A stretch of DNA of 64,000 nucleotides from an uncultured Dokdonia sp. (GTDB taxonomy: Bacteria > Bacteroidota > Bacteroidia > Flavobacteriales > Flavobacteriaceae). The stretch covers positions 124,001 to 188,000 of the forward strand of contig NZ_CANLNH010000001.1 of the NCBI RefSeq assembly GCF_947492535.1, written 5' to 3'. The notes beneath the pieces are model-generated. The model saw nothing but the letters and a program-made list of their open reading frames with translations, was not told where the DNA came from and made no database searches. Shown one piece after another: positions 1 to 64,000 of the stretch (position 1 is the stretch's first letter; each line of letters opens with the position of its first letter). The translations under genes were made by a program, and so were the position numbers.

Positions 1-945
1 TGCTTTGTTTTTACGAGCAGCTGTAATAGAATCTTTTCTTGCTTTACGTGCCTGTAAAATAGAATCTTTTCTTTTTTGACGCTCTGCTAATATTTTTTCT
101 TGTCTTGCTTTCTTTTCTTCTGCTGTCAAAGGGGCTGGTCTCCCTGATTTTTCTCTAGCAGCAGCTTTCACAGCAGCAATCGAATCTTTCTTTTTTTGAC
201 GCTCAGCAAGGATACGCTGTCTTCTTTCTTCAAATGCTTTGTTACGTGCTTCTTTTTCTTCTTCACGTTGTTTTGCTTTTTCCTCTATTAAGGCTTCTCT
301 TTCTGCTTTCTTGTCGTCTATTGCTTTCTGACGTGCTTGTGTCGCTTTATCTTGTTCTACTGTTTTTGCTTCGTCTCTATCAAAAGATTTTTCTTCTTTC
401 TTACTATTTATTTGTTTACGTTTTGCAGATCTAGTAATACTTCTTAATACTTGATCACTCATATCAAGACGATCTGCCACATAAAGTACACCTGCTTCTT
501 TCTTTGTTAAAACAACATCGTATTTCTTGTTTTTAGAAATTTCTTGTACGGCATTAAAAACTTGATCTTGTATAGGCTCTATTAATTGACGTTTTTGAAT
601 AGCCAAATCTCCTTCGGGTCCAAAACGTTTTTGTTGATATTCAAAAATCTGCTCTTCTTCATAAGTGATCTCTTCTTCACGCTCTTCTATCAATTCTTTT
701 GTAAGCAATACACGTTCATTTTGTAATTGCTTTTTCATTTCCTCTATCTCTCCTATCTTTTTTTCGATTTCACTCTTCCATTTTTTAACCTTAGAGTCTA
801 ATTGCGAAGATGCTTCTTGATATTCAGGTACATTTTCAAGTATGTAGTCCATGTTTATATAGCCTACACGGATACCACGTTGTGCCTGCGCAACAAGGCT
901 TACTAAAAAAAGTGATGCAAAAAAGAAAAAAACTTTTGTTTTCAT
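1..945 (-). CDS. OmpH/Skp-family periplasmic chaperone, 3' end outside window
   Basis: Reading from the ATG at 943-945, the frame stays open to the window edge (315 codons), so the C-terminus is missing. A signal peptide (MKTKVFFFFASLFLVSLVAQA) precedes the typical OmpH start GIRVGYINMDYILENVPEY, followed by a long coiled coil. Skp-type proteins hold unfolded outer membrane proteins on their way to the BAM complex. After about residue 170, the usual family length, the protein continues as a Lys/Arg/Glu-rich tail with repeated units such as ERQKRKDSI and ARKARKDSI. The gene lies 38 bp downstream of bamA in the same direction, a conserved flavobacterial order. The family call is firm; the role of the basic tail is unknown. 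Confidence 0.9.
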   Translation of the reverse strand, partial: MKTKVFFFFASLFLVSLVAQAQRGIRVGYINMDYILENVPEYQEASSQLDSKVKKWKSEIEKKIGEIEEMKKQLQNERVLLTKELIEEREEEITYEEEQIFEYQQKRFGPEGDLAIQKRQLIEPIQDQVFNAVQEISKNKKYDVVLTKKEAGVLYVADRLDMSDQVLRSITRSAKRKQINSKKEEKSFDRDEAKTVEQDKATQARQKAIDDKKAEREALIEEKAKQREEEKEARNKAFEERRQRILAERQKKKDSIAAVKAAAREKSGRPAPLTAEEKKARQEKILAERQKRKDSILQARKARKDSITAARKNKA

Positions 946-983
946 ATTTGGTTATAATAGCGTTAGAAATAATCGTGCCAAAA

Positions 984-3563
984 TTAAAACTGCTGTCCTA
1001 TGATAAAGTGCGTTTCCCATCCGTTTGGCTGTATTAGCCCAGGTATAGGATCGAATCCATATCCAAAATCAAGCCCCAATAATCCAAAGGCAGGCATAAA
1101 TATACGAATTCCTGCACCAGCAGATCTATTCAATTGAAACGGATTATAATCTCTAAAATTGTCATAAGTTGCTCCTCCTTCTATAAAAGCTAGTGTATAA
1201 ATGGTTGCAGCTTGGCTAAATGTTACTGGATAACGTAATTCTAAACTAAATTTATTGTAAATAGTAGCACCATCATTATTGTTTGCTGTTGTAGCAGCTC
1301 CTCTATCTAAAGGAGTTACAGATTGGTTAGGATATCCTCTTAAACGAATGATCTCACGACCATCTAATGCAAACCCTCCTAGTCCATCTCCTCCTAAGAA
1401 AAAGCGCTCAAATGGAGGGATACCTCTATCATTATTATAAGCACCTAGCCATCCAAATTCAACATTAGATTGTAAAACAAATTTACCTGGAAGGCTTGTG
1501 TACCACTTTCCGTCAAATTTAATTTTGTAAAATTCTAAAAAGTTGAAACGTTCTTGATCTATCTCTGCTAATGCATCTGAATCTTGATTTTCTACCGCAA
1601 CTTCTCTGTCTGCTGCTAGTGCTTCATAATCTGTATTATTAAATAATGAGTATGGAGGCGTTAATTTTGCGGTAAGATTCCATCGGGAACCACTAGTCGG
1701 GAAAATAGGGTTTGTGGAAGTATTATTTCTGCTAAGACCAATAGTATATCCTAAGTTTACAGAAGATCCATTTCCAAACGTAAATAATCCTGTATTAAAA
1801 TTCTTAAGATTAAAGTTTTGGTAACTAATAGCGTGTGATAAAGTAAATCTTGGATCTGGCCAGTTTAGAACTTTTGCTATACCAATAGAACCTCCAGTAA
1901 TAATATTTCTACTATCTCTATTTACACGATCTCTAGCACTCGTAGCTAAGTTGTTAAATTGGAATTGTATGGTATGAGATAATGATACAGATAGCTGTAC
2001 TGGTTTTTTGCCTCCAAACCAAGGGTCTGTAAGTGATATACTATATGTTTGGAAAAACTGACTCGCTTGAGCTCTTAATGAAAAGCGTTGTCCATCACCC
2101 ATTGGTAATGGTTTATATGCTTCTTTTTTAAAGATGTTTTGTATGGAGAAGTTGTTAAAGGATAGTCCTAAGGTTCCAACAAAACCACCACCACCAAAAC
2201 CACCTTGTAATTCTATCTGGCTAGCTCCTTGTTCAACTACATTATATTCTAAATCTACAGTACCTCCTATTTGATCAAAGTTTTTAAATTCTGGAGTAAG
2301 TTGCTGTGGATCAAAAAATCCAAGCTGTCCTAACTGTCTAATAGTAGATACTACAGCTTGCTTACTATACTGTTGACCTGGTCTCGTAAGTAGTTCTCTG
2401 TAGATTACTTTATCTTTTGTCTTGTCATTTCCTTTTACCTCAACTCTATTGAAATAAGCTAACTTCCCTTCAGAAATACGAATTTCAAAATTGATGGTGT
2501 CATTTTCAACGCCAGTTTCTACTGCATTAATATTAGAGAATAAATACCCATTATTTTGATATAAGTTGGCAAGATCGTCAGCATCAGGGTCTCCTTCTTT
2601 TTGAATACGCTCTTTCAATAATACCCCATTGTATACATCTCCTTTCTTTAAAACTAATTGTCTTAAAAGTTGTGCGTCAGAAAATACAGTATTACCAATA
2701 AAATCAATATCACCTATATAGTATTTTTTACCTTCTTCGACAGCAATTTTTAATGAAATGCCATCATCATCATTTTTGATGATAGTATCAGATACAATAC
2801 GAGCATCACGATATCCATTTTCTTTGTACTTGTCTATAATAGATTTTTTATCGTCTTCGTAATCTGATTCTATATATTTAGATCGCTTATAAAAACGAAA
2901 AGGATTTTTTCTCTTCGTATTTTTCATAGCACGTCTTAGCTTTTTACTTTTGATTTTTTCACTTCCTTCAAAAATGATTTCGTCAACTTTTACACGCGAC
3001 CCTCTGTCAATATTTACGAGCATATTGACTTTGTTTTTTGATACAGTATCTTCTTTCGGAATTACATTTATAAGCGTTTTGGCATTGTAATATCCTTTTT
3101 TCTTATACGTGTTCTCTATATAATTTTTTGTGGTAGTTACTAAGTTTTCTGTAACCTTAGCCCCTTTGTTTAAGCCATTGTCTTTAACAAAAGTGTTTCC
3201 CTTCTTTTCTTTAATTCCTTTAAACTTTATCTCGTTTAATTCTGGAACTTCTTGAATGTCTAGTTGAAGATCTACAACATCACCTCTTATATCTGTAACA
3301 TATAAATTGATGTCTGAAAACAATTCTAGTTTCCATAGGTTTTTAATAACATTACTTATTTTTTCTCCAGGTAGGTATATACGCTCTCCTACACGTAAAC
3401 CTGTAAAGGTAATTACAGTGTTTTCGTTGTACGTAGAAGTACCAGTTACTGTAATATTACCGATCTCATACTTAACTTCTGGATCTAGGGGTAAATCCCT
3501 CTGAGCTTGCGCGATTACAGCTGTAAATAATAGTAGTACAAAAGTAATTTTTTTTAATATCAA
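984..3563 (-). CDS. bamA: BamA, outer membrane protein assembly factor
   Basis: BamA is the Omp85 core of the machine that inserts beta-barrels into the outer membrane. The signal peptide LILKKITFVLLLFTAVIAQA precedes POTRA domains over roughly residues 30-430, then a 16-strand barrel ending in the aromatic terminus HFIIGQQF. I chose the TTG at 3561-3563 (859 residues). It begins exactly at the signal peptide and lies 16 bp after the uppS stop. Upstream in-frame codons would overlap uppS and add a charged leader before the signal peptide. The gene sits between uppS and an OmpH chaperone, so one transcript probably supplies barrel assembly and lipid-carrier synthesis. Length and domain order are normal for Bacteroidota. 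Confidence 0.95.
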   Translation of the reverse strand: MILKKITFVLLLFTAVIAQAQRDLPLDPEVKYEIGNITVTGTSTYNENTVITFTGLRVGERIYLPGEKISNVIKNLWKLELFSDINLYVTDIRGDVVDLQLDIQEVPELNEIKFKGIKEKKGNTFVKDNGLNKGAKVTENLVTTTKNYIENTYKKKGYYNAKTLINVIPKEDTVSKNKVNMLVNIDRGSRVKVDEIIFEGSEKIKSKKLRRAMKNTKRKNPFRFYKRSKYIESDYEDDKKSIIDKYKENGYRDARIVSDTIIKNDDDGISLKIAVEEGKKYYIGDIDFIGNTVFSDAQLLRQLVLKKGDVYNGVLLKERIQKEGDPDADDLANLYQNNGYLFSNINAVETGVENDTINFEIRISEGKLAYFNRVEVKGNDKTKDKVIYRELLTRPGQQYSKQAVVSTIRQLGQLGFFDPQQLTPEFKNFDQIGGTVDLEYNVVEQGASQIELQGGFGGGGFVGTLGLSFNNFSIQNIFKKEAYKPLPMGDGQRFSLRAQASQFFQTYSISLTDPWFGGKKPVQLSVSLSHTIQFQFNNLATSARDRVNRDSRNIITGGSIGIAKVLNWPDPRFTLSHAISYQNFNLKNFNTGLFTFGNGSSVNLGYTIGLSRNNTSTNPIFPTSGSRWNLTAKLTPPYSLFNNTDYEALAADREVAVENQDSDALAEIDQERFNFLEFYKIKFDGKWYTSLPGKFVLQSNVEFGWLGAYNNDRGIPPFERFFLGGDGLGGFALDGREIIRLRGYPNQSVTPLDRGAATTANNNDGATIYNKFSLELRYPVTFSQAATIYTLAFIEGGATYDNFRDYNPFQLNRSAGAGIRIFMPAFGLLGLDFGYGFDPIPGLIQPNGWETHFIIGQQF

Positions 3564-3579
3564 GCTTTGATTTATTAAG

Positions 3580-4320
3580 TTATTGAATTTGTTCACTTGT
3601 CTTTCCAAATCTTCGTTCTCTTTTCTGGTAATTGTAAATAGCTTCATGTAAATCCTTTTTCTTAAAATCTGGCCATAATACTTCTGTAAAGTAAAACTCT
3701 GCATATGCTATTTGCCATAATAAAAAATTACTAACACGTTGCTCTCCGCTAGTTCTTATAAGTAAATCAACATCTGGCATGTCGTGGGTGTAAAGATGCT
3801 TATTAATATAAGACTCATCAATCTCATCGGGCGAAATTATGTTATTTTTAACTTTAACGCTTATTTCTTTTACGGTTTTAAGAATTTCTTCACGAGCTCC
3901 ATAGCTTAAGGCTAGTGTAACTCTTAATCTTTTGTTATCTTTAGTTTGATGTATAACTTCTTTTAATTCTTTTTGCGCCTTTTTAGGTAATGATTCAGTA
4001 TTCCCTATTGTTCTTAATGAGACGTCGTTTTTTTGAAGTGTATTGATTTCTTTCTTTAAAGATGAAACAAGTAGATTCATTAAGGTATCTACTTCTTTTT
4101 TTGGGCGATTCCAGTTTTCTGTAGAAAAAGCGTAAAGTGTTAGATGCTCTACTCCCATTTCGGCACATCCTTCAACAGTTTCTCTTACCGCTTGAGTGCC
4201 TCTTTTGTGTCCAGCAGCTCGCAGTAGTCCTTGTTTTTTTGCCCATCGTCCATTACCGTCCATGATCACAGCGATATGGCGTGGTAATTTCTCGAGATTA
4301 ATTTGATCTAAAAAGTCCAT
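3580..4320 (-). CDS. uppS: Isoprenyl (undecaprenyl) diphosphate synthase
   Basis: This cis-prenyltransferase condenses isopentenyl diphosphate onto farnesyl diphosphate to make the lipid carrier for peptidoglycan and surface glycans. Visible motifs are IAVIMDGNGRWAKKQG near the N-terminus (catalytic Asp, diphosphate-binding Gly-Arg), LTLYAFSTENWNRPK, and the C-terminal RTSGEQRVSNFLLWQ..Y.E block. The ATG at 4318-4320 (246 residues) is preferred over one 39 bp upstream, because the earlier one overlaps the preceding gene whereas this one leaves a 7-bp gap. The length matches the family. The gene lies between a DUF6089 barrel and bamA. Confidence 0.95.
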   Translation of the reverse strand: MDFLDQINLEKLPRHIAVIMDGNGRWAKKQGLLRAAGHKRGTQAVRETVEGCAEMGVEHLTLYAFSTENWNRPKKEVDTLMNLLVSSLKKEINTLQKNDVSLRTIGNTESLPKKAQKELKEVIHQTKDNKRLRVTLALSYGAREEILKTVKEISVKVKNNIISPDEIDESYINKHLYTHDMPDVDLLIRTSGEQRVSNFLLWQIAYAEFYFTEVLWPDFKKKDLHEAIYNYQKRERRFGKTSEQIQ

Positions 4321-4327
4321 CTCATTA

Positions 4328-5011
4328 TTAGAAGGCACAAAAACATGGTTTGCGCCCAAAGGTATAAGTTAAGGTGAATCCTGTAAACATATACCAATCA
4401 TCATTGTTTATATTTCCAAAACGTAATGTTCCATTAGCATCATCGTCAGGAGCACTGCCATCTAGGTTATCTGTAAGCGTATACCTTGCACCTATTTCAA
4501 ATGCAAGAATAAATTTTGTACCAATAACAGCTTTATACCCTAGAACCATTGGGATTGCAAAATCCCAAGCAGTACCAGTTTTCTGAACATTGTTGCCATT
4601 TAGGGCTAGCTCATCGTGATTAAAATATGTAAACCCCGTATATAAATAGGGCGTAGAAGGATTTCTATCATTAAACATATCAAAATCCCAGAATGTATAT
4701 TCTAGACCTAATGAAACTTCTTTTACACTATTTTTAAAAGAATATCCTCTAAGCTGTCTCCTTGATTCATCACTTTGTGAGTCTGCACTTTCTAATTGTG
4801 TAAAAAGCGCAGTAAATCTAAAAGAGTGTCGCTTACTGCGATTCCATTTAAAAATACCACCTATAACAGGGGAGTTTGGAGCAATGTAACTTGTTGATCC
4901 AACATCTCCTATAAAATTTGACCCTCCAGCATACAAACCTACTTCATAAGTTTGTGCTTGAGAGTTAAAGCCTAAAAACATGGCGATTATTACAATCGTC
5001 AAATACCTCAT
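4328..5011 (-). CDS. DUF6089 / PorG-like outer membrane beta-barrel
   Basis: The 227-residue protein has a signal peptide (MRYLTIVIIAMFLGFNSQAQ), then alternating beta-strand sequence with glycines and aromatics, including YEVGLYAGGSNFIGDVG and a closing WYMFTGFTLTYTFGR strand, as in small barrels of the DUF6089 family. The family includes PorG, a component of the type 9 secretion/gliding apparatus, and in Flavobacteriia this gene typically precedes uppS and bamA, as here. I infer an outer membrane location; the specific T9SS role is plausible but not shown by the sequence alone. A minus-strand TATATTTG at 5036-5029 fits the flavobacterial -7 box about 20 bp before the start codon. Confidence 0.8.
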   Translation of the reverse strand: MRYLTIVIIAMFLGFNSQAQTYEVGLYAGGSNFIGDVGSTSYIAPNSPVIGGIFKWNRSKRHSFRFTALFTQLESADSQSDESRRQLRGYSFKNSVKEVSLGLEYTFWDFDMFNDRNPSTPYLYTGFTYFNHDELALNGNNVQKTGTAWDFAIPMVLGYKAVIGTKFILAFEIGARYTLTDNLDGSAPDDDANGTLRFGNINNDDWYMFTGFTLTYTFGRKPCFCAF

Positions 5012-5167
5012 ATAGCTGTAAAAGTTTGCAAATATAACAATAATGTGCGGGTAGATACTATTCTATCAAAATAATGATCTATGAGATGCCTTCTTTTTAA
5101 ATGATAAGGACTATAAAATATATCTAAACTACACACAGAGTTAACAATGTTTATTCCAAATTATTGC

Positions 5168-6052
5168 CTAGTTGCGTTTATCTTCTCCCCATAATAGCTT
5201 TTCACGTAAGGTTTTTAAAAAGCTTTCTCCTTCTAAATTAATAAGACTTATTGTGAAAGGGGCTTTCTTTAGGGTAATAATGGTTTCATTTTCTAGTGTA
5301 GCAATTCTTGAGTCTAATGAAATCAAATGCTGTTTTTCTCTACCTGATACTTTTAATGTAATTGTAGTGTCATCAGGAATCACAAGAGGCCTTGCATTTA
5401 AGTTGTGAGGAGCTATAGGTGTAAGAATCAAACTGGAAGTATGCGGTGTGATAACTGGTCCGCCACAACTCAAGGAATACCCAGTAGATCCAGTAGGTGT
5501 AGAGACTATTAGTCCATCTGCCCAATAATTTGTGAGAGATTCGCCATTTAAGTGCGTAGATATAGAAATCATCGATGTCGTATTCTTACGACTCACAACA
5601 ATTTCATTTAATGCAAAATTTATTTCCCCAAAGACATTTGTATCTTGGCTGGTCATAACTTGCAATAAACTTCGTTGTGATAACGTATAATTACCAGCAA
5701 GAATTTTTTCTATCGAAGTAGCAATTTCTTGTTTTTTAATGGTTGCTAGAAAGCCCAGCCTTCCCGTATTAATACCTACAATAGGAATATTGAGGTCTCT
5801 TATGTATGTCGCAGTTTTTAGTATGGTGCCATCTCCTCCAATGCTAAAAAATAAATCATAACTAGTATCTAACTCTTCAAAAGTGCTAAAATGTCTATAG
5901 TTTTTGTCAATAGCATCATGCTCATGAATTAAATCAAGAAAATTCTTTTCAATAATAACTTCAATCTTCTTTTTATCTAAAATATCCAAAAGTTCTTGCA
6001 CATAACGTGCAGCCTCTTGATGATAAAATTGGCCGTAAATACCTATCTTCAT
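5168..6052 (-). CDS. nadK: NAD kinase
   Basis: The enzyme phosphorylates NAD+ to NADP+ in the cytosol. The 294-residue protein shows the GGDG catalytic motif at about residues 72-75 (SIGGDGTILK), the Asn-Glu motif in NEIVVSR near 149, and the STPTGSTGYSLSCGGP block near 185-200. Length is normal. It starts 3 bp after the CBS-domain gene, so the two are almost certainly co-transcribed. A 156-bp gap containing a possible promoter separates it from the DUF6089 barrel downstream. Confidence 0.97.
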   Translation of the reverse strand: MKIGIYGQFYHQEAARYVQELLDILDKKKIEVIIEKNFLDLIHEHDAIDKNYRHFSTFEELDTSYDLFFSIGGDGTILKTATYIRDLNIPIVGINTGRLGFLATIKKQEIATSIEKILAGNYTLSQRSLLQVMTSQDTNVFGEINFALNEIVVSRKNTTSMISISTHLNGESLTNYWADGLIVSTPTGSTGYSLSCGGPVITPHTSSLILTPIAPHNLNARPLVIPDDTTITLKVSGREKQHLISLDSRIATLENETIITLKKAPFTISLINLEGESFLKTLREKLLWGEDKRN

Positions 6053-6055
6053 GAA

Positions 6056-6712
6056 TTATATATTAAGATATTTTTCTAAATACTGAGAACGTTCTCTTAA
6101 GTCTTTGATAAATGTATCTTCTTGATGGCTGGAAATAACATTATAACTATATCTTCTAAATGCAGCCAAAATGTCATTGAAATTAGAACGTCCTATTTTT
6201 ATTGAAATTTGAGCAACATCATTTTCTATTTTAGAAATAAATCCACCCCATATTTTTCCGTCATTAGACTCTACAATTTGACTTATTTCACTAAAAGAAT
6301 AATCCTGTATACCTTTTTCTATAATGACAACACTTCCTGGCTCACTTATAAACGGCGTATTATTGAAAAAGTTCATAACATCTGCTAGTTCATAATACCC
6401 TATGTAACTGTTATTTTCATCAAGTACGGGCATGATGTTAGCGCTGTTTTGAGCAAATGTTTCTAATATATCTAACCAATTGGTCTCATATCTCACAAAA
6501 AAATGCTCATATGCATGTGTATAGTCAGAAATCTTACAATTAGAATCATAACAATGCGTGTCATTTTCGGCGAGACACCCCACATATACTGAACCCCTGT
6601 GTATAGGAACATGAGAGTGTGTTGTTTGACTAAAGATAGTCTGTACTTCCCCTATAGAAGCTGTCTCAGCGACTGGTTTAATATCGTTAATTATAAAATC
6701 TGTAATACTCAT
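6056..6712 (-). CDS. CBS-domain protein
   Basis: The 218-residue cytosolic protein begins with two CBS-like halves: residues about 1-60, with THSHVPIHRG and a YVGCLAEND turn, and about 65-125, with SANIMPVLDENNSYIGYYELADV. The remaining C-terminal region is mixed alpha/beta and may be an ACT-like regulatory fold. CBS pairs usually bind adenine nucleotides. The tight coupling to nadK (3 bp) suggests, as inference only, a sensor role tied to nucleotide or NAD(P) metabolism. It diverges from pdxJ across about 80 bp. Confidence 0.85.
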   Translation of the reverse strand: MSITDFIINDIKPVAETASIGEVQTIFSQTTHSHVPIHRGSVYVGCLAENDTHCYDSNCKISDYTHAYEHFFVRYETNWLDILETFAQNSANIMPVLDENNSYIGYYELADVMNFFNNTPFISEPGSVVIIEKGIQDYSFSEISQIVESNDGKIWGGFISKIENDVAQISIKIGRSNFNDILAAFRRYSYNVISSHQEDTFIKDLRERSQYLEKYLNI

Positions 6713-6791
6713 AGTGCAAAATAATGAAAAATAACTCGGCTAGCGTTAGCGTCTTTGTATTTTTGTGTTCAAAATTTATACCATATTTATA

Positions 6792-7505
6792 ATGACAAAA
6801 TTAAGTGTAAACGTAAATAAGATAGCAACACTTCGTAATGCACGTGGTGGTAATGTACCTAATGTCGCAAATGTTTCTGTTGATCTTGAGAAATTTGGGG
6901 CGCAAGGTATTACAATTCATCCAAGGCCAGACGAGCGACATATACGATATCAAGATGCTCGGGATTTAAAAAAAATAGTGACTACAGAATTTAATATAGA
7001 AGGAAATCCTGTTCAGAAATTTATAGATCTTGTATTAGAAGTGAAGCCAACGCAAGTGACATTAGTGCCAGATGCGGTTGATGCCATTACTAGTGATGCT
7101 GGATGGGATACGATAAAGCATAAGTCATTTCTTCAAGAGGTAATCACAGAGTTTAAAAATCAAGGCATCCGTACTTCTATATTTGTAGATCCAGTGCAAG
7201 AAATGATAGAAGGTGCTAAGGCAACAGGAACAGATCGCATAGAGCTTTATACAGAAGGTTATGCAAAGCTATACCCTTCAGATAAAGAAACGGCTGTTCG
7301 ACCATATATAGATAGCGCTTTGGTTGCCAATGAGCTAGAACTTGGTATAAATGCAGGACATGACCTTTCGTTAGAAAACATTGAATACTTTAAGAATAGT
7401 ATCCCAAATTTATTAGAAGTATCTATAGGACATGCATTAGTGTCTGAAGCGTTATACTATGGGTTTGAAACTGTAATTGCATCATATCTTAAAAAACTAA
7501 GCTAA
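6792..7505 (+). CDS. pdxJ: Pyridoxine 5'-phosphate synthase
   Basis: PdxJ condenses 1-deoxyxylulose 5-phosphate with 3-amino-2-oxopropyl phosphate to form vitamin B6 phosphate. The 237-residue TIM-barrel protein starts at the ATG at 6792 with MTKLSVNVNKIATLRNARGG, the standard N-terminus. An earlier in-frame start would only add nine residues. Characteristic blocks are GITIHPRPDERHI, VTLVPD and LGINAGHDLSLEN. A TATTTTTG box lies at 6758-6765. The stop codon overlaps the next start by one base (TAATG), so translation is coupled to the downstream hydrolase. Confidence 0.95.
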   Translation: MTKLSVNVNKIATLRNARGGNVPNVANVSVDLEKFGAQGITIHPRPDERHIRYQDARDLKKIVTTEFNIEGNPVQKFIDLVLEVKPTQVTLVPDAVDAITSDAGWDTIKHKSFLQEVITEFKNQGIRTSIFVDPVQEMIEGAKATGTDRIELYTEGYAKLYPSDKETAVRPYIDSALVANELELGINAGHDLSLENIEYFKNSIPNLLEVSIGHALVSEALYYGFETVIASYLKKLS

Positions 7506-8272
7506 TGATAGTACACTCTAACATACTAGGAGAAGGGAAGCCACTCATTATTTTACACGGCTTTCTCGGAATGGGTGATAACTGGAAAACACTTGCTAAA
7601 CAATTTGCAGGACAGGGATTTGAAGTGCATCTTGTAGATCAACGTAATCACGGACGTAGTTTTCATAGTGATGCGTTTAGTTATGAGTTAATGGCTAATG
7701 ATCTTAAAAAATATTGCGAAGAAAAAGAATTGCCTTCTATTGATTTGATTGGGCATTCTATGGGAGGCAAAACAGCCATGCTTTTTGCTGTAATGTATCC
7801 AGAACTCATGTCAAAATTAATTGTAGCAGATATAGCGCCAAAGTTTTATCCACAACATCATCAGACTATATTAGAAGGACTAGAAGCTTTGTCTACTAAT
7901 AAAGAAGCGTTAAAAGGGAGAAAAGAAGCAGATGCATTTTTGTCACACTATATTAATGAGGTAGGCGTACGCCAATTTTTATTGAAAAATCTTTATTGGG
8001 TAGACAAAGGGGTTTTAGGGCTTAGAGTGAATTTACCAGTTTTAATTCAGAATATTGAACAAATTGGAGAGGCATTACCCGTAAATTCATATTTCGAAAA
8101 ACCTGCGTTATTTTTAAGAGGGGGCAATTCAAATTATATTCAAAAAGAAGATGAGGGTGCTATTTTTTCCGCTTTCGCGAAAGCAGAATTAAAAACAATT
8201 CCAAATGTAGGACATTGGTTGCATGCCGAGAATCCAACCCAATTTTATAAGGAAGTAATGGCATTTTTATGA
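7505..8272 (+). CDS. Alpha/beta-hydrolase (YbfF-like)
   Basis: This is a 255-residue cytosolic hydrolase without a signal peptide. It has LHGFLGMGDNW near residues 18-27 (oxyanion region), the nucleophile elbow GHSMGG with Ser85, and the catalytic His in NVGHWLHAENP near 239. The fold and length fit small esterases of the YbfF type; the substrate is unknown. The start overlaps the pdxJ stop by one base. A full copy of the GCTTTCGCGAAAGC palindrome lies inside the gene at 8171-8184 and is read as AFAKA between two strands, so it seems tolerated in a surface segment. Confidence 0.9.
   Translation: MIVHSNILGEGKPLIILHGFLGMGDNWKTLAKQFAGQGFEVHLVDQRNHGRSFHSDAFSYELMANDLKKYCEEKELPSIDLIGHSMGGKTAMLFAVMYPELMSKLIVADIAPKFYPQHHQTILEGLEALSTNKEALKGRKEADAFLSHYINEVGVRQFLLKNLYWVDKGVLGLRVNLPVLIQNIEQIGEALPVNSYFEKPALFLRGGNSNYIQKEDEGAIFSAFAKAELKTIPNVGHWLHAENPTQFYKEVMAFL
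8171..8184. repeat. Palindrome copy inside the hydrolase gene
   Basis: GCTTTCGCGAAAGC, read as AFAKA in a coding segment. Confidence 0.85.
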
Positions 8273-8322
8273 GATTTCTCTTAAAATTTTACTATGTATG
8301 CATAATAAAGTGTGTTAATAAA

Positions 8323-8352
8323 TTGTAAAAACTTAAAAATATCCTATTTTTG
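8323..8352 (+). promoter_or_regulatory. Flavobacterial promoter of the FadL-SGNH pair
   Basis: TTG at 8323-8325, 19 bases, then TATTTTTG at 8345-8352 match the Bacteroidota TTTG/TAnnTTTG promoter, about 50 bp before the FadL start codon. Confidence 0.7.
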
Positions 8353-8402
8353 CTTGCTTTCTTTTAAGAAAACAATAATAAAATCTTAACCTAAATTAAA
8401 TT

Positions 8403-9686
8403 ATGAAAAAAGTAGTAAGTGTATTCGTACTTATACTTGTTTGTGCTGTTACTTATGCTGGTGGATACCGTGTAAGTCTTCAGGGAAACAGGTCGTTGGC
8501 TATGGGTCATACAGGAGTTGCGGTAGTGAATAATGCAGAACTAGCGTTTTTTAACCCAGCTGGGTTAGTTCATCTGGAAAATAAAATCAATCTTTCTGCG
8601 GGAGGATTTGGAGTGTTTGCAGAAGTGGCATATCAAAATGCACAATTTGGAGATTCAGCATCAACAGAAGATAATGTTGGAACACCAGTATATCTTTATG
8701 GGAGTTATAAAGTGAGTGAAAATTTTGCTTTAGGATTAGCTGTATATACTCCTTACGGAAGTACTGTAGAGTATCCAACAGATTGGGCAGGGTCACACCT
8801 TGTTAATAATATAGAGTTACAAGCAATCTATGTACAACCATTATTCTCTTGGGAAGTTGTAAAAGATAGATTTAGTATTGGTGGAGGACCTATCTTAGCG
8901 ATAGGAGGTGTAGAATTTAACCGTAATCTAAGTAGAAACTTAACAGATTTAGACGGAAACAGATCTAACGTAACATTAGATGCTAGTGGTATTTTAGAAT
9001 TTGGATGGTCTGTAGGAGCATTATTAAACCTTGATAACGAAGATAAATGGAAACTAGGATTCAACTATCGTTCATTAATTGATGTTGAGGTAGAAGCAGG
9101 AGATGGAGAGGCTACATTTGCAAATGTACCTAACTCACCACTTGCTCCAGTTCCAAACGGGACATTTGATTTTACAGCATCATTACCATTACCAGCAGAG
9201 TGGACCGTAGGATTATCTTATAAGCCTAATGAAAAATGGTTATTTGCTTTTGATTATAACTATGCAGAGTGGAGTGCATATGAATCTCTTGATATTGATT
9301 TCTTAAATGCAGATGGATCTGTAGCATTACAATCACTAAATCCACGTAATTATAAAAATGCAAGCACGTATCGTTTTGGAGCACAATATTCTCCTTCTAG
9401 TAAGTTAGATCTTAGATTAGGATACTACTTTGATGAATCTCCAGTGCAATCAGGGTTTTTTGCACCAGAAACGCCTCGTAACGATTCTCACGGATTTACA
9501 ACAGGATTTACTTATAACATAAATGAGAAATTTGCTATTGATGCTTCTTTCTTATATCTACGTTTTGAAGAGATAGATGCTTCTTATGATTTCTTTACTG
9601 AAACTAACGGGCAAACAGCTCCTTTTAGAGGAACTTATAAGTCAAGTGTATTTTCACCAGGTATCGGGATAAGTTATAAACTTTAA
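8403..9686 (+). CDS. OmpP1/FadL-family outer membrane transporter
   Basis: The 427-residue protein has a signal peptide (MKKVVSVFVLILVCAVTYAG), then GGYRVSLQGNRSLAMGHTGVAVVNNAELAFFNPAGL. That is the classic FadL hatch start, with its NPAGL motif. The rest alternates beta-strands and ends in IGISYKL. FadL proteins let long-chain fatty acids and other hydrophobic compounds cross the outer membrane. It is followed after 13 bp by an SGNH lipoprotein, a pairing common in Flavobacteriia, which suggests uptake of a substrate released by the hydrolase. A good promoter precedes it. Confidence 0.92.
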   Translation: MKKVVSVFVLILVCAVTYAGGYRVSLQGNRSLAMGHTGVAVVNNAELAFFNPAGLVHLENKINLSAGGFGVFAEVAYQNAQFGDSASTEDNVGTPVYLYGSYKVSENFALGLAVYTPYGSTVEYPTDWAGSHLVNNIELQAIYVQPLFSWEVVKDRFSIGGGPILAIGGVEFNRNLSRNLTDLDGNRSNVTLDASGILEFGWSVGALLNLDNEDKWKLGFNYRSLIDVEVEAGDGEATFANVPNSPLAPVPNGTFDFTASLPLPAEWTVGLSYKPNEKWLFAFDYNYAEWSAYESLDIDFLNADGSVALQSLNPRNYKNASTYRFGAQYSPSSKLDLRLGYYFDESPVQSGFFAPETPRNDSHGFTTGFTYNINEKFAIDASFLYLRFEEIDASYDFFTETNGQTAPFRGTYKSSVFSPGIGISYKL

Positions 9687-9699
9687 ATAAAAAACAGCG

Positions 9700-11244
9700 A
9701 TGAAAAATTATATAAAATATATATCAGTTCTTGCAATAGGATTTGGGTTTGTGGCTTGTGAGCCAGAATTTGATAACCCAATTGATGAAAATGAATTTTA
9801 TACTAGTGGAGAAGCAGATTTCTCTAACTATGTATCTATAGGGAATTCTCTTACTGCAGGATTTGCAGATGGAACCTTATATATCACAGGACAAGAAGAT
9901 TCTTATCCAAATATCATGGCAGAGCAATTTTCGCTTGCTGGAGGTGGTACATTTACACAGCCACTTATGAATGATAATATAGGAGGGTTACTTTTAGGAG
10001 GAAATCCAATACCAGGATTTAACCCTCGTTTTGTATTAGCTACAGATGAGCAAGGTAATCCAGGACCTGCAATCATAAATCAAACACCAACAACAGAAGT
10101 TTCTAATATTCTTTCTGGACCTTTCAATAATGTAGGTGTACCAGGCGCAAGAAGTTTTGATTTATTGTTCCCAGGATATGGTAACATAGGAGGTTTAACA
10201 ACAATGCCAGTAAGCGCAAACCCTTACTTTGTAAGATTCGCTTCTTCTCCAGATGCAACTGTAATTGGAGATGCAGTTTCTCAAAACCCTTCTTTCTTTT
10301 CTCTATGGATAGGAAATAATGATATTTTAGGATATGCTACTTCAGGAGGTTCTGGAGTAGATCAAACAGGTAATTTTGATCCTTCTACATATGGAGGTAG
10401 CGACATTACAGATCCTATGGTATTTGCAGGTGCATATTCTCAAATGGTAGATGCATTAGTAGCTAACGGATCAGATGGAGTACTTGTAAATATTCCAGAT
10501 GTAACATCTATTCCATTTTTTACGACAGTTCCAACACAATCTATTCCTTTAGATGCACCAACAGCTGCATTTTTAAATAGTAATTTTGCATTGTATAATG
10601 ATGTAGTACTTCCAACGCTAGTTAACTTTGGAGTGATTACAGCAGAAGAGGCTGCTTCACGTGCTATTAATTTTGAAGAAGGAGTAAACTTTCCAATTAT
10701 TACAGATGATGATCTTACAGATGTAAGTGCTATTCTTCAAGGGCCTCCAGCTAATCTTGATCCTGCAACAGCAAATTTATTAGGACAGTTACGTCAGGCA
10801 AATGGAAATGATATACTTCCACTTACTGCGGCAGGAATATTAGGTACAACAATAAATAATGATCCTACATTAATTAATGGAGTTTCTGTACCTCTTGCAG
10901 ATCAGTTTGTATTAACAACAGCAGAGCAAGCTAGAGTAACAGTAGCACAAAATGCATATAATACTACAATCCAAGCATTGGCAGCTGCTAATGGACTTGC
11001 GTTTGCAGATGCACGTTCAGCGTTACAACAAGTAGCTAATGGCGGTGTAACATTTAATGGTGGTACGCTGACTTCTACCTTTGTAACAGGAGGAGGTTTC
11101 TCTCTTGATGGAGTACATCCAACGCCTAGAGGGTATGCATTTACAGCAAATGTACTTCTAGATGCAATTAATGCAAGATATGGTTCTAATATCCCAGGTG
11201 TAGATATTGGTAATTTTGCAACAGTAACAATAAGTAATGACTAA
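9700..11244 (+). CDS. SGNH/GDSL-type hydrolase lipoprotein
   Basis: The 514-residue protein has a lipoprotein signal peptide with Cys20 in GFVACEPEFDNP. The SGNH blocks follow: YVSIGNSLTAG (nucleophile Ser50), the central LWIGNNDILGY (block III Asn), and the C-terminal LDGVHPTPRGY (Asp470 and His473). SGNH enzymes are esterases or lipases. With the lipid anchor it probably acts at the cell surface or in the periplasm. Co-transcription with the FadL porin 13 bp upstream suggests that it hydrolyses a lipid ester whose product the porin imports. It is longer than simple SGNH enzymes, with inserts between the blocks. A strong terminator follows. Confidence 0.9.
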   Translation: MKNYIKYISVLAIGFGFVACEPEFDNPIDENEFYTSGEADFSNYVSIGNSLTAGFADGTLYITGQEDSYPNIMAEQFSLAGGGTFTQPLMNDNIGGLLLGGNPIPGFNPRFVLATDEQGNPGPAIINQTPTTEVSNILSGPFNNVGVPGARSFDLLFPGYGNIGGLTTMPVSANPYFVRFASSPDATVIGDAVSQNPSFFSLWIGNNDILGYATSGGSGVDQTGNFDPSTYGGSDITDPMVFAGAYSQMVDALVANGSDGVLVNIPDVTSIPFFTTVPTQSIPLDAPTAAFLNSNFALYNDVVLPTLVNFGVITAEEAASRAINFEEGVNFPIITDDDLTDVSAILQGPPANLDPATANLLGQLRQANGNDILPLTAAGILGTTINNDPTLINGVSVPLADQFVLTTAEQARVTVAQNAYNTTIQALAAANGLAFADARSALQQVANGGVTFNGGTLTSTFVTGGGFSLDGVHPTPRGYAFTANVLLDAINARYGSNIPGVDIGNFATVTISND

Positions 11245-11271
11245 ATGACAGTCTATTATCTATAAGATTTT

Positions 11272-11305
11272 AAAAGATGCGCCTAATTAGCGCATCTTTT
11301 TTTTT
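11272..11305. terminator. Rho-independent terminator after SGNH gene
   Basis: AAAAGATGCGC (11272-11282) pairs with GCGCATCTTTT (11290-11300) around a 7-base loop, followed by more T residues. Confidence 0.9.
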
Positions 11306-11334
11306 GGTATTCTATTTGCTTTAGTAAAAGCAAT

Positions 11335-11700
11335 ATGAAATCTATTTTTAAAATTATACTTACAACAATTGCTGTGCTTGTTATAGCAAAGATACTCCCT
11401 GGAGTATATGTAGATGGTTTTATGACCTCTTTATGGGTTGCAATAGCATTGTCATTACTTAAGTTTATTGTAAAGCCTATTTTGGTGATTTTGACATTGC
11501 CAATTACAATAATTACGTTTGGACTTTTTCTATTGGTAATAAATGCAGTATTAATTTTATGGGTAGATTATTTTATTGGGGGTTTTGTAGTTAGCGGTAT
11601 TTGGACAGCATTATTATTTAGTGTTTTACTAAGTATATTTCAAAGTATTTTGTTTCAATTGCTTAAAGAAGATGTGAAACTACAGGATAGAAGAAACTAA
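11335..11700 (+). CDS. YvlD-like / phage-holin-4 family membrane protein
   Basis: The 121-residue inner membrane protein has four hydrophobic segments (about 5-20, 30-45, 50-75 and 80-110). The family signature LLKFIVKPILVILTLPITIITFGLF follows the ALSLL segment. Despite the holin label, such proteins are ordinary chromosomal membrane proteins of unknown function in many bacteria. It lies between a terminator and trigger factor, with no sign of phage context. Confidence 0.85.
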   Translation: MKSIFKIILTTIAVLVIAKILPGVYVDGFMTSLWVAIALSLLKFIVKPILVILTLPITIITFGLFLLVINAVLILWVDYFIGGFVVSGIWTALLFSVLLSIFQSILFQLLKEDVKLQDRRN

Positions 11701-11707
11701 AACATTG

Positions 11708-11735
11708 TTGAGGTGTAAAAAAAAACGTATTTTTG
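11708..11735 (+). promoter_or_regulatory. Promoter of trigger factor gene
   Basis: TTG at 11708-11710 and TATTTTTG at 11728-11735, 17 bases apart, match the flavobacterial consensus and lie about 22 bp before the start codon. Confidence 0.6.
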
Positions 11736-11756
11736 CGCCCTTAAATTAAGAGAAGA

Positions 11757-13079
11757 ATGAATATTACAAAGGAGCAAATCGATGAGCTTAATGCGGTTAT
11801 CAAGGTAGATATCGCTAAAGATGATTATCAGGATAAAGTACAGTCTATTTTAAAGGATTACCGTAAAACGGCAAATATTCCTGGTTTTAGAAAAGGGCAT
11901 GTGCCTATGGGACTTGTTCAAAAACAATACGGAATGGCTGTTCGTGTAGATGAAGTAAATAAATTACTTCAAGATGCATTAGGTAAATTTCTTTCTGAAG
12001 AAAAAATAGACGTTCTAGGAAATCCTCTTCCTAAAAATCAAGAAGATTTTGATTGGAGTCTAGATGATTATAGCTTTGAATTTGAATTGGGAATGGCTCC
12101 TAAATTTGATATAAATCTTAAACCTAAGAAAGCAATTGTAGGCTATGAGATTTATGCAGATGATAAGATGATCGAAAATCAACTTACGACAATTCAAAAA
12201 CAATATGGTAAGTTAATCTCTCAAACTGAGGTTGCAAAAGATAGCGAAGTTACAGGTGCTTTTGTAAATGAACAACTAGAACTTGACAATACAGCTACTT
12301 TTGAAATTGCTCAATTAAAAGGAAAGAAAAATACAGATGCTTTTCTTGGAGCAAAAGCAGGTGATGTGATCACTGTAAAAACAAAAAGCCTTTTTAGTGA
12401 AGCGCATAGTTATCAAAATGCGTTTAAGAAAACTGAAGATGAAGCAAAAGAACTGAATGCAGAAGTTACTTTTACGATTTCAGAAGTAAATACAAGAGAG
12501 CTTGCAGAGTTTGATCAAGAGTTATTTGATAAACTATATGGAAAAGACGCTGTAAAAACAGTAACAGAGCTTAAAGAAAAAATGAAAGAAGATGCTGCAA
12601 AACAATTCCAGCAGCAAAGCGATCAGCAGTTAATGAATGATGTTACAGAACATCTTATCGCAGAAACAAAATTTGAATTACCTGCAGATTTTCTTCAAAA
12701 ATGGATACAGTCTACAGGAGAAAATCCAATGACAATAGAAGAAGCTATAGAAGAGTATAATCGTTCTGAAAAAGGATTACGTTACCAACTTATAGAAGGA
12801 AAACTTATTCAAGAAAATAACTTGCAAGTAACCTTTGATGAGTTAAAAACATATGCTAAGGATATGATCAAAATGCAAATGATGCAATATGGTCAAATGA
12901 ATCCAGAAGATAAAGAGTTAGAGGACATTGCGGCTCGTATTCTAGGAAACCAAGAAGAGGTGAAAAGACTTTCTGAACAACTTATGAATCAAAAAATGTT
13001 AACTTTCTTTAAGGAAAATGTAAACCTTAAGACTAAGAAGGTAACTTTTGACGAATTTGTTAAGGAAGTATACAATTAG
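11757..13079 (+). CDS. tig: Trigger factor, ribosome-associated chaperone
   Basis: Trigger factor binds next to the ribosome exit tunnel and shields nascent chains. The 440-residue protein carries the ribosome-docking signature IPGFRKGHVPMG near residues 40-52. A weakly conserved peptidyl-prolyl isomerase-like middle domain (about 150-250) and a long helical C-terminal chaperone domain follow. It sits upstream of clpP and clpX, the usual tig-clpP-clpX order, but a terminator hairpin lies between tig and clpP. Part of the clp expression is therefore likely separate. Confidence 0.95.
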   Translation: MNITKEQIDELNAVIKVDIAKDDYQDKVQSILKDYRKTANIPGFRKGHVPMGLVQKQYGMAVRVDEVNKLLQDALGKFLSEEKIDVLGNPLPKNQEDFDWSLDDYSFEFELGMAPKFDINLKPKKAIVGYEIYADDKMIENQLTTIQKQYGKLISQTEVAKDSEVTGAFVNEQLELDNTATFEIAQLKGKKNTDAFLGAKAGDVITVKTKSLFSEAHSYQNAFKKTEDEAKELNAEVTFTISEVNTRELAEFDQELFDKLYGKDAVKTVTELKEKMKEDAAKQFQQQSDQQLMNDVTEHLIAETKFELPADFLQKWIQSTGENPMTIEEAIEEYNRSEKGLRYQLIEGKLIQENNLQVTFDELKTYAKDMIKMQMMQYGQMNPEDKELEDIAARILGNQEEVKRLSEQLMNQKMLTFFKENVNLKTKKVTFDEFVKEVYN

Positions 13080-13110
13080 AATACTTGTCTATAAATAAGT
13101 ATCTTTAAGG

Positions 13111-13141
13111 CGTTTTACTTTTAGGAGTAAAACGTTTTTTT
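13111..13141 (+). terminator. Terminator between tig and clpP
   Basis: CGTTTTACT (13111-13119) pairs with AGTAAAACG (13126-13134), followed by seven T residues. Confidence 0.85.
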
Positions 13142-13167
13142 GTAATATAAAATCGTATTAATAATAT

Positions 13168-13842
13168 ATGGACTACGGAAAAGAGTTTAAAAATTTTGCA
13201 ATTAAAGACCAAGGTATAAGTTCTACGTACTATGAAAAGATCGTAAGTAGTATGATGCCAGTGGGTCTTACTCCAAATATCATAGAAGAGCGTCAAATGA
13301 ATATTGCTATATTTGATGTGTTTTCTCGTTTAATGATGGATCGTATTATCTTTCTAGGAACTGGAATAAATGATCAAGTAGCAAACATTGTTCAAGCACA
13401 GTTATTATTTTTGGAAAGTACAGATGCTGTAAAAGATATTCAGATATATATTAATTCTCCAGGAGGAAGTGTATATGCTGGATTAGGTATTTATGATACT
13501 ATGCAGTTTATAAAGCCAGATGTAGCGACAATTTGTACTGGGATGGCAGCTTCAATGGGAGCTGTGTTATTATGTGCTGGAGAAAAAGGAAAACGTAGTG
13601 GTTTACCTCACTCTAGAGTGATGATTCACCAGCCAATGGGTGGTGCACAAGGTCAAGCAACAGATATTGAAATTACTGCTAGAGAAATCTTAATCTTAAA
13701 AGAAGAGCTTTATAAAATTATTGCAAAGCATTCGGGACAAGATTATGATAAAGTATATGCAGATAGTGATCGTGATTACTGGATGAAAGCAGATAAAGCG
13801 CTGGAATATGGTATGATCGATGAGATTTTAAAAAGAGATTAA
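13168..13842 (+). CDS. clpP: ATP-dependent Clp protease proteolytic subunit
   Basis: ClpP is the self-compartmentalised serine protease that degrades substrates delivered by ClpX. The 224-residue protein has INSPGGSVYAG, the nucleophile Ser129 in GMAASMGAV, His154 in RVMIHQP, and the third catalytic residue in the YADSDRDYWM region (Asp near 198-202). A N-terminal leader of about 30 residues precedes the conserved core, as in other Bacteroidota. The cognate ATPase gene clpX follows after 56 bp, a gap occupied mainly by the genome's recurring palindrome. Confidence 0.96.
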   Translation: MDYGKEFKNFAIKDQGISSTYYEKIVSSMMPVGLTPNIIEERQMNIAIFDVFSRLMMDRIIFLGTGINDQVANIVQAQLLFLESTDAVKDIQIYINSPGGSVYAGLGIYDTMQFIKPDVATICTGMAASMGAVLLCAGEKGKRSGLPHSRVMIHQPMGGAQGQATDIEITAREILILKEELYKIIAKHSGQDYDKVYADSDRDYWMKADKALEYGMIDEILKRD

Positions 13843-13850
13843 TTTTGATG

Positions 13851-13874
13851 TATACGCTTTCGCGAAAGCGTATA
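13851..13874. repeat. 24-bp perfect palindrome between clpP and clpX
   Basis: TATA plus the core CGCTTTCGCGAAAGCG plus TATA, perfectly symmetric. It is one of the full-length copies of the dispersed palindrome. It has no trailing T run, so it is not a classical terminator. Confidence 0.9.
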
Positions 13875-13898
13875 ATTTATTAATAATAGTTAGTTTAC

Positions 13899-15131
13899 AT
13901 GGCAAAAGAAGATTTAGAATGTTCGTTTTGTGGTAGAAAAAAACCTGAGACAAACTTACTGGTTGCTGGATTAGATGCACATATCTGTGATCGATGTATT
14001 GAACAAGCACACGGTATTGTGGTTGAAGAGTCAAAAGATGTTGAAACCAACGAACTTGACAGTGATCTTATGCTTAAAAAACCACAAGAGATTAAAACAT
14101 TTCTTGATGAGTATGTAATAGGGCAGGAGTATACTAAAAAAGTAATGGCTGTTGCTGTCTATAATCATTATAAGCGTTTGTTGCAGCCTAAAGATGATGA
14201 CGATATTGAGATTCAGAAAAGTAATATCGTTATGGTTGGGCAAACTGGGACAGGAAAAACACTTATTGCCAAAACTGTGGCAAAAATGCTTAATGTGCCA
14301 CTAGCTATTGTAGATGCGACTGTACTTACAGAGGCAGGATATGTAGGGGAAGATGTCGAGAGTATATTAACCCGTCTATTACAAGCTGCAGATTATAATC
14401 TGGAAAAAGCACAACGTGGGATTGTATTTATTGATGAGATAGATAAAATTGCTCGTAAAAGTGATAATCCATCTATTACAAGAGATGTAAGTGGAGAAGG
14501 AGTGCAGCAAGCCTTATTAAAACTTCTTGAGGGTACTATTGTAAATGTACCACCTAAAGGAGGTCGTAAACATCCGGATCAAAAATTTATAGAAGTAAAT
14601 ACAGAGCATATATTATTTATAGCAGGGGGTGCTTTTGATGGTATAGAAAGACATATTACCAAGCGTCTTAATATGCAAGCTATGGGCTTTAGCGCTAGTA
14701 AGAATGAAGATGCTATAGATTTAGATAATATGCTTAAATATATTATTCCTAAAGATTTAAAAGATTTTGGACTTATTCCAGAGATTATAGGGCGTTTGCC
14801 AGTTTTAACGCATATGAACCCTTTGGATAAAGGAACATTAAGAGCTATCCTTACAGAGCCTAAAAATGCCATTGTAAAGCAGTACAAGAAGCTATTTATA
14901 ATGGATAATATAGCGTTTAGCATTACAGACGGTGCATTAGACTATTTAGTAGAAAAAGCGATAGAATATAAGCTTGGAGCCCGTGGTTTACGATCACTGT
15001 GTGAAGCAATACTAACAGATGCTATGTTTGAGATGCCTAGTTCTTCAGAAAAAGAACTGGTAGTAACGAAAGAATATGCAGAAGGTAAGCTTAATAAATC
15101 TACACTCAAAAAGTTAAAAGCAGTCTCTTAA
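13899..15131 (+). CDS. clpX: ClpX ATPase, unfoldase of ClpXP
   Basis: The 410-residue AAA+ protein begins with a four-cysteine zinc domain (ECSFCGRKK...HICDRC, residues about 7-37) that recruits substrates and adaptors. It then shows Walker A GQTGTGKT near 114, Walker B IVFIDEID near 175, the GYVGEDVE pore-loop region and the sensor-2 GARGLR near 363. It unfolds tagged proteins and feeds them to ClpP, encoded just upstream. Length and motifs are complete. A strong bidirectional terminator follows. Confidence 0.97.
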
Positions 15132-15151
15132 AATTAAAATACATATAAAGT

Positions 15152-15190
15152 AAAAAGACCGTTACTTAATATAGTAACGGTCTTTTTTAG
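15152..15190. terminator. Bidirectional terminator between clpX and the OmpA-family gene
   Basis: AAAAAGACCGTTACT (15152-15166) pairs perfectly with 15173-15187. A runs on one side and T runs on the other serve the two convergent genes. Confidence 0.93.
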
Positions 15191-15213
15191 TTTGAAGTTG
15201 ATTTTATATATTT

Positions 15214-16827
15214 TTAATCTCGTACAATGATAAATTCTACACGACGATTCATTTCATGTTGAGCATCACTACATGTATCACAATCGATTAGAGGTTGCGA
15301 TTCTCCATATCCTTCTGAAGTAAGGCGATCTTCTGAAATTCCTTTACTTAGTATGTACTTCATTGCAGAGGCAGCTCTCTTTTTAGAAAGTTTTAAATTG
15401 TATGCACTACTACCTTGAATATCTGTATGTGCTTTAATATCAATTTTGATATCAGGATTTTGTGTTAATGTTGTAACTACGGTATTTAGTGTTATTGTAG
15501 AAATATCTTTAATTTGGTCACTATTAAAGTCAAATAAGATATTATCTATTTTTATAAATGTTTTCTCTTCTGTTTCTACAATTTCGGCAGCTTTAGCATC
15601 CAGAGTAATATCTGTTTCAAACGTTGCTACTAAGTTTGTATTGGTGTCAAAAGAAGTAGAATTACGTTCAAAACCTTCTTTGTAAGCTAGGATAGTGTAA
15701 TCTAAAAATGCATCTACAGGAAAACTATATTCACCATTTTGATCAGAATTAACGGTAGCTACCTCTTCACCATCTGCATCTAATAGTACAATCGTAGCGT
15801 CTGCTAATGGGATTTGCGTTTCTGTATCACGCACAATACCAGCAACATTTTGATCGACAACATACTCGCGTATTTTATAGATATCATATTTTCCTTTGCC
15901 TCCTTCTCTATCTGATGTAAAATATCCTACAGTTTCTGTGGCAGGAATGTATGCAATTTCATCTTTAGCAGAGTTGATCGTGTTTCCAAGATTACGCGTT
16001 GCTACGTAATTTAATGATGCATTTCGAGATCTGAAAATATCAAAACCACCCATACTATTATGTCCGTTAGAAGAAAAGTATAAATACTTATTATCTAATG
16101 ATGTGTGAGGAAACTTTTCATCTAAAACTGTGTTTACAGATCCTTCTATACGCTCTACAGCGCCATAAGTTCCGTTATTGTTTACAGCTACTTTAAAAAT
16201 ATCATATCCCCCAATTGCTTCTGGCATGTTTGAAGAAAAGTAAAGTGTCTTCCCATCTTTACTTAAATGAGGATTCTCTATTGAATACGAAGTGTCATTA
16301 AATGGAAGAGCTGTAATATTAATCCATTCTCCTTCAACCTCTGGATTCATAATAGCTGTATAGAGTTGGAATTTCTGAGTATCTTCTTTTATACTTTTAG
16401 AGAAATATATTCTATCACCATCTTTTGAAAAAGAAATGGTTCCAAGATTTTCACCTTTGTTAAGTACATGTGAGAATAATAATGGACGGCGTAAATCCCA
16501 CTCATATGTAATATCCGAACAATATAATTTTGTATATGGTTCTTTAGTATTAGGATCTATTTTTGCTAATGCTCCGATTTTTCTAGCTGAAAATGAAATA
16601 AACTTTTCTTTAAAAAAACCAACTCCATAATCTGAATACTTAGAGTTAATTCCAGTGGTAAAGGTTTCAAATTTAAAACCGTTGTTTCCTATATTAGGAT
16701 TTGAGTCTGTAAAGGCTATTTCTTGATCTAAAGACGCAACATCTTGATTAGAATCTAATGATTCTTGTGCTTGTATTTGAGATACAAATAGAAGTGCAAA
16801 AAATGTAGTAATTAATAATTTCATCAT
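15214..16827 (-). CDS. OmpA-family protein with PD40 propeller and carboxypeptidase-regulatory domain
   Basis: The 537-residue protein has a signal peptide (MMKLLITTFFALLFVSQIQA). PD40-type repeats follow between about 60 and 310 (LSKDGKTLYFSSNMPEAIGGYDIFK, LDNKYLYFSSNGHNSMGGFDIF). Next come a CarboxypepD_reg-like beta-sandwich near 325-400 (GIVRDTETQIPLADATIVL) and a C-terminal OmpA peptidoglycan-binding domain (ILFDFNSDQI...IDIKAHTDIQGSSAYNLKLSKKRA). The domain order resembles T9SS component PorE, but the N-terminal TPR segment of PorE is absent, so I do not assign that role. It probably tethers an outer membrane or periplasmic complex to peptidoglycan. It is convergent with clpX. Confidence 0.88.
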   Translation of the reverse strand: MMKLLITTFFALLFVSQIQAQESLDSNQDVASLDQEIAFTDSNPNIGNNGFKFETFTTGINSKYSDYGVGFFKEKFISFSARKIGALAKIDPNTKEPYTKLYCSDITYEWDLRRPLLFSHVLNKGENLGTISFSKDGDRIYFSKSIKEDTQKFQLYTAIMNPEVEGEWINITALPFNDTSYSIENPHLSKDGKTLYFSSNMPEAIGGYDIFKVAVNNNGTYGAVERIEGSVNTVLDEKFPHTSLDNKYLYFSSNGHNSMGGFDIFRSRNASLNYVATRNLGNTINSAKDEIAYIPATETVGYFTSDREGGKGKYDIYKIREYVVDQNVAGIVRDTETQIPLADATIVLLDADGEEVATVNSDQNGEYSFPVDAFLDYTILAYKEGFERNSTSFDTNTNLVATFETDITLDAKAAEIVETEEKTFIKIDNILFDFNSDQIKDISTITLNTVVTTLTQNPDIKIDIKAHTDIQGSSAYNLKLSKKRAASAMKYILSKGISEDRLTSEGYGESQPLIDCDTCSDAQHEMNRRVEFIIVRD

Positions 16828-17065
16828 AATCTAATTTACGTTGACTTGGGGTCTTTAATACTGCTAAAGTAAATGGGGAACTATTGATTAAAAAACTTTT
16901 TGTCAATTTTTAGATGAGAAGACTGTTATAATCGTTAAAATGCAGGAATTATTCTTGTTAATCCGTAATAAAATTGAGGATTTTTGACAGTATATAGATA
17001 ATACTTGTAAAAATGAGAATGCCTAATTAAAGATAATTATAAGGAAATATTGAAAAGACAGCGTG

Positions 17066-18580
17066 TTATTTGTTAAGTCTTAATAATTCATCTAAGAAAT
17101 CTCTTTTGTTAGAGAGTCTGGGTATTTTATGTTGGCCTCCTAGTTTATTATTTTCTTTAAGCCAATCATAAAATAAGTGTTGTCTTGCACTATGGATTAC
17201 AGGTGCGTTGAGTGTGGTATTGTTAAATCGCTTAGAATCATAATCACTATTTGCAGAACGAAGTGCATTATCAAGTTTAGTGTTAAAATCTTCAATGCTT
17301 TTAGGTGGGTTTTTAAATTCGATAATCCATTCGTGGGCTCCTTTTTCTTTTCCTTTCATAAATATAGGAGCAGCTGTATAGTCTTTAATCTCGCTATGCG
17401 TTTCTTTGGCAGCAATACCTAGCGCAATATCTGCATTTTCAATAATAAGCTCTTCCCCAAAAACATTAATATGATGCTTTGTACGTCCACTTACACGTAT
17501 ACGATAAGGATTAATAGAAGTGAATCTAACAGTGTCTCCAATCTTATAACGCCATAACCCAGCATTTGTAGTAATAACAACGGCATAGTTTTTATGTATT
17601 TCAACTTCGGATAATGGAATAATTTTTTGAGATGGAGTCCCATAAGTATCCATGGGGATAAATTCATAGAAGATTCCGTAATCTAGCATTAATAAAAGGT
17701 CTTTACTATCATTTTGATCTTGAATAGCAAAAAAACCTTCAGAAGCATTATAGATTTCATAATACTTAAAAGAATCCTCAGGGAGTAATTGTTTGTATTG
17801 ATCAATATAAGGCTCAAAACTTACCCCTCCATGAAAATATACTTCTAGGTTTGGCCAAACATCAAATAGGTTTTCTTTGCCTGTAGTTTCAAGTACATTG
17901 TTAAGCAAAACTAGCATCCAAGATGGAACCCCCGCCAAACTAGTAACATTGGTTTGTATCGTCTCGTCAACAATTGCTTGCATTTTTACTTCCCAATCAC
18001 TCATTAAGGAAATATCACTACTTGGCGTACTACTTAATTCTGCCCAAAAAGGCATGTTATCTATAAGAATAGCAGATAAATCACCATATACAGTGCCGTT
18101 ATTTTCGTAAAGCTCTTTACTACCTCCTAATCGTAATCCTTTACCAGAAAATAACTGAGAATTTTCATTGTTATTAAGATACATACATAACAAATCTTTA
18201 CTAGCAGCATAATGACAATCTTCAAGAGATTCTGAACTTACAGGAATGTATTTGCTTCTTGCATTTGTAGTACCGCTGCTTTGAGCAAACCATTTAATGG
18301 GGGTAGGCCATAAAATATTGTTTTCTCCTTTTCGGCTACGTTCTATATAAGGCTGTGTGTTTTCATATGAACATATAGGAAGGCGCTCAGCAAATTGGTC
18401 ATAATTTTTTATTTCGTGAAATCCATACTTTTTACCTATCTCAGTGTCTTTAGCTTTGTCAATAAGTTGGTGTAGTAATTCATGTTGTACTTCATGAGGA
18501 TATTTTAAAAAAAGTTCCATTTGATGAATACGTTTTTTTAAAAACCAAGAAGCAATAGAATGTACTAGTGGTATAGGCAT
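17066..18580 (-). CDS. GH3-family acyl-adenylating enzyme
   Basis: The 504-residue cytosolic protein matches the bacterial GH3 (auxin-responsive promoter) family. It has an ATP-binding block WFAQSSGTTNARSKYIPVS near 100, the IYNASEGFFAIQD motif near 270, and WRYKIGDTVRFTS near 345 with VSGRTKHHINVFGEE. Members adenylate carboxylic acids and transfer them to amines; in bacteria the substrates are largely unknown. It is monocistronic, with about 240 bp of unremarkable AT-rich sequence downstream before the OmpA gene. Confidence 0.9.
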   Translation of the reverse strand: MPIPLVHSIASWFLKKRIHQMELFLKYPHEVQHELLHQLIDKAKDTEIGKKYGFHEIKNYDQFAERLPICSYENTQPYIERSRKGENNILWPTPIKWFAQSSGTTNARSKYIPVSSESLEDCHYAASKDLLCMYLNNNENSQLFSGKGLRLGGSKELYENNGTVYGDLSAILIDNMPFWAELSSTPSSDISLMSDWEVKMQAIVDETIQTNVTSLAGVPSWMLVLLNNVLETTGKENLFDVWPNLEVYFHGGVSFEPYIDQYKQLLPEDSFKYYEIYNASEGFFAIQDQNDSKDLLLMLDYGIFYEFIPMDTYGTPSQKIIPLSEVEIHKNYAVVITTNAGLWRYKIGDTVRFTSINPYRIRVSGRTKHHINVFGEELIIENADIALGIAAKETHSEIKDYTAAPIFMKGKEKGAHEWIIEFKNPPKSIEDFNTKLDNALRSANSDYDSKRFNNTTLNAPVIHSARQHLFYDWLKENNKLGGQHKIPRLSNKRDFLDELLRLNK

Positions 18581-18676
18581 AAAGTTGGTATATTTACAAC
18601 GATCTATAGTCGAAATCTCAAAAGCTAATTTAGCTTTTTTTCCTAAATTCTATAAAGTTAAAACACGATAAATCGC

Positions 18677-19471
18677 ATGCAGTATCAAGGAGTCCTCAAA
18701 AAAATGCAAACTGAAAACACAAATCCAGTAAATTATTATTTAATAATGGGAAGTGATTTTTTGCATATGAATCAGCTTATAGATAAAGAAGTGCATATAG
18801 AGTTTGTAGGATATCAGTGTCTTGCCTGTGGAGAAAATAAAAAGATATATAGACAAGGATATTGTTATGACGATTTTTATAAAGTACCACAAGCAGCAGA
18901 TTGGATAATGAAACCAGAACTTTCTAAGGCACATTTAGATATTGAAGATAGAGACTTAGTATATGAAAAGAAAGTGCAGTTGCAACCTCATATCGTATAC
19001 CTTGCAAATTCAAGTAATGTGAAAGTTGGAGTGACTAGAAAAACACAAGTGCCAACTCGATGGATTGATCAAGGCGCCCATGAGGCTTTAGAAATTGTAG
19101 AAGTCCCTAATCGTTACCTTGCAGGCATCACAGAAATTGCACTTAAAGAACATGTTTCTGATAAAACAAACTGGCGTAAGATGCTTAAAAATGATATTGA
19201 AGATGTAAATCTAATAGAACATCGCGAAGCATTAAAAGCATATATTCCTGAAGAAGCAAAGGCTTATTTTATAGAAGATAATGAAGAGACGCATATTCAT
19301 TTTCCAGTCACAAAATATCCAGAGAAATTAAAAACTTTAAATCTAGATAAAACTCCAGCTTATGAAGGTATTTTAAAAGGAGTGAAAGGGCAGTATCTTA
19401 TTTTTAATGACGATACAGTATTTAATGTGCGTAGTTGGGAAGGATATGTCGTGCGTATATCACTTTTATAG
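18677..19471 (+). CDS. DUF2797 protein
   Basis: The 264-residue cytosolic protein shows the DUF2797 pattern: the start MQYQGVLKKM, a cysteine-containing stretch QCLACGENKKIYRQGYCYDDF near 55-75 that could bind zinc, and HIVYLANSSNVKVGVTRKTQVPTRWIDQGA near 110-140. The last resembles the GIY-YIG-like core of these proteins. The biochemical function is not established. It is convergent with the TetR gene, with only 31 bp between them. Confidence 0.85.
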   Translation: MQYQGVLKKMQTENTNPVNYYLIMGSDFLHMNQLIDKEVHIEFVGYQCLACGENKKIYRQGYCYDDFYKVPQAADWIMKPELSKAHLDIEDRDLVYEKKVQLQPHIVYLANSSNVKVGVTRKTQVPTRWIDQGAHEALEIVEVPNRYLAGITEIALKEHVSDKTNWRKMLKNDIEDVNLIEHREALKAYIPEEAKAYFIEDNEETHIHFPVTKYPEKLKTLNLDKTPAYEGILKGVKGQYLIFNDDTVFNVRSWEGYVVRISLL

Positions 19472-19502
19472 TTTTGAAATTTAATTTTCGAATTTAAAAA
19501 GA

Positions 19503-20075
19503 CTATTTAAATAATGTATAACACATTTCTTTTGCAAGCGTAATGGACCATTCTTTTTTATGAAGATTACTTTGTGCTACAGCACCTTCAAGAAGTAAAT
19601 ATACTTTTTGAGCTAATACCTTATAATCTTTTTCTGGATTGTCCACTGTAATATTTTCTACTAGAAGCATTTCAATATAATTAATAAGACCATTTTTTTG
19701 AGCTTGGACTTCATTTTTAATAAGGGTATTGGACATAGGGACTTCAGAAAAAACCTTAATAGACCAACAACCATTAAAATCTTCCATTTGGTAAAAAAGT
19801 TCTAAATAATGAAATATAGCCATTATTCTTTCTTTACCTTCAGGAGCTTGTTCAACATATGCCATTACTTGTTTTGAAAATTCTTCATTACGATGTCGTA
19901 AGTGAGCAATACATATTTCTTCTTTGGTGTTAAAATGTTTAAGAAGAGTTGTCTCTGAGATACCAGAAGAAGCTATTATTTCACTTATTTCAGTATTGTT
20001 GTATCCGTTTTTATAAAAAAGATCAGATGCTTTATTAATAATGGCTTGACGCACAGAGTTCGTTTCCATGATCAT
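19503..20075 (-). CDS. TetR-family transcriptional regulator
   Basis: The 190-residue protein has an N-terminal helix-turn-helix: RQAIINKASDLFYKNGYNNTEISEIIASSGISETTLLKHFNTKEEI (residues 9-54, typical TetR DNA-binding domain). A helical ligand domain follows. Translation could start two codons later. It is transcribed in the same direction as the LysE exporters immediately upstream, and the 185-bp gap between them holds nested inverted repeats. Control of those exporters and of itself is a reasonable inference. Confidence 0.88.
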   Translation of the reverse strand: MIMETNSVRQAIINKASDLFYKNGYNNTEISEIIASSGISETTLLKHFNTKEEICIAHLRHRNEEFSKQVMAYVEQAPEGKERIMAIFHYLELFYQMEDFNGCWSIKVFSEVPMSNTLIKNEVQAQKNGLINYIEMLLVENITVDNPEKDYKVLAQKVYLLLEGAVAQSNLHKKEWSITLAKEMCYTLFK

Positions 20076-20189
20076 AGTTTGTGAGGTTGTTTAGGACCCA
20101 TCAAGGTAAAGATTTTTAGTAGACTATTTTTAATAAGACATTAAAAATGTCACAGTATACGCATGCTAGTAAATATCTTTGTTATACGA

Positions 20190-20231
20190 CCTATTGATAA
20201 TCACTTTTTTACCAATAGGTAAAAAGTGTTC
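20190..20231. promoter_or_regulatory. Nested inverted repeats between TetR gene and LysE gene
   Basis: CCTATTG (20190-20196) mirrors CAATAGG (20213-20219), and CACTTTTTTACC (20202-20213) mirrors GGTAAAAAGTG with one bulged T. The overlap makes two alternative stems. It could be a TetR operator or a terminator; the sequence does not decide. Confidence 0.4.
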
Positions 20232-20260
20232 TTTTTTAAAGAAAAACTCTTTTTGAAGAT

Positions 20261-20878
20261 TTAAAAAAGTATAAGTTTTGCTGTTTGGATCAATGAAAGG
20301 CTTATAAGAACGATGCCTATCATCCTATTAAGAGAACTAGAATTAGTATCTGGTTTCTTCTTTTGAATACGAGTTCCTAACTTTCCATAACCATAAAGTG
20401 TAATCACTTTTCCTAAAAATACTCCCGTAAAAAATAAAATCAAATTAAAAGAAGACCTTTCTATACCTACATTAAAAGAACTTCTTAACAGAGAAAAAAC
20501 AAGTACCCAATAGATTAATACCGGAGGATTGATAACACTCAGCGCAAATCCAGTTAAATATTTAGAACTGTATTTTCTTTTGTCTCTTTTTTCAATTTGT
20601 TTTGTTTTTATAAAGTAAATACCCGCTACTCCTAATACACCAGCTATTAAGAATTGTAACCAGATATGCATTGCAAAAAATTCTTGCACAACCATTCCAG
20701 AAGAAAAAGCAGTAAATGCAAGAAGGACTTCACCTATGCCAGAACCATAACTTATTTTTAGAGATTGGTATATGTTTTCTTTAACTGTTGTTTTGATAAC
20801 AGCAAGATTTGATGCTCCAGGAGGCATGGCTCCTATAATAGTCGCAAAAAAACCGATAAGAAAAATACTTAAAATCAT
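20261..20878 (-). CDS. LysE-family exporter, copy 1
   Basis: The 205-residue inner membrane protein has about six hydrophobic segments and the LysE signature PPGASNLAVIKTTVKEN near 18-35. GSGIGEVLLAFTAF and LSVINPPVLIYWVLVFSLL are repeated family blocks. LysE proteins export amino acids or related small molecules by proton-motive force. Near-identical blocks (NPPVLIYWV, GVFLGKVITLYGYGKLG) occur in the next gene, so the two are tandem paralogues. A degenerate copy of the dispersed palindrome separates them. Confidence 0.9.
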   Translation of the reverse strand: MILSIFLIGFFATIIGAMPPGASNLAVIKTTVKENIYQSLKISYGSGIGEVLLAFTAFSSGMVVQEFFAMHIWLQFLIAGVLGVAGIYFIKTKQIEKRDKRKYSSKYLTGFALSVINPPVLIYWVLVFSLLRSSFNVGIERSSFNLILFFTGVFLGKVITLYGYGKLGTRIQKKKPDTNSSSLNRMIGIVLISLSLIQTAKLILF

Positions 20879-20891
20879 AGGCGTTTAGTAG

Positions 20892-20911
20892 TACGCTTTC
20901 GCGAAAGCTTA
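20892..20911. repeat. Dispersed palindrome between the LysE paralogues
   Basis: TACGCTTTCGCGAAAGCTTA, one mismatch from perfect symmetry. Confidence 0.85.
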
Positions 20912-20984
20912 CACAAAAAGTACCCCTAGGGAAATATTGAAAAGCATTTATGAAAATTGGATATCGCCCAATGAATCATACTTA

Positions 20985-21599
20985 CTAAAGAAACGTAAGT
21001 TTTATCGCTTGAAGAATAGAAATGATTATTAGAATAACTCCTATTAAGCGATTTATAAAACATTTAAAATTACTTTTTTTGTTTTGAATTAGATGTCCTA
21101 ATCTACCGTAGCCGTACAGTGTAAGAACTTTTCCTAAAAAAACACCAATAAAAAACAACATGAGCACAGGTATTGCAGCCATACTATTAAAATTGTAATT
21201 TTTATGAAGCATAGAAAAAATAACAACCCAATAAATAAGTACTGGAGGATTAATAATGCTTAGTAAAAAGCCAGTAGTATATTTTGAAGAAAAAGAAGAA
21301 GGGTCTTTTACTTTTTTAGGTTTTGTCTGCACTAAATAAATACCTACAATTAATAATACTATAATCAGTACTATTTGTATCCAAATATGCATGACGAAGT
21401 ATTCCTTGATAACAAAACCAAAACTTAATGCTAGAAATGCAAGAATAACCTCTCCTATACCAGCACCATAACTTATTTTTAGACCTTGCTTTATATTTTC
21501 ATTTATAGTTGTTTTGATAACAGCAAGGTTTGATGCTCCTGGTGGAAGTGCTCCTACTATCGTGGCAGTAATACCTATAAGAAAAAGTGAAAATATCAT
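20985..21599 (-). CDS. LysE-family exporter, copy 2
   Basis: The 204-residue membrane protein has the same layout as its neighbour: PPGASNLAVIKTTINEN near the N-terminus, GAGIGEVILAFLAL, LLSIINPPVLIYWVVIFSML and GVFLGKVLTLYGYGRLG. The two copies probably arose by tandem duplication followed by divergence, which suggests related but different substrates or a heteromeric exporter. It is the first gene of a likely LysE-LysE-TetR transcription direction, diverging from der. Confidence 0.9.
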   Translation of the reverse strand: MIFSLFLIGITATIVGALPPGASNLAVIKTTINENIKQGLKISYGAGIGEVILAFLALSFGFVIKEYFVMHIWIQIVLIIVLLIVGIYLVQTKPKKVKDPSSFSSKYTTGFLLSIINPPVLIYWVVIFSMLHKNYNFNSMAAIPVLMLFFIGVFLGKVLTLYGYGRLGHLIQNKKSNFKCFINRLIGVILIIISILQAIKLTFL

Positions 21600-21752
21600 G
21601 CTTATTTAGTGATTTAGTATCGTAAAAGCGATAAGGTACGTTATTATAATATTCTAAAGGAACTAACGCTATAAACGAGCTGAAAATAGCTATAATTTTT
21701 AATGTGTTTGTATATAAATGAATATGGGGAGTAGATATGTTAATTTTACTTC

Positions 21753-21780
21753 TTGACTCATACTTTAAAACGTATCTTTG
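21753..21780 (+). promoter_or_regulatory. Promoter of der
   Basis: TTG at 21753-21755 and TATCTTTG at 21773-21780, 17 bases apart, match the flavobacterial promoter consensus. The start codon lies 18 bp downstream. Confidence 0.7.
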
Positions 21781-21797
21781 CAGACTAAATAAATACC

Positions 21798-23102
21798 ATG
21801 AGTACCATTGTAGCCATAGTAGGTCGTCCTAATGTAGGAAAATCTACATTTTTTAATCGTTTAATTCAACGCCGAGAGGCAATTGTAGATGCCGTAAGTG
21901 GTGTGACAAGAGATAGACATTATGGGAAAACAGACTGGAATGGTCGCGAGTTTACGGTCATAGATACCGGAGGCTATGTGATAGGGAGTGATGATGTTTT
22001 TGAAGCAGAAATTGATAAGCAAGTAGAACTTGCTATTGATGAAGCAGATGCTATCATATTTATGGTAGATGTTGAAAATGGAATTACAGGAATGGATGAA
22101 GAAGTAGCTATGTTACTTCGTAAAGTGAAGAAACCAGTTTTTCTTACGGTCAATAAGGTAGATAATAATAAACGAGCAGAAGATGCTGTCGAGTTTTATA
22201 ACCTAGGACTTGGAGATTATTTTACGATTGCAGCTACAAACGGAAGTGGAACAGGAGATTTACTAGATGCCGTTGTAGAAGCGCTTCCAGAAAAAGAAGA
22301 AGAGGAAGAAAATGAGCTTCCTCGCTTTGCTGTAGTAGGACGTCCTAATGCTGGAAAATCAAGTTTTATAAATGCACTTATAGGAGAAGAACGTTATATC
22401 GTTACTGATATCGCAGGGACTACACGAGATTCAATAGATACAAAGTATAATCGTTTTGGATTTGAATTTAACCTTGTTGATACTGCGGGGATACGCCGTA
22501 AAGCAAAAGTAAAAGAGGACTTAGAGTTTTACTCTGTAATGCGTAGTGTACGTGCTATAGAACATGCAGATGTATGTCTAGTGGTTGTAGATGCAACGCG
22601 AGGTTTTGATGGACAAGTTCAAAATATTTTCTGGCTTGCAGAACGCAATAGAAAAGGAATTGTGATTCTTGTAAATAAGTGGGACTTGATCGAGAAAGAT
22701 ACAAAGACCATGAAAGCTTTTGAAAAGCAAATTCGTCAAGAAATAGAGCCATTTACAGATGTACCTATTATATTTATATCAGTACTTAATAAACAGCGTA
22801 TTTTTAAAGCGATAGAAACTGCTGTGCAAGTATATCAAAACAAGACGCGTCGTTTAAAAACAAGCGAATTAAATGATTTCTTTTTGCCGCTTATAGAGGC
22901 ATTTCCTCCTCCAGCTTATAAAGGGAAATACATTAAGATTAAGTATTGTATGCAACTGCCTACACCACAGCCACAGTTTGCGTTGTTTTGTAATCTTCCA
23001 CAATACCTTAAAGAGCCATACCGTAGGTTTTTAGAAAACAAACTCAGAGAAGCATATGATTTTTCAGGAGTTCCTATCTCTATTTATTTTAGGAAGAAAT
23101 AA
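21798..23102 (+). CDS. der: GTPase Der (EngA), ribosome assembly
   Basis: Der is an essential GTPase with two G domains in tandem that helps mature the 50S subunit. The 434-residue protein has the first P-loop GRPNVGKS at about 9-16 with DTGG and NKVD, and the second P-loop GRPNAGKS near 184 with DTAGIRRK and NKWD. The C-terminal KH-like domain (residues about 350-434) ends in [11 protein letters not shown]. Length and all G motifs are intact. The next gene begins three bases after its stop. Confidence 0.97.
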
Positions 23103-23105
23103 ACC

Positions 23106-23729
23106 ATGAAAAACTGGGGAAAGATACTTATAGTAGTTGCTATTTTGATAGCTATTTTTAGTACCATAGGGATTTATTCTAGTAGAGAGGTTTTAAGTGC
23201 TTTTGGAACAATAAATCAGAAGTTAGAAGAGGCAAATACTCAATCGGTAGTAAATAAAGATAGCCTCATAAATCAGATTCAAAATAATAGTTTTAAGATA
23301 AGAGCTATATTTTTGAAAGATGTTGTTCAAGAGTTTCATGAAGATCTAGAAGATCATAAAGAAAAGTTGCTGAACAACGATATTGGTGAAGACTATTCTA
23401 AAGCAGATATGGAAACTGTACTTTTTGTAAAAGATGGTCATATTACTGAAAATGGAACATCTTTTATAGCTTCTATGAATCAAATGAGGCGAGACTTTGT
23501 TAATAATGCACCAGAAGATTCTCTTTTGTTAAATAAGATCAATGAATTTTTCCCACGAGAACTTGTTAATTCTCAAGAAAAAAGAGAGTCTTGGTTACGA
23601 TATCATTTTGAAGGCTTTCCAATAATCACTTCGGTTACAAAACTTACGAGTATTCAAAATGATGTTCAAGCTATTGAAAGTCAAATTTTGACTCGTTTTC
23701 TGAGTCAGAAAATTCCGGATACTCAATAA
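23106..23729 (+). CDS. Standalone GldM N-terminal-domain-like membrane protein
   Basis: The 207-residue protein has one N-terminal transmembrane helix (ILIVVAILIAIFSTIGIYSS). It then shows residues strongly reminiscent of the GldM N-terminal periplasmic domain: REVLSAFGTINQKLEEAN directly after the membrane helix, and WLRYHFEGFPIITSVTKLTSIQNDVQAIESQI near the end. GldM (PorM) pairs with GldL to form the T9SS/gliding motor and is about 500 residues with four periplasmic domains. Here only the first is present and the gene ends cleanly. Its helix also lacks the polar residues usual in GldM. It starts 3 bp after der, so it is probably co-transcribed. It may be a regulator or scaffold, not a motor part. 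Confidence 0.75.
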   Translation: MKNWGKILIVVAILIAIFSTIGIYSSREVLSAFGTINQKLEEANTQSVVNKDSLINQIQNNSFKIRAIFLKDVVQEFHEDLEDHKEKLLNNDIGEDYSKADMETVLFVKDGHITENGTSFIASMNQMRRDFVNNAPEDSLLLNKINEFFPRELVNSQEKRESWLRYHFEGFPIITSVTKLTSIQNDVQAIESQILTRFLSQKIPDTQ

Positions 23730-23842
23730 ACTAGAAACTTCACAGTTATGTTAATTGTTTGCTAAACTATGTTAAGGCTATATGTAGTCTAATAAATGTT
23801 TCAGTAATTAGATTATCATCAATCAATCAACCATTCGCCTAT

Positions 23843-26623
23843 ATGACACAAGTACGTGCCGTCACTTTTCTCTTCCTTCTTTTTTCTAGTGTATTTCTAC
23901 AAGCTCAAAATTTTGAAGTTACTGGAGTTTTAAAAGATAAAACGACAAAACAACCCTTAGAAGCAGCGACCGTTTTTATGGAAACAGTTAAGGATACTAC
24001 CTTAATTACATATACAATAACAAATGCAAAAGGGATGTTTTCCTTAGAAGGAAAAACAAATCAAAAAGAAGTCTCTGTAAATATTTCATTTGTTGGGTAT
24101 GAGAATTATAGAAAAACAATTGACTTAACAAACCCTGAAGTAGATTTAGGAGAAATTCTTTTAGATTTTAATGTAGCTACTTTAGATGAAGTAGTTGTAA
24201 AAAGTAGGGCTCCCATTACTGTAAAAAAAGACACTTTAGAATTTAATGTAAAATCTTTTAAAACCAAGAAAGATGCAAATATTGAAGATCTTCTCAAAGA
24301 GCTTCCAGGTGTAGAAGTAGATGAAGATGGGAGAATTACAGTAAACGGAAAAGAAGTTAATAAGATATTAGTAAACGGGAAACCCTTTTTTGGGGATGAT
24401 CCTACCATTGCTACACGGAATCTAACGAAAGAAATTGTAGAAAAGATTCAAGTAACAGATACAAAAACAGATGATGAGGCGTTTGCAGGAGAAGATGGAG
24501 ATAAAGAGAATAAAACGATCAACTTAACAATTGCAGAAGAAAACAATAAAGGAGTTTTTGGACGCGTTGCAGGAGGAGTAGGGACAGATGAACGTTTTGA
24601 ATTTGCTGGGATTGTCAATGTATTTGATAATGATAGACGAGTGAGTGTTCTCGGCGGAGGAAATAACTTGAACTCTGCAGGATTTAGCTTTGGGGAAATT
24701 CGAAAGTTTTTTGGAGGAGGAAGATCCCTTTTTGTAAATAGTAATGGCTCCTTTGGAGTTGATGGACGTTCTTTTGGAGGAGGGCAAGGTATTGTAAACA
24801 GTCGTAGCGCAGGAGCAAACTATGCTGATGTCATTGGAAAGAAAGTAGATATTTCTGCCGATTATTTTTATTCTGGAGCCAATTCTTTTGATGAGGTGCG
24901 CACAGAGCGAGAAAATATCTTTCCAGATAGACGTTTCTTCACAAATAGTACCACACGATCTGATGGAAATGTAGATAATCATAGCGCTAATATGACCTTT
25001 AATATAAAAGTGGATTCTACTTTTTTAATCAATATTAGACCTGCTTTTCGATTAAATCGAAATGAAAATCGTTTTGCTTCTAATGAAGCATCCTTTGATG
25101 AAGAAGGATCACAAATCAATGAATCTAATGCTAATAACCGTACGTTAAACACAGGTGGTAATTTTGAAAATAATATAAGCTTAACAAAGCGCTTTGGAAG
25201 TAAAGGAGCTTTTTTGAAGTTTAGACTACAAAACGAGATTAATAAGCAAGACTCTGAAGATTTTATACAATCCCAAACAACTATTTTTGGGGATGAGCCT
25301 ACAGAAATTAATAGGAATCAACTTACAGATGGAGAAGCTGGTGTAAATGGGTATAATCTTGGAGTTACGTACAGACAACCCTTAATTGCAAAAAAACTAT
25401 TTTTAGACTTTGAGTTTGGCTATCGAAATGACAATCGAACTCGAAAGCGAAGTACGTTTGATTTTAATGAAGATACGCAACAGTTTGATGATTTTAATCT
25501 AACATTGAGTACCGATTTTGAAGGACGTAATATCCGTGCAACCCCAGAAGTAAGCGTACGATATAATACAGATAAATTTAATATAAGCTTTGGTGCTGGA
25601 TATGTTTTTAGAAGATTAGAAAATGAAGACTTTTTGCGACCAGAGTTTAATATTACACAAGATTTTGAAGCAGTCGAATTATCTTCATATGTAAATTATA
25701 CCTTCTCTCCAAAGGCATCTTCCTATTTTGGATATAATCTAACAAATAGACCTCCAGAAGTAACACAATTAAACCCTTTTGTAGATGTTTCCGATCCTTT
25801 AAATATCATACAAGGGAACCCTGATTTAGCACCATCAAATAATCATAGTTTTTATGGCGGATTTAATAATTATGACTTCCAAAAAGGAGGCGGGTATTAT
25901 ATAAACTTTAATGGCAATTTTGTGAATGATGCGATCATCACAAAAACAATAGTAGATGAAAACCTTGTACGCTCTACTACCTATGAAAATGTAAATGGAA
26001 ATTATCAGATATATGGTGGCGGTGGTTATAATAAATCTTCAAAAATAGATTCAATACGTACCATAAAATATGGAGCTGGATTCAATGTAAACGCAAATCG
26101 TAATATCAATTTTAATAACGATGTGCAATATGCTAGTAGGACAACTTCTATTGGACCTAGTGTCAATGCGTCATTTACTTGGAAAGACCTATTTGAGATT
26201 AGACCTCGTTATAACTTAAGTTTTTCAAATACAGTATTTGGAATTGATGCTTTTGAAGATCAGGATTTCTTAAGACATAATTTAAATTTAGGTACAGCAT
26301 TATTTATTCCTAAACATGTAGAATGGCGTAACGAAATACAATACAGTTATAACCCTAATGTGGCTCCAGGCTTTCAACAAAGCGCTTGGTTCTGGAATAG
26401 CACGGTAGCCTATAGTTTCTTAAAAGATAAAGCAACCGTAACACTTAAAGTATATGACGTACTTGATCAAAATACAAATGCACGTCGTACCGCCAATGCT
26501 AATTTTATACAAGATGTACAAAGTACTGTGCTAGAACAATATTTCTTACTAAGTTTTAGCTGGAAATTTAATACCCTAGGAAGTAAAGGAGAGTCTGACA
26601 ATGGAGGAGTCTTTTTCTTTTAA
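23843..26623 (+). CDS. TonB-receptor-like outer membrane barrel with carboxypeptidase-regulatory domain
   Basis: The ATG at 23843 gives 926 residues with a signal peptide (MTQVRAVTFLFLLFSSVFLQA). Earlier in-frame starts would only add 28 residues before it. Residues about 24-110 form a CarboxypepD_reg-like domain (VTGVLKDKTTKQPLEAATVFME). A plug-like segment follows (VVVKSRAPITVKKDTLEF, LLKELPGVEVDEDGRITVNGKEV), then a barrel with a DxxxxxxNPDLAPSNNHS region. This layout is the outer-membrane beta-barrel family 3 found beside type 9 or TonB systems; the ligand is unknown. No TonB box was recognised. The terminus ends GGVFFF. Confidence 0.88.
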   Translation: MTQVRAVTFLFLLFSSVFLQAQNFEVTGVLKDKTTKQPLEAATVFMETVKDTTLITYTITNAKGMFSLEGKTNQKEVSVNISFVGYENYRKTIDLTNPEVDLGEILLDFNVATLDEVVVKSRAPITVKKDTLEFNVKSFKTKKDANIEDLLKELPGVEVDEDGRITVNGKEVNKILVNGKPFFGDDPTIATRNLTKEIVEKIQVTDTKTDDEAFAGEDGDKENKTINLTIAEENNKGVFGRVAGGVGTDERFEFAGIVNVFDNDRRVSVLGGGNNLNSAGFSFGEIRKFFGGGRSLFVNSNGSFGVDGRSFGGGQGIVNSRSAGANYADVIGKKVDISADYFYSGANSFDEVRTERENIFPDRRFFTNSTTRSDGNVDNHSANMTFNIKVDSTFLINIRPAFRLNRNENRFASNEASFDEEGSQINESNANNRTLNTGGNFENNISLTKRFGSKGAFLKFRLQNEINKQDSEDFIQSQTTIFGDEPTEINRNQLTDGEAGVNGYNLGVTYRQPLIAKKLFLDFEFGYRNDNRTRKRSTFDFNEDTQQFDDFNLTLSTDFEGRNIRATPEVSVRYNTDKFNISFGAGYVFRRLENEDFLRPEFNITQDFEAVELSSYVNYTFSPKASSYFGYNLTNRPPEVTQLNPFVDVSDPLNIIQGNPDLAPSNNHSFYGGFNNYDFQKGGGYYINFNGNFVNDAIITKTIVDENLVRSTTYENVNGNYQIYGGGGYNKSSKIDSIRTIKYGAGFNVNANRNINFNNDVQYASRTTSIGPSVNASFTWKDLFEIRPRYNLSFSNTVFGIDAFEDQDFLRHNLNLGTALFIPKHVEWRNEIQYSYNPNVAPGFQQSAWFWNSTVAYSFLKDKATVTLKVYDVLDQNTNARRTANANFIQDVQSTVLEQYFLLSFSWKFNTLGSKGESDNGGVFFF

Positions 26624-26645
26624 ATTGTATCCTTGATTTATCGTA

Positions 26646-26667
26646 TCTATTTTAATCGTAAAATAGA
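26646..26667. terminator. AT-rich stem-loop after the barrel gene
   Basis: TCTATTTTA pairs with TAAAATAGA around a 4-base loop. The position, just after the gene, fits a terminator, but the T tract is weak. Confidence 0.4.
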
Positions 26668-26720
26668 ACTAGAAATGTACTATGTTTGGTTACATTGCGT
26701 GATAACTATTAAATCAAAAC

Positions 26721-27344
26721 ATGTCTACAGAAAATGCCTTTACGATTATAAATCAAACTAGAGAAAATATTCTTGTTGCGTTTATCTCACGTATGACTCA
26801 ATTAGAAACCTATGCATGGAAAGTAGTAGGCCCTTCCCAAGACCATCCCCATATAGAACCCTTTCCAAAACAAATGGAATTGGTGACTAACTACTACCTA
26901 GAAGGAGTGTCTAACAAAGACCCATATGGAGGGAAACAAACGGATTCTGTATGGTGGGATACTATTAAAAAAACACCAACAGCTTACAAAGCAGATTGGA
27001 ATAAAGCTGCCAATAAAGTAGATGTGAAACTTGAAGGAGAAAACCATAACGGAGCAGATATAAGCATAAAAAATAATAGTGGATCTATGATATATGTACA
27101 CCTTAAGTTTGGATCCAATGAATATATTCCTCCAATACCACTTATTGCTTTTTCTACAGCAAGCTATCAATTTGAATGGCCTATGTCTGTAGCAGTTGTT
27201 GATGGCTATAGTCAATACTGTCCTCCTAATGGAGAATTATATGAAGTGAAAAATAAGTTAAGTGATCTGTCTGAAATGCTTCCTGGGCAAACCGTAGTTA
27301 TTACAGGCAATCTATCTGAAGGATATCAATTGGAAGTTTCTTAA
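26721..27344 (+). CDS. Unrecognised 207-residue cytosolic protein
   Basis: I do not recognise a family. There is no signal peptide or membrane segment. Composition is beta-rich with many aromatics. Two segments look like a weak internal duplication: FTIINQTRENILVAF near residues 7-21 and ISIKNNSGSMIYVHLKF near 113-129. Polar blocks such as DHPHIEPFPKQMELVTNYY and NKDPYGGKQT contain conserved-looking His, Asp and Gly. A TATGTTTG box at 26681-26688 fits a promoter. The gene precedes a TPR protein and a patatin in the same direction, and the three may form a unit. Confidence 0.6.
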   Translation: MSTENAFTIINQTRENILVAFISRMTQLETYAWKVVGPSQDHPHIEPFPKQMELVTNYYLEGVSNKDPYGGKQTDSVWWDTIKKTPTAYKADWNKAANKVDVKLEGENHNGADISIKNNSGSMIYVHLKFGSNEYIPPIPLIAFSTASYQFEWPMSVAVVDGYSQYCPPNGELYEVKNKLSDLSEMLPGQTVVITGNLSEGYQLEVS

Positions 27345-27386
27345 ATGTGCATACATGCACTTAATTTTTACTGATATAATTAGATC

Positions 27387-27839
27387 ATGGAAAAGTTAAA
27401 TGAAGAAGATATTAGTAAGTTAAAAAACGCAATTAATCTTCAGAAAAATGATTCCGATGAAGAAGCATTATCCATTCTATGGGATTTATATAAAAGGAAT
27501 TCAGAAAACGGAAAAGTGATAGGGCTTTTAGGACTGATTTTAGCTAAAACAGGACAGCGCGCAAAAGCTATACCTTATTTAGAGAAGGCAATAACCATAA
27601 GTCCTCGTAGTGAATTAGTAAGCATGTCTCTTTATAATAGTTATGTTGAGATAGAAAAGTATGATATTGCTTTTAATGTGATTTTTGAATATCTCAAATT
27701 ATATCCTGCAGATTTATATCTAACCACTTTAGAAGAATTGTTGGAAGGATTATTAAAGGGATATGGGACTACATATAAGGATAAGATTATTTTTCATGCT
27801 AAAAAAAATAAAGTTCCGATACCGAATGAATTACAATAA
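27387..27839 (+). CDS. Small TPR-repeat protein
   Basis: The 150-residue cytosolic protein consists largely of helical hairpins. Residues about 40-70 (GKVIGLLGLILAKTGQRAKAIPYLEKAITISPRSEL) are a canonical tetratricopeptide repeat, flanked by degenerate repeats (EALSILWDLYKRN and DIAFNVIFEYLKLYPADL). TPR proteins mediate protein contacts. It lies 42 bp after the unknown 207-residue gene and 86 bp before the patatin, so it may bridge the two products; this is inference. Confidence 0.8.
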   Translation: MEKLNEEDISKLKNAINLQKNDSDEEALSILWDLYKRNSENGKVIGLLGLILAKTGQRAKAIPYLEKAITISPRSELVSMSLYNSYVEIEKYDIAFNVIFEYLKLYPADLYLTTLEELLEGLLKGYGTTYKDKIIFHAKKNKVPIPNELQ

Positions 27840-27925
27840 GTAAAATTATAAATAAGATTTCGTAAACTTCGCAAGGAGTCCTATCTTCGATCGTCTAATC
27901 GGTTTTTAAAAAGAAAAACTATATT

Positions 27926-28831
27926 ATGAGGGCTTTAGTAATTTCTGGTGGAGGTAGTAAAGGCGCTTTTGGCGGCGGTGTTGCCCAATACCTTATGGAA
28001 GAGTTAGGGCATAGCTACGACTTGTTTATAGGAACGTCTACAGGAAGTTTATTAATATCTCACCTAGCCTTAGGAAAGATCGAAAAAATCAAAGAAGCCT
28101 ATACCTCAGTAAATCAGTCGGCTATTTTTAGTAATTGCCCCTTTGTAATAAAAAAAGACAAATGGGGACAAGAGCAAATAAATATTAATCATTGGAGTGT
28201 TGTTCGTAATTTTATGAAAGGCTCTAAAACCTTTGGCGAAAGCCAAAATCTCAGAGAACTCATAGGAAGACTGCTTACGCGTGAAGAGTTTGAAGAACTC
28301 AAACAAAGCCATAAAGACATCGTTGTTACAGTTTCTAATCTGTCTTTGCATGAGACAGAATATAAATCTATCAAAGAGGTGACCTATGAAGATTTTTGTG
28401 ATTGGATCTGGATTTCTTGTAACTATATTCCGTTTATGAGTCTTGTAAAAAAAGAAGGATGCGAGTATGCTGATGGAGGTTTTGGGAGTATGGTGCCTAT
28501 TAAAGAAGCAGTAGATCGAGGTGCCACCGAAATAGATGTCATCATTCTAGAAACAGAAGTCACTTATTACAATAGCTTGCCCTCTAAAAATGTATTTTCA
28601 TTATTGACCAATTTACATTCTTTTATGGTAGACCGTATTGAAAAGCAGAATATTACGATTGGGAAGTTTGCGGCAAATAACAAAGATGCCATCATCAACC
28701 TTTATTACACACCTATTGTATTAACCACAAATTCATTGGTGTTCAACAAAGAGAAAATGGCCGATTGGTGGCAACGCGGTTTTAAATATGCTGCTAGTAA
28801 AAATAGAGAGCTTAATGAAATTAGGGATTAG
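27926..28831 (+). CDS. Patatin-like phospholipase
   Basis: The 301-residue protein without a signal peptide has all patatin elements: the oxyanion loop SGGGSKGAFGGG near residues 6-17, the nucleophile elbow GTSTGS with a catalytic Ser near 38, and the Asp of the dyad in YADGGFGSMVPIKEA near 183. Such enzymes hydrolyse ester bonds in membrane phospholipids. No cyclic-nucleotide synthase or sensor gene is adjacent, so a role in phage defence is not supported. It is probably co-expressed with the two preceding genes. Confidence 0.9.
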   Translation: MRALVISGGGSKGAFGGGVAQYLMEELGHSYDLFIGTSTGSLLISHLALGKIEKIKEAYTSVNQSAIFSNCPFVIKKDKWGQEQININHWSVVRNFMKGSKTFGESQNLRELIGRLLTREEFEELKQSHKDIVVTVSNLSLHETEYKSIKEVTYEDFCDWIWISCNYIPFMSLVKKEGCEYADGGFGSMVPIKEAVDRGATEIDVIILETEVTYYNSLPSKNVFSLLTNLHSFMVDRIEKQNITIGKFAANNKDAIINLYYTPIVLTTNSLVFNKEKMADWWQRGFKYAASKNRELNEIRD

Positions 28832-28836
28832 GGTTT

Positions 28837-28860
28837 TATACGCTTTCGCGAAAGCGTATA
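28837..28860. repeat. 24-bp perfect palindrome after the patatin gene
   Basis: Same sequence as the copy between clpP and clpX (TATA-CGCTTTCGCGAAAGCG-TATA), located between convergent genes. Confidence 0.9.
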
Positions 28861-28947
28861 CAGAATATAGACCGCTTTACTAGTAGAATATAGGTTTTAA
28901 CCATACGAGCCTTTTGCCTCTTCTCTATATTCTTTTCTCTGGAAAAA

Positions 28948-31632
28948 CTAATTCCCCACACTATCCTTCTTAGTTTCCTTCTTTTTATTGCCAAATAAAC
29001 CACCCAGAAGTCCGCCAGCTGCATCTTCAATAATATCTTCCACTTTGGGTTTCGGTGTGCCTTGAGAACTTGTAGAAGTACTGTCTTTAGGAGTGTCTTT
29101 TCCGCCTCCTAAAATATCCCCAAGAATATCAGTAATCTTACTCGTACCTTCTTCTATTAATCTGTTTTTCTGAATCTCGATAATCTGATTGGTCAAGTCT
29201 CCAATAGCCGACTTTAAATTAAGCTGCACAGTGGGTTTTGTGAAATTTCCCGAAAGGGTAATAGGAACATGAGCAGATAAGTTTTCTTTTTCTTTATCCG
29301 TAAGTTTTGCAAGCAATTTACTGACATCTCCACCTAAATATTTTGCAGGAATATTAAGCTTTAAATTATATCCAATTGCATTGTCAAAACTATGCCCACC
29401 ACTTACATCGATGTCAATATCATCTGCTTTAATGGTAAACGGGTTTACCGCCACTTTTCCATCTTTAAACGTAAGGGCCGCTTTAAGGTTATCTAAGTCA
29501 ACACTGTCTAAGTCTATAAAATCTAATTGACTATCTAATGCAGAAAGCAACGGAGTATTTTCTGTTTGAACATTGGCGGTAAGGATTTCTGCAAATGCAT
29601 TTCCATCTATAGAACTTAAAATCGGTGCAAAGTTTTCATCCAGTTGTCCCTTTATATTGATCTTAGTATTAAGAGACCCTTGCAATGCTTTTGCTATAGG
29701 AGCAAGTTGTTTTAAGAGTTTTATGTTTTGAAAAGATTGATCAATATTTATTTTACTTAAATCAAGTTCCATATCAAAAATAGGAACGCCCGTTTTTGTA
29801 GAAACATTTCCAGAAACGCCAGCAGTACCTCCAAATAGAGAAGAATTTACATTATTTAAAAGCGCTTTTTCATCGTTAATAGCAACCGTTCCTTTTACAT
29901 CTGCGAGTTCTAGATCATCATAAATTACTTTGCGTGCATTAAAATCTAAAGACGCATCTAAAAAATCAGGAATCTGAATAGCAGTTGCGTCTGCCGTTCC
30001 TGTTGAGGTCTCTGAAGAACTTTTAGTAGGAGTAGTTTCGTTGTCAACCGTTTCAGTTACCGAAAAATCATTGAGATTAAACACCTGCGAAGTCACATTA
30101 AATCGTCCTTTTAGATCTTCTTTAGACATCACAAATGGGATGAGATTTTCTATCGTTCCCGTTGCACTAATATCGGTATCACCACTTTTACTTTCAAAAT
30201 TAGTAAGTTGTATTGTTCCTGGTTGAAAGGTAAGTGCCGCTTGACTTATAGTCACAGGTTTAGGGAGCTCTTCCCCTTCGTATCTGAAATTAGATAATTG
30301 TGCTTGTCCGCTACTTTTAATACGTTGATATTGCTGTTTATCTACAGCGTCCATATCAAAGATAGTAGTCATATCTGCCATTACTTTTCCTTCTAAAGGT
30401 GCTCCTATATCTAATGGATATACTTTTCCAATATTTGCAAGATCTAGTGTTCCTTTAATGGCGAGATTCACTAAAATATTTGTCGTAAGATTACGCAGTT
30501 TTCCATTAGCCGAAAACAAGTCATCATCTATTTTGAAATTAAGTGTATTAATACTTACATAGGTGTCGTCTACCAATCCAGAGTCGTTTATGATCTTTGC
30601 ATCAATATTGATATTATTCATTTGCTTCGGTAAATTTGGATATTTAAAAGAAGCATTATTAGAGACAATAGCAATATCTAGTTTCGGTATGGTACTCTCT
30701 GTCGCTTTTCCATTTATTTTTCCGCTTACGCGAAAATCACCGCCGGTCTGAACCCCATCAAGACTTCTAGCATATGCCTTCGGAATAATGGCTAAAAAGT
30801 TTTTAAAATCTGACGATGGTGTCTCGAACGAAACATCCATCGCAGTTCCATCATCTTCTAGCTGTACATATCCTTCAAATTGTAAAGGCAAGTCATGTAC
30901 AATTGCTTTATTTTCTAGAAATGTATACTTCTGGTTTTCGAGATCAAGTTCTATATCTGCTGTCAAATCAATAGCAGCATTATCTAGATAGTTAACGCTA
31001 TCAAGTTCAAAAGAGGCAAGTGCGGTTGTTTTCGTTTCAAGCGTACTTTGATTGGCACTAAAATCTCCATTGCCTTCATGATTTACTTCAGATAATCTTA
31101 GATATGTTTTAGAACTTTCATCCAAATAATTAATGATTGCATTGTTGAGTTCATAATGTTGAAGGTCAAATGTAAATGGTTTTGAAGCAGTGTCTTCTTT
31201 CGCGACAGCGGAATCAGAAGAAGAAGACTCTTTTGCAATATCATAATTGGCATTCCCTAGTGAGTCTACTTTAATGTTTATAATCGCATCATCTAGTCGT
31301 AGCGCATCTACTTTTATAGGATCATCGCCTGTATCTTTTATAAGCTGTTTTACACCCATCGCAATACGAAGCTCTTTTCCAGCGGCAAGCGTATCTCCTT
31401 CAAACGGAGCATTGTTTACCACACTAAAATTATTGAGTGTTACGGTAGCGTCTGGGAAGTTTTTAATCAAACTTATATCTAGCGTTTCCCAAGTGACTTG
31501 CGCATTTAGATTTTCATTAATCGTTTTTTTAAGTAAGTCTTCTAGTTTTCCTCTAAATAAAAAAGGAGAGGCTATAAGGAGTATAACAAGTACTAAAAGG
31601 ATGCTGCCTACTATTTTTAAAATGCGTTTCAT
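28948..31632 (-). CDS. AsmA-like inner-membrane/periplasmic protein
   Basis: The 894-residue protein has one N-terminal membrane helix (ILKIVGSILLVLVILLIASPFLF), then the AsmA start KTINENLNAQVTWETLDISLIKNFPDATVTLNNFSVVN. Long repetitive beta-sequence follows, with an AsmA C-terminal region near 640-780 (ELDLSKINIDQSFQNIKLLKQLAPIAKALQGSLNTKINIKG). AsmA/TamB-type proteins bridge the periplasm and are linked to lipid transport and outer membrane homeostasis. The C-terminus is low-complexity (IEDAAGGLLGGLFGNKKKE). Length is typical for Bacteroidota. It is convergent with the patatin gene. Confidence 0.88.
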   Translation of the reverse strand: MKRILKIVGSILLVLVILLIASPFLFRGKLEDLLKKTINENLNAQVTWETLDISLIKNFPDATVTLNNFSVVNNAPFEGDTLAAGKELRIAMGVKQLIKDTGDDPIKVDALRLDDAIINIKVDSLGNANYDIAKESSSSDSAVAKEDTASKPFTFDLQHYELNNAIINYLDESSKTYLRLSEVNHEGNGDFSANQSTLETKTTALASFELDSVNYLDNAAIDLTADIELDLENQKYTFLENKAIVHDLPLQFEGYVQLEDDGTAMDVSFETPSSDFKNFLAIIPKAYARSLDGVQTGGDFRVSGKINGKATESTIPKLDIAIVSNNASFKYPNLPKQMNNINIDAKIINDSGLVDDTYVSINTLNFKIDDDLFSANGKLRNLTTNILVNLAIKGTLDLANIGKVYPLDIGAPLEGKVMADMTTIFDMDAVDKQQYQRIKSSGQAQLSNFRYEGEELPKPVTISQAALTFQPGTIQLTNFESKSGDTDISATGTIENLIPFVMSKEDLKGRFNVTSQVFNLNDFSVTETVDNETTPTKSSSETSTGTADATAIQIPDFLDASLDFNARKVIYDDLELADVKGTVAINDEKALLNNVNSSLFGGTAGVSGNVSTKTGVPIFDMELDLSKINIDQSFQNIKLLKQLAPIAKALQGSLNTKINIKGQLDENFAPILSSIDGNAFAEILTANVQTENTPLLSALDSQLDFIDLDSVDLDNLKAALTFKDGKVAVNPFTIKADDIDIDVSGGHSFDNAIGYNLKLNIPAKYLGGDVSKLLAKLTDKEKENLSAHVPITLSGNFTKPTVQLNLKSAIGDLTNQIIEIQKNRLIEEGTSKITDILGDILGGGKDTPKDSTSTSSQGTPKPKVEDIIEDAAGGLLGGLFGNKKKETKKDSVGN

Positions 31633-31702
31633 ACTGTCGTTTTATTAGTGAAACTTAATTTTGAGGAGTCTATAAGACGTACTCAGAATTATAAGTTGAA
31701 CT

Positions 31703-31729
31703 AATCCCGCTTTTTCAGCGGGATTTTGG
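31703..31729. terminator. GC-rich hairpin between AsmA-like and queuosine transporter genes
   Basis: AATCCCGC (31703-31710) pairs with GCGGGATT (31718-31725), followed by TTGG. A second palindrome, TCGACCCTTGGGTCGA, lies at 31739-31754. Together they probably end the transporter transcript. Confidence 0.5.
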
Positions 31730-31804
31730 TTTAATACCTCGACCCTTGGGTCGATTCTTTATATTGGTTCCAAGGCTTGCCCTGATGTTTAACACTTCTT
31801 ATTA

Positions 31805-32518
31805 TTATACGTCAAGTTGTAATTCTTCGCCTTCAGAAAGGTTGAATTTTTTCCTAAATACATACACTCCTAGATATAAAAATGGGGTGTCTAGTGCTGC
31901 AATTAAAACTTTAAATAAAAATCCACCTACTAATAATCCGCCAAAACGACTCCAATCTATTTCTCCAAAACTACATAGTAGTAAAAGTACGGCCGCAGTA
32001 TCTATAAACTGTGACAAGAATGTTGAGAAATTGTTACGAAGCCATAAATGTTTTCCTTTAGTAAGTTTTTTCCAAAAGTGATACAAATGTATATCCACAT
32101 ATTGTGCCAATAAATAAGCGGTCATACTTGCAAAAACAGCAATGGCCGTCGCACCAAAAACTTTTGAAAACAATGCGTCATTTACAGGAGACCAACTAGT
32201 GGCTGTAGTTGCATTACCCACATATATAATTAATAACGAAAAAAATGAAGCAAAGATACCTGTCGTAACCATCTGATTTGCTTTCTTTTTTCCATAAATC
32301 TCACTAATGAGATCCGTAATTAAAAAAGTAATAGGGTAAGGAAGTAAACCCACTGATATTTCAAATGTGTATATGCCAAAAAAGTCCCAGCTAAAAAATT
32401 TTTGAAAAATAAGATTAGATACGACCAGTGCACATATAAATAAGGCACCAAGTGTAAAGTATATCCTATATGCAGTTTGTAAATCCTTAAGAGAATGTTT
32501 AGGTGTTGCTTGATTCAT
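31805..32518 (-). CDS. Queuosine precursor transporter (YhhQ family)
   Basis: The 237-residue inner membrane protein has about six helices. It starts at the ATG at 32518 (MNQATPKH); an upstream start would add six residues. Family blocks are YPITFLITDLISEIYGKKKA (near 63-82), the ALLFSKVFGATAIAVFASMTAYLLAQYVDIHLYHFW region and RNNFSTFLSQFIDTA. YhhQ proteins take up queuosine precursors such as preQ0 or queuine for tRNA wobble modification. It diverges from the folK fusion gene. Confidence 0.92.
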   Translation of the reverse strand: MNQATPKHSLKDLQTAYRIYFTLGALFICALVVSNLIFQKFFSWDFFGIYTFEISVGLLPYPITFLITDLISEIYGKKKANQMVTTGIFASFFSLLIIYVGNATTATSWSPVNDALFSKVFGATAIAVFASMTAYLLAQYVDIHLYHFWKKLTKGKHLWLRNNFSTFLSQFIDTAAVLLLLCSFGEIDWSRFGGLLVGGFLFKVLIAALDTPFLYLGVYVFRKKFNLSEGEELQLDV

Positions 32519-32604
32519 ATTTCTTGATAACTTCAAGGTTAAAATTAAAGCATTATGAGAATCTTTTACTTAATTTGTTCATAAATGTTAATGTACTAAC
32601 CATC

Positions 32605-33723
32605 TTGCATACCATCTATCTGTCATTAGGAAGTAATCAGGGGAATACTTATGAAAACCTCACAAAAGCAATACAACTATTATTTGCTCAAGTAGGTCGT
32701 ATTAGTAAAATATCACCCGTATACCTGAGTCCATCATTAGGTTTTGAAGGACCAGATTTCCATAATTGTGTGGTGCGTATTCATACAAATCTTACATCAA
32801 CTAAGCTTATAAAGAACATACTTGCCATCGAAACATCCATGGGACGTGTGCGAGAAGAAGGTGTGGGATACCAATCCCGTCCTATAGATATTGATGTTTT
32901 GTTGTATGATGATGCTATTATAGAGACAAGTATACTTCAGGTGCCACACCCTCGTATGTGCTATCGTACCTTTGTGCTGCAGCCACTTGCAGATATCGCA
33001 GGAAGTGAAGAACACCCAGTATCTAAAGAAACATTTTCTTCTCTATTAGAAAAGTGTCCAGATGGAAGTGTGGTTACTAAACAACCTAAGTGGCTTAAAA
33101 ACCCTAAAGATTCTATGCTTTTGGGTGATTATAATTATATCGTAGTAGAAGGAAATATAGGAGCAGGTAAAACCAGTCTTGTAGAGATGATCTCTGAAGA
33201 GTTTAATGCAAAACCTATTCTTGAACGCTTTAAAGACAATCCTTTTTTGCCTAAATTCTATAAAGAACCAGATCGGTATGCGTTTCCGTTAGAAATGTCT
33301 TTTCTAGCAGATAGATATCAACAATTGCTAGACGATATAGGACAGTATGATCTTTTTAAAGATTTTATGATTGCCGATTATGATCGCTATAAATCACTCA
33401 TCTTTTCACAAGTTACACTGCAAGAAGAAGAGTATGTATTGTATAAACGCTTACACGAAATGATGTATCATGATATGCCACAACCCGATTTATATGTATA
33501 CTTATATCAAAATACAGAACGCCTTTTGAGTAATATCAAAAAACGGGGACGTAGTTATGAAAAAGAGATAGATGCAGCATATCTCGAAAAAATTAATCAA
33601 GGCTATCTTGATTTTATCAAATCACAACATCAACTCAATGTAAAAATTATAGATATCTCTGATCTTGATTTTGTAAAAAACAGAGAAGACTATCTAAAAG
33701 TAGTGAGTGAGTTTTACGTATAA
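32605..33723 (+). CDS. folK: FolK-deoxynucleoside kinase fusion
   Basis: One frame (372 residues from the TTG at 32605) joins two enzymes. Residues about 1-165 are HPPK (IYLSLGSNQGN, RPIDIDVLLYDD, VPHPRMCYRTFVLQPL), which pyrophosphorylates a pterin in folate synthesis. Residues about 175-372 are a deoxynucleoside kinase (P-loop VEGNIGAGKTSLV, ERFKDNPFLPKFY, an LID-like KKRGRSYEKE). The TTG is preferred because homologous HPPKs start right before IYLSLG; upstream GTG/TTG options would overlap the divergent transporter. The fusion is common in Bacteroidota. It would link folate and nucleotide salvage. Confidence 0.9.
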   Translation: MHTIYLSLGSNQGNTYENLTKAIQLLFAQVGRISKISPVYLSPSLGFEGPDFHNCVVRIHTNLTSTKLIKNILAIETSMGRVREEGVGYQSRPIDIDVLLYDDAIIETSILQVPHPRMCYRTFVLQPLADIAGSEEHPVSKETFSSLLEKCPDGSVVTKQPKWLKNPKDSMLLGDYNYIVVEGNIGAGKTSLVEMISEEFNAKPILERFKDNPFLPKFYKEPDRYAFPLEMSFLADRYQQLLDDIGQYDLFKDFMIADYDRYKSLIFSQVTLQEEEYVLYKRLHEMMYHDMPQPDLYVYLYQNTERLLSNIKKRGRSYEKEIDAAYLEKINQGYLDFIKSQHQLNVKIIDISDLDFVKNREDYLKVVSEFYV

Positions 33724-33869
33724 ATCCCAGTAGCTTCAGTACATAGTACAATATTGCGCTGAAATTTCAGTTATATTTGATATGTAATAATAGATGTCAT
33801 AATACGTCTATACCATCATTACAACTAAAGTCGCACTAGATTTTAGTAACAAACTATCCCAATCAATAT

Positions 33870-33890
33870 GATTAAAGAGACTCTTTAATC
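33870..33890. promoter_or_regulatory. 21-bp inverted repeat upstream of the zincin-like gene
   Basis: GATTAAAGAG-A-CTCTTTAATC is perfectly symmetric around one base, 75 bp before the next start codon. It lacks a T tract, so an operator or structured leader is more likely than a terminator. The other bases of 33724-33964 hold nothing recognised. Confidence 0.45.
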
Positions 33891-33964
33891 TCACTAAAAC
33901 ATGTCATGAAATACCTGTTTATTCCATCCAAACAAGTATATGTGATGTATAAAAATCGTTGTAT

Positions 33965-34468
33965 ATGAAAAAGTATATGATATTGGGGACATTACTGTTT
34001 TCTTTTTTCTCAGTTTCTGCTCAAAATGTAAGTATTGATGGGCGTTTACAGCCGCTGCTTAATGAGTTTTTTGAGTTGTGTAAAACCTATGATATTGAGT
34101 ATTACGATAAATTGTTTAAACTAGAAAGTATAGATGTCGTAAACACACTTACGGTATCTGAAAAAGGATCTACACTAGGCATGTTACGTAGAAACGAACA
34201 AGGCAGTGTAGTTGCTATTGACATTAATTGGGTGGCCCAATTAGATCCTGAAATTTTAAAAGTGGTTGCTTTTCATGAGTTTGCACATTACTTTTTAGAA
34301 TATTCAAAACATGTTTGTGATGACTGCGGGCGGATTATGTCTGTCGTAAATTCAAGCTATTTTGAGATTATAAGAGATTGGGATAATCGTATCAAAACAT
34401 TATTTGAAAGTTCTCCTGCATATCTTAAAAAACAGCAAGTATCTAATGGTATTTCGACTCAACTATAA
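33965..34468 (+). CDS. Small secreted zincin-like protein (HEFAH)
   Basis: The 167-residue protein has a signal peptide (MKKYMILGTLLFSFFSVSA). The ATG at 33965 is preferred to a TTG two codons earlier. The central motif KVVAFHEFAHYFLEY (residues about 97-111) contains the HExxH zinc site of metallopeptidases. A third ligand could come from HVCDDCGRIM just downstream, which also holds two cysteines in CDDC. The rest matches no family I know. The product is probably exported to the periplasm or surface; proteolysis is inferred only from HExxH. It is monocistronic. Confidence 0.7.
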   Translation: MKKYMILGTLLFSFFSVSAQNVSIDGRLQPLLNEFFELCKTYDIEYYDKLFKLESIDVVNTLTVSEKGSTLGMLRRNEQGSVVAIDINWVAQLDPEILKVVAFHEFAHYFLEYSKHVCDDCGRIMSVVNSSYFEIIRDWDNRIKTLFESSPAYLKKQQVSNGISTQL

Positions 34469-34492
34469 ATTAATATAGAGTATATAGATAAG

Positions 34493-34578
34493 TATGCTTT
34501 CGCGAAATCGAACCTGTGAGACCTGCCTGCCGGCAGGCAGGTTCACGACCAAAGGGAGAGCGAAGCGTTAAAGCGTAC
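34493..34578. repeat. Composite repeat: palindrome half, CCTGCC palindrome, palindrome half
   Basis: TATGCTTTCGCGAA at 34493-34506 is followed by the perfect palindrome CCTGCCTGCCGGCAGGCAGG at 34522-34541, and then AAAGCGTA at 34570-34577. The outer parts look like the two halves of the dispersed palindrome, split by another repeat. Confidence 0.75.
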
Positions 34579-34610
34579 CCAGTATGATTACAATTGTATT
34601 GTAAAATTAG

Positions 34611-34644
34611 AAAAGGCATAGATACCCTAATCTATGCCTTTTTA
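34611..34644. terminator. Bidirectional terminator
   Basis: AAAAGGCATAGAT (34611-34623) pairs with ATCTATGCCTTTT (34630-34642) around a six-base loop, between two convergent genes. Confidence 0.92.
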
Positions 34645-34661
34645 TTTCAGAATAATGATTC

Positions 34662-36137
34662 TTACTCCTCTCCTAAAGAAGGATGCCAGAGATCTTTAGA
34701 AGTTCCAGTAACAGGTATAAATTGCAACGGAGGATATGACATGGTTGCATCATCTATATTCTCCCTTTTTAAAAATCGTAAAATAGTTTCTTGCGCTTTA
34801 GGATGATATACAATCTGCTCATGTCCTGCATTTTTTACGACAATATGATGGCTATTTGTATATCCCCATCGTACCTGCTCGGCTTGATACGGTGGCGTAT
34901 TAAAATCTAATGTCCCGCTTAAGAATAGCGTAGGTATATCTGTAACAAGCGGAGCTCTAAAATCTTCTCCTACATCAGGAGTAGGCCAGTTTTTTAGTGT
35001 AGACATATTTACAACATTTTTAAAAAAACTTTTTTGATTTTCTTCTTCAATACGAACCATTCTACTAGCAGAAGCACCAGAAGCGGCATCCATGGTAATA
35101 GACATTCCGTGTATACCATACACCATTTGATGCCTTTTCTGAACAAACCATTGTAATAAAGAATAATCGCCTTGATCTATGCTGTATAAAAGTTTAGGTA
35201 ATACTGGGATATCACTCGCGTCACCAATATCTATTCGGAGTATTAGGTTAAGGCCATACGAACCTACCAAGACTTTTAGAGGAGCTCCCGTAAGCGCAGA
35301 AGTTATTTCAACTTCTACTGGATTTGTAGTCAATTTTGTAATCACTTTCTTATATAAAGCAACTAGGTCTGGAATGTCTTTATTTATAGTAGCGTCATTA
35401 TTCGAGAGCAGTGCAATTTTATGTAATTGAATATCCATTGCTAGGGGTAACTTAAATGTGTCATTAAACCCTTCAACACCTATGAGTATGGCATTTTCTA
35501 CATAATCAGGGTAATATTTCATATAGGTTTGACCTAAATGTGTACCATAACTAAAACCAAATAATGAGATTTTAGAATACCCTAACGCTTGTCGTAATAC
35601 ATCTAAATCAGTTGCATTTTCTATAGTTGTATATCCTTGTAAATCGACGCCTCTATCATTAAAAGTTTTTAAAGCCTCATGAGACATCGTATTAAAATGC
35701 TTTTGAGAAGCCTTTGCATCGACAAAAAGGTTTTTAGGGAGTTCCTTTTGCCATATAAATAAGGTGCGTTCAGTCTCGGCACCCGTCCCTCTTTGGTCCA
35801 CAAGGATAACGTCACCAAGTTCTAAATATGGCAACCAGTTTTCTAAATATCTAGGATTACTAGCTTGCCACGTACAGCTTGAACCTGGCCCTCCTTCTAA
35901 GTAAAATATAGGCGATGTAGGAGTGGGGTTGCTGCTTTTTAATTTGATAAAATGAACAGGGATTTTTGCACTATTAGGGTTGTTACGATTTTCAGGAACT
36001 TCTATCGTACCTACCTCTGCAAGTACTTCCTTTCCTGATTCACTTGTAAACGTAGCAGCAGTCATTTGTAATTGTTGGGCGAATACACTTTGTATTGCGA
36101 TACTGAAACATAAAAGAAAAATAAGTTGTGATTTCAT
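34662..36137 (-). CDS. Secreted TAP-like alpha/beta-hydrolase (tripeptidyl aminopeptidase type)
   Basis: The 491-residue protein has a signal peptide (MKSQLIFLLCFSIAIQSVFA). It shows the family oxyanion motif YLEGGPGSSCTW near 79-90, VILVDQRGTGAE near 112, the nucleophile elbow FGFSYGTHLG near 195, an Asp in FLSGTLDFNTPP near 413, and the catalytic His in NAGHEQIVYHP near 440. Members remove di- or tripeptides from peptide N-termini or hydrolyse esters. Export suggests breakdown of extracellular peptides. It is convergent with the zincin-like gene across a terminator. Confidence 0.9.
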   Translation of the reverse strand: MKSQLIFLLCFSIAIQSVFAQQLQMTAATFTSESGKEVLAEVGTIEVPENRNNPNSAKIPVHFIKLKSSNPTPTSPIFYLEGGPGSSCTWQASNPRYLENWLPYLELGDVILVDQRGTGAETERTLFIWQKELPKNLFVDAKASQKHFNTMSHEALKTFNDRGVDLQGYTTIENATDLDVLRQALGYSKISLFGFSYGTHLGQTYMKYYPDYVENAILIGVEGFNDTFKLPLAMDIQLHKIALLSNNDATINKDIPDLVALYKKVITKLTTNPVEVEITSALTGAPLKVLVGSYGLNLILRIDIGDASDIPVLPKLLYSIDQGDYSLLQWFVQKRHQMVYGIHGMSITMDAASGASASRMVRIEEENQKSFFKNVVNMSTLKNWPTPDVGEDFRAPLVTDIPTLFLSGTLDFNTPPYQAEQVRWGYTNSHHIVVKNAGHEQIVYHPKAQETILRFLKRENIDDATMSYPPLQFIPVTGTSKDLWHPSLGEE

Positions 36138-36342
36138 GAGATATTTAATTTTTGAGCAATGTAATAGCTGTGTAGATAGCTATTTTAAAAAGTAGATGGA
36201 TGTCACATCACGATAGTTGCATACTGTATAGAAATTGTCAAATGCAATTCGTAGGACGATATGTAAAATTGAGGAGTCGATACTGCGTATTGATCGATCT
36301 GTTCTAAAATCAAGCTTATTTTTTTCTACTTTCCCATTAATT

Positions 36343-37413
36343 ATGGAAAAATCAATTCATTTTTTAGACAAACTACTTCAGAATAGGATCGCGTTGCATG
36401 TGCTTTTTTGGCTCTTTGTATTGTTTTTAGCGCCCTTAGTAGCAGATAGAAGTATTATGGAGGTATGGCAATCTCTTGTGTATAGAGGTGTAGGATTACC
36501 TACAAAGATGATTGCTACCTATTTTTTAGCCTATTATTTGATTCCGAGGTATTTTCAGAAAGAAAAGTATTTTCAGTTTATAATATACTTCGTTATAAGC
36601 TCTTTTATTCTTTGTGTGATATATCGTTTTAATAATGTACAAATCGCAGAACGATTAGCTGGAGAAGAAGGGTATAAAGAACGCTTATGGGAAATTGTAG
36701 CCTATTATGATGAGACTATTTTAGGGTATATTGGAAGAGTTTATTCTGTAACGATTCCTTTTATTTTTATAAAAATGCTGAGGTCTCGTGGCGCTGAAAA
36801 AAGGAAAGTAGCACGTTTAGAAAAAGAAAAAATAGATGCTGAGCTTAATTTTTTAAAAGCGCAAATACATCCTCATTTTTTATTCAATACTTTAAATAAT
36901 TTATATGCATTAACCCTAAAAAAATCTGATCGTGCACCAGATGTAGTCGCTAAGCTTTCAGAAATACTAGATTATATGCTATACCAATGTAAAGAGGATA
37001 GGGTTTTGGTAAGTAAAGAAATCACACTTTTAGAACACTACTTAGATTTAGAGAAGCTACGATATGGAGAACGATTGCAATTAACATTTGATCATGATCT
37101 GGATGATCATACCTCACAAATAGCACCTTTAATTTTGATTTCTATTGTAGAAAATGCATTTAAACATGGAGTAAGCGGAGCAATACAACAACCAGTTGTA
37201 GCCATTTCTATAAAAGTTAAAGAAGGAGTATCGTATATTAGAGTCTATAATTCAAAACCAGCAACTCCTCAAATAGATGAAATGGGCTATAAAAAAGGAA
37301 TAGGAGAGACGAATGTAAAACGGCAATTAGAACTCATTTATCCTGAACGTTATGAATGGAATTATGAGGAGTCACCAACATCATATGAAGTTAATTTAAC
37401 GATTCAGTTATGA
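36343..37413 (+). CDS. LytS-type sensor histidine kinase
   Basis: The 356-residue inner membrane protein (ATG at 36343; upstream codons give a non-hydrophobic extension) has three to four transmembrane helices up to about residue 145. A short coiled linker follows, then the His_kinase (PF06580) motif KAQIHPHFLFNTLNNLYAL near 195-213, with the phosphorylatable His. ENAFKHGV near 290 is the N-box of the ATPase domain. The stop overlaps the start of the response regulator gene (ATGA), a typical two-component arrangement. The stimulus is not evident. Confidence 0.93.
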   Translation: MEKSIHFLDKLLQNRIALHVLFWLFVLFLAPLVADRSIMEVWQSLVYRGVGLPTKMIATYFLAYYLIPRYFQKEKYFQFIIYFVISSFILCVIYRFNNVQIAERLAGEEGYKERLWEIVAYYDETILGYIGRVYSVTIPFIFIKMLRSRGAEKRKVARLEKEKIDAELNFLKAQIHPHFLFNTLNNLYALTLKKSDRAPDVVAKLSEILDYMLYQCKEDRVLVSKEITLLEHYLDLEKLRYGERLQLTFDHDLDDHTSQIAPLILISIVENAFKHGVSGAIQQPVVAISIKVKEGVSYIRVYNSKPATPQIDEMGYKKGIGETNVKRQLELIYPERYEWNYEESPTSYEVNLTIQL

Positions 37414-38123
37414 GTAAAAAGGTGACCTGCATTGTTGTAGATGATGAACCTTTAGCGATTGAATTGCTTGAAGGGCATATCCGACAGTTTACACAATTAG
37501 AACTTATAGCGACTTGTTGGAATGCGATAGAAGCTTTTGAAATTGTAAAAAACACACCCGTTGATATTATTTTTTTAGATATTCAGATGCCAGGCCTTTC
37601 TGGAATTCAATTTGTGAAGTCGCTTCAAAACCCACCTGCTATTATTTTTACAACTGCCTATCGAGAGTATGCAGTAGAGAGTTATGAACTTGATGTCATT
37701 GACTATCTATTAAAACCCATTACAATGGATCGTTTTTTTAAATCCATTACGAAATATTTTGATAAGATAGGCAGCCCAACCATTCATAAAGAGAGTGTTA
37801 AAGCGACAGTAGTAGAAGATGAGTATATGTATGTGAATACGAATAGAAAGTACGTAAAAATTACTTTTGAAGAGGTATTGTATGTAGAAAGTATTAAAGA
37901 TTATGTGCGTATACATCTAGAAAACGAAAGTATCTCTACCAAAGATAAAATTAGTCTCTTTGAACAAAAAGTACCCTCTTATTTTATGAGAGTTCACCGT
38001 TCTTATATGGTAAACACCCATAAAATCACAAGCTATACGATGCAAGATATTGAAATCGGAGCAATAGAAATCCCTATAGGTATCTCGTATAAGAAGTTAG
38101 TAATGAAGATATTGCAGAAGTAG
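37410..38123 (+). CDS. LytTR response regulator
   Basis: The 237-residue protein has a receiver domain (CIVVDDEPLAIELLEGHI; phosphoacceptor Asp near 56 in DIIFLDIQMPGLSG; TTAYREYAVESYELDVIDYLLKPI). It is followed by a LytTR DNA-binding domain at about 130-237 (YVNTNRKYVKITFEEVLYVESIKDYVRIHL, MRVHRSYMVNTHKI). LytTR regulators bind direct repeats upstream of their targets. Translation is coupled to the kinase by a 4-base overlap. No obvious target gene is adjacent. Confidence 0.95.
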   Translation: MSKKVTCIVVDDEPLAIELLEGHIRQFTQLELIATCWNAIEAFEIVKNTPVDIIFLDIQMPGLSGIQFVKSLQNPPAIIFTTAYREYAVESYELDVIDYLLKPITMDRFFKSITKYFDKIGSPTIHKESVKATVVEDEYMYVNTNRKYVKITFEEVLYVESIKDYVRIHLENESISTKDKISLFEQKVPSYFMRVHRSYMVNTHKITSYTMQDIEIGAIEIPIGISYKKLVMKILQK

Positions 38124-38136
38124 TATTAGGGTTATG

Positions 38137-38156
38137 TACGCTTTCGCGAAAGCGTA
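38137..38156. repeat. 20-bp dispersed palindrome after the LytTR gene
   Basis: TACGCTTTCGCGAAAGCGTA, perfect symmetry, between convergent genes. Confidence 0.9.
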
Positions 38157-38191
38157 TAATAAAATATTAAATTATTAAAACAGACGTCTGA

Positions 38192-38680
38192 TTAATCAAA
38201 ATAGGTTTCTATAGTCTGTATACCAGCAATATCTTTATTTAGGTATTTTATGCTCACTTTAGGCGGAATAGAAATTTCAATACAGATTTCATTAAAAACG
38301 AGTTGTTCTGTAGAAATCTTACTTTGAAATTCATTAGACATTAAAAGCGATTTAAGAATCATTTTAAACATTTTTCTGTTCTTATATTCTTCTAATAATT
38401 GGTCTATTATTTTTTGATCTACTTCTTTGAATCTGCTTACGTGAATTTCAACCGAAGGAGGTACAGAAATCCCTACAATAAGTCTATTAGTTCTGAAGCC
38501 CGCTTTTTCGATGAGAGGTAGGATGTCAAATACTTCTTTCACATAATTAATAAACTTGTTTTTTGCAGTACTGCCAATTTCACTTAATTTAGAAAAACCG
38601 CTTTTAAGCTGATGTAATAATTGATCAGTACTATCAGAAATACTCTGAGTTGTTTTCTCTACTAATGACTTTTCTTTCAT
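38192..38680 (-). CDS. Unrecognised 162-residue protein
   Basis: No family was recognised. The N-terminal 60 residues are amphipathic helix, with KSGFSKLSEIGSTAKNKFINYV. The remainder has two similar beta-type motifs, GISVPPSVEIHVSRF near residues 69-84 and EISIPPKVSIKYLNKD near 135-150, suggesting two related domains with an IxxPPxVxI core. No signal peptide is seen. It is transcribed in the same direction as the TPM operon but separated from it by 388 bp holding structured repeats. Confidence 0.6.
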   Translation of the reverse strand: MKEKSLVEKTTQSISDSTDQLLHQLKSGFSKLSEIGSTAKNKFINYVKEVFDILPLIEKAGFRTNRLIVGISVPPSVEIHVSRFKEVDQKIIDQLLEEYKNRKMFKMILKSLLMSNEFQSKISTEQLVFNEICIEISIPPKVSIKYLNKDIAGIQTIETYFD

Positions 38681-38787
38681 AAAATTAAGTTGTGCTCGTT
38701 TTTAAAGCAATGTTCATCAATTCTTGTCTATATTATTTGAAATTTAGATTTCGTCGTTCGTACTTCTAACTACTATTTTATAAAATG

Positions 38788-38864
38788 AGTAACGGAAAGT
38801 TTACTTCTTTTTGTAAAGGAAAAGGTACAAAAAGCTGTAAACAATCACATTCAGTTCGGCTAGC
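38788..38864. repeat. Structured element copy 1 (AGTAACGGAAA...TTCGGCTAGC)
   Basis: Conserved ends enclose a hairpin: GTTTAC-TT-CTTTTTGTA pairs with TACAAAAAG-CT-GTAAAC (38799-38842), with a symmetric 2-base internal loop. It could be a structured RNA of the minus-strand transcript or a mobile hairpin element. Confidence 0.65.
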
Positions 38865-38935
38865 TATATCTATGATTTTAGACTTCGTACTTCCAACTTC
38901 TAACCTCGTACTTTGATTACCATCCTTGTTAAATC

Positions 38936-39015
38936 AGTAACGGAAAGTTTTCGAAAATTTAAACAGAAAAAAGTTTTTAAATTTTCAAAAACTACCACCG
39001 CCATATTCGGCTAGC
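38936..39015. repeat. Structured element copy 2 (AGTAACGGAAA...TTCGGCTAGC)
   Basis: Ends match copy 1, but the internal stem differs in sequence (38947-38992: GTTTTCGAAAATTTAAAC against GTTTTTAAATTTTCAAAAAC) and still pairs. The remainder of 38681-39068 holds diverged copies of a CGTACTTCxAACTTC-type motif at 38759, 38886 and 39044. No gene is seen there. Confidence 0.65.
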
Positions 39016-39068
39016 ATATTATAGTAATAGATATTTCGTCATTCGTACTTCAAACTTCGTGCTTCCAA

Positions 39069-39938
39069 CTACCATCCTCCAGAAGCACCACCGCCTCCGA
39101 AGCCTCCACCTCCAAAGCCACCACCGAAGCCACCGCCTCCAAAACTTCCACCGCCGCCACTTCCGAAGCCTCCTCCGCTTCCAAAAGAACCACGGCCCAT
39201 ATTACTAAGGATAATAACATCTAAGAGGGATTCAGCTTTACGTCTACGGCCGCCACGACCGCCACCACGATGATTTTTTCTACTTAAAATGATGAGTATA
39301 ACGATAAAGAATACAAATACGAGTACGGGACCTATGGGAAACGAATTATTGTTTTTGCGAGTGCCTGTAAAATTGCCTTCAAGACGTGCGATCATTTCAT
39401 CGGTAGCGGCATCAAGACCTCCATAAAAATCTCCTTTTTTAAAAGCAGGAATGATGGTTCTATTGATCATACGTTCAGCATCACGATCCGAAATAATAGA
39501 TTCAATGCCGTAGCCTGTATTAATATCTACTTTACGATCATCTTTGGCTACGATAATAATAATGCCATTGTCTTCATTAGCCTGTCCGATACCCCATTTC
39601 TGTCCCCATTTAGCTCCAAGGAATGAGATGTCTTCCCCTTTTGTAGAAGATATAATCGCAATCACTATTTGTGTTGAGGTAGTATCGCTATATCGTATAA
39701 GTTTTTGCTCAAGTGATTTCTGTTGGTAGGAATTAAACAAACCAATATAGTCATATACAGCTGTTTGTTTACTAGGTTTTGGTGGAATGTCAAATTGCGC
39801 ATGCGCTATGTGTCCTCCTCCTAAAAAAAGAAGGATACACAATAAACGTATGCAAGTACTTACGCTTTTGCGAACTTGTCTAACTGGCAGGCAGGAGCGA
39901 ACGAACCCTATGTTATATATAGATAGTAGCTGTGTCAT
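39069..39938 (-). CDS. TPM-domain protein with glycine-rich tail
   Basis: The 289-residue protein contains a TPM (DUF477) domain at about 50-190 (VYDYIGLFNSYQQKSLEQKL, STQIVIAIISSTKGEDI, GYGIESIISDRDAERMINRTIIPAFKKGDFYGGL). A membrane helix (PVLVFVFFIVILIIL) and an Arg-rich stretch follow, then a glycine-rich tail ending GGGASGGW. The start ATG overlaps the previous stop (TAATG). Oddly, the first 30 residues (SCLPVRQVRKSVSTC region) lie ahead of the real signal peptide RLLCILLFLGGGHIAHA and are encoded by dispersed repeats at 39861-39908. The native start may be an internal, non-ATG codon near the signal peptide. The operon is LemA-TPM-TPM. Confidence 0.85.
   Translation of the reverse strand: MTQLLSIYNIGFVRSCLPVRQVRKSVSTCIRLLCILLFLGGGHIAHAQFDIPPKPSKQTAVYDYIGLFNSYQQKSLEQKLIRYSDTTSTQIVIAIISSTKGEDISFLGAKWGQKWGIGQANEDNGIIIIVAKDDRKVDINTGYGIESIISDRDAERMINRTIIPAFKKGDFYGGLDAATDEMIARLEGNFTGTRKNNNSFPIGPVLVFVFFIVILIILSRKNHRGGGRGGRRRKAESLLDVIILSNMGRGSFGSGGGFGSGGGGSFGGGGFGGGFGGGGFGGGGASGGW
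39861..39908. repeat. Degenerate composite repeat inside the TPM gene
   Basis: TACGCTTTTGCGAA is followed by the TGGCAGGCAGG half of the CCTGCC palindrome, as in 34493-34578. It encodes the odd N-terminal leader of the TPM protein on the minus strand. Confidence 0.6.
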
Positions 39939-40378
39939 TAACTTGTAGTAATCTCATCTGGGAGTTCATTAATATCTCCATGTTGCCATGGGAAATAAGC
40001 ACTTAATCGTTTACCCACATCCTGAATCCCTTCAATGATTCCTTCTTTAAAACGCCCTTCTTTAAAATGAGTACTCATGGTATCTCTTGTGGTTTCCCAA
40101 AAATTAGTAGGCACTTTTTTATCAATCCCTCGATCGCCACATATAGCAAACTTGTGATCGTCTACAGCTATATAAATGAGAACTCCGTTTTCTTCTTTGG
40201 TATTATCCATTTTAAGGATATGAAAGATTTCTTTAGCACGCGTGAAGACGTCTAGATCTGTATGTCGTTCTAAATGCACACGTATTTCACCAGAGGTATT
40301 GCTTTCGGCAATACGAATAGCCTCAACAATGTCTTGTTCTTCTGTTTGTGTTAAAAAATCTTCTACCGTAGATGCCAT
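39938..40378 (-). CDS. Soluble TPM-domain protein
   Basis: The 146-residue protein is almost only a TPM domain: SGEIRVHLERHTDLDVFTRAKEIFHILKMDNTKEENGVLIYIAVDDHKFAICGDRGI (residues about 30-85), then a helical end. It has no signal peptide and no tail, so it is cytosolic, unlike its neighbour. Starts and stops overlap by one base on both sides (with lemA and the longer TPM gene), indicating translational coupling. TPM proteins are linked to membrane-protein quality control in plant plastids; the bacterial role with LemA is not established. Confidence 0.9.
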   Translation of the reverse strand: MASTVEDFLTQTEEQDIVEAIRIAESNTSGEIRVHLERHTDLDVFTRAKEIFHILKMDNTKEENGVLIYIAVDDHKFAICGDRGIDKKVPTNFWETTRDTMSTHFKEGRFKEGIIEGIQDVGKRLSAYFPWQHGDINELPDEITTS

Positions 40379-40986
40379 TAGTTACTAAAATCAAATTCTA
40401 CATTTGGTGCATTTTCAGTTCCAGCGTCAGCTTCAAAATATCCCATCTCTTCAAACTTTCCTATAAACATGTTGATGAAATTATTAGGAAACTTTTTGAG
40501 ATGTTTGTTAAAGGGTTTTACAGATTCATTAAAGCGATTACGCTCTACATTGATGCGGTTTTCCGTACGCTCTAATTCGTTGATCAATTCTTTGAAATTT
40601 TCATTAGCTTTTAGATCTGGATACCTTTCAAAGGTTGCTAATAATCTTGATAAAGCTGAAGTCAATCCTGATTGTGCTTGTTGAAATTGCTTTAATTGGG
40701 CAGGTGTGATATTAGATGGGTCAATGGTAATGGAAGTTGCTTTAGAACGTGCTTCAGTAACCTTTACAAATGTTTCCTGCTCATATTCTGCATATCCTTT
40801 TGCTGTCTTTACAATGTTAGGAATTAGATCAGCACGGCGTTGATAACTACTTTCTACATTAGCCCATTGTGCAGTAGCGTTTTCTTCTAAATCTATAGAT
40901 GTGTTGTAAAAACCTGGACTTACAACAAATGCAATGTATGCTATAATTGCACCAATTACTATTAATACGATTAATCCTTTCTTCAT
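40378..40986 (-). CDS. lemA: LemA-family protein
   Basis: The 202-residue protein has an N-terminal membrane helix (LIVLIVIGAIIAYIAFVV) and the LemA helical domain with the family core WANVESSYQRRADLIPNIVKTAKGYAEYEQETFVKVTEARSKA (residues about 40-83), then NFKELINELERTENRINVERNRFNE near 140-165. LemA is a membrane-anchored helical protein of unsettled function. It is typically followed by TPM proteins, as here. The first gene of a three-gene operon, it is preceded by a pair of 13-bp inverted repeats. Confidence 0.93.
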   Translation of the reverse strand: MKKGLIVLIVIGAIIAYIAFVVSPGFYNTSIDLEENATAQWANVESSYQRRADLIPNIVKTAKGYAEYEQETFVKVTEARSKATSITIDPSNITPAQLKQFQQAQSGLTSALSRLLATFERYPDLKANENFKELINELERTENRINVERNRFNESVKPFNKHLKKFPNNFINMFIGKFEEMGYFEADAGTENAPNVEFDFSN

Positions 40987-41011
40987 ATCTGGTTAGTTTA
41001 TGTTTATTGAT

Positions 41012-41089
41012 TTTTGTTACAAAACCGCTCTGGATTTAGTAAACGATTGCAAGTTAAGAAAATCTTATTTTCTTTATTTTGTAACAAAA
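41012..41089. promoter_or_regulatory. Pair of 13-bp inverted repeats upstream of lemA
   Basis: TTTTGTTACAAAA at 41012-41024 and its exact reverse complement TTTTGTAACAAAA at 41077-41089 flank 52 bp. Each is itself nearly symmetric. They may be paired operator half-regions controlling lemA and/or the divergent small gene. Confidence 0.5.
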
Positions 41090-41131
41090 CAAGTGTCTTA
41101 TCTACCTATAAAGTGTATAAAATAATCGATA

Positions 41132-41341
41132 ATGAGAACAACAAAGTATCTATTAGTAATTATAGGAGTTTTAGGAATGATGGCTTCTTTATATCTGGGA
41201 ATTGTACATAACGATGTACTACCTAATATACCATCGTTTATTGCAAGTTTATCTTTGGTGTATTTAGGACTGTATAAAGTAGCTACTCCAAAAACAACCC
41301 AATGCTCTGTAGAAGTTGAAAAAACTAAAGATTCTTTTTAA
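41132..41341 (+). CDS. Small two-helix membrane protein
   Basis: This is a 69-residue frame starting at an ATG after AATCGATA, with two hydrophobic segments (LLVIIGVLGMMASLYLGIV near 7-25 and FIASLSLVYLGLYKV near 36-50) and a charged tail. No family is recognised. Its 3' end overlaps the convergent MerR gene by 17 bp. Reading-frame composition and membrane segments make it likely to be real, but short frames can be fortuitous. Confidence 0.55.
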   Translation: MRTTKYLLVIIGVLGMMASLYLGIVHNDVLPNIPSFIASLSLVYLGLYKVATPKTTQCSVEVEKTKDSF

Positions 41342-41654
41342 GCTCTATAAGTTGCGCTTTTACATTTTCTAGCTTTCGAATAATATCAAAATTACTAAGG
41401 GTTTCTTTCTTTCCTTCTTTAAGATGAATTTTAGCGCCTTCTAATGTAAAGCCGCGTTCTTTAACAAGATGATAAATCAGTTCAAGGTTTTTGATGTCTT
41501 GAGGCGTAAATTTACGATTCCCTTTTGCATTCTTCTTAGGTTGTAATACATCAAATTCTTTTTCCCAGAAACGTATGAGAGACGTGTTCACTCCAAATGC
41601 TTTGGAGACTTCTCCAATGCCATAATATAATTTTTCTGGAAGGTTTACATGCAT
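41325..41654 (-). CDS. MerR-family transcriptional regulator
   Basis: The 109-residue protein has a MerR winged-helix domain at residues about 9-75 (YYGIGEVSKAFGVNTSLIRFWEKEFDVLQPKKNAKGNRKFTPQDIKNLELIYHLVKERGFTLEGAK) and a short coiled coil. There is no cysteine-rich metal site or ligand domain, so it probably responds through partner proteins or acts constitutively. It starts 4 bp after the stop of the M23 peptidase gene, so the two are co-transcribed. This pair is common in Flavobacteriia. Confidence 0.93.
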   Translation of the reverse strand: MHVNLPEKLYYGIGEVSKAFGVNTSLIRFWEKEFDVLQPKKNAKGNRKFTPQDIKNLELIYHLVKERGFTLEGAKIHLKEGKKETLSNFDIIRKLENVKAQLIELKKNL

Positions 41655-41658
41655 AAGA

Positions 41659-42633
41659 TTAATCTAACGATTGGTTTTCTTGTTGAGATTGTTTTAATAA
41701 TTCATCAAACTCAGCAGGAGAAAGTTTTCCGTAGTAAAAATGAATAGGATTGATGCGTTCACCTTCTTTAAAAATCTCATAATGTAAATGCGGTGCTTCA
41801 GAACGTCCTGTGCTTCCTACAAAACCAATGAGATCGCCACGTTTTACTTTTTGTCCCTTTTTTACATTGTAGGCATTTAAATGTGCATACAAACTCTCAT
41901 ATCCATATCCATGTGTGATACGGATGTGTTTTCCATACCCAGAAGCAGTAGCATCTGCACGAGAGACTTTACCGTCCCCAGATGCATATACAGGAGTGCC
42001 TCTTGGTGCTGTAAAATCCATTCCCCAGTGCTTCTTGCGAGCCTTTGTAAACGGATCGGTACGATATCCAAAACCTGAGGCCATACGTGTTAAATCTTCA
42101 TTACTTACAGGCTGTATCGCTGGAATAGCAGCTAGTAATTTTTCTTTATCGGCAGAAAGTCGTGCAATTTCATCAAGCGACTTCGATTGAATATCCAGTT
42201 GCTTTGTGATTTGGTCCATACGCTTATGACTCTCAATAATCATAGCTGAATTGTCGTATCCTTTTAAGTTTTCATAACGATTTACACCACCAAAACCAGC
42301 TTTACGTACTTCATCAGGAATAGGATTGGCATCTAATAAGATTCTATAAATCTCATTATCTCGTTGCTGTACATTTTCAAGAACCTTACTGGCAAGGTCC
42401 ATTTTAGATTCTAATATAGAGAGTTGTAATGCAAGATTTGAGTTTTCACGTTCCAGCCTACGTTCTTTAGGAGTGTCTATTCCAGAATTGAATACCGTAA
42501 TGAGTATAATAAGTCCCATAAGGGTAGCTGCTGTAAAAAACAACAGAACAAATCCTATAGTGCGTCCTTTTTTACGCTCTACTTTTCGATAAGAAAGCGT
42601 GTCACTATCATAGTAATATTTTACCTTAGACAT
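41659..42633 (-). CDS. M23-family murein endopeptidase
   Basis: The 324-residue envelope protein has a short cytosolic start, one membrane helix near 25-50 (IGFVLLFFTAATLMGLIILITVF) and a coiled coil over residues about 55-165. It ends in an M23 (LytM/NlpD-like) zinc peptidase domain with HWGMDFTAPRGTPVYAS (first zinc His and Asp), YGKHIRITHGYGYESLYAHLN and APHLHYEI (catalytic and zinc His). It cuts peptidoglycan cross-links or activates amidases. The preserved motifs suggest an active enzyme. It is transcribed with the MerR gene and diverges from alaS. Confidence 0.93.
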   Translation of the reverse strand: MSKVKYYYDSDTLSYRKVERKKGRTIGFVLLFFTAATLMGLIILITVFNSGIDTPKERRLERENSNLALQLSILESKMDLASKVLENVQQRDNEIYRILLDANPIPDEVRKAGFGGVNRYENLKGYDNSAMIIESHKRMDQITKQLDIQSKSLDEIARLSADKEKLLAAIPAIQPVSNEDLTRMASGFGYRTDPFTKARKKHWGMDFTAPRGTPVYASGDGKVSRADATASGYGKHIRITHGYGYESLYAHLNAYNVKKGQKVKRGDLIGFVGSTGRSEAPHLHYEIFKEGERINPIHFYYGKLSPAEFDELLKQSQQENQSLD

Positions 42634-42675
42634 AAGTTAAAATGTGTATTTTTGCCAGATGTTAAAGATGATTTA

Positions 42676-42695
42676 TACGCTTTCGCGAAAGCGTA
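42676..42695. repeat. 20-bp dispersed palindrome upstream of alaS
   Basis: TACGCTTTCGCGAAAGCGTA, perfect. It lies between a TATTTTTG box (42647-42654) and the alaS start, so it would be in the 5' leader of the mRNA. Confidence 0.9.
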
Positions 42696-42750
42696 CTTCA
42701 ATTATCAAAACGATCAAAGATAAAAATAATTATTCGATACGATTACTTCT

Positions 42751-45363
42751 ATGAAATCTCAAGAAATACGTGCCAAATTCCTAGCGTTTTTTGAATCAAA
42801 AAAACATGATATAGTACCCTCTGCACCTATGGTGTTAAAGGATGACCCTACACTCATGTTTACAAATGCAGGGATGGTCCCGTTTAAAGAATATTTTCTA
42901 GGTAATGGAATTCCTAAAAACACACGTCTTACAGATACTCAAAAATGCTTACGTGTCTCTGGCAAGCACAATGATTTAGAAGAAGTAGGAAAGGATACCT
43001 ATCATCATACCATGTTTGAGATGTTAGGAAACTGGAGCTTTGGAGATTATTTTAAAAAGGAAGCAATTGATTGGGCTTGGGAATTACTAACGGAAGTTTT
43101 TAAGATTGATAAAGACAGTTTGTATGTAACCATTTTTGAAGGAGATGAAAGCGAAAAGTTAGAACGTGATCAAGATGCCTATGATTTATGGAAAAATCAT
43201 ATCTCAGAAGATCGTATCCTAAATGGAAATAAAAAAGACAACTTCTGGGAAATGGGAGCACAAGGGCCTTGTGGTCCATGTAGTGAGATTCATGTAGATA
43301 TACGTTCTGAAGAAGAAAAAGCTAAAGTAGACGGAAAAACATTAGTAAATCAAGATCATCCATTAGTTATAGAGGTTTGGAATCTCGTATTTATGCAATT
43401 TAACCGTCTAGCTGATGGGTCTTTAGAAAACTTACCTGCACAACACGTAGATACAGGAATGGGGTTTGAACGACTTTGTATGGTTTTACAAGGCGTACAA
43501 TCTAACTACGATACGGATGTCTTTACGCCATTAATGCGCGAGATTGAGACGATCACTTCCTCTAAATGTGGTCATAAAGAAGAAACGGATATCGCTGTAC
43601 GTGTAATAGCAGATCATGTAAGAGCTGTTGCATTTTCTATTGCAGATGGACAATTGCCAAGTAATACAGGAGCTGGCTACGTAATACGTCGTATTTTACG
43701 TAGAGCAATACGCTATGGATTTACATTCTTAAATACCAAAGAACCTTTTATCTATAAATTAGTAAATACACTTGTGAAACAAATGGGAGAGTCTTTCCCA
43801 GAATTGAAACGAGAGAAAAACTTGATTGTTAATGTCATTAGAGAAGAAGAGCAGTCTTTCTTGCGTACCTTAGATCAAGGATTGATTTTACTAGATACAG
43901 TGATTGCTAATACAAAAGGAGATACCATTTCTGGAGAAAAGGCTTTCGAATTGTATGATACCTATGGTTTTCCTATAGATTTAACAGCGCTTATTTTAAG
44001 TGAAAAAGGATTGAAATTAGATGAAGAAGGTTTCCAAGTAGAGCTTCAAAAACAAAAAGATCGTTCTAGAAATGCTTCTAAAGTAGAGACAGGTGATTGG
44101 ACAGTATTAATAGAGGATGCCGAAGAAGAATTTATAGGGTATGATACGCTTGAAGCTTCTGTGAAAATAACAAGATATCGTAAGACAGAGAGTAAAAAAG
44201 ACGGAGAGTTATATCAGCTAGTGTTTAATCTGACGCCGTTCTATCCAGAAGGAGGAGGGCAAGTAGGAGATAAGGGATATCTAGAGGTGCCTAATGGAGA
44301 AGTGGTGTATATCATAGATACTAAGAAAGAAAATAACCTTATTATACATTTAGCAAAGAATCTTCCAAGATCTACCGAAGGAACATTTAAAGCTGTCGTA
44401 GATGAGAAACAACGTTTCCGTACCTCTGCAAATCATACAGCAACGCATTTATTGCATCAAGGATTACGTAAAGTGTTAGGGACGCATGTTGAGCAAAAAG
44501 GAAGTATGGTGCATAGCCGTAATCTTCGTTTTGATTTCTCACATTTCTCAAAAGTGACTACTGAAGAATTAAAAGCAGTAGAAAACTTTGTAAACGCTCG
44601 TATTCGTGAGAGTCTGCCATTAGAAGAACAACGTGGTATTGCGTATGACCAAGCGATTAAAGAAGGTGCAATTGCATTATTCGGAGAAAAATATGGAGAT
44701 GCTGTACGCGCCATTCGTTTTGGAAAATCGATGGAGCTTTGTGGAGGAACGCATGTACAAAGTACAGGTGATATCTGGCATTTTAAAATTACATCAGAAG
44801 GCGCTGTTGCTTCAGGAATACGTCGTATCGAAGCGATTACAAATGACGCTGCTAAAGAGTATTTTACTTCAGAAACTGAAGCTTATAATAAAGTAAAAGC
44901 AACCCTTAAAAATGCACAAGATCCTGTAAAAGCCATTACAAGTTTACTAGATGAAAATACGGCGCTTAAAAAACAAGTGGAAGCACTTATTAAGGAGAAA
45001 GCGCAAAACTTAAGTGGTGATTTGGAGAAAGAATTCCAAGAAGTCAATGGGGTGCAATTTTTAGCGAAGAAAGTAGACCTAGATGCAGGTGCTATCAAAG
45101 ATTTGGCTTTTAAGTTAGGGCAGAATAAAAATGATGTTTTCCTTCTCTTCGGAACCGAGCAAAATGGAAAAGCATTGTTGAGTTGTTATATCTCTAAAGA
45201 GTTAGTGGACAGTAAAGGGTTGAATGCAGGTCAAGTGGTACGCGAATTAGGGAAACACATCCAAGGCGGTGGTGGCGGACAACCTTTCTTTGCAACAGCA
45301 GGAGGAAAGAATCCCGCAGGAATTAATACTGCATTGGAGGCCGCTAAGGATTTTTTAGATTAA
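42751..45363 (+). CDS. alaS: Alanyl-tRNA synthetase
   Basis: AlaRS charges tRNA-Ala and edits Ser/Gly errors. The 870-residue protein shows class II motifs in the N-terminal catalytic domain ([54 protein letters not shown]). The editing domain's [12 protein letters not shown] zinc motif is near 573, with the second part CGGTHV near 668. The C-Ala tail ends with [22 protein letters not shown]. All parts are present. The TATTTTTG box and a palindrome lie upstream; a repeat-rich gap follows. Confidence 0.97.
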
Positions 45364-45449
45364 AAAAGAAAATAGAACATAGATTATTCGCGTGCGCTCT
45401 CTTATAGATAATTGCGACTCTAATGATAGATGTTAGAAAATACAGCTCC

Positions 45450-45540
45450 TTCCCTTTTCAGGGGAAGGTGGATTTTTATTTACTCATGAAAGTAAATGAA
45501 AAGACGGAAGGGGTCTCCTTTTCACCATACGAGCAAAAGA
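45450..45540. repeat. Pyrimidine/purine-rich interspersed repeat downstream of alaS
   Basis: CTCCTTCCCTTTTCAGGGGAAGG-type half and GACGGAAGGGGTCTCC half flank an AT-rich stretch. It resembles the CTCCCTCTGGGAGAG repeats at 51491 and 52591 and the hydroxylase insertion at 48926. No coding sequence is seen in 45364-45580. Confidence 0.5.
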
Positions 45541-45580
45541 TTTATCTTTCAATATCTATTCTTAATTTAAAATATTACTA

Positions 45581-45982
45581 ATGAATCTTCAATTGTTAAT
45601 TCCTTTATTAATCACATCTCTTATAACAATTTTTGGCTGGTATGTTTTACATAAGCTTACCAAAAAGAGAGAGCAAGAAAATAAAAAGAAAAACCTTCGA
45701 GTAGAATACTTAATAGATGCTTGGAGTAAACTTGAATATGGTTCAAATAGAGATATTGATAAAGAAGAATTTGTTGAGTATTTTGAAAAACCTATAGCTA
45801 TGATTCAGTTATTTGGAACTTTAAATCAAATTGATCTAGCTCAAAAGTTAGTTGAAGAAATAAAAAATAATAAACAAGTTAGTCTTGACGATATATTAGA
45901 AGACTTAAGAAATGATCTTAGAAGTGAATTAAATCTCGAAAAGGCTAAATCTAAGATGAAATATATTAGATTTAGTAAATGA
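45581..45982 (+). CDS. Small membrane-anchored protein of unknown function
   Basis: The 133-residue protein has an N-terminal membrane helix (LLIPLLITSLITIFGWYVL). A basic stretch (KLTKKREQENKKKN) and a helical, charged cytosolic domain follow (LIDAWSKLEYGSNRD...DDILEDLRNDLRSELNLEKAKSK). I recognise no family. It is an orphan gene with a repeat upstream (45450-45540) and a CTTAGCGCCTTTGCGAG repeat directly downstream (about 45988-46004), so it may be a recently acquired insert between alaS and the GSCFA gene. Confidence 0.6.
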   Translation: MNLQLLIPLLITSLITIFGWYVLHKLTKKREQENKKKNLRVEYLIDAWSKLEYGSNRDIDKEEFVEYFEKPIAMIQLFGTLNQIDLAQKLVEEIKNNKQVSLDDILEDLRNDLRSELNLEKAKSKMKYIRFSK

Positions 45983-46042
45983 AAACTTAGCGCCTTTGCG
46001 AGATAATATTGCAATGCCACAATAAATTTACACCTTAACGAG

Positions 46043-47011
46043 ATGAAACTACAAACCAACATCCCATTAGAATCTGCTTCAAAACAATTTGGGTATGAAG
46101 ATAATGTGTTGTTATTAGGTTCTTGCTTTGCAGAAAACATAGGAGAGAAACTTTTGTATCATAAGTTTCAAACCATGGTTAATCCCTATGGAATTCTTTT
46201 TCATCCGCTAGCTATAGAACGTGTATTACATGATGTACATAATAACACAGGAATAGGAGAAGAAGCTATTTTTGAATTAGATGGTATATGGAAGTCTTTT
46301 GTAGCCCATAGTCAACTCAATAGTTCTTCTAGAGGTGCTTTGGTAGATAAACTTACGAAGGCTCAAGAACAACTTACAAAAGCAATTACGAAAGCCTCTC
46401 ATGTTTTTATTACGCTTGGAACTGCTTGGGTATACCAACATAAAGAGACAAATATTGCTGTGGCAAACTGTCATAAAGTACCTCAGAAAGCATTTGTAAA
46501 AGGACTATTGCCTGTAGAAGAAATTGCAGGAAGCCTTAAGAGGCAATGTACGATTATTAAAAAAATAAACCCCAAAGCTCAAGTTGTTTTTACGGTTTCT
46601 CCCGTACGACATCTTAAAGATGGTTTTGTAGAAAATACGCGAAGCAAAGCACATTTGATTTCGGCAGTACATACGGTAGTTAATGCAAATCACGCACAGT
46701 ATTTTCCCGCCTATGAATTGATGATGGATGAACTACGTGATTATCGGTTTTATGCAACAGATATGCTGCACCCTAGCCAACAAGCCATAGAGTATATTTG
46801 GGAGAGATTTCTGGAGGTATACGCGGGAGTTTATGCTGAGTCTAGTCGAAGTACGAAAGTAAAAACAACACTCAAAGAAGTGCTAGCAATCCAACAAGGA
46901 CTTTCACACCGTCCTTTTAATGTAGATAGTGAACAACATCAAGAATTTCTTCGAAAACTCAGAGTGCGTATAGCAAAACTACAGCAAGAATACCCTCATA
47001 TTGAATTTTAG
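46043..47011 (+). CDS. GSCFA-domain protein
   Basis: The 322-residue protein carries the eponymous LLLGSCFAENIGEKL motif near residues 24-38. It has an SGNH-like FTVSPVRHLKDGF near 183 and a C-terminal YATDMLHPSQQAIEYIWERF near 229-248 (putative Asp/His pair). The GSCFA family is a Bacteroidota-enriched group related to SGNH/GDSL esterases; substrates are unknown. No signal peptide is present. A DUF4230 gene follows after 55 bp. Confidence 0.92.
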   Translation: MKLQTNIPLESASKQFGYEDNVLLLGSCFAENIGEKLLYHKFQTMVNPYGILFHPLAIERVLHDVHNNTGIGEEAIFELDGIWKSFVAHSQLNSSSRGALVDKLTKAQEQLTKAITKASHVFITLGTAWVYQHKETNIAVANCHKVPQKAFVKGLLPVEEIAGSLKRQCTIIKKINPKAQVVFTVSPVRHLKDGFVENTRSKAHLISAVHTVVNANHAQYFPAYELMMDELRDYRFYATDMLHPSQQAIEYIWERFLEVYAGVYAESSRSTKVKTTLKEVLAIQQGLSHRPFNVDSEQHQEFLRKLRVRIAKLQQEYPHIEF

Positions 47012-47066
47012 TAAAACGCTATGATCGAAAAATATAGTAGATTCGTAGGACTAAGTAAACTATTCT

Positions 47067-47684
47067 ATGAATCGTAATATAGTATATGGAGTTTTTGTAG
47101 CGATACTTATTTTATTGAGTTTTCGATATTGCGAGTTTAAAGATGATGATCATCAACGTCTAGAAGAGCACTCTGCACTTATCGAGAAAACACTTAAAAA
47201 CGTCGGGAAACTTGTTGTGACAGAAGGAGAGTATGCAGAAGTGTTTACCTATGAAGACTCAAAAGAGTTTTACTTAGATATCTTAACAGCAACCAAAAAA
47301 GCACTGGTGGTTGCTAATGCAAAAGCAACGATCTCTTATGATCTAAGTAAAGTAGAAACTCAAATTGATGAGGCTACTCAAACTGTTTATATCACACGTA
47401 TCCCAGAACCAGAATTAACTATTAATCCTAATTTGGAGTATTACGATATTCAACAAGATTTATTGAATCCTTTTGAAGCCGAAGATTATAATGTGATTAA
47501 AGCTAGAGTAACAAATACGCTTAGAGAAAAAATAGAAGCTTCAAGTCTATATACCAATGCAGAAAATAGATTAATTACAGAACTTCATAAAATCTATATT
47601 TTGACTAATTCTTTAGGGTGGACATTGCAATATGATGCTACTCCAATTACAAACATTGCTGACTTCGAAAAGCTATTAGATTAA
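47067..47684 (+). CDS. DUF4230 protein
   Basis: The 205-residue protein has a N-terminal hydrophobic segment (IVYGVFVAILILLSFRYC) and a DUF4230 domain (residues about 40-205; KNVGKLVVTEGEYAEVFTYED, KALVVANAKATISYDLSKVE, VYITRIPEPELTINPNLEYYDIQQ). It is probably anchored in the inner membrane with its domain in the periplasm. Function is unknown. Its last bases overlap the convergent hydroxylase gene by 4 bp. Confidence 0.87.
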   Translation: MNRNIVYGVFVAILILLSFRYCEFKDDDHQRLEEHSALIEKTLKNVGKLVVTEGEYAEVFTYEDSKEFYLDILTATKKALVVANAKATISYDLSKVETQIDEATQTVYITRIPEPELTINPNLEYYDIQQDLLNPFEAEDYNVIKARVTNTLREKIEASSLYTNAENRLITELHKIYILTNSLGWTLQYDATPITNIADFEKLLD

Positions 47685-49501
47685 TTCTTTATTAACTCGA
47701 TACCATTTTCTATAAGATGTGCTATTTCTGGACGTGTTTCTTTGAGTGTTATGAGATGTTCTAAAACCGCTTTCGCGAAACCTGTGCTGAGCGCAGTCGA
47801 AGTAGCGGAATTATCCTCATAAACAAGTTCGTAAATTTCTAATGAAAGTAACCAGTCTGTCGGATGATGCGTTGATACATCTTTAAAAATATGTGATAAT
47901 CGTTCTTTAGAAATAGATCCAGATTCCCTACTATTTCTTACCTCTTGATATAAAGCTAATAGTTGCTCTTCTTGTTCTGAAATATCAGATTTAATAGTAG
48001 TCGTACTAATGACGTGTTCTTCAAGTTTAAATGATAAATAATCGGCAGCTCCTGCAAAAGCAGATAAGATTTCTTGTCCCAACGCCATGTCAAAATCCCC
48101 CATGTCAGGAGAAAATAAGATTTCGTCTTTATAACATACTGTGCAATCAGTAAACTGGATAAGCATGAGTTTTCCGTTAAGATTACGCATTCCTGTAACG
48201 TTAAGACCATTTACCGTAATGCCGCTTTCAAACTCAAAAGAAATAGGTTTTCCATCATAAAAATTATACGCTTGTAAATCTCTAGGCCCCATATTTTCAA
48301 TCGATAAATTAATACCTTTAAGTTTGCCTAGTGGCGATCTAAAACCATTAAGATGTCTAGCGGTACCATGACCGATGAGTTCTTTTTCGCGATAAGCCAG
48401 CGCTGTAGGACCTTCGGTTTCAAAATAGATAACATCATTATCTTCATTCTGAATCATACGTGTAAATACACCGCTCACTTGAAGTCCAGTACTTAACTCA
48501 ATAGTACCTATTTGTTTGGATTCGATTAATTTTTTGAGTCCGCGCCACCCTCCTTTACGCACTGCCATAGTACTTGCAAATTCTTCAAGTACTTTCATGA
48601 GGTAAGCGAAGTCTGGTGTTACATACAGTTGCGGTTGAGGTTTTGTAATATCAAATTCTTTATAAATAGCCTCTATAGAATACGGAAGCTTGACAACTTT
48701 GTCTGTCATGCACCACGCACTTTCTCCAATGGAAGAAAGTAATCCTGCTCCATAAATTTTTGGGTCTTCAACAGTGCCTATGAGTCCGTACTCTACGGTC
48801 CACCAGTGTAGATTACGTATCAACGCAATTTCAGAAGGTTCTACTTTTTTATGTTGAAGTTCTTCTACGTGTTTTTCTGCTTTTCTAATAGTATCGAGAT
48901 ATTCTTCTTGAGCAGGAGTAAGCGTTTCCTCTCCTTTTGGGAGGGGGCTTGGAGGAGGGCTTTCTTTTAAGATAGATAATTTACGTACGGCTTCATACAT
49001 ATCCATATCATGTGCACTTGATATCGCTTTAGCACCTATCTCACCAAAACGTCTTAAGTATTCTGCATAGTCAGGGCTTGCAATAATAGGTGCGTGTCCA
49101 GCACCTTCATGAATGATGTCAGGAGCAGGTGTATATTCAATATTTTCTAATTGACGGATGTCACTCGCAATCACAAGAACTTTATACGCTTGGAATTCCA
49201 TAAAAGCATTGGGAGGAATAAACCCATCTACAGCTACAGCTGCCCAACCTATTTCTTTAAGGATACGATTCATTCCATACATAGATGGAATCTGATCGAT
49301 AGAAATACCTGTTTGCCTAAGACCGTCTAAATAACTTTCATGAGCAACTTTTGCTAGGTAATCTACATTTTTTCGCATTACATAACGCCATACAGCTTGG
49401 TTGATAGGAGTGTACTCCTCATAATTTTGAGGCTTGATGTATTGCTTTAAATGTGGCGGCAAACGATCCAATAAAGGATTGGTTTCTATAGTAGTACTCA
49501 T
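47681..49501 (-). CDS. Aromatic amino acid hydroxylase with long C-terminal extension
   Basis: The 606-residue protein resembles pterin-dependent Phe/Tyr/Trp hydroxylases. It has iron ligands His131 and His136 in IIHEGAGHAP and Glu237 in WWTVEYGLIG, then WCMTDKVVKLPYSIEAIYKEFDITKPQPQLY. Residues after about 350 form an extension of unknown role. Two repeats have entered the gene: residues 181-191 (SPPPSPLPKGE) lie between catalytic blocks, and SATSTALSTGFAKAV near the C-terminus is encoded by a palindrome-plus-CTGAGCGCAGTCGAAG element at 47769-47807. Neither disrupts the frame. It diverges from the TetR gene of the paa operon. Likely reaction: phenylalanine to tyrosine. Confidence 0.85.
   Translation of the reverse strand: MSTTIETNPLLDRLPPHLKQYIKPQNYEEYTPINQAVWRYVMRKNVDYLAKVAHESYLDGLRQTGISIDQIPSMYGMNRILKEIGWAAVAVDGFIPPNAFMEFQAYKVLVIASDIRQLENIEYTPAPDIIHEGAGHAPIIASPDYAEYLRRFGEIGAKAISSAHDMDMYEAVRKLSILKESPPPSPLPKGEETLTPAQEEYLDTIRKAEKHVEELQHKKVEPSEIALIRNLHWWTVEYGLIGTVEDPKIYGAGLLSSIGESAWCMTDKVVKLPYSIEAIYKEFDITKPQPQLYVTPDFAYLMKVLEEFASTMAVRKGGWRGLKKLIESKQIGTIELSTGLQVSGVFTRMIQNEDNDVIYFETEGPTALAYREKELIGHGTARHLNGFRSPLGKLKGINLSIENMGPRDLQAYNFYDGKPISFEFESGITVNGLNVTGMRNLNGKLMLIQFTDCTVCYKDEILFSPDMGDFDMALGQEILSAFAGAADYLSFKLEEHVISTTTIKSDISEQEEQLLALYQEVRNSRESGSISKERLSHIFKDVSTHHPTDWLLSLEIYELVYEDNSATSTALSTGFAKAVLEHLITLKETRPEIAHLIENGIELIKN
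47769..47807. repeat. Split palindrome with CTGAGCGCAGTCGAAG insert, inside the hydroxylase gene
   Basis: CGCTTTCGCGAA is followed by ACCTGTGCTGAGCGCAGTCG and AAGTAGC. A nearly identical composite lies at 51532-51568. Confidence 0.75.
48924..48962. repeat. CTCCTTTTGGGAGGGG-type repeat within the hydroxylase gene
   Basis: The run of C/T then G (CTCTCCTTTTGGGAGGGGGC and adjoining GGAGGAGGG) encodes, on the minus strand, the Pro-rich segment at residues 181-191. It lies between two conserved catalytic blocks. Confidence 0.65.
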
Positions 49502-49672
49502 AGAATGTAAAATTAAAGACTTTAGTGGGAATTTTCACCACTCCTTTCATAGAGTTTTATGATTTCACTAAAAAGATCAACTATAGCAGGTTCTCTCCTT
49601 TGTATCTGCTTTCGTACTTGGACAAATTCAATATAAACTTCACTTGCGTGAAAGCGTACTCATTATAATAAT

Positions 49673-49690
49673 ATACGTCAATTGGCGTAT
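49673..49690. promoter_or_regulatory. Near-perfect palindrome upstream of the paa TetR gene
   Basis: ATACGTCAATTGGCGTAT is symmetric except for one position in each arm and shares the centre CAATTG with the paaE palindrome at 50352-50369. It could be an autoregulatory operator for the TetR gene or serve the divergent hydroxylase gene. The rest of 49502-49750 holds only a degenerate palindrome (49651-49661). Confidence 0.4.
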
Positions 49691-49750
49691 GTTTTCTTGT
49701 GGTTATGAGAGAAGTTTCAAGATTCTTTCATAAAGTGTATATTGCGTGTG

Positions 49751-50326
49751 ATGAAATTGAATACGCTTTCGCGAAAGCAAGAAATATACAGAACCGCTGC
49801 TAAACTTTTTAAAGAAAAAGGGTATAGCGCTGTGACGATGCGAGATCTTGCAGCGGCAGTTGGTATTAAGGCAGCTAGTCTATACAATCATATTACCTCA
49901 AAACAACAAATTCTTTCTGAAATCATTCTCGATATCGCTGAACAATTTACCGAAGGAATTGATGCTATTGTAGATCGAGATACGGATACTATTACAAAAT
50001 TAAAAGAAGTAATCGCCCAACATATCATACTCACCACAGACAATCCCTACGGAATGGCGGCACTTAATAATGATTGGATGCATTTGGAAGGAAAATTAGA
50101 TCATTACTTAGACTTACGGACGCGTTACGAAAATAAGTTTAGAAGTATCGTATTAGAAGGAAAAGAATCAGGGGAGTTAAAGGATGTAAATACAGAGATT
50201 TTGTTATATTCTATACTCACTACCTTACGCAATCTCTATCTCTGGATTCCTAAGAAAGGAGAACTCCAAAAAGACGTGCTTATAAAAGAATTAAGTGTCA
50301 CCTTATTGCAAGGTGTTGAAAAATAA
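49751..50326 (+). CDS. TetR-family regulator of the paa operon (PaaR-like)
   Basis: The 191-residue protein (ATG at 49751) has a TetR helix-turn-helix, with RTAAKLFKEKGYSAVTMRDLAAAVGIKAASLYNHITSKQQILSEI spanning about 15-60, and a helical ligand domain. A copy of the palindrome (49762-49778) lies in codons 4-10 and is read as NTLSRKQ. It ends 64 bp before paaE. In other bacteria TetR-type PaaR proteins repress paa genes until phenylacetyl-CoA binds; the same role here is inferred from position and the operator-like palindrome. Confidence 0.87.
   Translation: MKLNTLSRKQEIYRTAAKLFKEKGYSAVTMRDLAAAVGIKAASLYNHITSKQQILSEIILDIAEQFTEGIDAIVDRDTDTITKLKEVIAQHIILTTDNPYGMAALNNDWMHLEGKLDHYLDLRTRYENKFRSIVLEGKESGELKDVNTEILLYSILTTLRNLYLWIPKKGELQKDVLIKELSVTLLQGVEK
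49762..49778. repeat. Palindrome copy inside TetR gene
   Basis: TACGCTTTCGCGAAAGC falls in codons 4-10. It is read in a different frame from the AFAKA copies. Confidence 0.85.
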
Positions 50327-50340
50327 GCTTTTGTAGGTGA

Positions 50341-50372
50341 TTTGGAAATGTAACTAACAATTGTTAGTTTTG
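50341..50372 (+). promoter_or_regulatory. paa promoter with overlapping operator palindrome
   Basis: TTTG at 50341-50344 and TAGTTTTG at 50365-50372, 20 bases apart, fit the flavobacterial promoter. The perfect 18-bp palindrome AACTAACAATTGTTAGTT (50352-50369) overlaps the -7 box, so a bound repressor would block it. The TetR protein encoded just upstream is the natural candidate. Confidence 0.7.
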
Positions 50373-50390
50373 TAGTATCTAAATATCATA

Positions 50391-51464
50391 ATGGCACAAT
50401 TTCATACAATAAAAGTGAAGGATATTTATAAAGAAACTTCAGATTGCTCTGTAGTGACTTTTGATATTCCAGAAACACTTCACGATGCTTTTGATTTTCA
50501 ACAAGGACAACATCTTACTCTTAAAGCAATACTAGATGGACAAGACACGCGTAGATCATATAGTTTATGTTCCAGTCCAGTAGATAAAGAATGGAAAGTT
50601 GCAGTAAAGCAAATTCCAGGAGGTTTGTTTTCTACCTATGTAAATGAACAATTACAAGCGGGAGATATGATCGAGGTTATGGAACCTAGCGGCAAATTTG
50701 GGGTTCCAGTGTCAAAAAATGAAGCTAAGAACTATGTGGTTTTTGCAGCAGGAAGCGGAATTACTCCTATTTTATCTATGATTAAAACACATTTAGCATT
50801 GGAACCAAATGCTAAATTCAAGTTATTCTATTTAAATAGAACTGTAAAATCCATTATCTTTAAGGAAGCGATAGAGCAGTTGCGTAATCAGTATTTTGGG
50901 AGATTAGAGATTTTCTATTTCTTAACCAAAGAGCAACGCGATATAGAGTTGTTTAATGGACGCTTTACCAGCGAAAAATTACAAACACTCACTAAAACAC
51001 TAATTCCTGTTCAATCAACAGACGAGGTTTTTATTTGCGGACCTGAAGAAATGATATTTCTGATTCGTGATGAATTAATAGCTGCAGGGTTAGAAAAAGA
51101 TAAAGTCCACTATGAATTATTTGTAACAGGACTTTCTGAAGAAGATAAACAACGAACTGCAAGACTTGCAGAGCAACAAATAGAAGGCGTTGAAGTTACG
51201 ATTGTAGATGGAGGAAAAGACTTCCATTTTACAATGACAGATGAATATGATAATATTCTGGATGCAGCCTTAGGAGCAGGAGCAGATTTACCGTTTGCTT
51301 GTAAAGGCGGTGTCTGTAGTACGTGTAAATGTAAAGTAGAAGAAGGATCGGTTGAGATGAAAGTGAACTATGCTTTAGAAGAAAATGAGGTAGCTCAAAA
51401 CTTAGTGTTGAGTTGCCAAGCGGTTCCGACGTCAGAGAATGTAAAAGTGAATTTTGACGTCTAG
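50391..51464 (+). CDS. paaE: Phenylacetyl-CoA 1,2-epoxidase reductase subunit
   Basis: PaaE passes electrons from NADPH to the PaaABC epoxidase. The 357-residue protein has an FAD domain (DTRRSYSLCSSP near 50-60), an NADP domain (GSGITPILSMIKTHL near 119-133; FICGPEEMI near 218) and a plant-type [2Fe-2S] ferredoxin domain at the C-terminus (FACKGGVCSTCKCKVEEG near 302-319 and LSCQAVP near 344, giving four Cys). It is first in the operon, directly after the putative operator. Its stop is followed by a 150-bp gap filled with repeats. Confidence 0.96.
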   Translation: MAQFHTIKVKDIYKETSDCSVVTFDIPETLHDAFDFQQGQHLTLKAILDGQDTRRSYSLCSSPVDKEWKVAVKQIPGGLFSTYVNEQLQAGDMIEVMEPSGKFGVPVSKNEAKNYVVFAAGSGITPILSMIKTHLALEPNAKFKLFYLNRTVKSIIFKEAIEQLRNQYFGRLEIFYFLTKEQRDIELFNGRFTSEKLQTLTKTLIPVQSTDEVFICGPEEMIFLIRDELIAAGLEKDKVHYELFVTGLSEEDKQRTARLAEQQIEGVEVTIVDGGKDFHFTMTDEYDNILDAALGAGADLPFACKGGVCSTCKCKVEEGSVEMKVNYALEENEVAQNLVLSCQAVPTSENVKVNFDV

Positions 51465-51490
51465 TACTGACGTTATTTGAATAACATACT

Positions 51491-51534
51491 ATTCTCTCCC
51501 TCTGGGAGAGATGCCCAAAGGGCAGAGAGGGTTT
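51491..51534. repeat. CTCCCTCTGGGAGAGATGCC stem-loop repeat, copy 1
   Basis: The element contains CCCTCT against AGAGAGGG and an inner GCCC-AAA-GGGC hairpin. It differs in one base from the copy at 52591-52633. Confidence 0.75.
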
Positions 51535-51568
51535 TCGCGAAACCTGTGCTGAGCGCAGTCGAAGTAGC
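51532..51568. repeat. Split palindrome with CTGAGCGCAGTCGAAG insert before paaA
   Basis: TTTTCGCGAA, then ACCTGTGCTGAGCGCAGTCG and AAGTAGC, as in the hydroxylase gene. Confidence 0.75.
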
Positions 51569-51594
51569 AAACCATTTTTAACCTTTAAAAGATA

Positions 51595-51608
51595 CCCGCC
51601 TACGCGGG
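51595..51608 (+). repeat. Hairpin just before paaA start codon
   Basis: CCCGC-CTAC-GCGGG ends 8 bases before the ATG at 51617 and is nearly identical to the paaB leader. Confidence 0.7.
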
Positions 51609-51616
51609 CATAAATT

Positions 51617-52579
51617 ATGAGTGAAAAAGAAGTAAAAAACTTAGAAGAAATTTTTGAAGCACGTATCGCACGTGATGAAAAAATAGAGCCTAAAGATTGG
51701 ATGCCAGAGAAGTATCGTAAGACACACATCCGTCAGATTAGTCAACATGCGCATTCTGAAATTGTAGGCATGTTACCTGAAGGAAACTGGATATCTAGAG
51801 CGCCTTCATTGCGACGTAAAGTGGCATTATTAGCAAAAGTACAAGATGAAGCGGGTCACGGTCTTTATTTATACTCAGCGTGTGAAACATTAGGGATCTC
51901 CCGTAATGAATTGTACGAACAATTACACTCAGGAAAAGCAAAATATTCTTCAATATTTAATTACCCTACAGTAACATGGGCAGATATGGGAGCAATAGGA
52001 TGGCTTGTAGATGGCGCTGCGATTATCAATCAAGTGCCGTTATGTAGCACATCTTATGGACCGTATGCACGTGCGATGATTAGAGTGTGTAAAGAAGAGA
52101 GTTTTCACCAGCGTCAAGGATTTGAAATTATGCTCAAACTAGCTAATGGAACTCCTGAGCAAAAAGATATGGCACAAGATGCCTTAAATAGATGGTGGTG
52201 GCCTTCGTTAATGATGTTAGGACCAACCGATGCAGAATCTGTGCATACCGCACAATCTATGAAGTGGAAACTAAAGCGTAAAACCAATGATGAGTTACGT
52301 CAGCAGTTTATAGATCAAACCGTACCACAAGCAGATTTATTAGGACTCACTATTCCGGATCCAGATTTAAAATGGAATGAAGAAACTGGTCATTATGATT
52401 TTGGAGAAATAGATTGGGATGAATTCTGGCAAGTTGTAAAAGGATATGGTCCTTCTAATAAAAAACGTATGAAAGATAGAGTTGGCGCTTGGGAAGAAGG
52501 AACATGGGTGCGAGATGCTGCCATGGCATATGCTGAGAAGAAGGAGAAGCGTAAAAACGATATTAAAAGAGCTATCTAG
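51617..52579 (+). CDS. paaA: Phenylacetyl-CoA epoxidase catalytic subunit
   Basis: PaaA is the di-iron subunit that inserts oxygen into the aromatic ring of phenylacetyl-CoA. The 320-residue helical protein has metal-binding segments with carboxylates and His ([20 protein letters not shown] near 74-93, and [16 protein letters not shown] near 158-173), typical of bacterial multicomponent monooxygenases. Length matches the family. The upstream region contains repeat elements and a hairpin directly before the start codon. Confidence 0.97.
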
Positions 52580-52590
52580 ATAATAATGAT

Positions 52591-52633
52591 ATTCTTTCCC
52601 TCTGGGAGAGATGCCCAAAGGGCAGAGAGGGTT
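52591..52633. repeat. CTCCCTCTGGGAGAGATGCC stem-loop repeat, copy 2
   Basis: Nearly identical to the copy at 51491-51534; here the CTGAGCG part is missing. Confidence 0.75.
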
Positions 52634-52668
52634 TGTTAACATAAAACCTCTTCAAAATTTAAAAGATA

Positions 52669-52682
52669 CCCGCCTATGCGGG
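52669..52682 (+). repeat. Hairpin just before paaB start codon
   Basis: CCCGC-CTAT-GCGGG ends 8 bases before the ATG at 52691, with the same flanks (AAAAGATA, CATxAATT) as before paaA. Confidence 0.7.
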
Positions 52683-52690
52683 CATGAATT

Positions 52691-52978
52691 ATGTCACAAA
52701 ACAATTGGCCCCTTTGGGAAGTATTCGTACGAAGTAAAAACGGATTAGAACATAGACATTTTGGAAGCCTTCATGCTGCCGATGCAGAAATGGCATTAGA
52801 AAATGCGAGAGATGTATATACACGTCGTAGTGAAGGTGTGAGTATTTGGGTCGTAGAAAGTAGTAATATCACTGCGAGTAATCCAGAGAATAACGGAGAG
52901 TTATTTGAACCTGCAGCTGATAAAGTATACCGTCACCCTACATTTTATGATTTACCTGATGAGGTGAAGCATATGTAG
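52691..52978 (+). CDS. paaB: Phenylacetyl-CoA epoxidase subunit B
   Basis: The 95-residue small subunit stabilises the epoxidase complex. Recognisable blocks are WPLWEVFVRSKNGLEHRHFGSLHAADAEMALENARDVYTRR (about 6-46) and GVSIWVVESSNITASNPEN (about 49-67). It lies between paaA and an S23-type gene. Length is normal. Confidence 0.96.
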   Translation: MSQNNWPLWEVFVRSKNGLEHRHFGSLHAADAEMALENARDVYTRRSEGVSIWVVESSNITASNPENNGELFEPAADKVYRHPTFYDLPDEVKHM

Positions 52979-52981
52979 CAG

Positions 52982-53417
52982 GAAGAAATCGAAGCTGAAA
53001 TCGAAATCTAAATTGAAAAACAAATGAGCAAATATAATTTGGATAATCGATTTGAAGATTTTGCAGCTTCAGTAATAGTTCTTTTTGATAAGCAACCAGT
53101 ATCTTTTGCAGCAGATTATTTAGCTAAACAATTGATTCGGTCGGCTTGTTCTTCGGCTCTCAATTTTGGAGAGTTTGAGGGAGCAAGATCAAATAGGGAC
53201 AAAGCAAATAAACTCAGAATAGCCTTAAAGGAACTTCGTGAGTCTCTTAGGAATTTAAATATTCAGTTAAAAAGTGAAATTTTGAAGTCTGAAAATATAG
53301 AGAGTATAAGGAAAGAAAATGATGAGCTTATTAGGATTTTGGTTACGCTTCTAAAAAAATATGAATGATTAATAATGGATTCGATTTCGTTTTCGATTTC
53401 GTTTTCGATTTCAAAAA
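52982..53417. mobile_element. S23-gene element 1: inverted arms around a four-helix-bundle gene
   Basis: The left arm (52982-53020; GAAATCGAAGCTGAAATCGA then AATCTAAATTGAAAAA) is an imperfect inverted copy of the right arm (53379-53417; repeated TTCGATTTCGTTT, ending TTTCAAAAA). Between them is only the S23 gene. It may be a non-autonomous element; no transposase is present and target-site duplications were not identified. Confidence 0.55.
53024..53368 (+). CDS. Four-helix-bundle (S23, rRNA-intervening-sequence) protein, copy 1
   Basis: The 114-residue helical protein fits the S23 family encoded in 23S rRNA intervening sequences. It shows LAKQLIRSACSSALNFGEFEGARSNRDKANKLRIALKELRESLRNL near residues 29-75, and a last helix. 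The family is structurally related to Avd of diversity-generating retroelements and is suspected to bind nucleic acid. Here it lies between paaB and paaC and not in rRNA, bounded by inverted repeats. It has no expected link to phenylacetate degradation. Confidence 0.85.
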   Translation: MSKYNLDNRFEDFAASVIVLFDKQPVSFAADYLAKQLIRSACSSALNFGEFEGARSNRDKANKLRIALKELRESLRNLNIQLKSEILKSENIESIRKENDELIRILVTLLKKYE

Positions 53418-54173
53418 ATGAACAATAATTTATACAATTACATCCTAGGTATCGCAGACAACAGTCTTATCCTTGGACAGCGTCTAGGAGAATTATGTGG
53501 TCACGGACCAAGCCTAGAGACTGATATTGCAGGAACAAATATCTCATTGGATTTATTTGGTCAGGTACGTAGTTATTTTCAATATGCTGCTCAAGTAAGT
53601 GGCGATGATGCAGCTACAGAAGATACAATTGCTTTCTTGCGATTGGAGCGTCACTATAAAAATGTACTCTTAGTAGAACAGCCTAATACAGATTTTGGAT
53701 ATGTGATCGTACGTCAATTTCTTTTTGATGCCTATCATTTATTATTCCTAAAAGAATTAGAAAAAAGTACGGATGAAACACTCGCTGCAATAGCTAAAAA
53801 ATCTGTAAAAGAAGTCAGCTATCACTGGCGCTTCTCTTCCGATTGGATTAGAAGATTGGGCGATGGAACGCAAGAAAGTCATGAGCGTGTACAAGAAGCA
53901 GTAACCGATTTATGGATGTATACCGATGAATTATTTCATCAAACAGAAGCAGACCAAGCAATGATTTCAGAAGGAATTGGCGTAGATACGTCAAAACTGA
54001 AAGAGGTCTATTACAAAATGGTTTCAGATGTTTTAGAAGAAGCGACTTTAGAAGTTCCTGAAGGTAAATACTTCCATAAAGGAGGAAAGCAAGGAATTCA
54101 TTCAGAACATATGGGATATATCCTTTCTGATATGCAATATATGCAACGTACCTATCCTAATATGGAATGGTAG
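53418..54173 (+). CDS. paaC: Phenylacetyl-CoA epoxidase structural subunit
   Basis: PaaC is the non-catalytic, ferritin-like partner of PaaA. The 251-residue protein shows DNSLILGQRLGELCGHGPSLETDIAGTNISLDLFGQ near 14-49 and an RLGDGTQESHERVQ block near 146-159. The right arm of the S23 element abuts its ATG, so its ribosome-binding region is made of repeat sequence. Normal length. Confidence 0.96.
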   Translation: MNNNLYNYILGIADNSLILGQRLGELCGHGPSLETDIAGTNISLDLFGQVRSYFQYAAQVSGDDAATEDTIAFLRLERHYKNVLLVEQPNTDFGYVIVRQFLFDAYHLLFLKELEKSTDETLAAIAKKSVKEVSYHWRFSSDWIRRLGDGTQESHERVQEAVTDLWMYTDELFHQTEADQAMISEGIGVDTSKLKEVYYKMVSDVLEEATLEVPEGKYFHKGGKQGIHSEHMGYILSDMQYMQRTYPNMEW

Positions 54174-54180
54174 AATGATG

Positions 54181-54263
54181 AACGATTGTGGATTTCTGAT
54201 ATAAGATTGTAGAATTAAAAAGTTCAAAAATCAAAAATCAAAAATCGCTAATCTCCAATCAAA
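54181..54263. repeat. Apparent empty S23-element arms before paaD
   Basis: ACGATTGTGGATT...AGATTG (left-arm type, compare 57483-57530) is directly joined to CAAAAATCAAAAATCAAAAATC...AATCTCCAATC. The outer parts GATTGTGGATT and AATCTCCAATC are inverted repeats (9 of 11). No gene lies between. Confidence 0.55.
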
Positions 54264-54764
54264 ATGACTTTAGAAACCCAACATATAGAACCACATCTTA
54301 CTTCCATTTTGGAGTCTGTTTCAGATCCAGAGATACCTGTGCTTTCTATTATGGATATGGGAGTTGTAAGAGAAGCTGTCGAAAGAGATGGAATTGTTCA
54401 GGTAAAAATAACCCCTACCTATTCGGGATGTCCAGCTATGGATGTCATTGGGGATGATATTGTATCCGCTTTCGCGAAAGCGAATAAAAAAGCAAAAATT
54501 ACATTGGTTTTAAGTCCCGCATGGACAACAGACTGGATCACTGATCGAGGAAGAAAAGCACTAGAGGAATACGGAATTGCAGCCCCATTATCTCCTGAAG
54601 CAGATAAAGAAGCATTATTAGGGAACAAGAAAATTGTAAAATGTACCAATTGTGGGTCGACAGAAACACACTTGGTCAGTCAGTTTGGCTCTACAGCATG
54701 TAAAGCACTGTTTAAATGTGATGTATGTCAAGAACCTTTTGATTACTTTAAATGCTTGAAATAG
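54264..54764 (+). CDS. paaD: PaaD, epoxidase iron-sulfur maturation factor
   Basis: PaaD (also named PaaJ-type MIP18 family) helps mature the iron centres of the epoxidase. The 166-residue protein has the MIP18 start SVSDPEIPVLSIMDMGVVREA and SGCPAMDVIGDDIVSAF with the conserved Cys. A C-terminal zinc ribbon follows (KCTNCGSTETH, and FKCDVCQEPFDYFKCLK). The palindrome core lies inside the gene at 54467-54482 and encodes SAFAKAN. The next gene begins 7 bp after the stop. Confidence 0.93.
   Translation: MTLETQHIEPHLTSILESVSDPEIPVLSIMDMGVVREAVERDGIVQVKITPTYSGCPAMDVIGDDIVSAFAKANKKAKITLVLSPAWTTDWITDRGRKALEEYGIAAPLSPEADKEALLGNKKIVKCTNCGSTETHLVSQFGSTACKALFKCDVCQEPFDYFKCLK
54467..54482. repeat. Palindrome copy inside paaD
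   Basis: CGCTTTCGCGAAAGCG, read as AFAKA, immediately after the GDDIVS motif. Confidence 0.85.
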
Positions 54765-54771
54765 GATACAT

Positions 54772-56640
54772 ATGAAAAATATATCTGTAACACTACTTTT
54801 TATTGTCCTTACTTGTTTTTCGGTAAGTGCTTCAAGAGTGGTTGTTTCTACAGATATTGGATTTGATGCTAATGATAGTACTTCTTTTTTAGAAATAGCA
54901 TTTACAAATACGACTGCAGATACGATTGTTATAGATAATGTAGGAATGGATTGGCGTACAGGCCCTCTTGATATAAATCGTGATGATGTGACGATTATTT
55001 TGGAAAAAGGGGTGGTAATACGAGCACTCCCTAATGTATTTGGAGAATTTGATTCCTTGATACGTATACGAGATAGAAGTAATATCACCATTTTAGGATA
55101 TGGAGCTACATTAATAATGAATAAGCAAGAATATATAGATCTTGCAGATAGTGAGTTTAGACATGGTATCGATTTGAACTCGGCTATAAGTATCTTGATA
55201 GAAGGGTTGACTATACGAGACTCTGGAGGAGATGGTATTAGTATAAGTAAAAGCTTTGCAGCAGATAGCCCTCAGAATTATTCAGAAAATATTAGAATTA
55301 AAAATTGTGTTTCTACTAATAATTACAGGCAAGGATTAGCAATCATATCGGCTAAAGATGTTGAGATTTTGTATTGTGAGTTTTCAGATACTAGCGGAAC
55401 ATTACCAGAAGACGGGATTGATATAGAGCCTTTTGAACCAGATCAACGTATAGAAGATGTGCTTATTAAAGGGTGTAGAATTCTTAATAATAATGGAAAT
55501 GCAATTCAGGTAGCTATGGAATTTATGGACGACTCGTCTCAAGATATTTCTATAGTAGTAGAAGATACATACATGTCAGGAAATCATGATCCTTCTAATA
55601 CATTTTCATTTGCAGAATTAAATATAGATGACAATGGAGGAAATGGTGTAGATGGCTTTGTTACTTTTTCTAACTGTTATGTTGATAGTAGTGAGTGGAC
55701 AGCTGTATATATATCAAAAACAATAGATAGTTATCAGGCAAATTTTGAAAATTGTGTTTTTAAAGATGTTTCAAATGATCCTATAGATTTAAATAATCCC
55801 ATTTTCTTTGAAGTAACAGATTATGAAAATCCAGTAGCGAGGTTTGGAGGGGCTACATTTACAAATTGTACAATTATTTATGATGAGGATATTCCATTTT
55901 TAAATTTAGTTGAAAATATGCCTACGTCTCCAGGTTTAGGAGATGTTACTGGAAATTTTTATGTGATTAATCCGAATACAGTCTCTTTTGAAACAGGAAT
56001 CGATCCTGAAAATACAGCAGTTACATTTGACTCTTTTAATAGTTTTCCAGAGACAGAAGTAACTATTACTGCTTCGCAATTGCAGTATACAGAAGGTGTT
56101 GATTCCTCTTTTCGATTTGATCTCCAAAGGGAGAGCGATCTATTAGTGCCAGTAGCAGTAAACCTTTCTTTAGAAGGAACAACAACATTTGGTGAAGATT
56201 ATGATAGACAACCTGGTTTTGTTGTATTTGAAGAAGGAGAGGATCAGGTAGAAGAAACTATTGACATTATCCTTGATCAAGAAGAAGAGACTATAGAAAC
56301 ATTAGAGGTTGAAATTTCTCCAAATGATTGTTATGTAATAGGTTCTGAAATGTCCTTGTCATTAGATTTGATAGATGCGACATTAAGTGTTGATGTTTTT
56401 GATATACGTTCTTTAATAGCATACCCTAATCCTGTAAGTGATACGTTAACACTTGAATTACCCGAAGGGAATTATCAAATAATTTTATATTCGATTTTAG
56501 GAAGTAAGCTAAAAGAATTTTCTCTTTTAGAGAATAATACTCAGGTAATAATGAATGACTACCCTACAGGGACTTATGTTTTGAAAATAATTGATAATAC
56601 ATATCAAAAACAAAAAAGTATACAACTTATAAAGAAATAA
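54772..56640 (+). CDS. Secreted beta-helix protein with type 9 sorting domain
   Basis: The 622-residue protein has a signal peptide (MKNISVTLLFIVLTCFSVSA). It carries pectin-lyase-like parallel beta-helix repeats at about 70-330 (SNITILGYGATLIM, ISILIEGLTIRDSGGDGISISKS, EDVLIKGCRILNNNGNAIQV) and a beta-sandwich near 425-535 (GTTTFGEDYDRQPGFVVFEEGEDQ, Calx-beta-like). The C-terminal T9SS signal comprises LIAYPNPVSDTLTLELPEG, YPTGTYVLKI and SIQLIKK. It should be exported through the outer membrane and bound or released at the surface; polysaccharide binding is likely. It is wedged between paaD and paaG with only 7 bp to paaD. Confidence 0.88.
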   Translation: MKNISVTLLFIVLTCFSVSASRVVVSTDIGFDANDSTSFLEIAFTNTTADTIVIDNVGMDWRTGPLDINRDDVTIILEKGVVIRALPNVFGEFDSLIRIRDRSNITILGYGATLIMNKQEYIDLADSEFRHGIDLNSAISILIEGLTIRDSGGDGISISKSFAADSPQNYSENIRIKNCVSTNNYRQGLAIISAKDVEILYCEFSDTSGTLPEDGIDIEPFEPDQRIEDVLIKGCRILNNNGNAIQVAMEFMDDSSQDISIVVEDTYMSGNHDPSNTFSFAELNIDDNGGNGVDGFVTFSNCYVDSSEWTAVYISKTIDSYQANFENCVFKDVSNDPIDLNNPIFFEVTDYENPVARFGGATFTNCTIIYDEDIPFLNLVENMPTSPGLGDVTGNFYVINPNTVSFETGIDPENTAVTFDSFNSFPETEVTITASQLQYTEGVDSSFRFDLQRESDLLVPVAVNLSLEGTTTFGEDYDRQPGFVVFEEGEDQVEETIDIILDQEEETIETLEVEISPNDCYVIGSEMSLSLDLIDATLSVDVFDIRSLIAYPNPVSDTLTLELPEGNYQIILYSILGSKLKEFSLLENNTQVIMNDYPTGTYVLKIIDNTYQKQKSIQLIKK

Positions 56641-56678
56641 GTTTCATAAAAAATAGAAGCATTTAATTAAAAACAATA

Positions 56679-56692
56679 CCTGCTTAAGCAGG
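56679..56692 (+). repeat. Hairpin just before paaG start codon
   Basis: CCTGC-TTAA-GCAGG ends 7 bases before the ATG at 56700, the same distance as the paaA and paaB leader hairpins but with a different sequence. Confidence 0.65.
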
Positions 56693-56699
56693 CGTTATT

Positions 56700-57482
56700 A
56701 TGAGTCAATCAATACAAAAAGAAATACATAACGGAGTAGCAACACTTACGCTAAATCGCCCAGAGGTTTTTAATAGTTTTAACCGTGAGATGGCATTAGT
56801 TTTTCAAAATGAATTAGATGCTTGTGCAAATGATGCCTCTGTAAGAGTTATTGTAATTACTGGAAGCGGAAAAGCGTTTTGTGCTGGTCAAGATTTAAAA
56901 GAAGTGACAACTCCTGATTTAAACCCAGGATTCAAGAAAATATTAGAAGAACATTACAATCCTATTATCACAAGAATACGTGCGATTAACAAACCAATCA
57001 TAGCAGCAGTAAATGGTGTAGCAGCAGGAGCAGGAGCAAACATTGCATTGGCTTGTGATATTGTGATTGCGCATGAAAAAGTAAGTTTTATACAAGCATT
57101 TAGTAAGATAGGTTTAGTGCCAGATAGTGCTGGCACATTCTTTTTGCCTAGATTGATAGGCTTTGGAAAAGCGAGCGCATTAATGATGTTGGGCGATAAA
57201 GTATCTGCTACAGACGCTGAGAAGATGGGGATGATTTATAAAGTAACACCATTAGACGATTTTCAGATAGAAATAGAGAAGGTTGCTAGTACACTTGCGC
57301 AAATGCCAACAAAAGCATTAGGTATGACGAAGCAACTACTCAACAATTCGATGAGTAATACATTAGAACAACAACTTGCGTTAGAATCAAAATTACAAAT
57401 AGAAGCAGCAAGTAGTGAAGATTATGCAGAAGGAGTAGCCGCTTTTGTTGAAAAAAGAAAACCAAATTTTAAAGGACAATAG
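56700..57482 (+). CDS. paaG: Ring epoxide isomerase (crotonase family)
   Basis: PaaG converts the ring epoxide of phenylacetyl-CoA into the oxepin form. The 260-residue crotonase-fold enzyme shows LNRPEVFNSFNREM near 18-31, the oxyanion-hole GSGKAFCAGQDLKEV near 57-71, and IAAVNGVAAGAGANIALACDIVIA near 100-123. The Asp in GLVPDSAGTFFLP near 138-150 is the family-typical catalytic residue. It lies between the secreted beta-helix gene and an S23-type gene. Confidence 0.93.
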   Translation: MSQSIQKEIHNGVATLTLNRPEVFNSFNREMALVFQNELDACANDASVRVIVITGSGKAFCAGQDLKEVTTPDLNPGFKKILEEHYNPIITRIRAINKPIIAAVNGVAAGAGANIALACDIVIAHEKVSFIQAFSKIGLVPDSAGTFFLPRLIGFGKASALMMLGDKVSATDAEKMGMIYKVTPLDDFQIEIEKVASTLAQMPTKALGMTKQLLNNSMSNTLEQQLALESKLQIEAASSEDYAEGVAAFVEKRKPNFKGQ

Positions 57483-57950
57483 TGATTAACGATTGGAGAT
57501 TATAGATTGCTGATTTTTGAATTAAAAAATATGAAGCCTAATCAATTAGAAGAACGACTTATTAAATTTGCTGTAGATATAATTTTACTATGTAAAACAA
57601 TGGATAAATCTTTTGCATCTGAGCATTTGACGAAACAATTAATTCGTTCTTCTACTTCAGTGGCTTTAAATTATGGTGAAGCAAGAAGTGGAGAGAGTAC
57701 AAAAGACTTTCTACATAAAATGAAAATCTCTTTAAAAGAATTACGAGAATCGTATGTGAATATGAAAATTCAAAAAGGAGCCAGCCTTATAAGAGATGTT
57801 ATCGAGTTGGATAGACTTCTAGACAAGAATAATCAACTAATTTCCATCTTTGTTTCAAGTATTAAAACGGCGTCAGCCAAATAGTTTCTCCATATGAGTG
57901 AGCAAAATCAAAAATCAAAAATCAAAAATCAAAAATTTTCAATCAAAACT
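57483..57950. mobile_element. S23-gene element 2: inverted arms around a second four-helix-bundle gene
   Basis: The left arm (57483-57530; GATTAACGATTGGAGATTAT, then AGATTGCTGATTTTTGAATT) mirrors the AATCxxCAATC and (CAAAAATC)n motifs of the right arm at 57903-57950. The right arm extends into the first codons of paaH. Only the S23 gene lies between. Confidence 0.5.
57531..57884 (+). CDS. Four-helix-bundle (S23) protein, copy 2
   Basis: The 117-residue protein is a diverged relative of the first copy: SEHLTKQLIRSSTSVALNYGEARSGESTKDFLHKMKISLKELRESYVNMKI matches the first copy's AKQLIRSACSSALNFGEFEGARSNRDKANKLRIALKELRES. The ATG at 57531 fits the family start; an earlier frame start would lie in the repeat arm. 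It is embedded between paaG and paaH, 10 bp before paaH. Confidence 0.85.
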   Translation: MKPNQLEERLIKFAVDIILLCKTMDKSFASEHLTKQLIRSSTSVALNYGEARSGESTKDFLHKMKISLKELRESYVNMKIQKGASLIRDVIELDRLLDKNNQLISIFVSSIKTASAK

Positions 57951-59117
57951 GTAGGTATAATCGGAGCAGGAACCATGGGTTCTGGAATTGCACAAGTAGC
58001 AGCAACAGCAGGATGTGCTGTAAAACTTTTTGATGTGCAACAACCAGCTTTGGATAAGGCAGAAGTAAAACTTGAAAAAATCCTGAATCGTTTAATTGAG
58101 AAGGGAAGGATAGATTCAGATGAGAAAAGTAGAATTCAAGGGAATATTCAATATGTAAATTCTTTAAAAGAATTAGCAGATGCAGACTTAACTATTGAAG
58201 CGATTATTGAAAATCTTGATATTAAAAAGAAGGTATTCCAAGAACTAGAATCGTATGTGTCTGATACAGCTATTATAGCCTCAAATACATCAAGTCTTTC
58301 TATTGCTTCTATTGCAGCATCATTAGAAAATCCAGAACGTTGTATAGGAATTCATTTCTTTAATCCAGCACCGTTAATGAAGTTGGTCGAGGTGATTCCA
58401 GCGGTACAAACTTCTCAAACGGTATTAGATACCTGTGTAGCAGAAATTACACGTTGGAAGAAAGTGGTGGCCGTAGCAAAAGATACGCCAGGGTTTATTG
58501 TAAACCGTGTAGCGCGCCCTTTTTATGGGGAGGCATTGCGTATCTATGAGGAGGGAATTGCAGATTTTGCAACCATTGACTGGGCGATGAAATCCATAGG
58601 AGGATTTAGAATGGGACCGTTTGAATTGATGGATTTTATAGGGAATGATGTTAATTATACAGTAACAGAAACGGTTTTTAATGCCTTTTATCAAGATCCT
58701 AGATACAAGCCATCTTTTACACAACAAAGACATAGTCAGGCGGGGTATTTAGGACGTAAGTCGGGACGAGGTTATTATCATTATACCGATGAAAATGCTA
58801 ATAACGCTTTCGCGAAAGCAAACCCAAATACAGATAAAGTGATAGGAACTCAAATCTTTGATCGTGTTCTTGTCATGCTTGTCAATGAAGCTGCAGATGC
58901 CTTGTTTTGGAATATAGCAAGTGCAGAGGATATAGATAATGCCATGACCAAAGGGGTAAATTATCCTAAAGGATTACTCAAATGGGCAAATGAAAAAAGA
59001 ATTGATTGGTGTGTGTCACAACTGGATGGGTTATATGATGAATATAGAGAAGATCGTTATCGATGTTCGCCCTTGTTGAGAAAGATGAGTAGGGAAGGTC
59101 GAGTGTTTTTTGAATAG
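57894..59117 (+). CDS. paaH: 3-hydroxyacyl-CoA dehydrogenase of the paa pathway
   Basis: PaaH oxidises the 3-hydroxyadipyl-CoA intermediate using NAD+. The 407-residue protein has the Rossmann motif VGIIGAGTMGSGIAQVAA near 20-37, FFNPAPLMKLVEVI near 152-165, KDTPGFIVNRVARPFYGEALR near 195-215, and a C-terminal dimerisation repeat. Its first residues (EQNQKSKIKNQKFS) before the Rossmann fold are encoded by the AAAATC repeat (57903-57945). A palindrome copy inside the gene (58805-58819) is read as NAFAKAN. Otherwise length is as expected. Confidence 0.93.
   Translation: MSEQNQKSKIKNQKFSIKTVGIIGAGTMGSGIAQVAATAGCAVKLFDVQQPALDKAEVKLEKILNRLIEKGRIDSDEKSRIQGNIQYVNSLKELADADLTIEAIIENLDIKKKVFQELESYVSDTAIIASNTSSLSIASIAASLENPERCIGIHFFNPAPLMKLVEVIPAVQTSQTVLDTCVAEITRWKKVVAVAKDTPGFIVNRVARPFYGEALRIYEEGIADFATIDWAMKSIGGFRMGPFELMDFIGNDVNYTVTETVFNAFYQDPRYKPSFTQQRHSQAGYLGRKSGRGYYHYTDENANNAFAKANPNTDKVIGTQIFDRVLVMLVNEAADALFWNIASAEDIDNAMTKGVNYPKGLLKWANEKRIDWCVSQLDGLYDEYREDRYRCSPLLRKMSREGRVFFE
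58805..58819. repeat. Palindrome copy inside paaH
   Basis: CGCTTTCGCGAAAGC, read as AFAKA. Confidence 0.85.
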
Positions 59118-59178
59118 TAATTATACAAAGTACAATAGAACTATTAAGAGTTAAAAAGAATCAAAATAAATAAGAAGA

Positions 59179-60360
59179 GTGAAATTCATTAAGGCTTTAA
59201 TTGTATCGTTTTTGTTCATCAGCCTGATTGGTTGCGAAAGTACGATTGTAAAGGTTCCTGCTTCACCATACCCTATTAGTAATGATTCTTTTTCTGTAAA
59301 AACCATTGCAGAAGGCTTTGTGATTCCATACGGAATAGCAATAGTAAATGATACCGAATATTTTATTACAGATAGAATAGGGAAACTCTTTCATTTTAAA
59401 GAAGGACATCAAATTGAAATAAAAGGAATGCCTAGTGTAAAAACATTTGGTGATAAAGGAATTCCTGCAGTAATGCATGGCGGACTAATGGATGTGAGTA
59501 TACATCCAAAATTTAATGAAACTCCATGGCTATATATATCATATTTAGATATAGATGGTTTTGCAAAAGTCTCTAGGTTTAAAATAGAAAATAATAATAC
59601 GACTCAGTTTGAAACGATTTTCAAAACTAGAGGTCAAAACTATTATGGAAATGGTATGAGAATCGTGTGGGAAGATGATGAGCATTTTTTCTTAAATGTG
59701 GGGGGCTCTGTTTTTACGACGAGTAAAAATCCAATATTGACAGCGCAAGATCTTCAGGATGATTCAGGAAAAATACATAGACTTAAAGAAAGTGGAGCTA
59801 TTCCTAGTGATAATCCAATTTTTGATGGATTGACTCAGCCTACGACTATTTGGAGTTATGGACATAGAGATTCTCAAGGATTGGTATATGATAAAAAGAG
59901 CAAGACATTATTTGGTGTAGAACACGGACCAAAGGGAGGTGACGAGTTTAATATCATTAAAAAAGGAGGTAATTATGGTTGGCCTATCTTTACCTATGGA
60001 ATTCATTACAATGGCGAAAATATTTCGACACTAACAGAAGAGGAGGCATCAAAAACAACCATATTGCCTGAGCATTATTGGACCGTGCCAACAGACGATG
60101 GAGGTCAAGCGATTGCACCTTCTTGTTTATTAAGAGTAGAAGGAAGTACGATTGCAGATTGGAATAGCCATTTTCTAATGGGATCACTAGCTTATAGGAG
60201 ATTGATGAAGTATAATCGTGATACAGACGAGACCGTAGCATTAGCTATTGATGGAAGAATTAGAACTCTTAAGCAATTACCAAGTGGAGATATCATTGCA
60301 TTAATGGAACGAAATGATGTGAGTAAATCAAATGGTAAAATCATTAGAATTAGTAATTAA
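59179..60360 (+). CDS. Glucose/sorbosone-dehydrogenase-like lipoprotein
   Basis: The 393-residue protein starts with GTG at 59179. Its lipoprotein signal is FLFISLIGCESTIV, with Cys19 or nearby. It has the six-bladed propeller of soluble PQQ-dependent sugar dehydrogenases: EGFVIPYGIAIV, the catalytic-type HGGLMDVSIHPKFNETPWLYISY near 95-115, WSYGHRDSQGLVYD near 229, and EHGPKGGDEFNII near 250-262. PQQ binding is inferred; function here is unknown. It interrupts the paa gene series, and no PQQ synthesis genes are in the window. Confidence 0.85.
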   Translation: MKFIKALIVSFLFISLIGCESTIVKVPASPYPISNDSFSVKTIAEGFVIPYGIAIVNDTEYFITDRIGKLFHFKEGHQIEIKGMPSVKTFGDKGIPAVMHGGLMDVSIHPKFNETPWLYISYLDIDGFAKVSRFKIENNNTTQFETIFKTRGQNYYGNGMRIVWEDDEHFFLNVGGSVFTTSKNPILTAQDLQDDSGKIHRLKESGAIPSDNPIFDGLTQPTTIWSYGHRDSQGLVYDKKSKTLFGVEHGPKGGDEFNIIKKGGNYGWPIFTYGIHYNGENISTLTEEEASKTTILPEHYWTVPTDDGGQAIAPSCLLRVEGSTIADWNSHFLMGSLAYRRLMKYNRDTDETVALAIDGRIRTLKQLPSGDIIALMERNDVSKSNGKIIRISN

Positions 60361-60390
60361 TATGTTCTTTGTGAAACAAATAAATGTCAA

Positions 60391-60801
60391 ATGCCAATAA
60401 AAGGAGAAGATATACCGCATAAAATGTTAAGCCAAGACGCCTATAGTACTTGGCTAGGAATTGAGATTTTAGAATCAAAAGTGGGACGTGTGAAAGTAGG
60501 AATGACAATACGTAAAGAAATGCTTAATAGTATGAGCTTTGCACATGGAGGAATCACGTATTCGCTGGCAGATACGGCTTTTGGTTTTACAGCAAATACA
60601 CATGGAAAGTATGCGGTTTCTATAGAAACAAGCATCAATCATATCGAAGCATTAATAGAAGGAGATTACATTACAGCAGAAGCCACAGTAGATAAACAGA
60701 AAATGAAAATAGGGTTTAATATCGTTGAGGTGAAACGGGGAGACGAACTTGTAGCTTTATTTAAAGGTGTTGTTTACAGAGCAACTAAAGATTGGACATA
60801 A
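60391..60801 (+). CDS. paaI: PaaI-type hotdog thioesterase
   Basis: The 136-residue hotdog-fold protein has the family signature MSFAHGGITYSLADTAFGF near 49-67, with the Asp/His features of PaaI, followed by AVSIETSINHIEAL. PaaI hydrolyses aryl-CoA intermediates that accumulate and so rescues trapped CoA. It starts 30 bp after the propeller lipoprotein gene and sits 24 bp before a small secreted protein. Confidence 0.9.
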   Translation: MPIKGEDIPHKMLSQDAYSTWLGIEILESKVGRVKVGMTIRKEMLNSMSFAHGGITYSLADTAFGFTANTHGKYAVSIETSINHIEALIEGDYITAEATVDKQKMKIGFNIVEVKRGDELVALFKGVVYRATKDWT

Positions 60802-60825
60802 TACTAAAGAATTAAAAAACATAAA

Positions 60826-61338
60826 ATGAAAAAACAAATATTACTTATTGCAATGATGTTTATTTCACTAGGGCTCTTTGCTCAAGGGAATACAAAGGAT
60901 TTATCTGCAGAAGATTCAGGGAAGCTTAAAAATGCGATACAAACAATATTTGGAGCAGAGATAGTTATGGATATAGATGAAAATTTATACCCAGTATCTC
61001 AAGGAACATCTCATTTTACTGAGGATGAAAAGGCAGGAATTGTATCTATGGTTGTGCCTGCTTCTTTCGAGAAGATGGAAGGCGATCTTGCCAAACAAGA
61101 ATCTAAAGCTGGTGTGACAATTTTAGAAAGAGGCGTGAAAGAAATTGGAGGGAAAAATATGTTGTTTTTAAGACAAAGAATTGATAGGGAAGGTGTTCCT
61201 TATATATCTATGATTTTTTGTATGAAAAATACAGCGGAGAGTAGTATTATCATTACAAGTTTCTATGAAGAAAGTAAAGAAAAAACATATATAACGTCTG
61301 TTAATACAGCGGTTGCATCTGCAAAAATTAAAGAATAA
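60826..61338 (+). CDS. Small secreted protein of unknown function
   Basis: The 170-residue protein has a signal peptide (MKKQILLIAMMFISLGLFA). A mixed alpha/beta domain follows: VVPASFEKMEGDLAKQESKAGVTILERGVKEIGGKNMLFLRQRIDREG near 88-135, and SSIIITSFYEESKEKTYITSVNTAVASAK. This resembles stress-related periplasmic proteins of the DcrB/PsbP type only loosely. Two bases separate it from the thiolase gene, so it is translated in the same message. Any role in phenylacetate use is unknown. Confidence 0.6.
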   Translation: MKKQILLIAMMFISLGLFAQGNTKDLSAEDSGKLKNAIQTIFGAEIVMDIDENLYPVSQGTSHFTEDEKAGIVSMVVPASFEKMEGDLAKQESKAGVTILERGVKEIGGKNMLFLRQRIDREGVPYISMIFCMKNTAESSIIITSFYEESKEKTYITSVNTAVASAKIKE

Positions 61339-61340
61339 CG

Positions 61341-62555
61341 ATGAAAGAAGCATATATTATAGATGGGGTAAGAACTCCAATAGGAAATTATAAAGGGACA
61401 TTAAAGGCAGTACGTACTGATGATTTAGGAGCACATGTAATACGTGAAGTCGTAAAGCGAAATCCAGCGATTCCTAAAGAGGCCTATGACGATGTGATTA
61501 TGGGGTGTGCTAATCAAGCAGGAGAAGATAATCGTAATGTAGCGCGTATGTCACTGTTGCTGGCAGGGCTTCCATTTACAGTACCTGGAGAAACGGTAAA
61601 TAGATTATGTAGTAGCGGACTTTCTGCAATCATACAAGCAAATCGCGCAATCAAATCGGGAGATGGAGACTTATTTATTTCTGGTGGAGTAGAGAACATG
61701 ACCCGTGGTCCATACGTAATGGCAAAACCATCTACGGCATTTGGAGGAGATAGTAAAATGTATGATTCTACATTTGGATGGCGCTTTGTAAATCCTAAAA
61801 TGCATGAATTATATGGCACAGACGGCATGGGAAGTACTGCAGAAAACTTAGTTGAAAAGTATAATATTTCTCGTGAAGATCAAGATGCCTTTGCGTATCA
61901 TAGTCAAATGAAAGCAGCAAAAGCACAGACGTCAGGAAGACTCGCAAAGGAAATAATCGCTGTAGAAATTCCACAACGTAAAAAAGATCCTATTGTCTTT
62001 AAAGATGATGAGTTTATAAAACCTACGACATCTAAAGAAATACTGGCAAAATTACGTCCCGCTTTTAAGAAAGAAGGAGGAAGTGTGACTGCAGGGAATA
62101 GCTCAGGATTAAATGATGGCGCAGCAGCTACAATTATTGCAAGTGAAGATGCAGTGAAAAAATACGGATTAAAACCATTAGCAAGAATAGTGAGCTCAGC
62201 AGTAGTAGGTGTAGAGCCACGTATCATGGGTATAGGACCTGTACAAGCTTCAAACAAAGCTTTGCAAAAAGCAGGACTTACTATGGAAGATATCGATGTG
62301 ATTGAGCTTAACGAAGCCTTTGCATCACAAGCATTAGCTTGTATTAGAGAGTGGGGACTGGCAGATGACGATCCTCGTATCAATCCAAATGGAGGATCTA
62401 TTGCGATTGGGCACCCACTTGGGGTCACAGGAGCACGTATTGCCTATTCGGCAGCTTTAGAACTTCAAGAACAGAAGAAAAAATATGCCTTAATCACGAT
62501 GTGTGTAGGCGTAGGACAAGGATATGCAGCAATTATTGAAAATGTAACTTTATAA
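61341..62555 (+). CDS. paaJ: Thiolase of the paa pathway (3-oxoadipyl/3-oxo-5,6-dehydrosuberyl-CoA)
   Basis: The thiolase splits beta-ketoacyl-CoA to acetyl-CoA and shorter chains twice in the pathway. The 404-residue protein has the start DGVRTPIGNYKGTL, the acylated Cys in TVNRLCSSGLSAI near 92, the ALNEAFA-type motif ELNEAFASQALAC near 324-336, GGSIAIGHPLGVTGAR near 351-366, and the final CVGVGQGYAAIIE with the second catalytic Cys. Length is normal. A composite repeat follows the stop codon. Confidence 0.93.
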   Translation: MKEAYIIDGVRTPIGNYKGTLKAVRTDDLGAHVIREVVKRNPAIPKEAYDDVIMGCANQAGEDNRNVARMSLLLAGLPFTVPGETVNRLCSSGLSAIIQANRAIKSGDGDLFISGGVENMTRGPYVMAKPSTAFGGDSKMYDSTFGWRFVNPKMHELYGTDGMGSTAENLVEKYNISREDQDAFAYHSQMKAAKAQTSGRLAKEIIAVEIPQRKKDPIVFKDDEFIKPTTSKEILAKLRPAFKKEGGSVTAGNSSGLNDGAAATIIASEDAVKKYGLKPLARIVSSAVVGVEPRIMGIGPVQASNKALQKAGLTMEDIDVIELNEAFASQALACIREWGLADDDPRINPNGGSIAIGHPLGVTGARIAYSAALELQEQKKKYALITMCVGVGQGYAAIIENVTL

Positions 62556-62608
62556 GCTTTCACGAAGGTGAAGTTTATGCTGAGCCAGCCGAAGTACGAA
62601 AGCGTATT
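62556..62608. repeat. Split palindrome with CTGAG..CGAAGT insert after the thiolase gene
   Basis: GCTTTCACGAA, then GGTGAAGTTTATGCTGAGCC and AGCCGAAGTA, then CGAAAGCGTATTT. Both palindrome halves are visible around the insert. Confidence 0.7.
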
Positions 62609-62622
62609 TAAAATATACTTAT

Positions 62623-63225
62623 ATGAAAATACTAATCATAGGAGGAAATGGAACTATAGGGAAAACAGTAATACAGCGTTTTGCTGAAAATCATGAAGTA
62701 CTTATTGCAGGTAGATCTTCAGGAGATGTAACTGTAGATATTGCTTCATCAGCATCTATTCAGAAAATGTTTGAAACTGTAGGTAACGTAGATGCCATTG
62801 TAAATATAGCCGGAGATGCAAAATGGGACAAATTTGATAACTTATCTGAAGACGACTTTTATATAGGTGTCAAAAGTAAGATGATGGGGCAAGTCAATTT
62901 AGTTCGTCTTGGAAGAGCCTTTTTAAATGATGGAGGGTCAATCACATTAACCACAGGGATCCTAGCCGATGAACCGGTAGATATGACCACAAGTGCTGCA
63001 ATGGTCAATGGAGCGATTCAAAGCTTTACAAAAGCAGTCGCATTGGAGTTAGAAAGAGGTATTCGTGTCAATGTAGTTTCGGCAGACCTTGTAGAAGATG
63101 CCTACGAAAAATATAAAGATTATTTTCCAGGCAATACACCAGTACCTATGCATAAAGTCGTGGACGGCTATGTAAAGAGTGTACTTGGTAAAATTAACGG
63201 ACAGATTATTAGAATACGTGGTTAA
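62623..63225 (+). CDS. Short-chain dehydrogenase/reductase-fold protein lacking YxxxK
   Basis: The 200-residue Rossmann protein has a glycine-rich start LIIGGNGTIGKTV, VNIAGDAKWDKF (NAG-like) and SITLTTGI. The usual catalytic Tyr-x-x-x-Lys is absent from the expected helix (TTSAAMVNGAIQSFTKAVALEL). It may be a non-enzymatic or divergent member. It lies between the thiolase and paaZ genes; its role there is unknown. Confidence 0.8.
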   Translation: MKILIIGGNGTIGKTVIQRFAENHEVLIAGRSSGDVTVDIASSASIQKMFETVGNVDAIVNIAGDAKWDKFDNLSEDDFYIGVKSKMMGQVNLVRLGRAFLNDGGSITLTTGILADEPVDMTTSAAMVNGAIQSFTKAVALELERGIRVNVVSADLVEDAYEKYKDYFPGNTPVPMHKVVDGYVKSVLGKINGQIIRIRG

Positions 63226-63245
63226 TACGCTTTCGCGAAAGCATA
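63226..63245. repeat. Palindrome copy directly after the SDR stop codon
   Basis: TACGCTTTCGCGAAAGCATA, two positions off perfect, beginning the base after the TAA. Confidence 0.85.
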
Positions 63246-63257
63246 CTAACAAACAAA

Positions 63258-63310
63258 GAATTTTTCGATTTCGATTTCAGTTTCGATTTCAGTTTCAATT
63301 TCAAAAACGA
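63258..63310. repeat. Solo TTCGATTTCAGT-type arm before paaZ
   Basis: Repeats of TTTCGATTTCAG, ending TTTCAATTTCAAAAACG, match the right arm of S23 element 1 (53379-53417), but there is no S23 gene here. Confidence 0.55.
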
Positions 63311-63318
63311 TAGTTTTT

Positions 63319-64000
63319 ATGATTTTAGAATCTTATATAAATGGCAATTGGGTAAAAGGAGATAATACCAATACTCGTAATATGTATGACGCTATTACTG
63401 GAGAAGTAATAGGTCTAACAAGTACTGAAGGTCTTGATGTCGCAAGTGCTCTGCAATACGGTCGTGATCATGGAAAAGCGTTGCGTACTATGACCTTTCA
63501 GCAGCGTGGGAATATGATCAAAAAATTAGCTTTGTATCTCAATAAACGTAAAGAGCAATTTTACGAAATCAGTTATAAAACAGGAGCTACACGTGTAGAT
63601 AGTTGGATTGATATAGAAGGAGGCTTTGGTAATTTATTTGCCAATGCAAGTTTGCGTAAACTATTTCCAGATCAGTCCTATGCCGTAGAAGGAGATCCTA
63701 TTGACTTGTCAAGAGGTGGCCGATTTATGGCGCATCATATTTTGGTGCCAAAAAAAGGAGTAGCTGTACATATCAATGCGTTTAACTTTCCTGTTTGGGG
63801 GATGTTAGAGAAATGCGCTGTCAACTGGATGGCAGGAATGCCTGCGGTAGTACTTCCTGCACCACAAACTGCATTTTTAACAGAAGCTGTTGTTCGAGAA
63901 ATTATCAATAGCGGCATACTTCCTCCGGGAGCATTACAATTGTTGTCAGGACTTACGACCTCAATCCTAGATACGGTAGCGAGTCAAGATGTTGTTACGT
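63319..64000 (+). CDS. paaZ: PaaZ, ring-opening aldehyde dehydrogenase/hydratase, truncated by window end
   Basis: PaaZ hydrolyses oxepin-CoA and oxidises the resulting aldehyde. The visible 227 codons (ATG at 63319) encode the N-terminal part of the aldehyde dehydrogenase domain: ESYINGNWVKGDN, FQQRGNMIKKLALYL, GGRFMAHHILVPKKGVAVHINAFNFPVWGMLEKCAVNWMAGMPAVVLPAP and the beginning of the next block. The catalytic Cys and the hotdog hydratase domain would lie beyond the window. The frame is open to the last base. It is the last visible gene of the operon; paaF or paaK might follow. Confidence 0.93.
   Translation, partial: MILESYINGNWVKGDNTNTRNMYDAITGEVIGLTSTEGLDVASALQYGRDHGKALRTMTFQQRGNMIKKLALYLNKRKEQFYEISYKTGATRVDSWIDIEGGFGNLFANASLRKLFPDQSYAVEGDPIDLSRGGRFMAHHILVPKKGVAVHINAFNFPVWGMLEKCAVNWMAGMPAVVLPAPQTAFLTEAVVREIINSGILPPGALQLLSGLTTSILDTVASQDVVT

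Follow-up and report, generated by a model that had tools for sequence, protein, structure and literature searches.

The window, a stretch of 64,000 nucleotides from an uncultured Dokdonia sp., carries two S23-type genes in its paa operon, each framed by a pair of inverted arms made of short repeated words, together with an arm-only hairpin and a solo arm. The names paaB, paaC, paaG, paaH and paaZ are taken from an earlier, sequence-only reading of this DNA and fit the translations by eye, with a Pfam check for PaaD only. The features are, in positions of the window:

52985-53018, + strand: left arm of element 1, GAAATCGAA-type units with a period nearer 6 than 7, directly 3' of paaB
53024-53368, + strand: S23 gene 1 (114 aa; PF05635/TIGR02436), between paaB and paaC
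53380-53412, - strand: right arm of element 1, directly 5' of paaC
54174-54263, no strand given: arm-only hairpin without an S23 gene, GATTnnn heptads, between paaC and paaD
57483-57523, + strand: left arm of element 2, GATT words with three variable letters between them
57531-57884, + strand: S23 gene 2 (117 aa; PF05635/TIGR02436), between paaG and paaH
57905-57947, - strand: right arm of element 2, lying in the paaH reading frame and extending it at the N terminus
63258-63307, - strand: solo arm of the element-1 type, 5' of paaZ

The assignment of both genes to the S23 family by the sequence-only reading agrees with the profile searches, in which genes 1 and 2 scored 46.6 and 50.1 bits against PF05635 (cut-off 33.8) and 69.5 and 77.3 bits against TIGR02436 (cut-off 24), respectively. 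The product of gene 2 (57531-57884), the one of the two proteins that was modelled, is predicted to form a four-helix bundle (pLDDT 94.4), the fold already proposed for it. In Foldseek searches this monomer model resembled 2rld (TM 0.78-0.85) and 2gsc (TM 0.78-0.84); Avd and the ribonucleoprotein of diversity-generating retroelements (8ub7/8ub8, 4dwl) were retrieved at TM 0.76-0.78 with weak E-values. A transposase match in the PDB sequence search (8iaz, E 0.77) was weak and was judged to be due to chance. S23 of Xanthomonas has been called a homopentamer (PMC4990558), as it is in the title of the 2gsc paper as given in a reference list, and no function is known for family members according to PMC4990558. 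With dN/dS values of 0 to 0.19 in 23 chosen pairs, S23 is under purifying selection.

Eleven S23 loci are present in the window's genome (99.99% complete) and 85 across the genus, the latter number being obtained from 87 matches after removal of two second halves of broken genes (L063, L070). S23 matches were also found in 44 of 60 genomes sampled from the phylum of the window, with 29 new loci among the matches listed, and in 225 of 295 genomes sampled from the class of the genome G077. Two further sets comprised plasmids (18 of 34 plasmid records examined, all cyanobacterial, L161 and L326 being near-duplicates) and metagenome-assembled genomes (MAGs; 29 of 30 loci analysed with one partial gene left out, the 7 loci of G077 counted separately). 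The S23 loci lay between codirectional genes in 159 of 180 cases, versus 32 of 55 window ORFs; within the genus, neighbours were codirectional at 72 of 85 loci under a stricter count and at 76 of 81 when the limits were widened and 600 nt were demanded on either side. Left arms were G-rich on the sense strand (43 versus 6, n = 52).

The inverted arms described earlier around each S23 gene were confirmed. In element 1, whose right-arm unit copies have a spacing of 12, positions 52985-53017 and 53380-53412 are 82% complementary, and in element 2 positions 57491-57523 and 57912-57944 are 79% complementary. Folded as RNA, both elements were more stable than shuffled sequences (z -3.76 and -2.62); the arms of element 2 paired, and those of element 1 paired fully in the centroid structure and in their outer part only in the minimum-energy structure. 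Neither the window nor 19 chosen S23 loci gave a match to Rfam. Each of the two S23 ORFs is enclosed by complementary arms, as in the intervening sequence (IVS) of rRNA genes, where the S23 ORF lies in the loop of an inverted-arm stem and tandem heptamers of variable number precede its start codon (PMC4990558). Unlike the rRNA IVS, which is located in a 23S (or 16S) rRNA gene, both elements lie between protein genes of an operon, and elements of this kind occur in many copies per genome, vary in their words and carry an S23 gene under purifying selection. The reading that we favour, tentatively and with rather less than even confidence, is that they are the operon counterpart of the rRNA IVS and that their heptad arrays are bound, probably in RNA form, by a ring of their own S23.

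In most cases the pairing of the two arms is specific to their locus. In the window's own genome the true left/right pairing ranked top in its row or column at 8 of the 11 S23 loci (L001, L005 and L007 failed), and across the genus the inverted-repeat score exceeded the 99th percentile of 1680 random placements within the same loci at 55 of 84 loci (84 of the 85 tested). When arms were mispaired between loci, 60 of 83 genus loci fell in the top 5% (L001 and L048, near contig ends, left out of the 85), and the mispaired 95th percentile was exceeded by 20 of 28 phylum loci (28 of the 29 new ones tested), 46 of 76 named loci (76 of 80 tested) and 10 of 18 plasmid loci; at most loci, judged from these scores, arms pair better with their own partner than across loci. 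Among the 118 loci with an inverted-repeat score of at least 24, 93 beat heptad-shuffled arms at p<0.05, so that complementarity exceeds what shared words provide. Some S23 loci have no paired arms, which counts against the favoured reading: the arrays of L320 are direct rather than inverted, and none were seen by eye at L159 and L331.

Such pairing in register beyond the shared words, the closing of element 2 (and of element 1 in the centroid) by its arms in the RNA folds, and the cutting of the rRNA S23 element by RNase III within its stem (PMC4990558) would all suit a plain intervening sequence of mRNA, in which the arms are a stem cut from the operon transcript by RNase III, S23 does not bind them, and replication slippage and copying between the two arms produce the 7-nt period as a side effect. 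We regard this as unlikely, since lag 7 is the highest among the lags printed in each set (see below) although a stem has no need of such a period, and since the 23 chosen pairs point to purifying selection on S23. The right arm of element 2 is, moreover, translated as the start of PaaH in three species, and cutting there would remove that start, which also counts against the favoured reading.

Taken as a set, the arms show a 7-nt period with harmonics, with element 1 of the window nearer to 6. Identity at lag 7 (left/right arms versus control) was.400/.407 versus.257 in the genus,.348/.382 versus.259 in the phylum,.412/.420 versus.269 for the 80 named loci,.449/.429 versus.263 for 18 cyanobacterial plasmid loci and.388/.388 versus.256 for the 22 loci of 7 MAGs whose titles name other phyla; of the lags printed, lag 7 had the highest self-identity in every set tested. 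When the controls were taken from the S23 loci themselves, no more than 23 of 191 left arms and 22 of 191 right arms exceeded the 99th percentile, a point against our reading; this threshold was too strict because the control windows held arrays themselves, and the final periodicity tests were based on shuffles. A strict per-arm threshold was passed by 27 of 85 left and 36 of 85 right arms, and among these the period was 7 in 15 and 19 and 6 or 8 in 9 and 13, respectively, which counts against recognition of a heptad array as we propose it. Array length was broadly distributed; despite its mode of 5, a sharp preference for five heptads was dropped in view of the wide spread and the under-detection of 4-unit arrays. 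Tandem 7-nt units together with hairpins in spacers, by which cyanobacterial STRRs are recognised, were found in the set as a whole and in the 54174-54263 hairpin.

Arm words were named from the flanks listed and from the mispairing test. Among S23 pairs from different sites, 14 of the 26 with 60-80% protein identity shared arms across loci, as did 23 of the 2732 below 40%, with the reservation, which weakens our case, that the 14 pairs stem from about five groups of related loci. At one and the same site, pairs with 50-60% S23 identity (n = 40) gave a cross-arm score of 14.7, equal to that of the different-site background, and an own-arm score of 25.8; one site supplies 28 of the 40 pairs, which again counts against the favoured reading. 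By these scores, diverged S23s at the same site have different words in both arms, for which repeated insertion could be an alternative source. The overall protein/arm correlation was small (Mantel 0.052, p 0.014; 79 S23s, short proteins and contig-end loci left out), a further point against our reading. S23 subfamilies have different words, and a readable link between protein and repeat may therefore exist; that the word differs between elements hints that S23 reads such words.

Heptad arrays without S23 are common, and this counts against the favoured reading. It would be expected if STRR-like heptad hairpins arose on their own, through slippage and palindrome correction, and S23 genes merely landed in them: 21 of 98 other spacers near the loci were heptad-periodic, a word search of the paper on TAACTGA repeats (PMC4679880) did not find S23, and the STRR passage of PMC2670836 does not name it. 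We consider such hitchhiking improbable, to much the same degree as the plain mRNA stem, because S23 flanks were enriched in heptad periodicity (91 of 170 versus 21 of 98, p 2e-7), closely related S23s from separate sites frequently share a word (14 of 26 pairs), and S23 with paired heptad arms occurs in Bacteroidota, in Cyanobacteriota and in MAGs titled as other phyla. As given in that STRR passage, STRRs resemble the arms here in their mostly 7-nt units and their capacity to form hairpins (PMC2670836). The G-rich heptamers of Xanthomonas and Nostoc are placed mostly between aligned genes, with the G-rich strand after stop codons and the complement before start codons (PMC4692102), and a word search of that paper did not find S23; compared with both STRRs and G-rich heptamers, the arrays here frame an S23 gene. 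TAACTGA repeats likewise form heptamer arrays close to start codons in spacers, Bacteroidetes and Cyanobacteria being among the groups that have them, and a post-transcriptional binder of unknown identity has been proposed for them (PMC4679880); they consist of one word in direct repeats, unlike the inverted arms of varied words described here. Our literature search found no paper linking S23 to heptamer repeats, except for the heptamers before one rRNA S23 gene.

The sequence-only reading had suggested that S23 elements come and go between the genes of an operon and leave arm-only remnants, and comparisons at paaG-paaH and paaC-paaD bear this out. At paaG-paaH, 11 genomes sorted by eye comprised 4 with S23, 2 with a right arm without S23, 2 with clean junctions and 3 with other sequence; more generally, paa sites in relatives were empty, held an S23 with other words, or held arm-only remnants. 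The 54174-54263 hairpin (fold z -2.98) does join both arm types of element 2 without a gene, as had been noticed; it is an arm-only hairpin rather than the empty site that it had been taken for, and the relative G014 has a decayed S23 gene there. The solo arm before paaZ is also present. The view of the arms as ends of one element family was given up: the common terminal sequence by which copies of a transposon or MITE are recognised was absent, and the arms are arrays of a short word that varies by element. In a tree of 79 S23s, grouping was largely by the 32 sites, with many deep forks unresolved, and S23 is inherited mostly in place. Target-site duplications, which had been proposed as a check, gave no clear signal among 43 elements (mean longest direct repeat 4.70 versus 4.55 when mispaired); direct repeats of at least 7 nt numbered 6 versus 1.95 expected, but this excess is weak and falls short of a duplication signal.

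Arrays of the element-2 word are dispersed in the window's own genome, and arm-only hairpins occur where relatives have S23. CAAATC arrays were present in 3 of the 4 genomes that have the cognate S23 and in 1 of the 14 that lack it (p 0.019); for GATT the association gave p 0.21, and TAGC showed no link. GATT arrays occurred in G011, G013, G010 and G002 with no GATT-armed S23 among the flanks listed, some of these genomes being incomplete. A strict coupling of solo arrays to the cognate S23 of the same genome fits one of the three words only and was rejected; the link is weak, which counts against the favoured reading. In REPIN-RAYT systems a master gene is flanked by repeats and accompanied by many gene-less copies. 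The dispersed arrays, the hairpins and the CAAATC distribution could be explained in the same way, with the S23 element as master and hairpins and solo arrays as non-autonomous copies, for whose spread S23 would rely on replication functions of the host. We think this quite improbable: S23 is not known to have nuclease or transposase activity or, unlike the RAYT, to be a transposase, the repeats here are word arrays and not one sequence family, no target-site duplication was found in the 43 elements, and the occurrence of GATT and TAGC arrays does not follow that of their S23.

A retro-type mechanism had also been conceived, on the ground that S23 is related to Avd, and was not supported. Avd of diversity-generating retroelements is a four-helix bundle of the fold predicted for S23 and is found in a ribonucleoprotein (8ub7/8ub8, 4dwl), and an S23 acting like Avd with a partner reverse transcriptase elsewhere in the genome would suit the RVT_1 matches in 7 of 18 genus genomes, including the S23-rich G003 (1 match, 13 S23) and G014 (2 matches, 12 S23). 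The RVT_1 profile, however, had no match in the window's own nearly complete genome with its 11 S23 loci, unlike Avd systems, nor in G002 and G010 (8 S23 each), and G004 has 6 matches yet 3 S23; this reading is disfavoured and seems to us very improbable.

In the favoured reading, S23 as reader of its own arms, the element is a compact two-part unit in which two inverted arrays of one short word, usually of 7-nt period, flank an S23 gene. It inhabits mostly the spacers of codirectional operon genes as the mRNA counterpart of the S23-bearing 23S rRNA IVS. S23 would assemble into a five-fold ring, as in the family, with one word per subunit, and the ring would bind its cognate arm words, most likely in RNA, in a TRAP-like reading of spaced triplets. 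TRAP, the trp RNA-binding attenuation protein, is a ring protein that reads regularly spaced short RNA words; it serves as an analogy only, its fold and spacing being unrelated to those of S23. The two arms also pair across the S23 gene, which is thereby placed in a loop closed by a long stem. By binding at the arms, 5' of the S23 start codon and of the next gene, S23 would regulate itself and keep the insertion tolerable to the operon. In this reading elements are inherited in place for long periods, with an occasional move to another spacer, and their decay leaves arm-only hairpins and solo arms.

The anatomy described here gives the widespread S23 family a concrete, testable candidate substrate, namely its own heptad arms. 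A wider and more doubtful possibility, which we hold with less confidence than the favoured reading itself, is that the S23 superfamily is a large set of word-reading ring proteins, each subfamily with its own degenerate 7-nt word, that heptamer repeats found in cyanobacteria, Bacteroidota, Xanthomonas and Beggiatoaceae are targets or relics of elements of this kind, and that rRNA IVSs are rare ribosomal landings. The anatomy would also offer a candidate protein partner to STRRs and other heptamer repeats like them, to which no known function is ascribed, the rRNA intervening sequence would be one habitat of a broader element, and two old puzzles, rRNA intervening sequences and cyanobacterial heptamer repeats, may be tied together.

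Both S23 genes that the sequence-only reading had placed inside the paa operon of the window (G000:C1:124001-188000, in the 4.86 Mb draft genome G000) were recovered together with the inverted arms bounding them. The names of the paa genes, except PaaD, come from a first reading of the sequence and were judged by translations alone. The features are as follows.

53024-53368: S23 gene 1 (element 1), between paaB and paaC, matching PF05635 and TIGR02436
54174-54263: gene-less hairpin between paaC and paaD with arms of the element 2 kind (RNA fold z -2.98)
57531-57884: S23 gene 2 (element 2), between paaG and paaH, matching PF05635 and TIGR02436
63258-63307: single arm upstream of a paaZ-type gene

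The last of these had been described as a solo arm and was found as such. The hairpin had been read as an empty site: the two paired arm types without a gene are indeed present, at 54174-54263, and fold as a hairpin. In predicted RNA folds the arms of element 2 close a stem whose loop contains the S23 gene (z -3.76), and those of element 1, whose unit spacing of 12 is a doubled 6, are fully paired around the gene in the centroid structure (z -2.62), with only the outer stem part paired in the minimum-energy structure. Between paaD and paaG the operon also contains a gene (54772-56640) whose predicted product is a right-handed beta-helix protein carrying a secretion sorting domain at its C-terminus. 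GCTTTCGCGAAAGC palindromes occur within genes and spacers of the window (54468, 58804 and 63227) and adjoin several S23 elements of the genus.

Orthologous paa operons, the comparison proposed in the earlier reading, vary between relatives in S23 presence and in arms. Site contents were sorted by eye.

Contents of three paa sites in G000 and other genomes of the genus
paaG-paaH (11 genomes): S23 with GATT arms, G000, G017, G014; S23 with GAATATCGAA-type arms, G001; right arm but no S23, G016, G009; clean junction, G006, G010; other palindromic repeats, G002, G013; unrelated spacer, G003
paaB-paaC (9 genomes with sequence at the site): S23, G000, G010; arm-only hairpins, G017, G016, G001; other spacers, the remaining four
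paaC-paaD (11 genomes): GATT hairpin, G000, G017, G013, G011; hairpin with a different word, G016, G001, G009; decayed S23 gene, G014; insertion absent, G002; other spacers, G010, G003

In G000, G017 and G014 translation of PaaH runs through the right arm of element 2, giving an N-terminal extension that makes the protein 13-15 residues longer than from the start used in four further genomes examined (G001, G016, G006 and G010).

Taken as a set, the arms are built of short words with a period of 7 nt. Self-identity of the genus arms at lag 7 was.400 (left) and.407 (right) vs.257 for the controls, and lags 14, 21 and 28 also gave peaks; the lag-7 peak recurred in 29 phylum loci, 80 named loci, 18 cyanobacterial plasmid loci and 22 loci of seven MAGs titled Thiobacillus, Desulfosarcina, SAR324, Omnitrophota, Chloroflexota, Alphaproteobacteria and Lambdaproteobacteria, titles that can be wrong. 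The Limnohabitans title of G077, which holds locus L175, looks wrong, since its class is common to genomes of the window's own family (identical places G037/G149 and G041/G185). A strict per-arm threshold was passed by 27/85 left and 36/85 right genus arms, with period 7 in 15 and 19 and period 6 or 8 in 9 and 13, respectively. Typical words are GATTnnn, TAGCnnn, CAAATCn, AGTGnnn and GGGAGTA. The shuffle threshold for 7-nt arrays was exceeded by 183 of 382 arms, 139 of which contain 4-7 units, most often 5.

Pairing of the arms is locus-specific. Left and right flanks of the same locus scored 29.6 on average, left flanks set against right flanks from other loci 16.7 (83 genus loci), and own-flank pairing fell in the top 5% for 60 of the 83. 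A score above 21 was reached by 55/84 real genus loci vs about 1% of 1680 placements drawn at random within those loci. RNA duplex energies agree less sharply, falling in the lowest 5% of the mispaired-arm distribution in 43/85 genus, 7/28 phylum and 26/77 named loci. Among the 118 loci scoring at least 24, to which this test was confined, 93 beat shuffles of heptad order in the right flank (p<0.05); because such shuffling weakens pairing, the arms are inverted repeats and more than two arrays of one word. Paired arms are missing from some plasmid S23 loci: L320 carries direct arrays, and no arrays were seen by eye at L159 and L331. The arms might act as a stem alone, a model that leaves the 7-nt period unexplained.

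Arm word and S23 protein are loosely coupled. Arms were common across loci in 14 of 26 different-site pairs with 60-80% S23 identity (about five groups of related loci), 7.7% of 52 pairs at 50-60%, 3.4% of 146 at 40-50% and 23 of 2732 below 40%, with a small Mantel correlation overall (0.052, p 0.014). Both arms differ in their word between S23 elements at one orthologous site: same-site pairs with 50-60% S23 identity (n=40, 28 from a single site) had a cross-arm score of 14.7, no different from the background for different sites (14.7), and an own-arm score of 25.8. Different words at an orthologous site may reflect independent re-insertion there. A tree built from 79 S23 proteins of the genus places most of the 32 sites in separate groups and shows some moves (L002, for example, groups with L042 from another site); support is good for 39 of 75 inner branches but not for the deep forks.

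Heptad arrays also occur away from S23. The four-unit pattern of the element 2 word gave 48 overlapping matches in the window's genome vs 5 for the reversed pattern, a harsh control because it is itself a heptad and common in some genomes (24 matches in G003, 23 in G013); the three-unit pattern occurs at some 20 places. G011 has 69 matches, and no GATT arms were seen among its six S23 loci. Heptad periodicity marked 91/170 flanks of genus S23 loci vs 21/98 nearby spacers (p 2e-7), and one of three words tested across 18 genomes tracks its cognate S23. Thus S23 is enriched among heptad arrays and does not explain all present ones. S23 might simply ride along with such arrays, a model that does not account for the shared words. 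On a 5.7-kb contig of the window's genome, tRNA-Ile and tRNA-Ala genes, in the order typical of rRNA operon spacers, enclose a GATT array (L319, 762-1081). GATT-array units are also repeated six times in series, 164-219 nt apart, in one spacer (L308; G000:C5:88765-89681). Heptad-like arrays without S23 lie in the window at 38681-39068, by eye like the arm word of the G002 and G010 S23 elements, at 45364-45580 and at 28832-28947, the last of which did not differ significantly from shuffles (p 0.12).

S23 loci stood between two same-strand genes in 159 of 180 testable cases (76/81 genus, 19/28 phylum and 64/71 named; 72/85 in a stricter first count of the genus), compared with 32/55 window ORFs having same-strand neighbours on both sides. 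On the sense strand left arms are G-rich (43 vs 6, n=52). The dN/dS of S23 was 0 to 0.19 in 23 close pairs, hand-chosen and imprecise where dS exceeds 1, as in several. The window's genome has 11 S23 loci; genus genomes have 0-13 matches, at least one in 16/18 and 87 in total, two of which, second halves of broken genes, were left out of the 85 loci with flanks. Matches were present in 44/60 genomes of the phylum and 225/295 drawn from the class of G077. Broken copies include L009 of the window's genome (1501-1794, in-frame stop codon), L034, L071 and L073b. Cyanobacterial plasmid S23 genes (L320, L323, L163) are flanked by cas6 and cas4 in two hosts; the other has cas10 and a cmr3-family gene as neighbours.

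The predicted monomer encoded at 57531-57884 matches the S23 structures 2rld and 2gsc, the latter from Xanthomonas campestris, and resembles Avd and the Avd-reverse transcriptase ribonucleoprotein (TM 0.76-0.78) with weak E-values of 0.5-0.6; passages of PMC10053308 likewise liken PF05635 to Avd. No RVT_1 match was found in the window's genome. In the portions consulted, PMC4990558 describes Xanthomonas S23 as a homopentamer, an intervening sequence of 23S rRNA that RNase III cleaves, tandem heptamers of variable number upstream of the S23 start within it, and its function and origin as unclear. Sections of other articles describe TAACTGA heptamer arrays (PMC4679880), G-rich heptamers between aligned genes of Xanthomonas campestris and Nostoc (PMC4692102), cyanobacterial STRRs, usually 7-bp, hairpin-capable and of function given as unknown (PMC2670836), and a four helix bundle protein listed adjoining a guanylate kinase gene (PMC5524665). 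Word searches for S23 in PMC4679880 and PMC4692102 gave no hit, and we recognised no report of a connection between S23 genes and heptad arms within operons in a search mostly outside subscription literature.

We propose that S23 forms a ring that would recognise the heptad words in its own arms, most likely as RNA. Such a putative ring would fit the heptad period and the pairing of the arms, the words shared between loci, the sense-strand bias, the selection acting on S23 and the fold common with a ribonucleoprotein subunit. The S23 element would then correspond, in operons, to the intervening sequence of rRNA.
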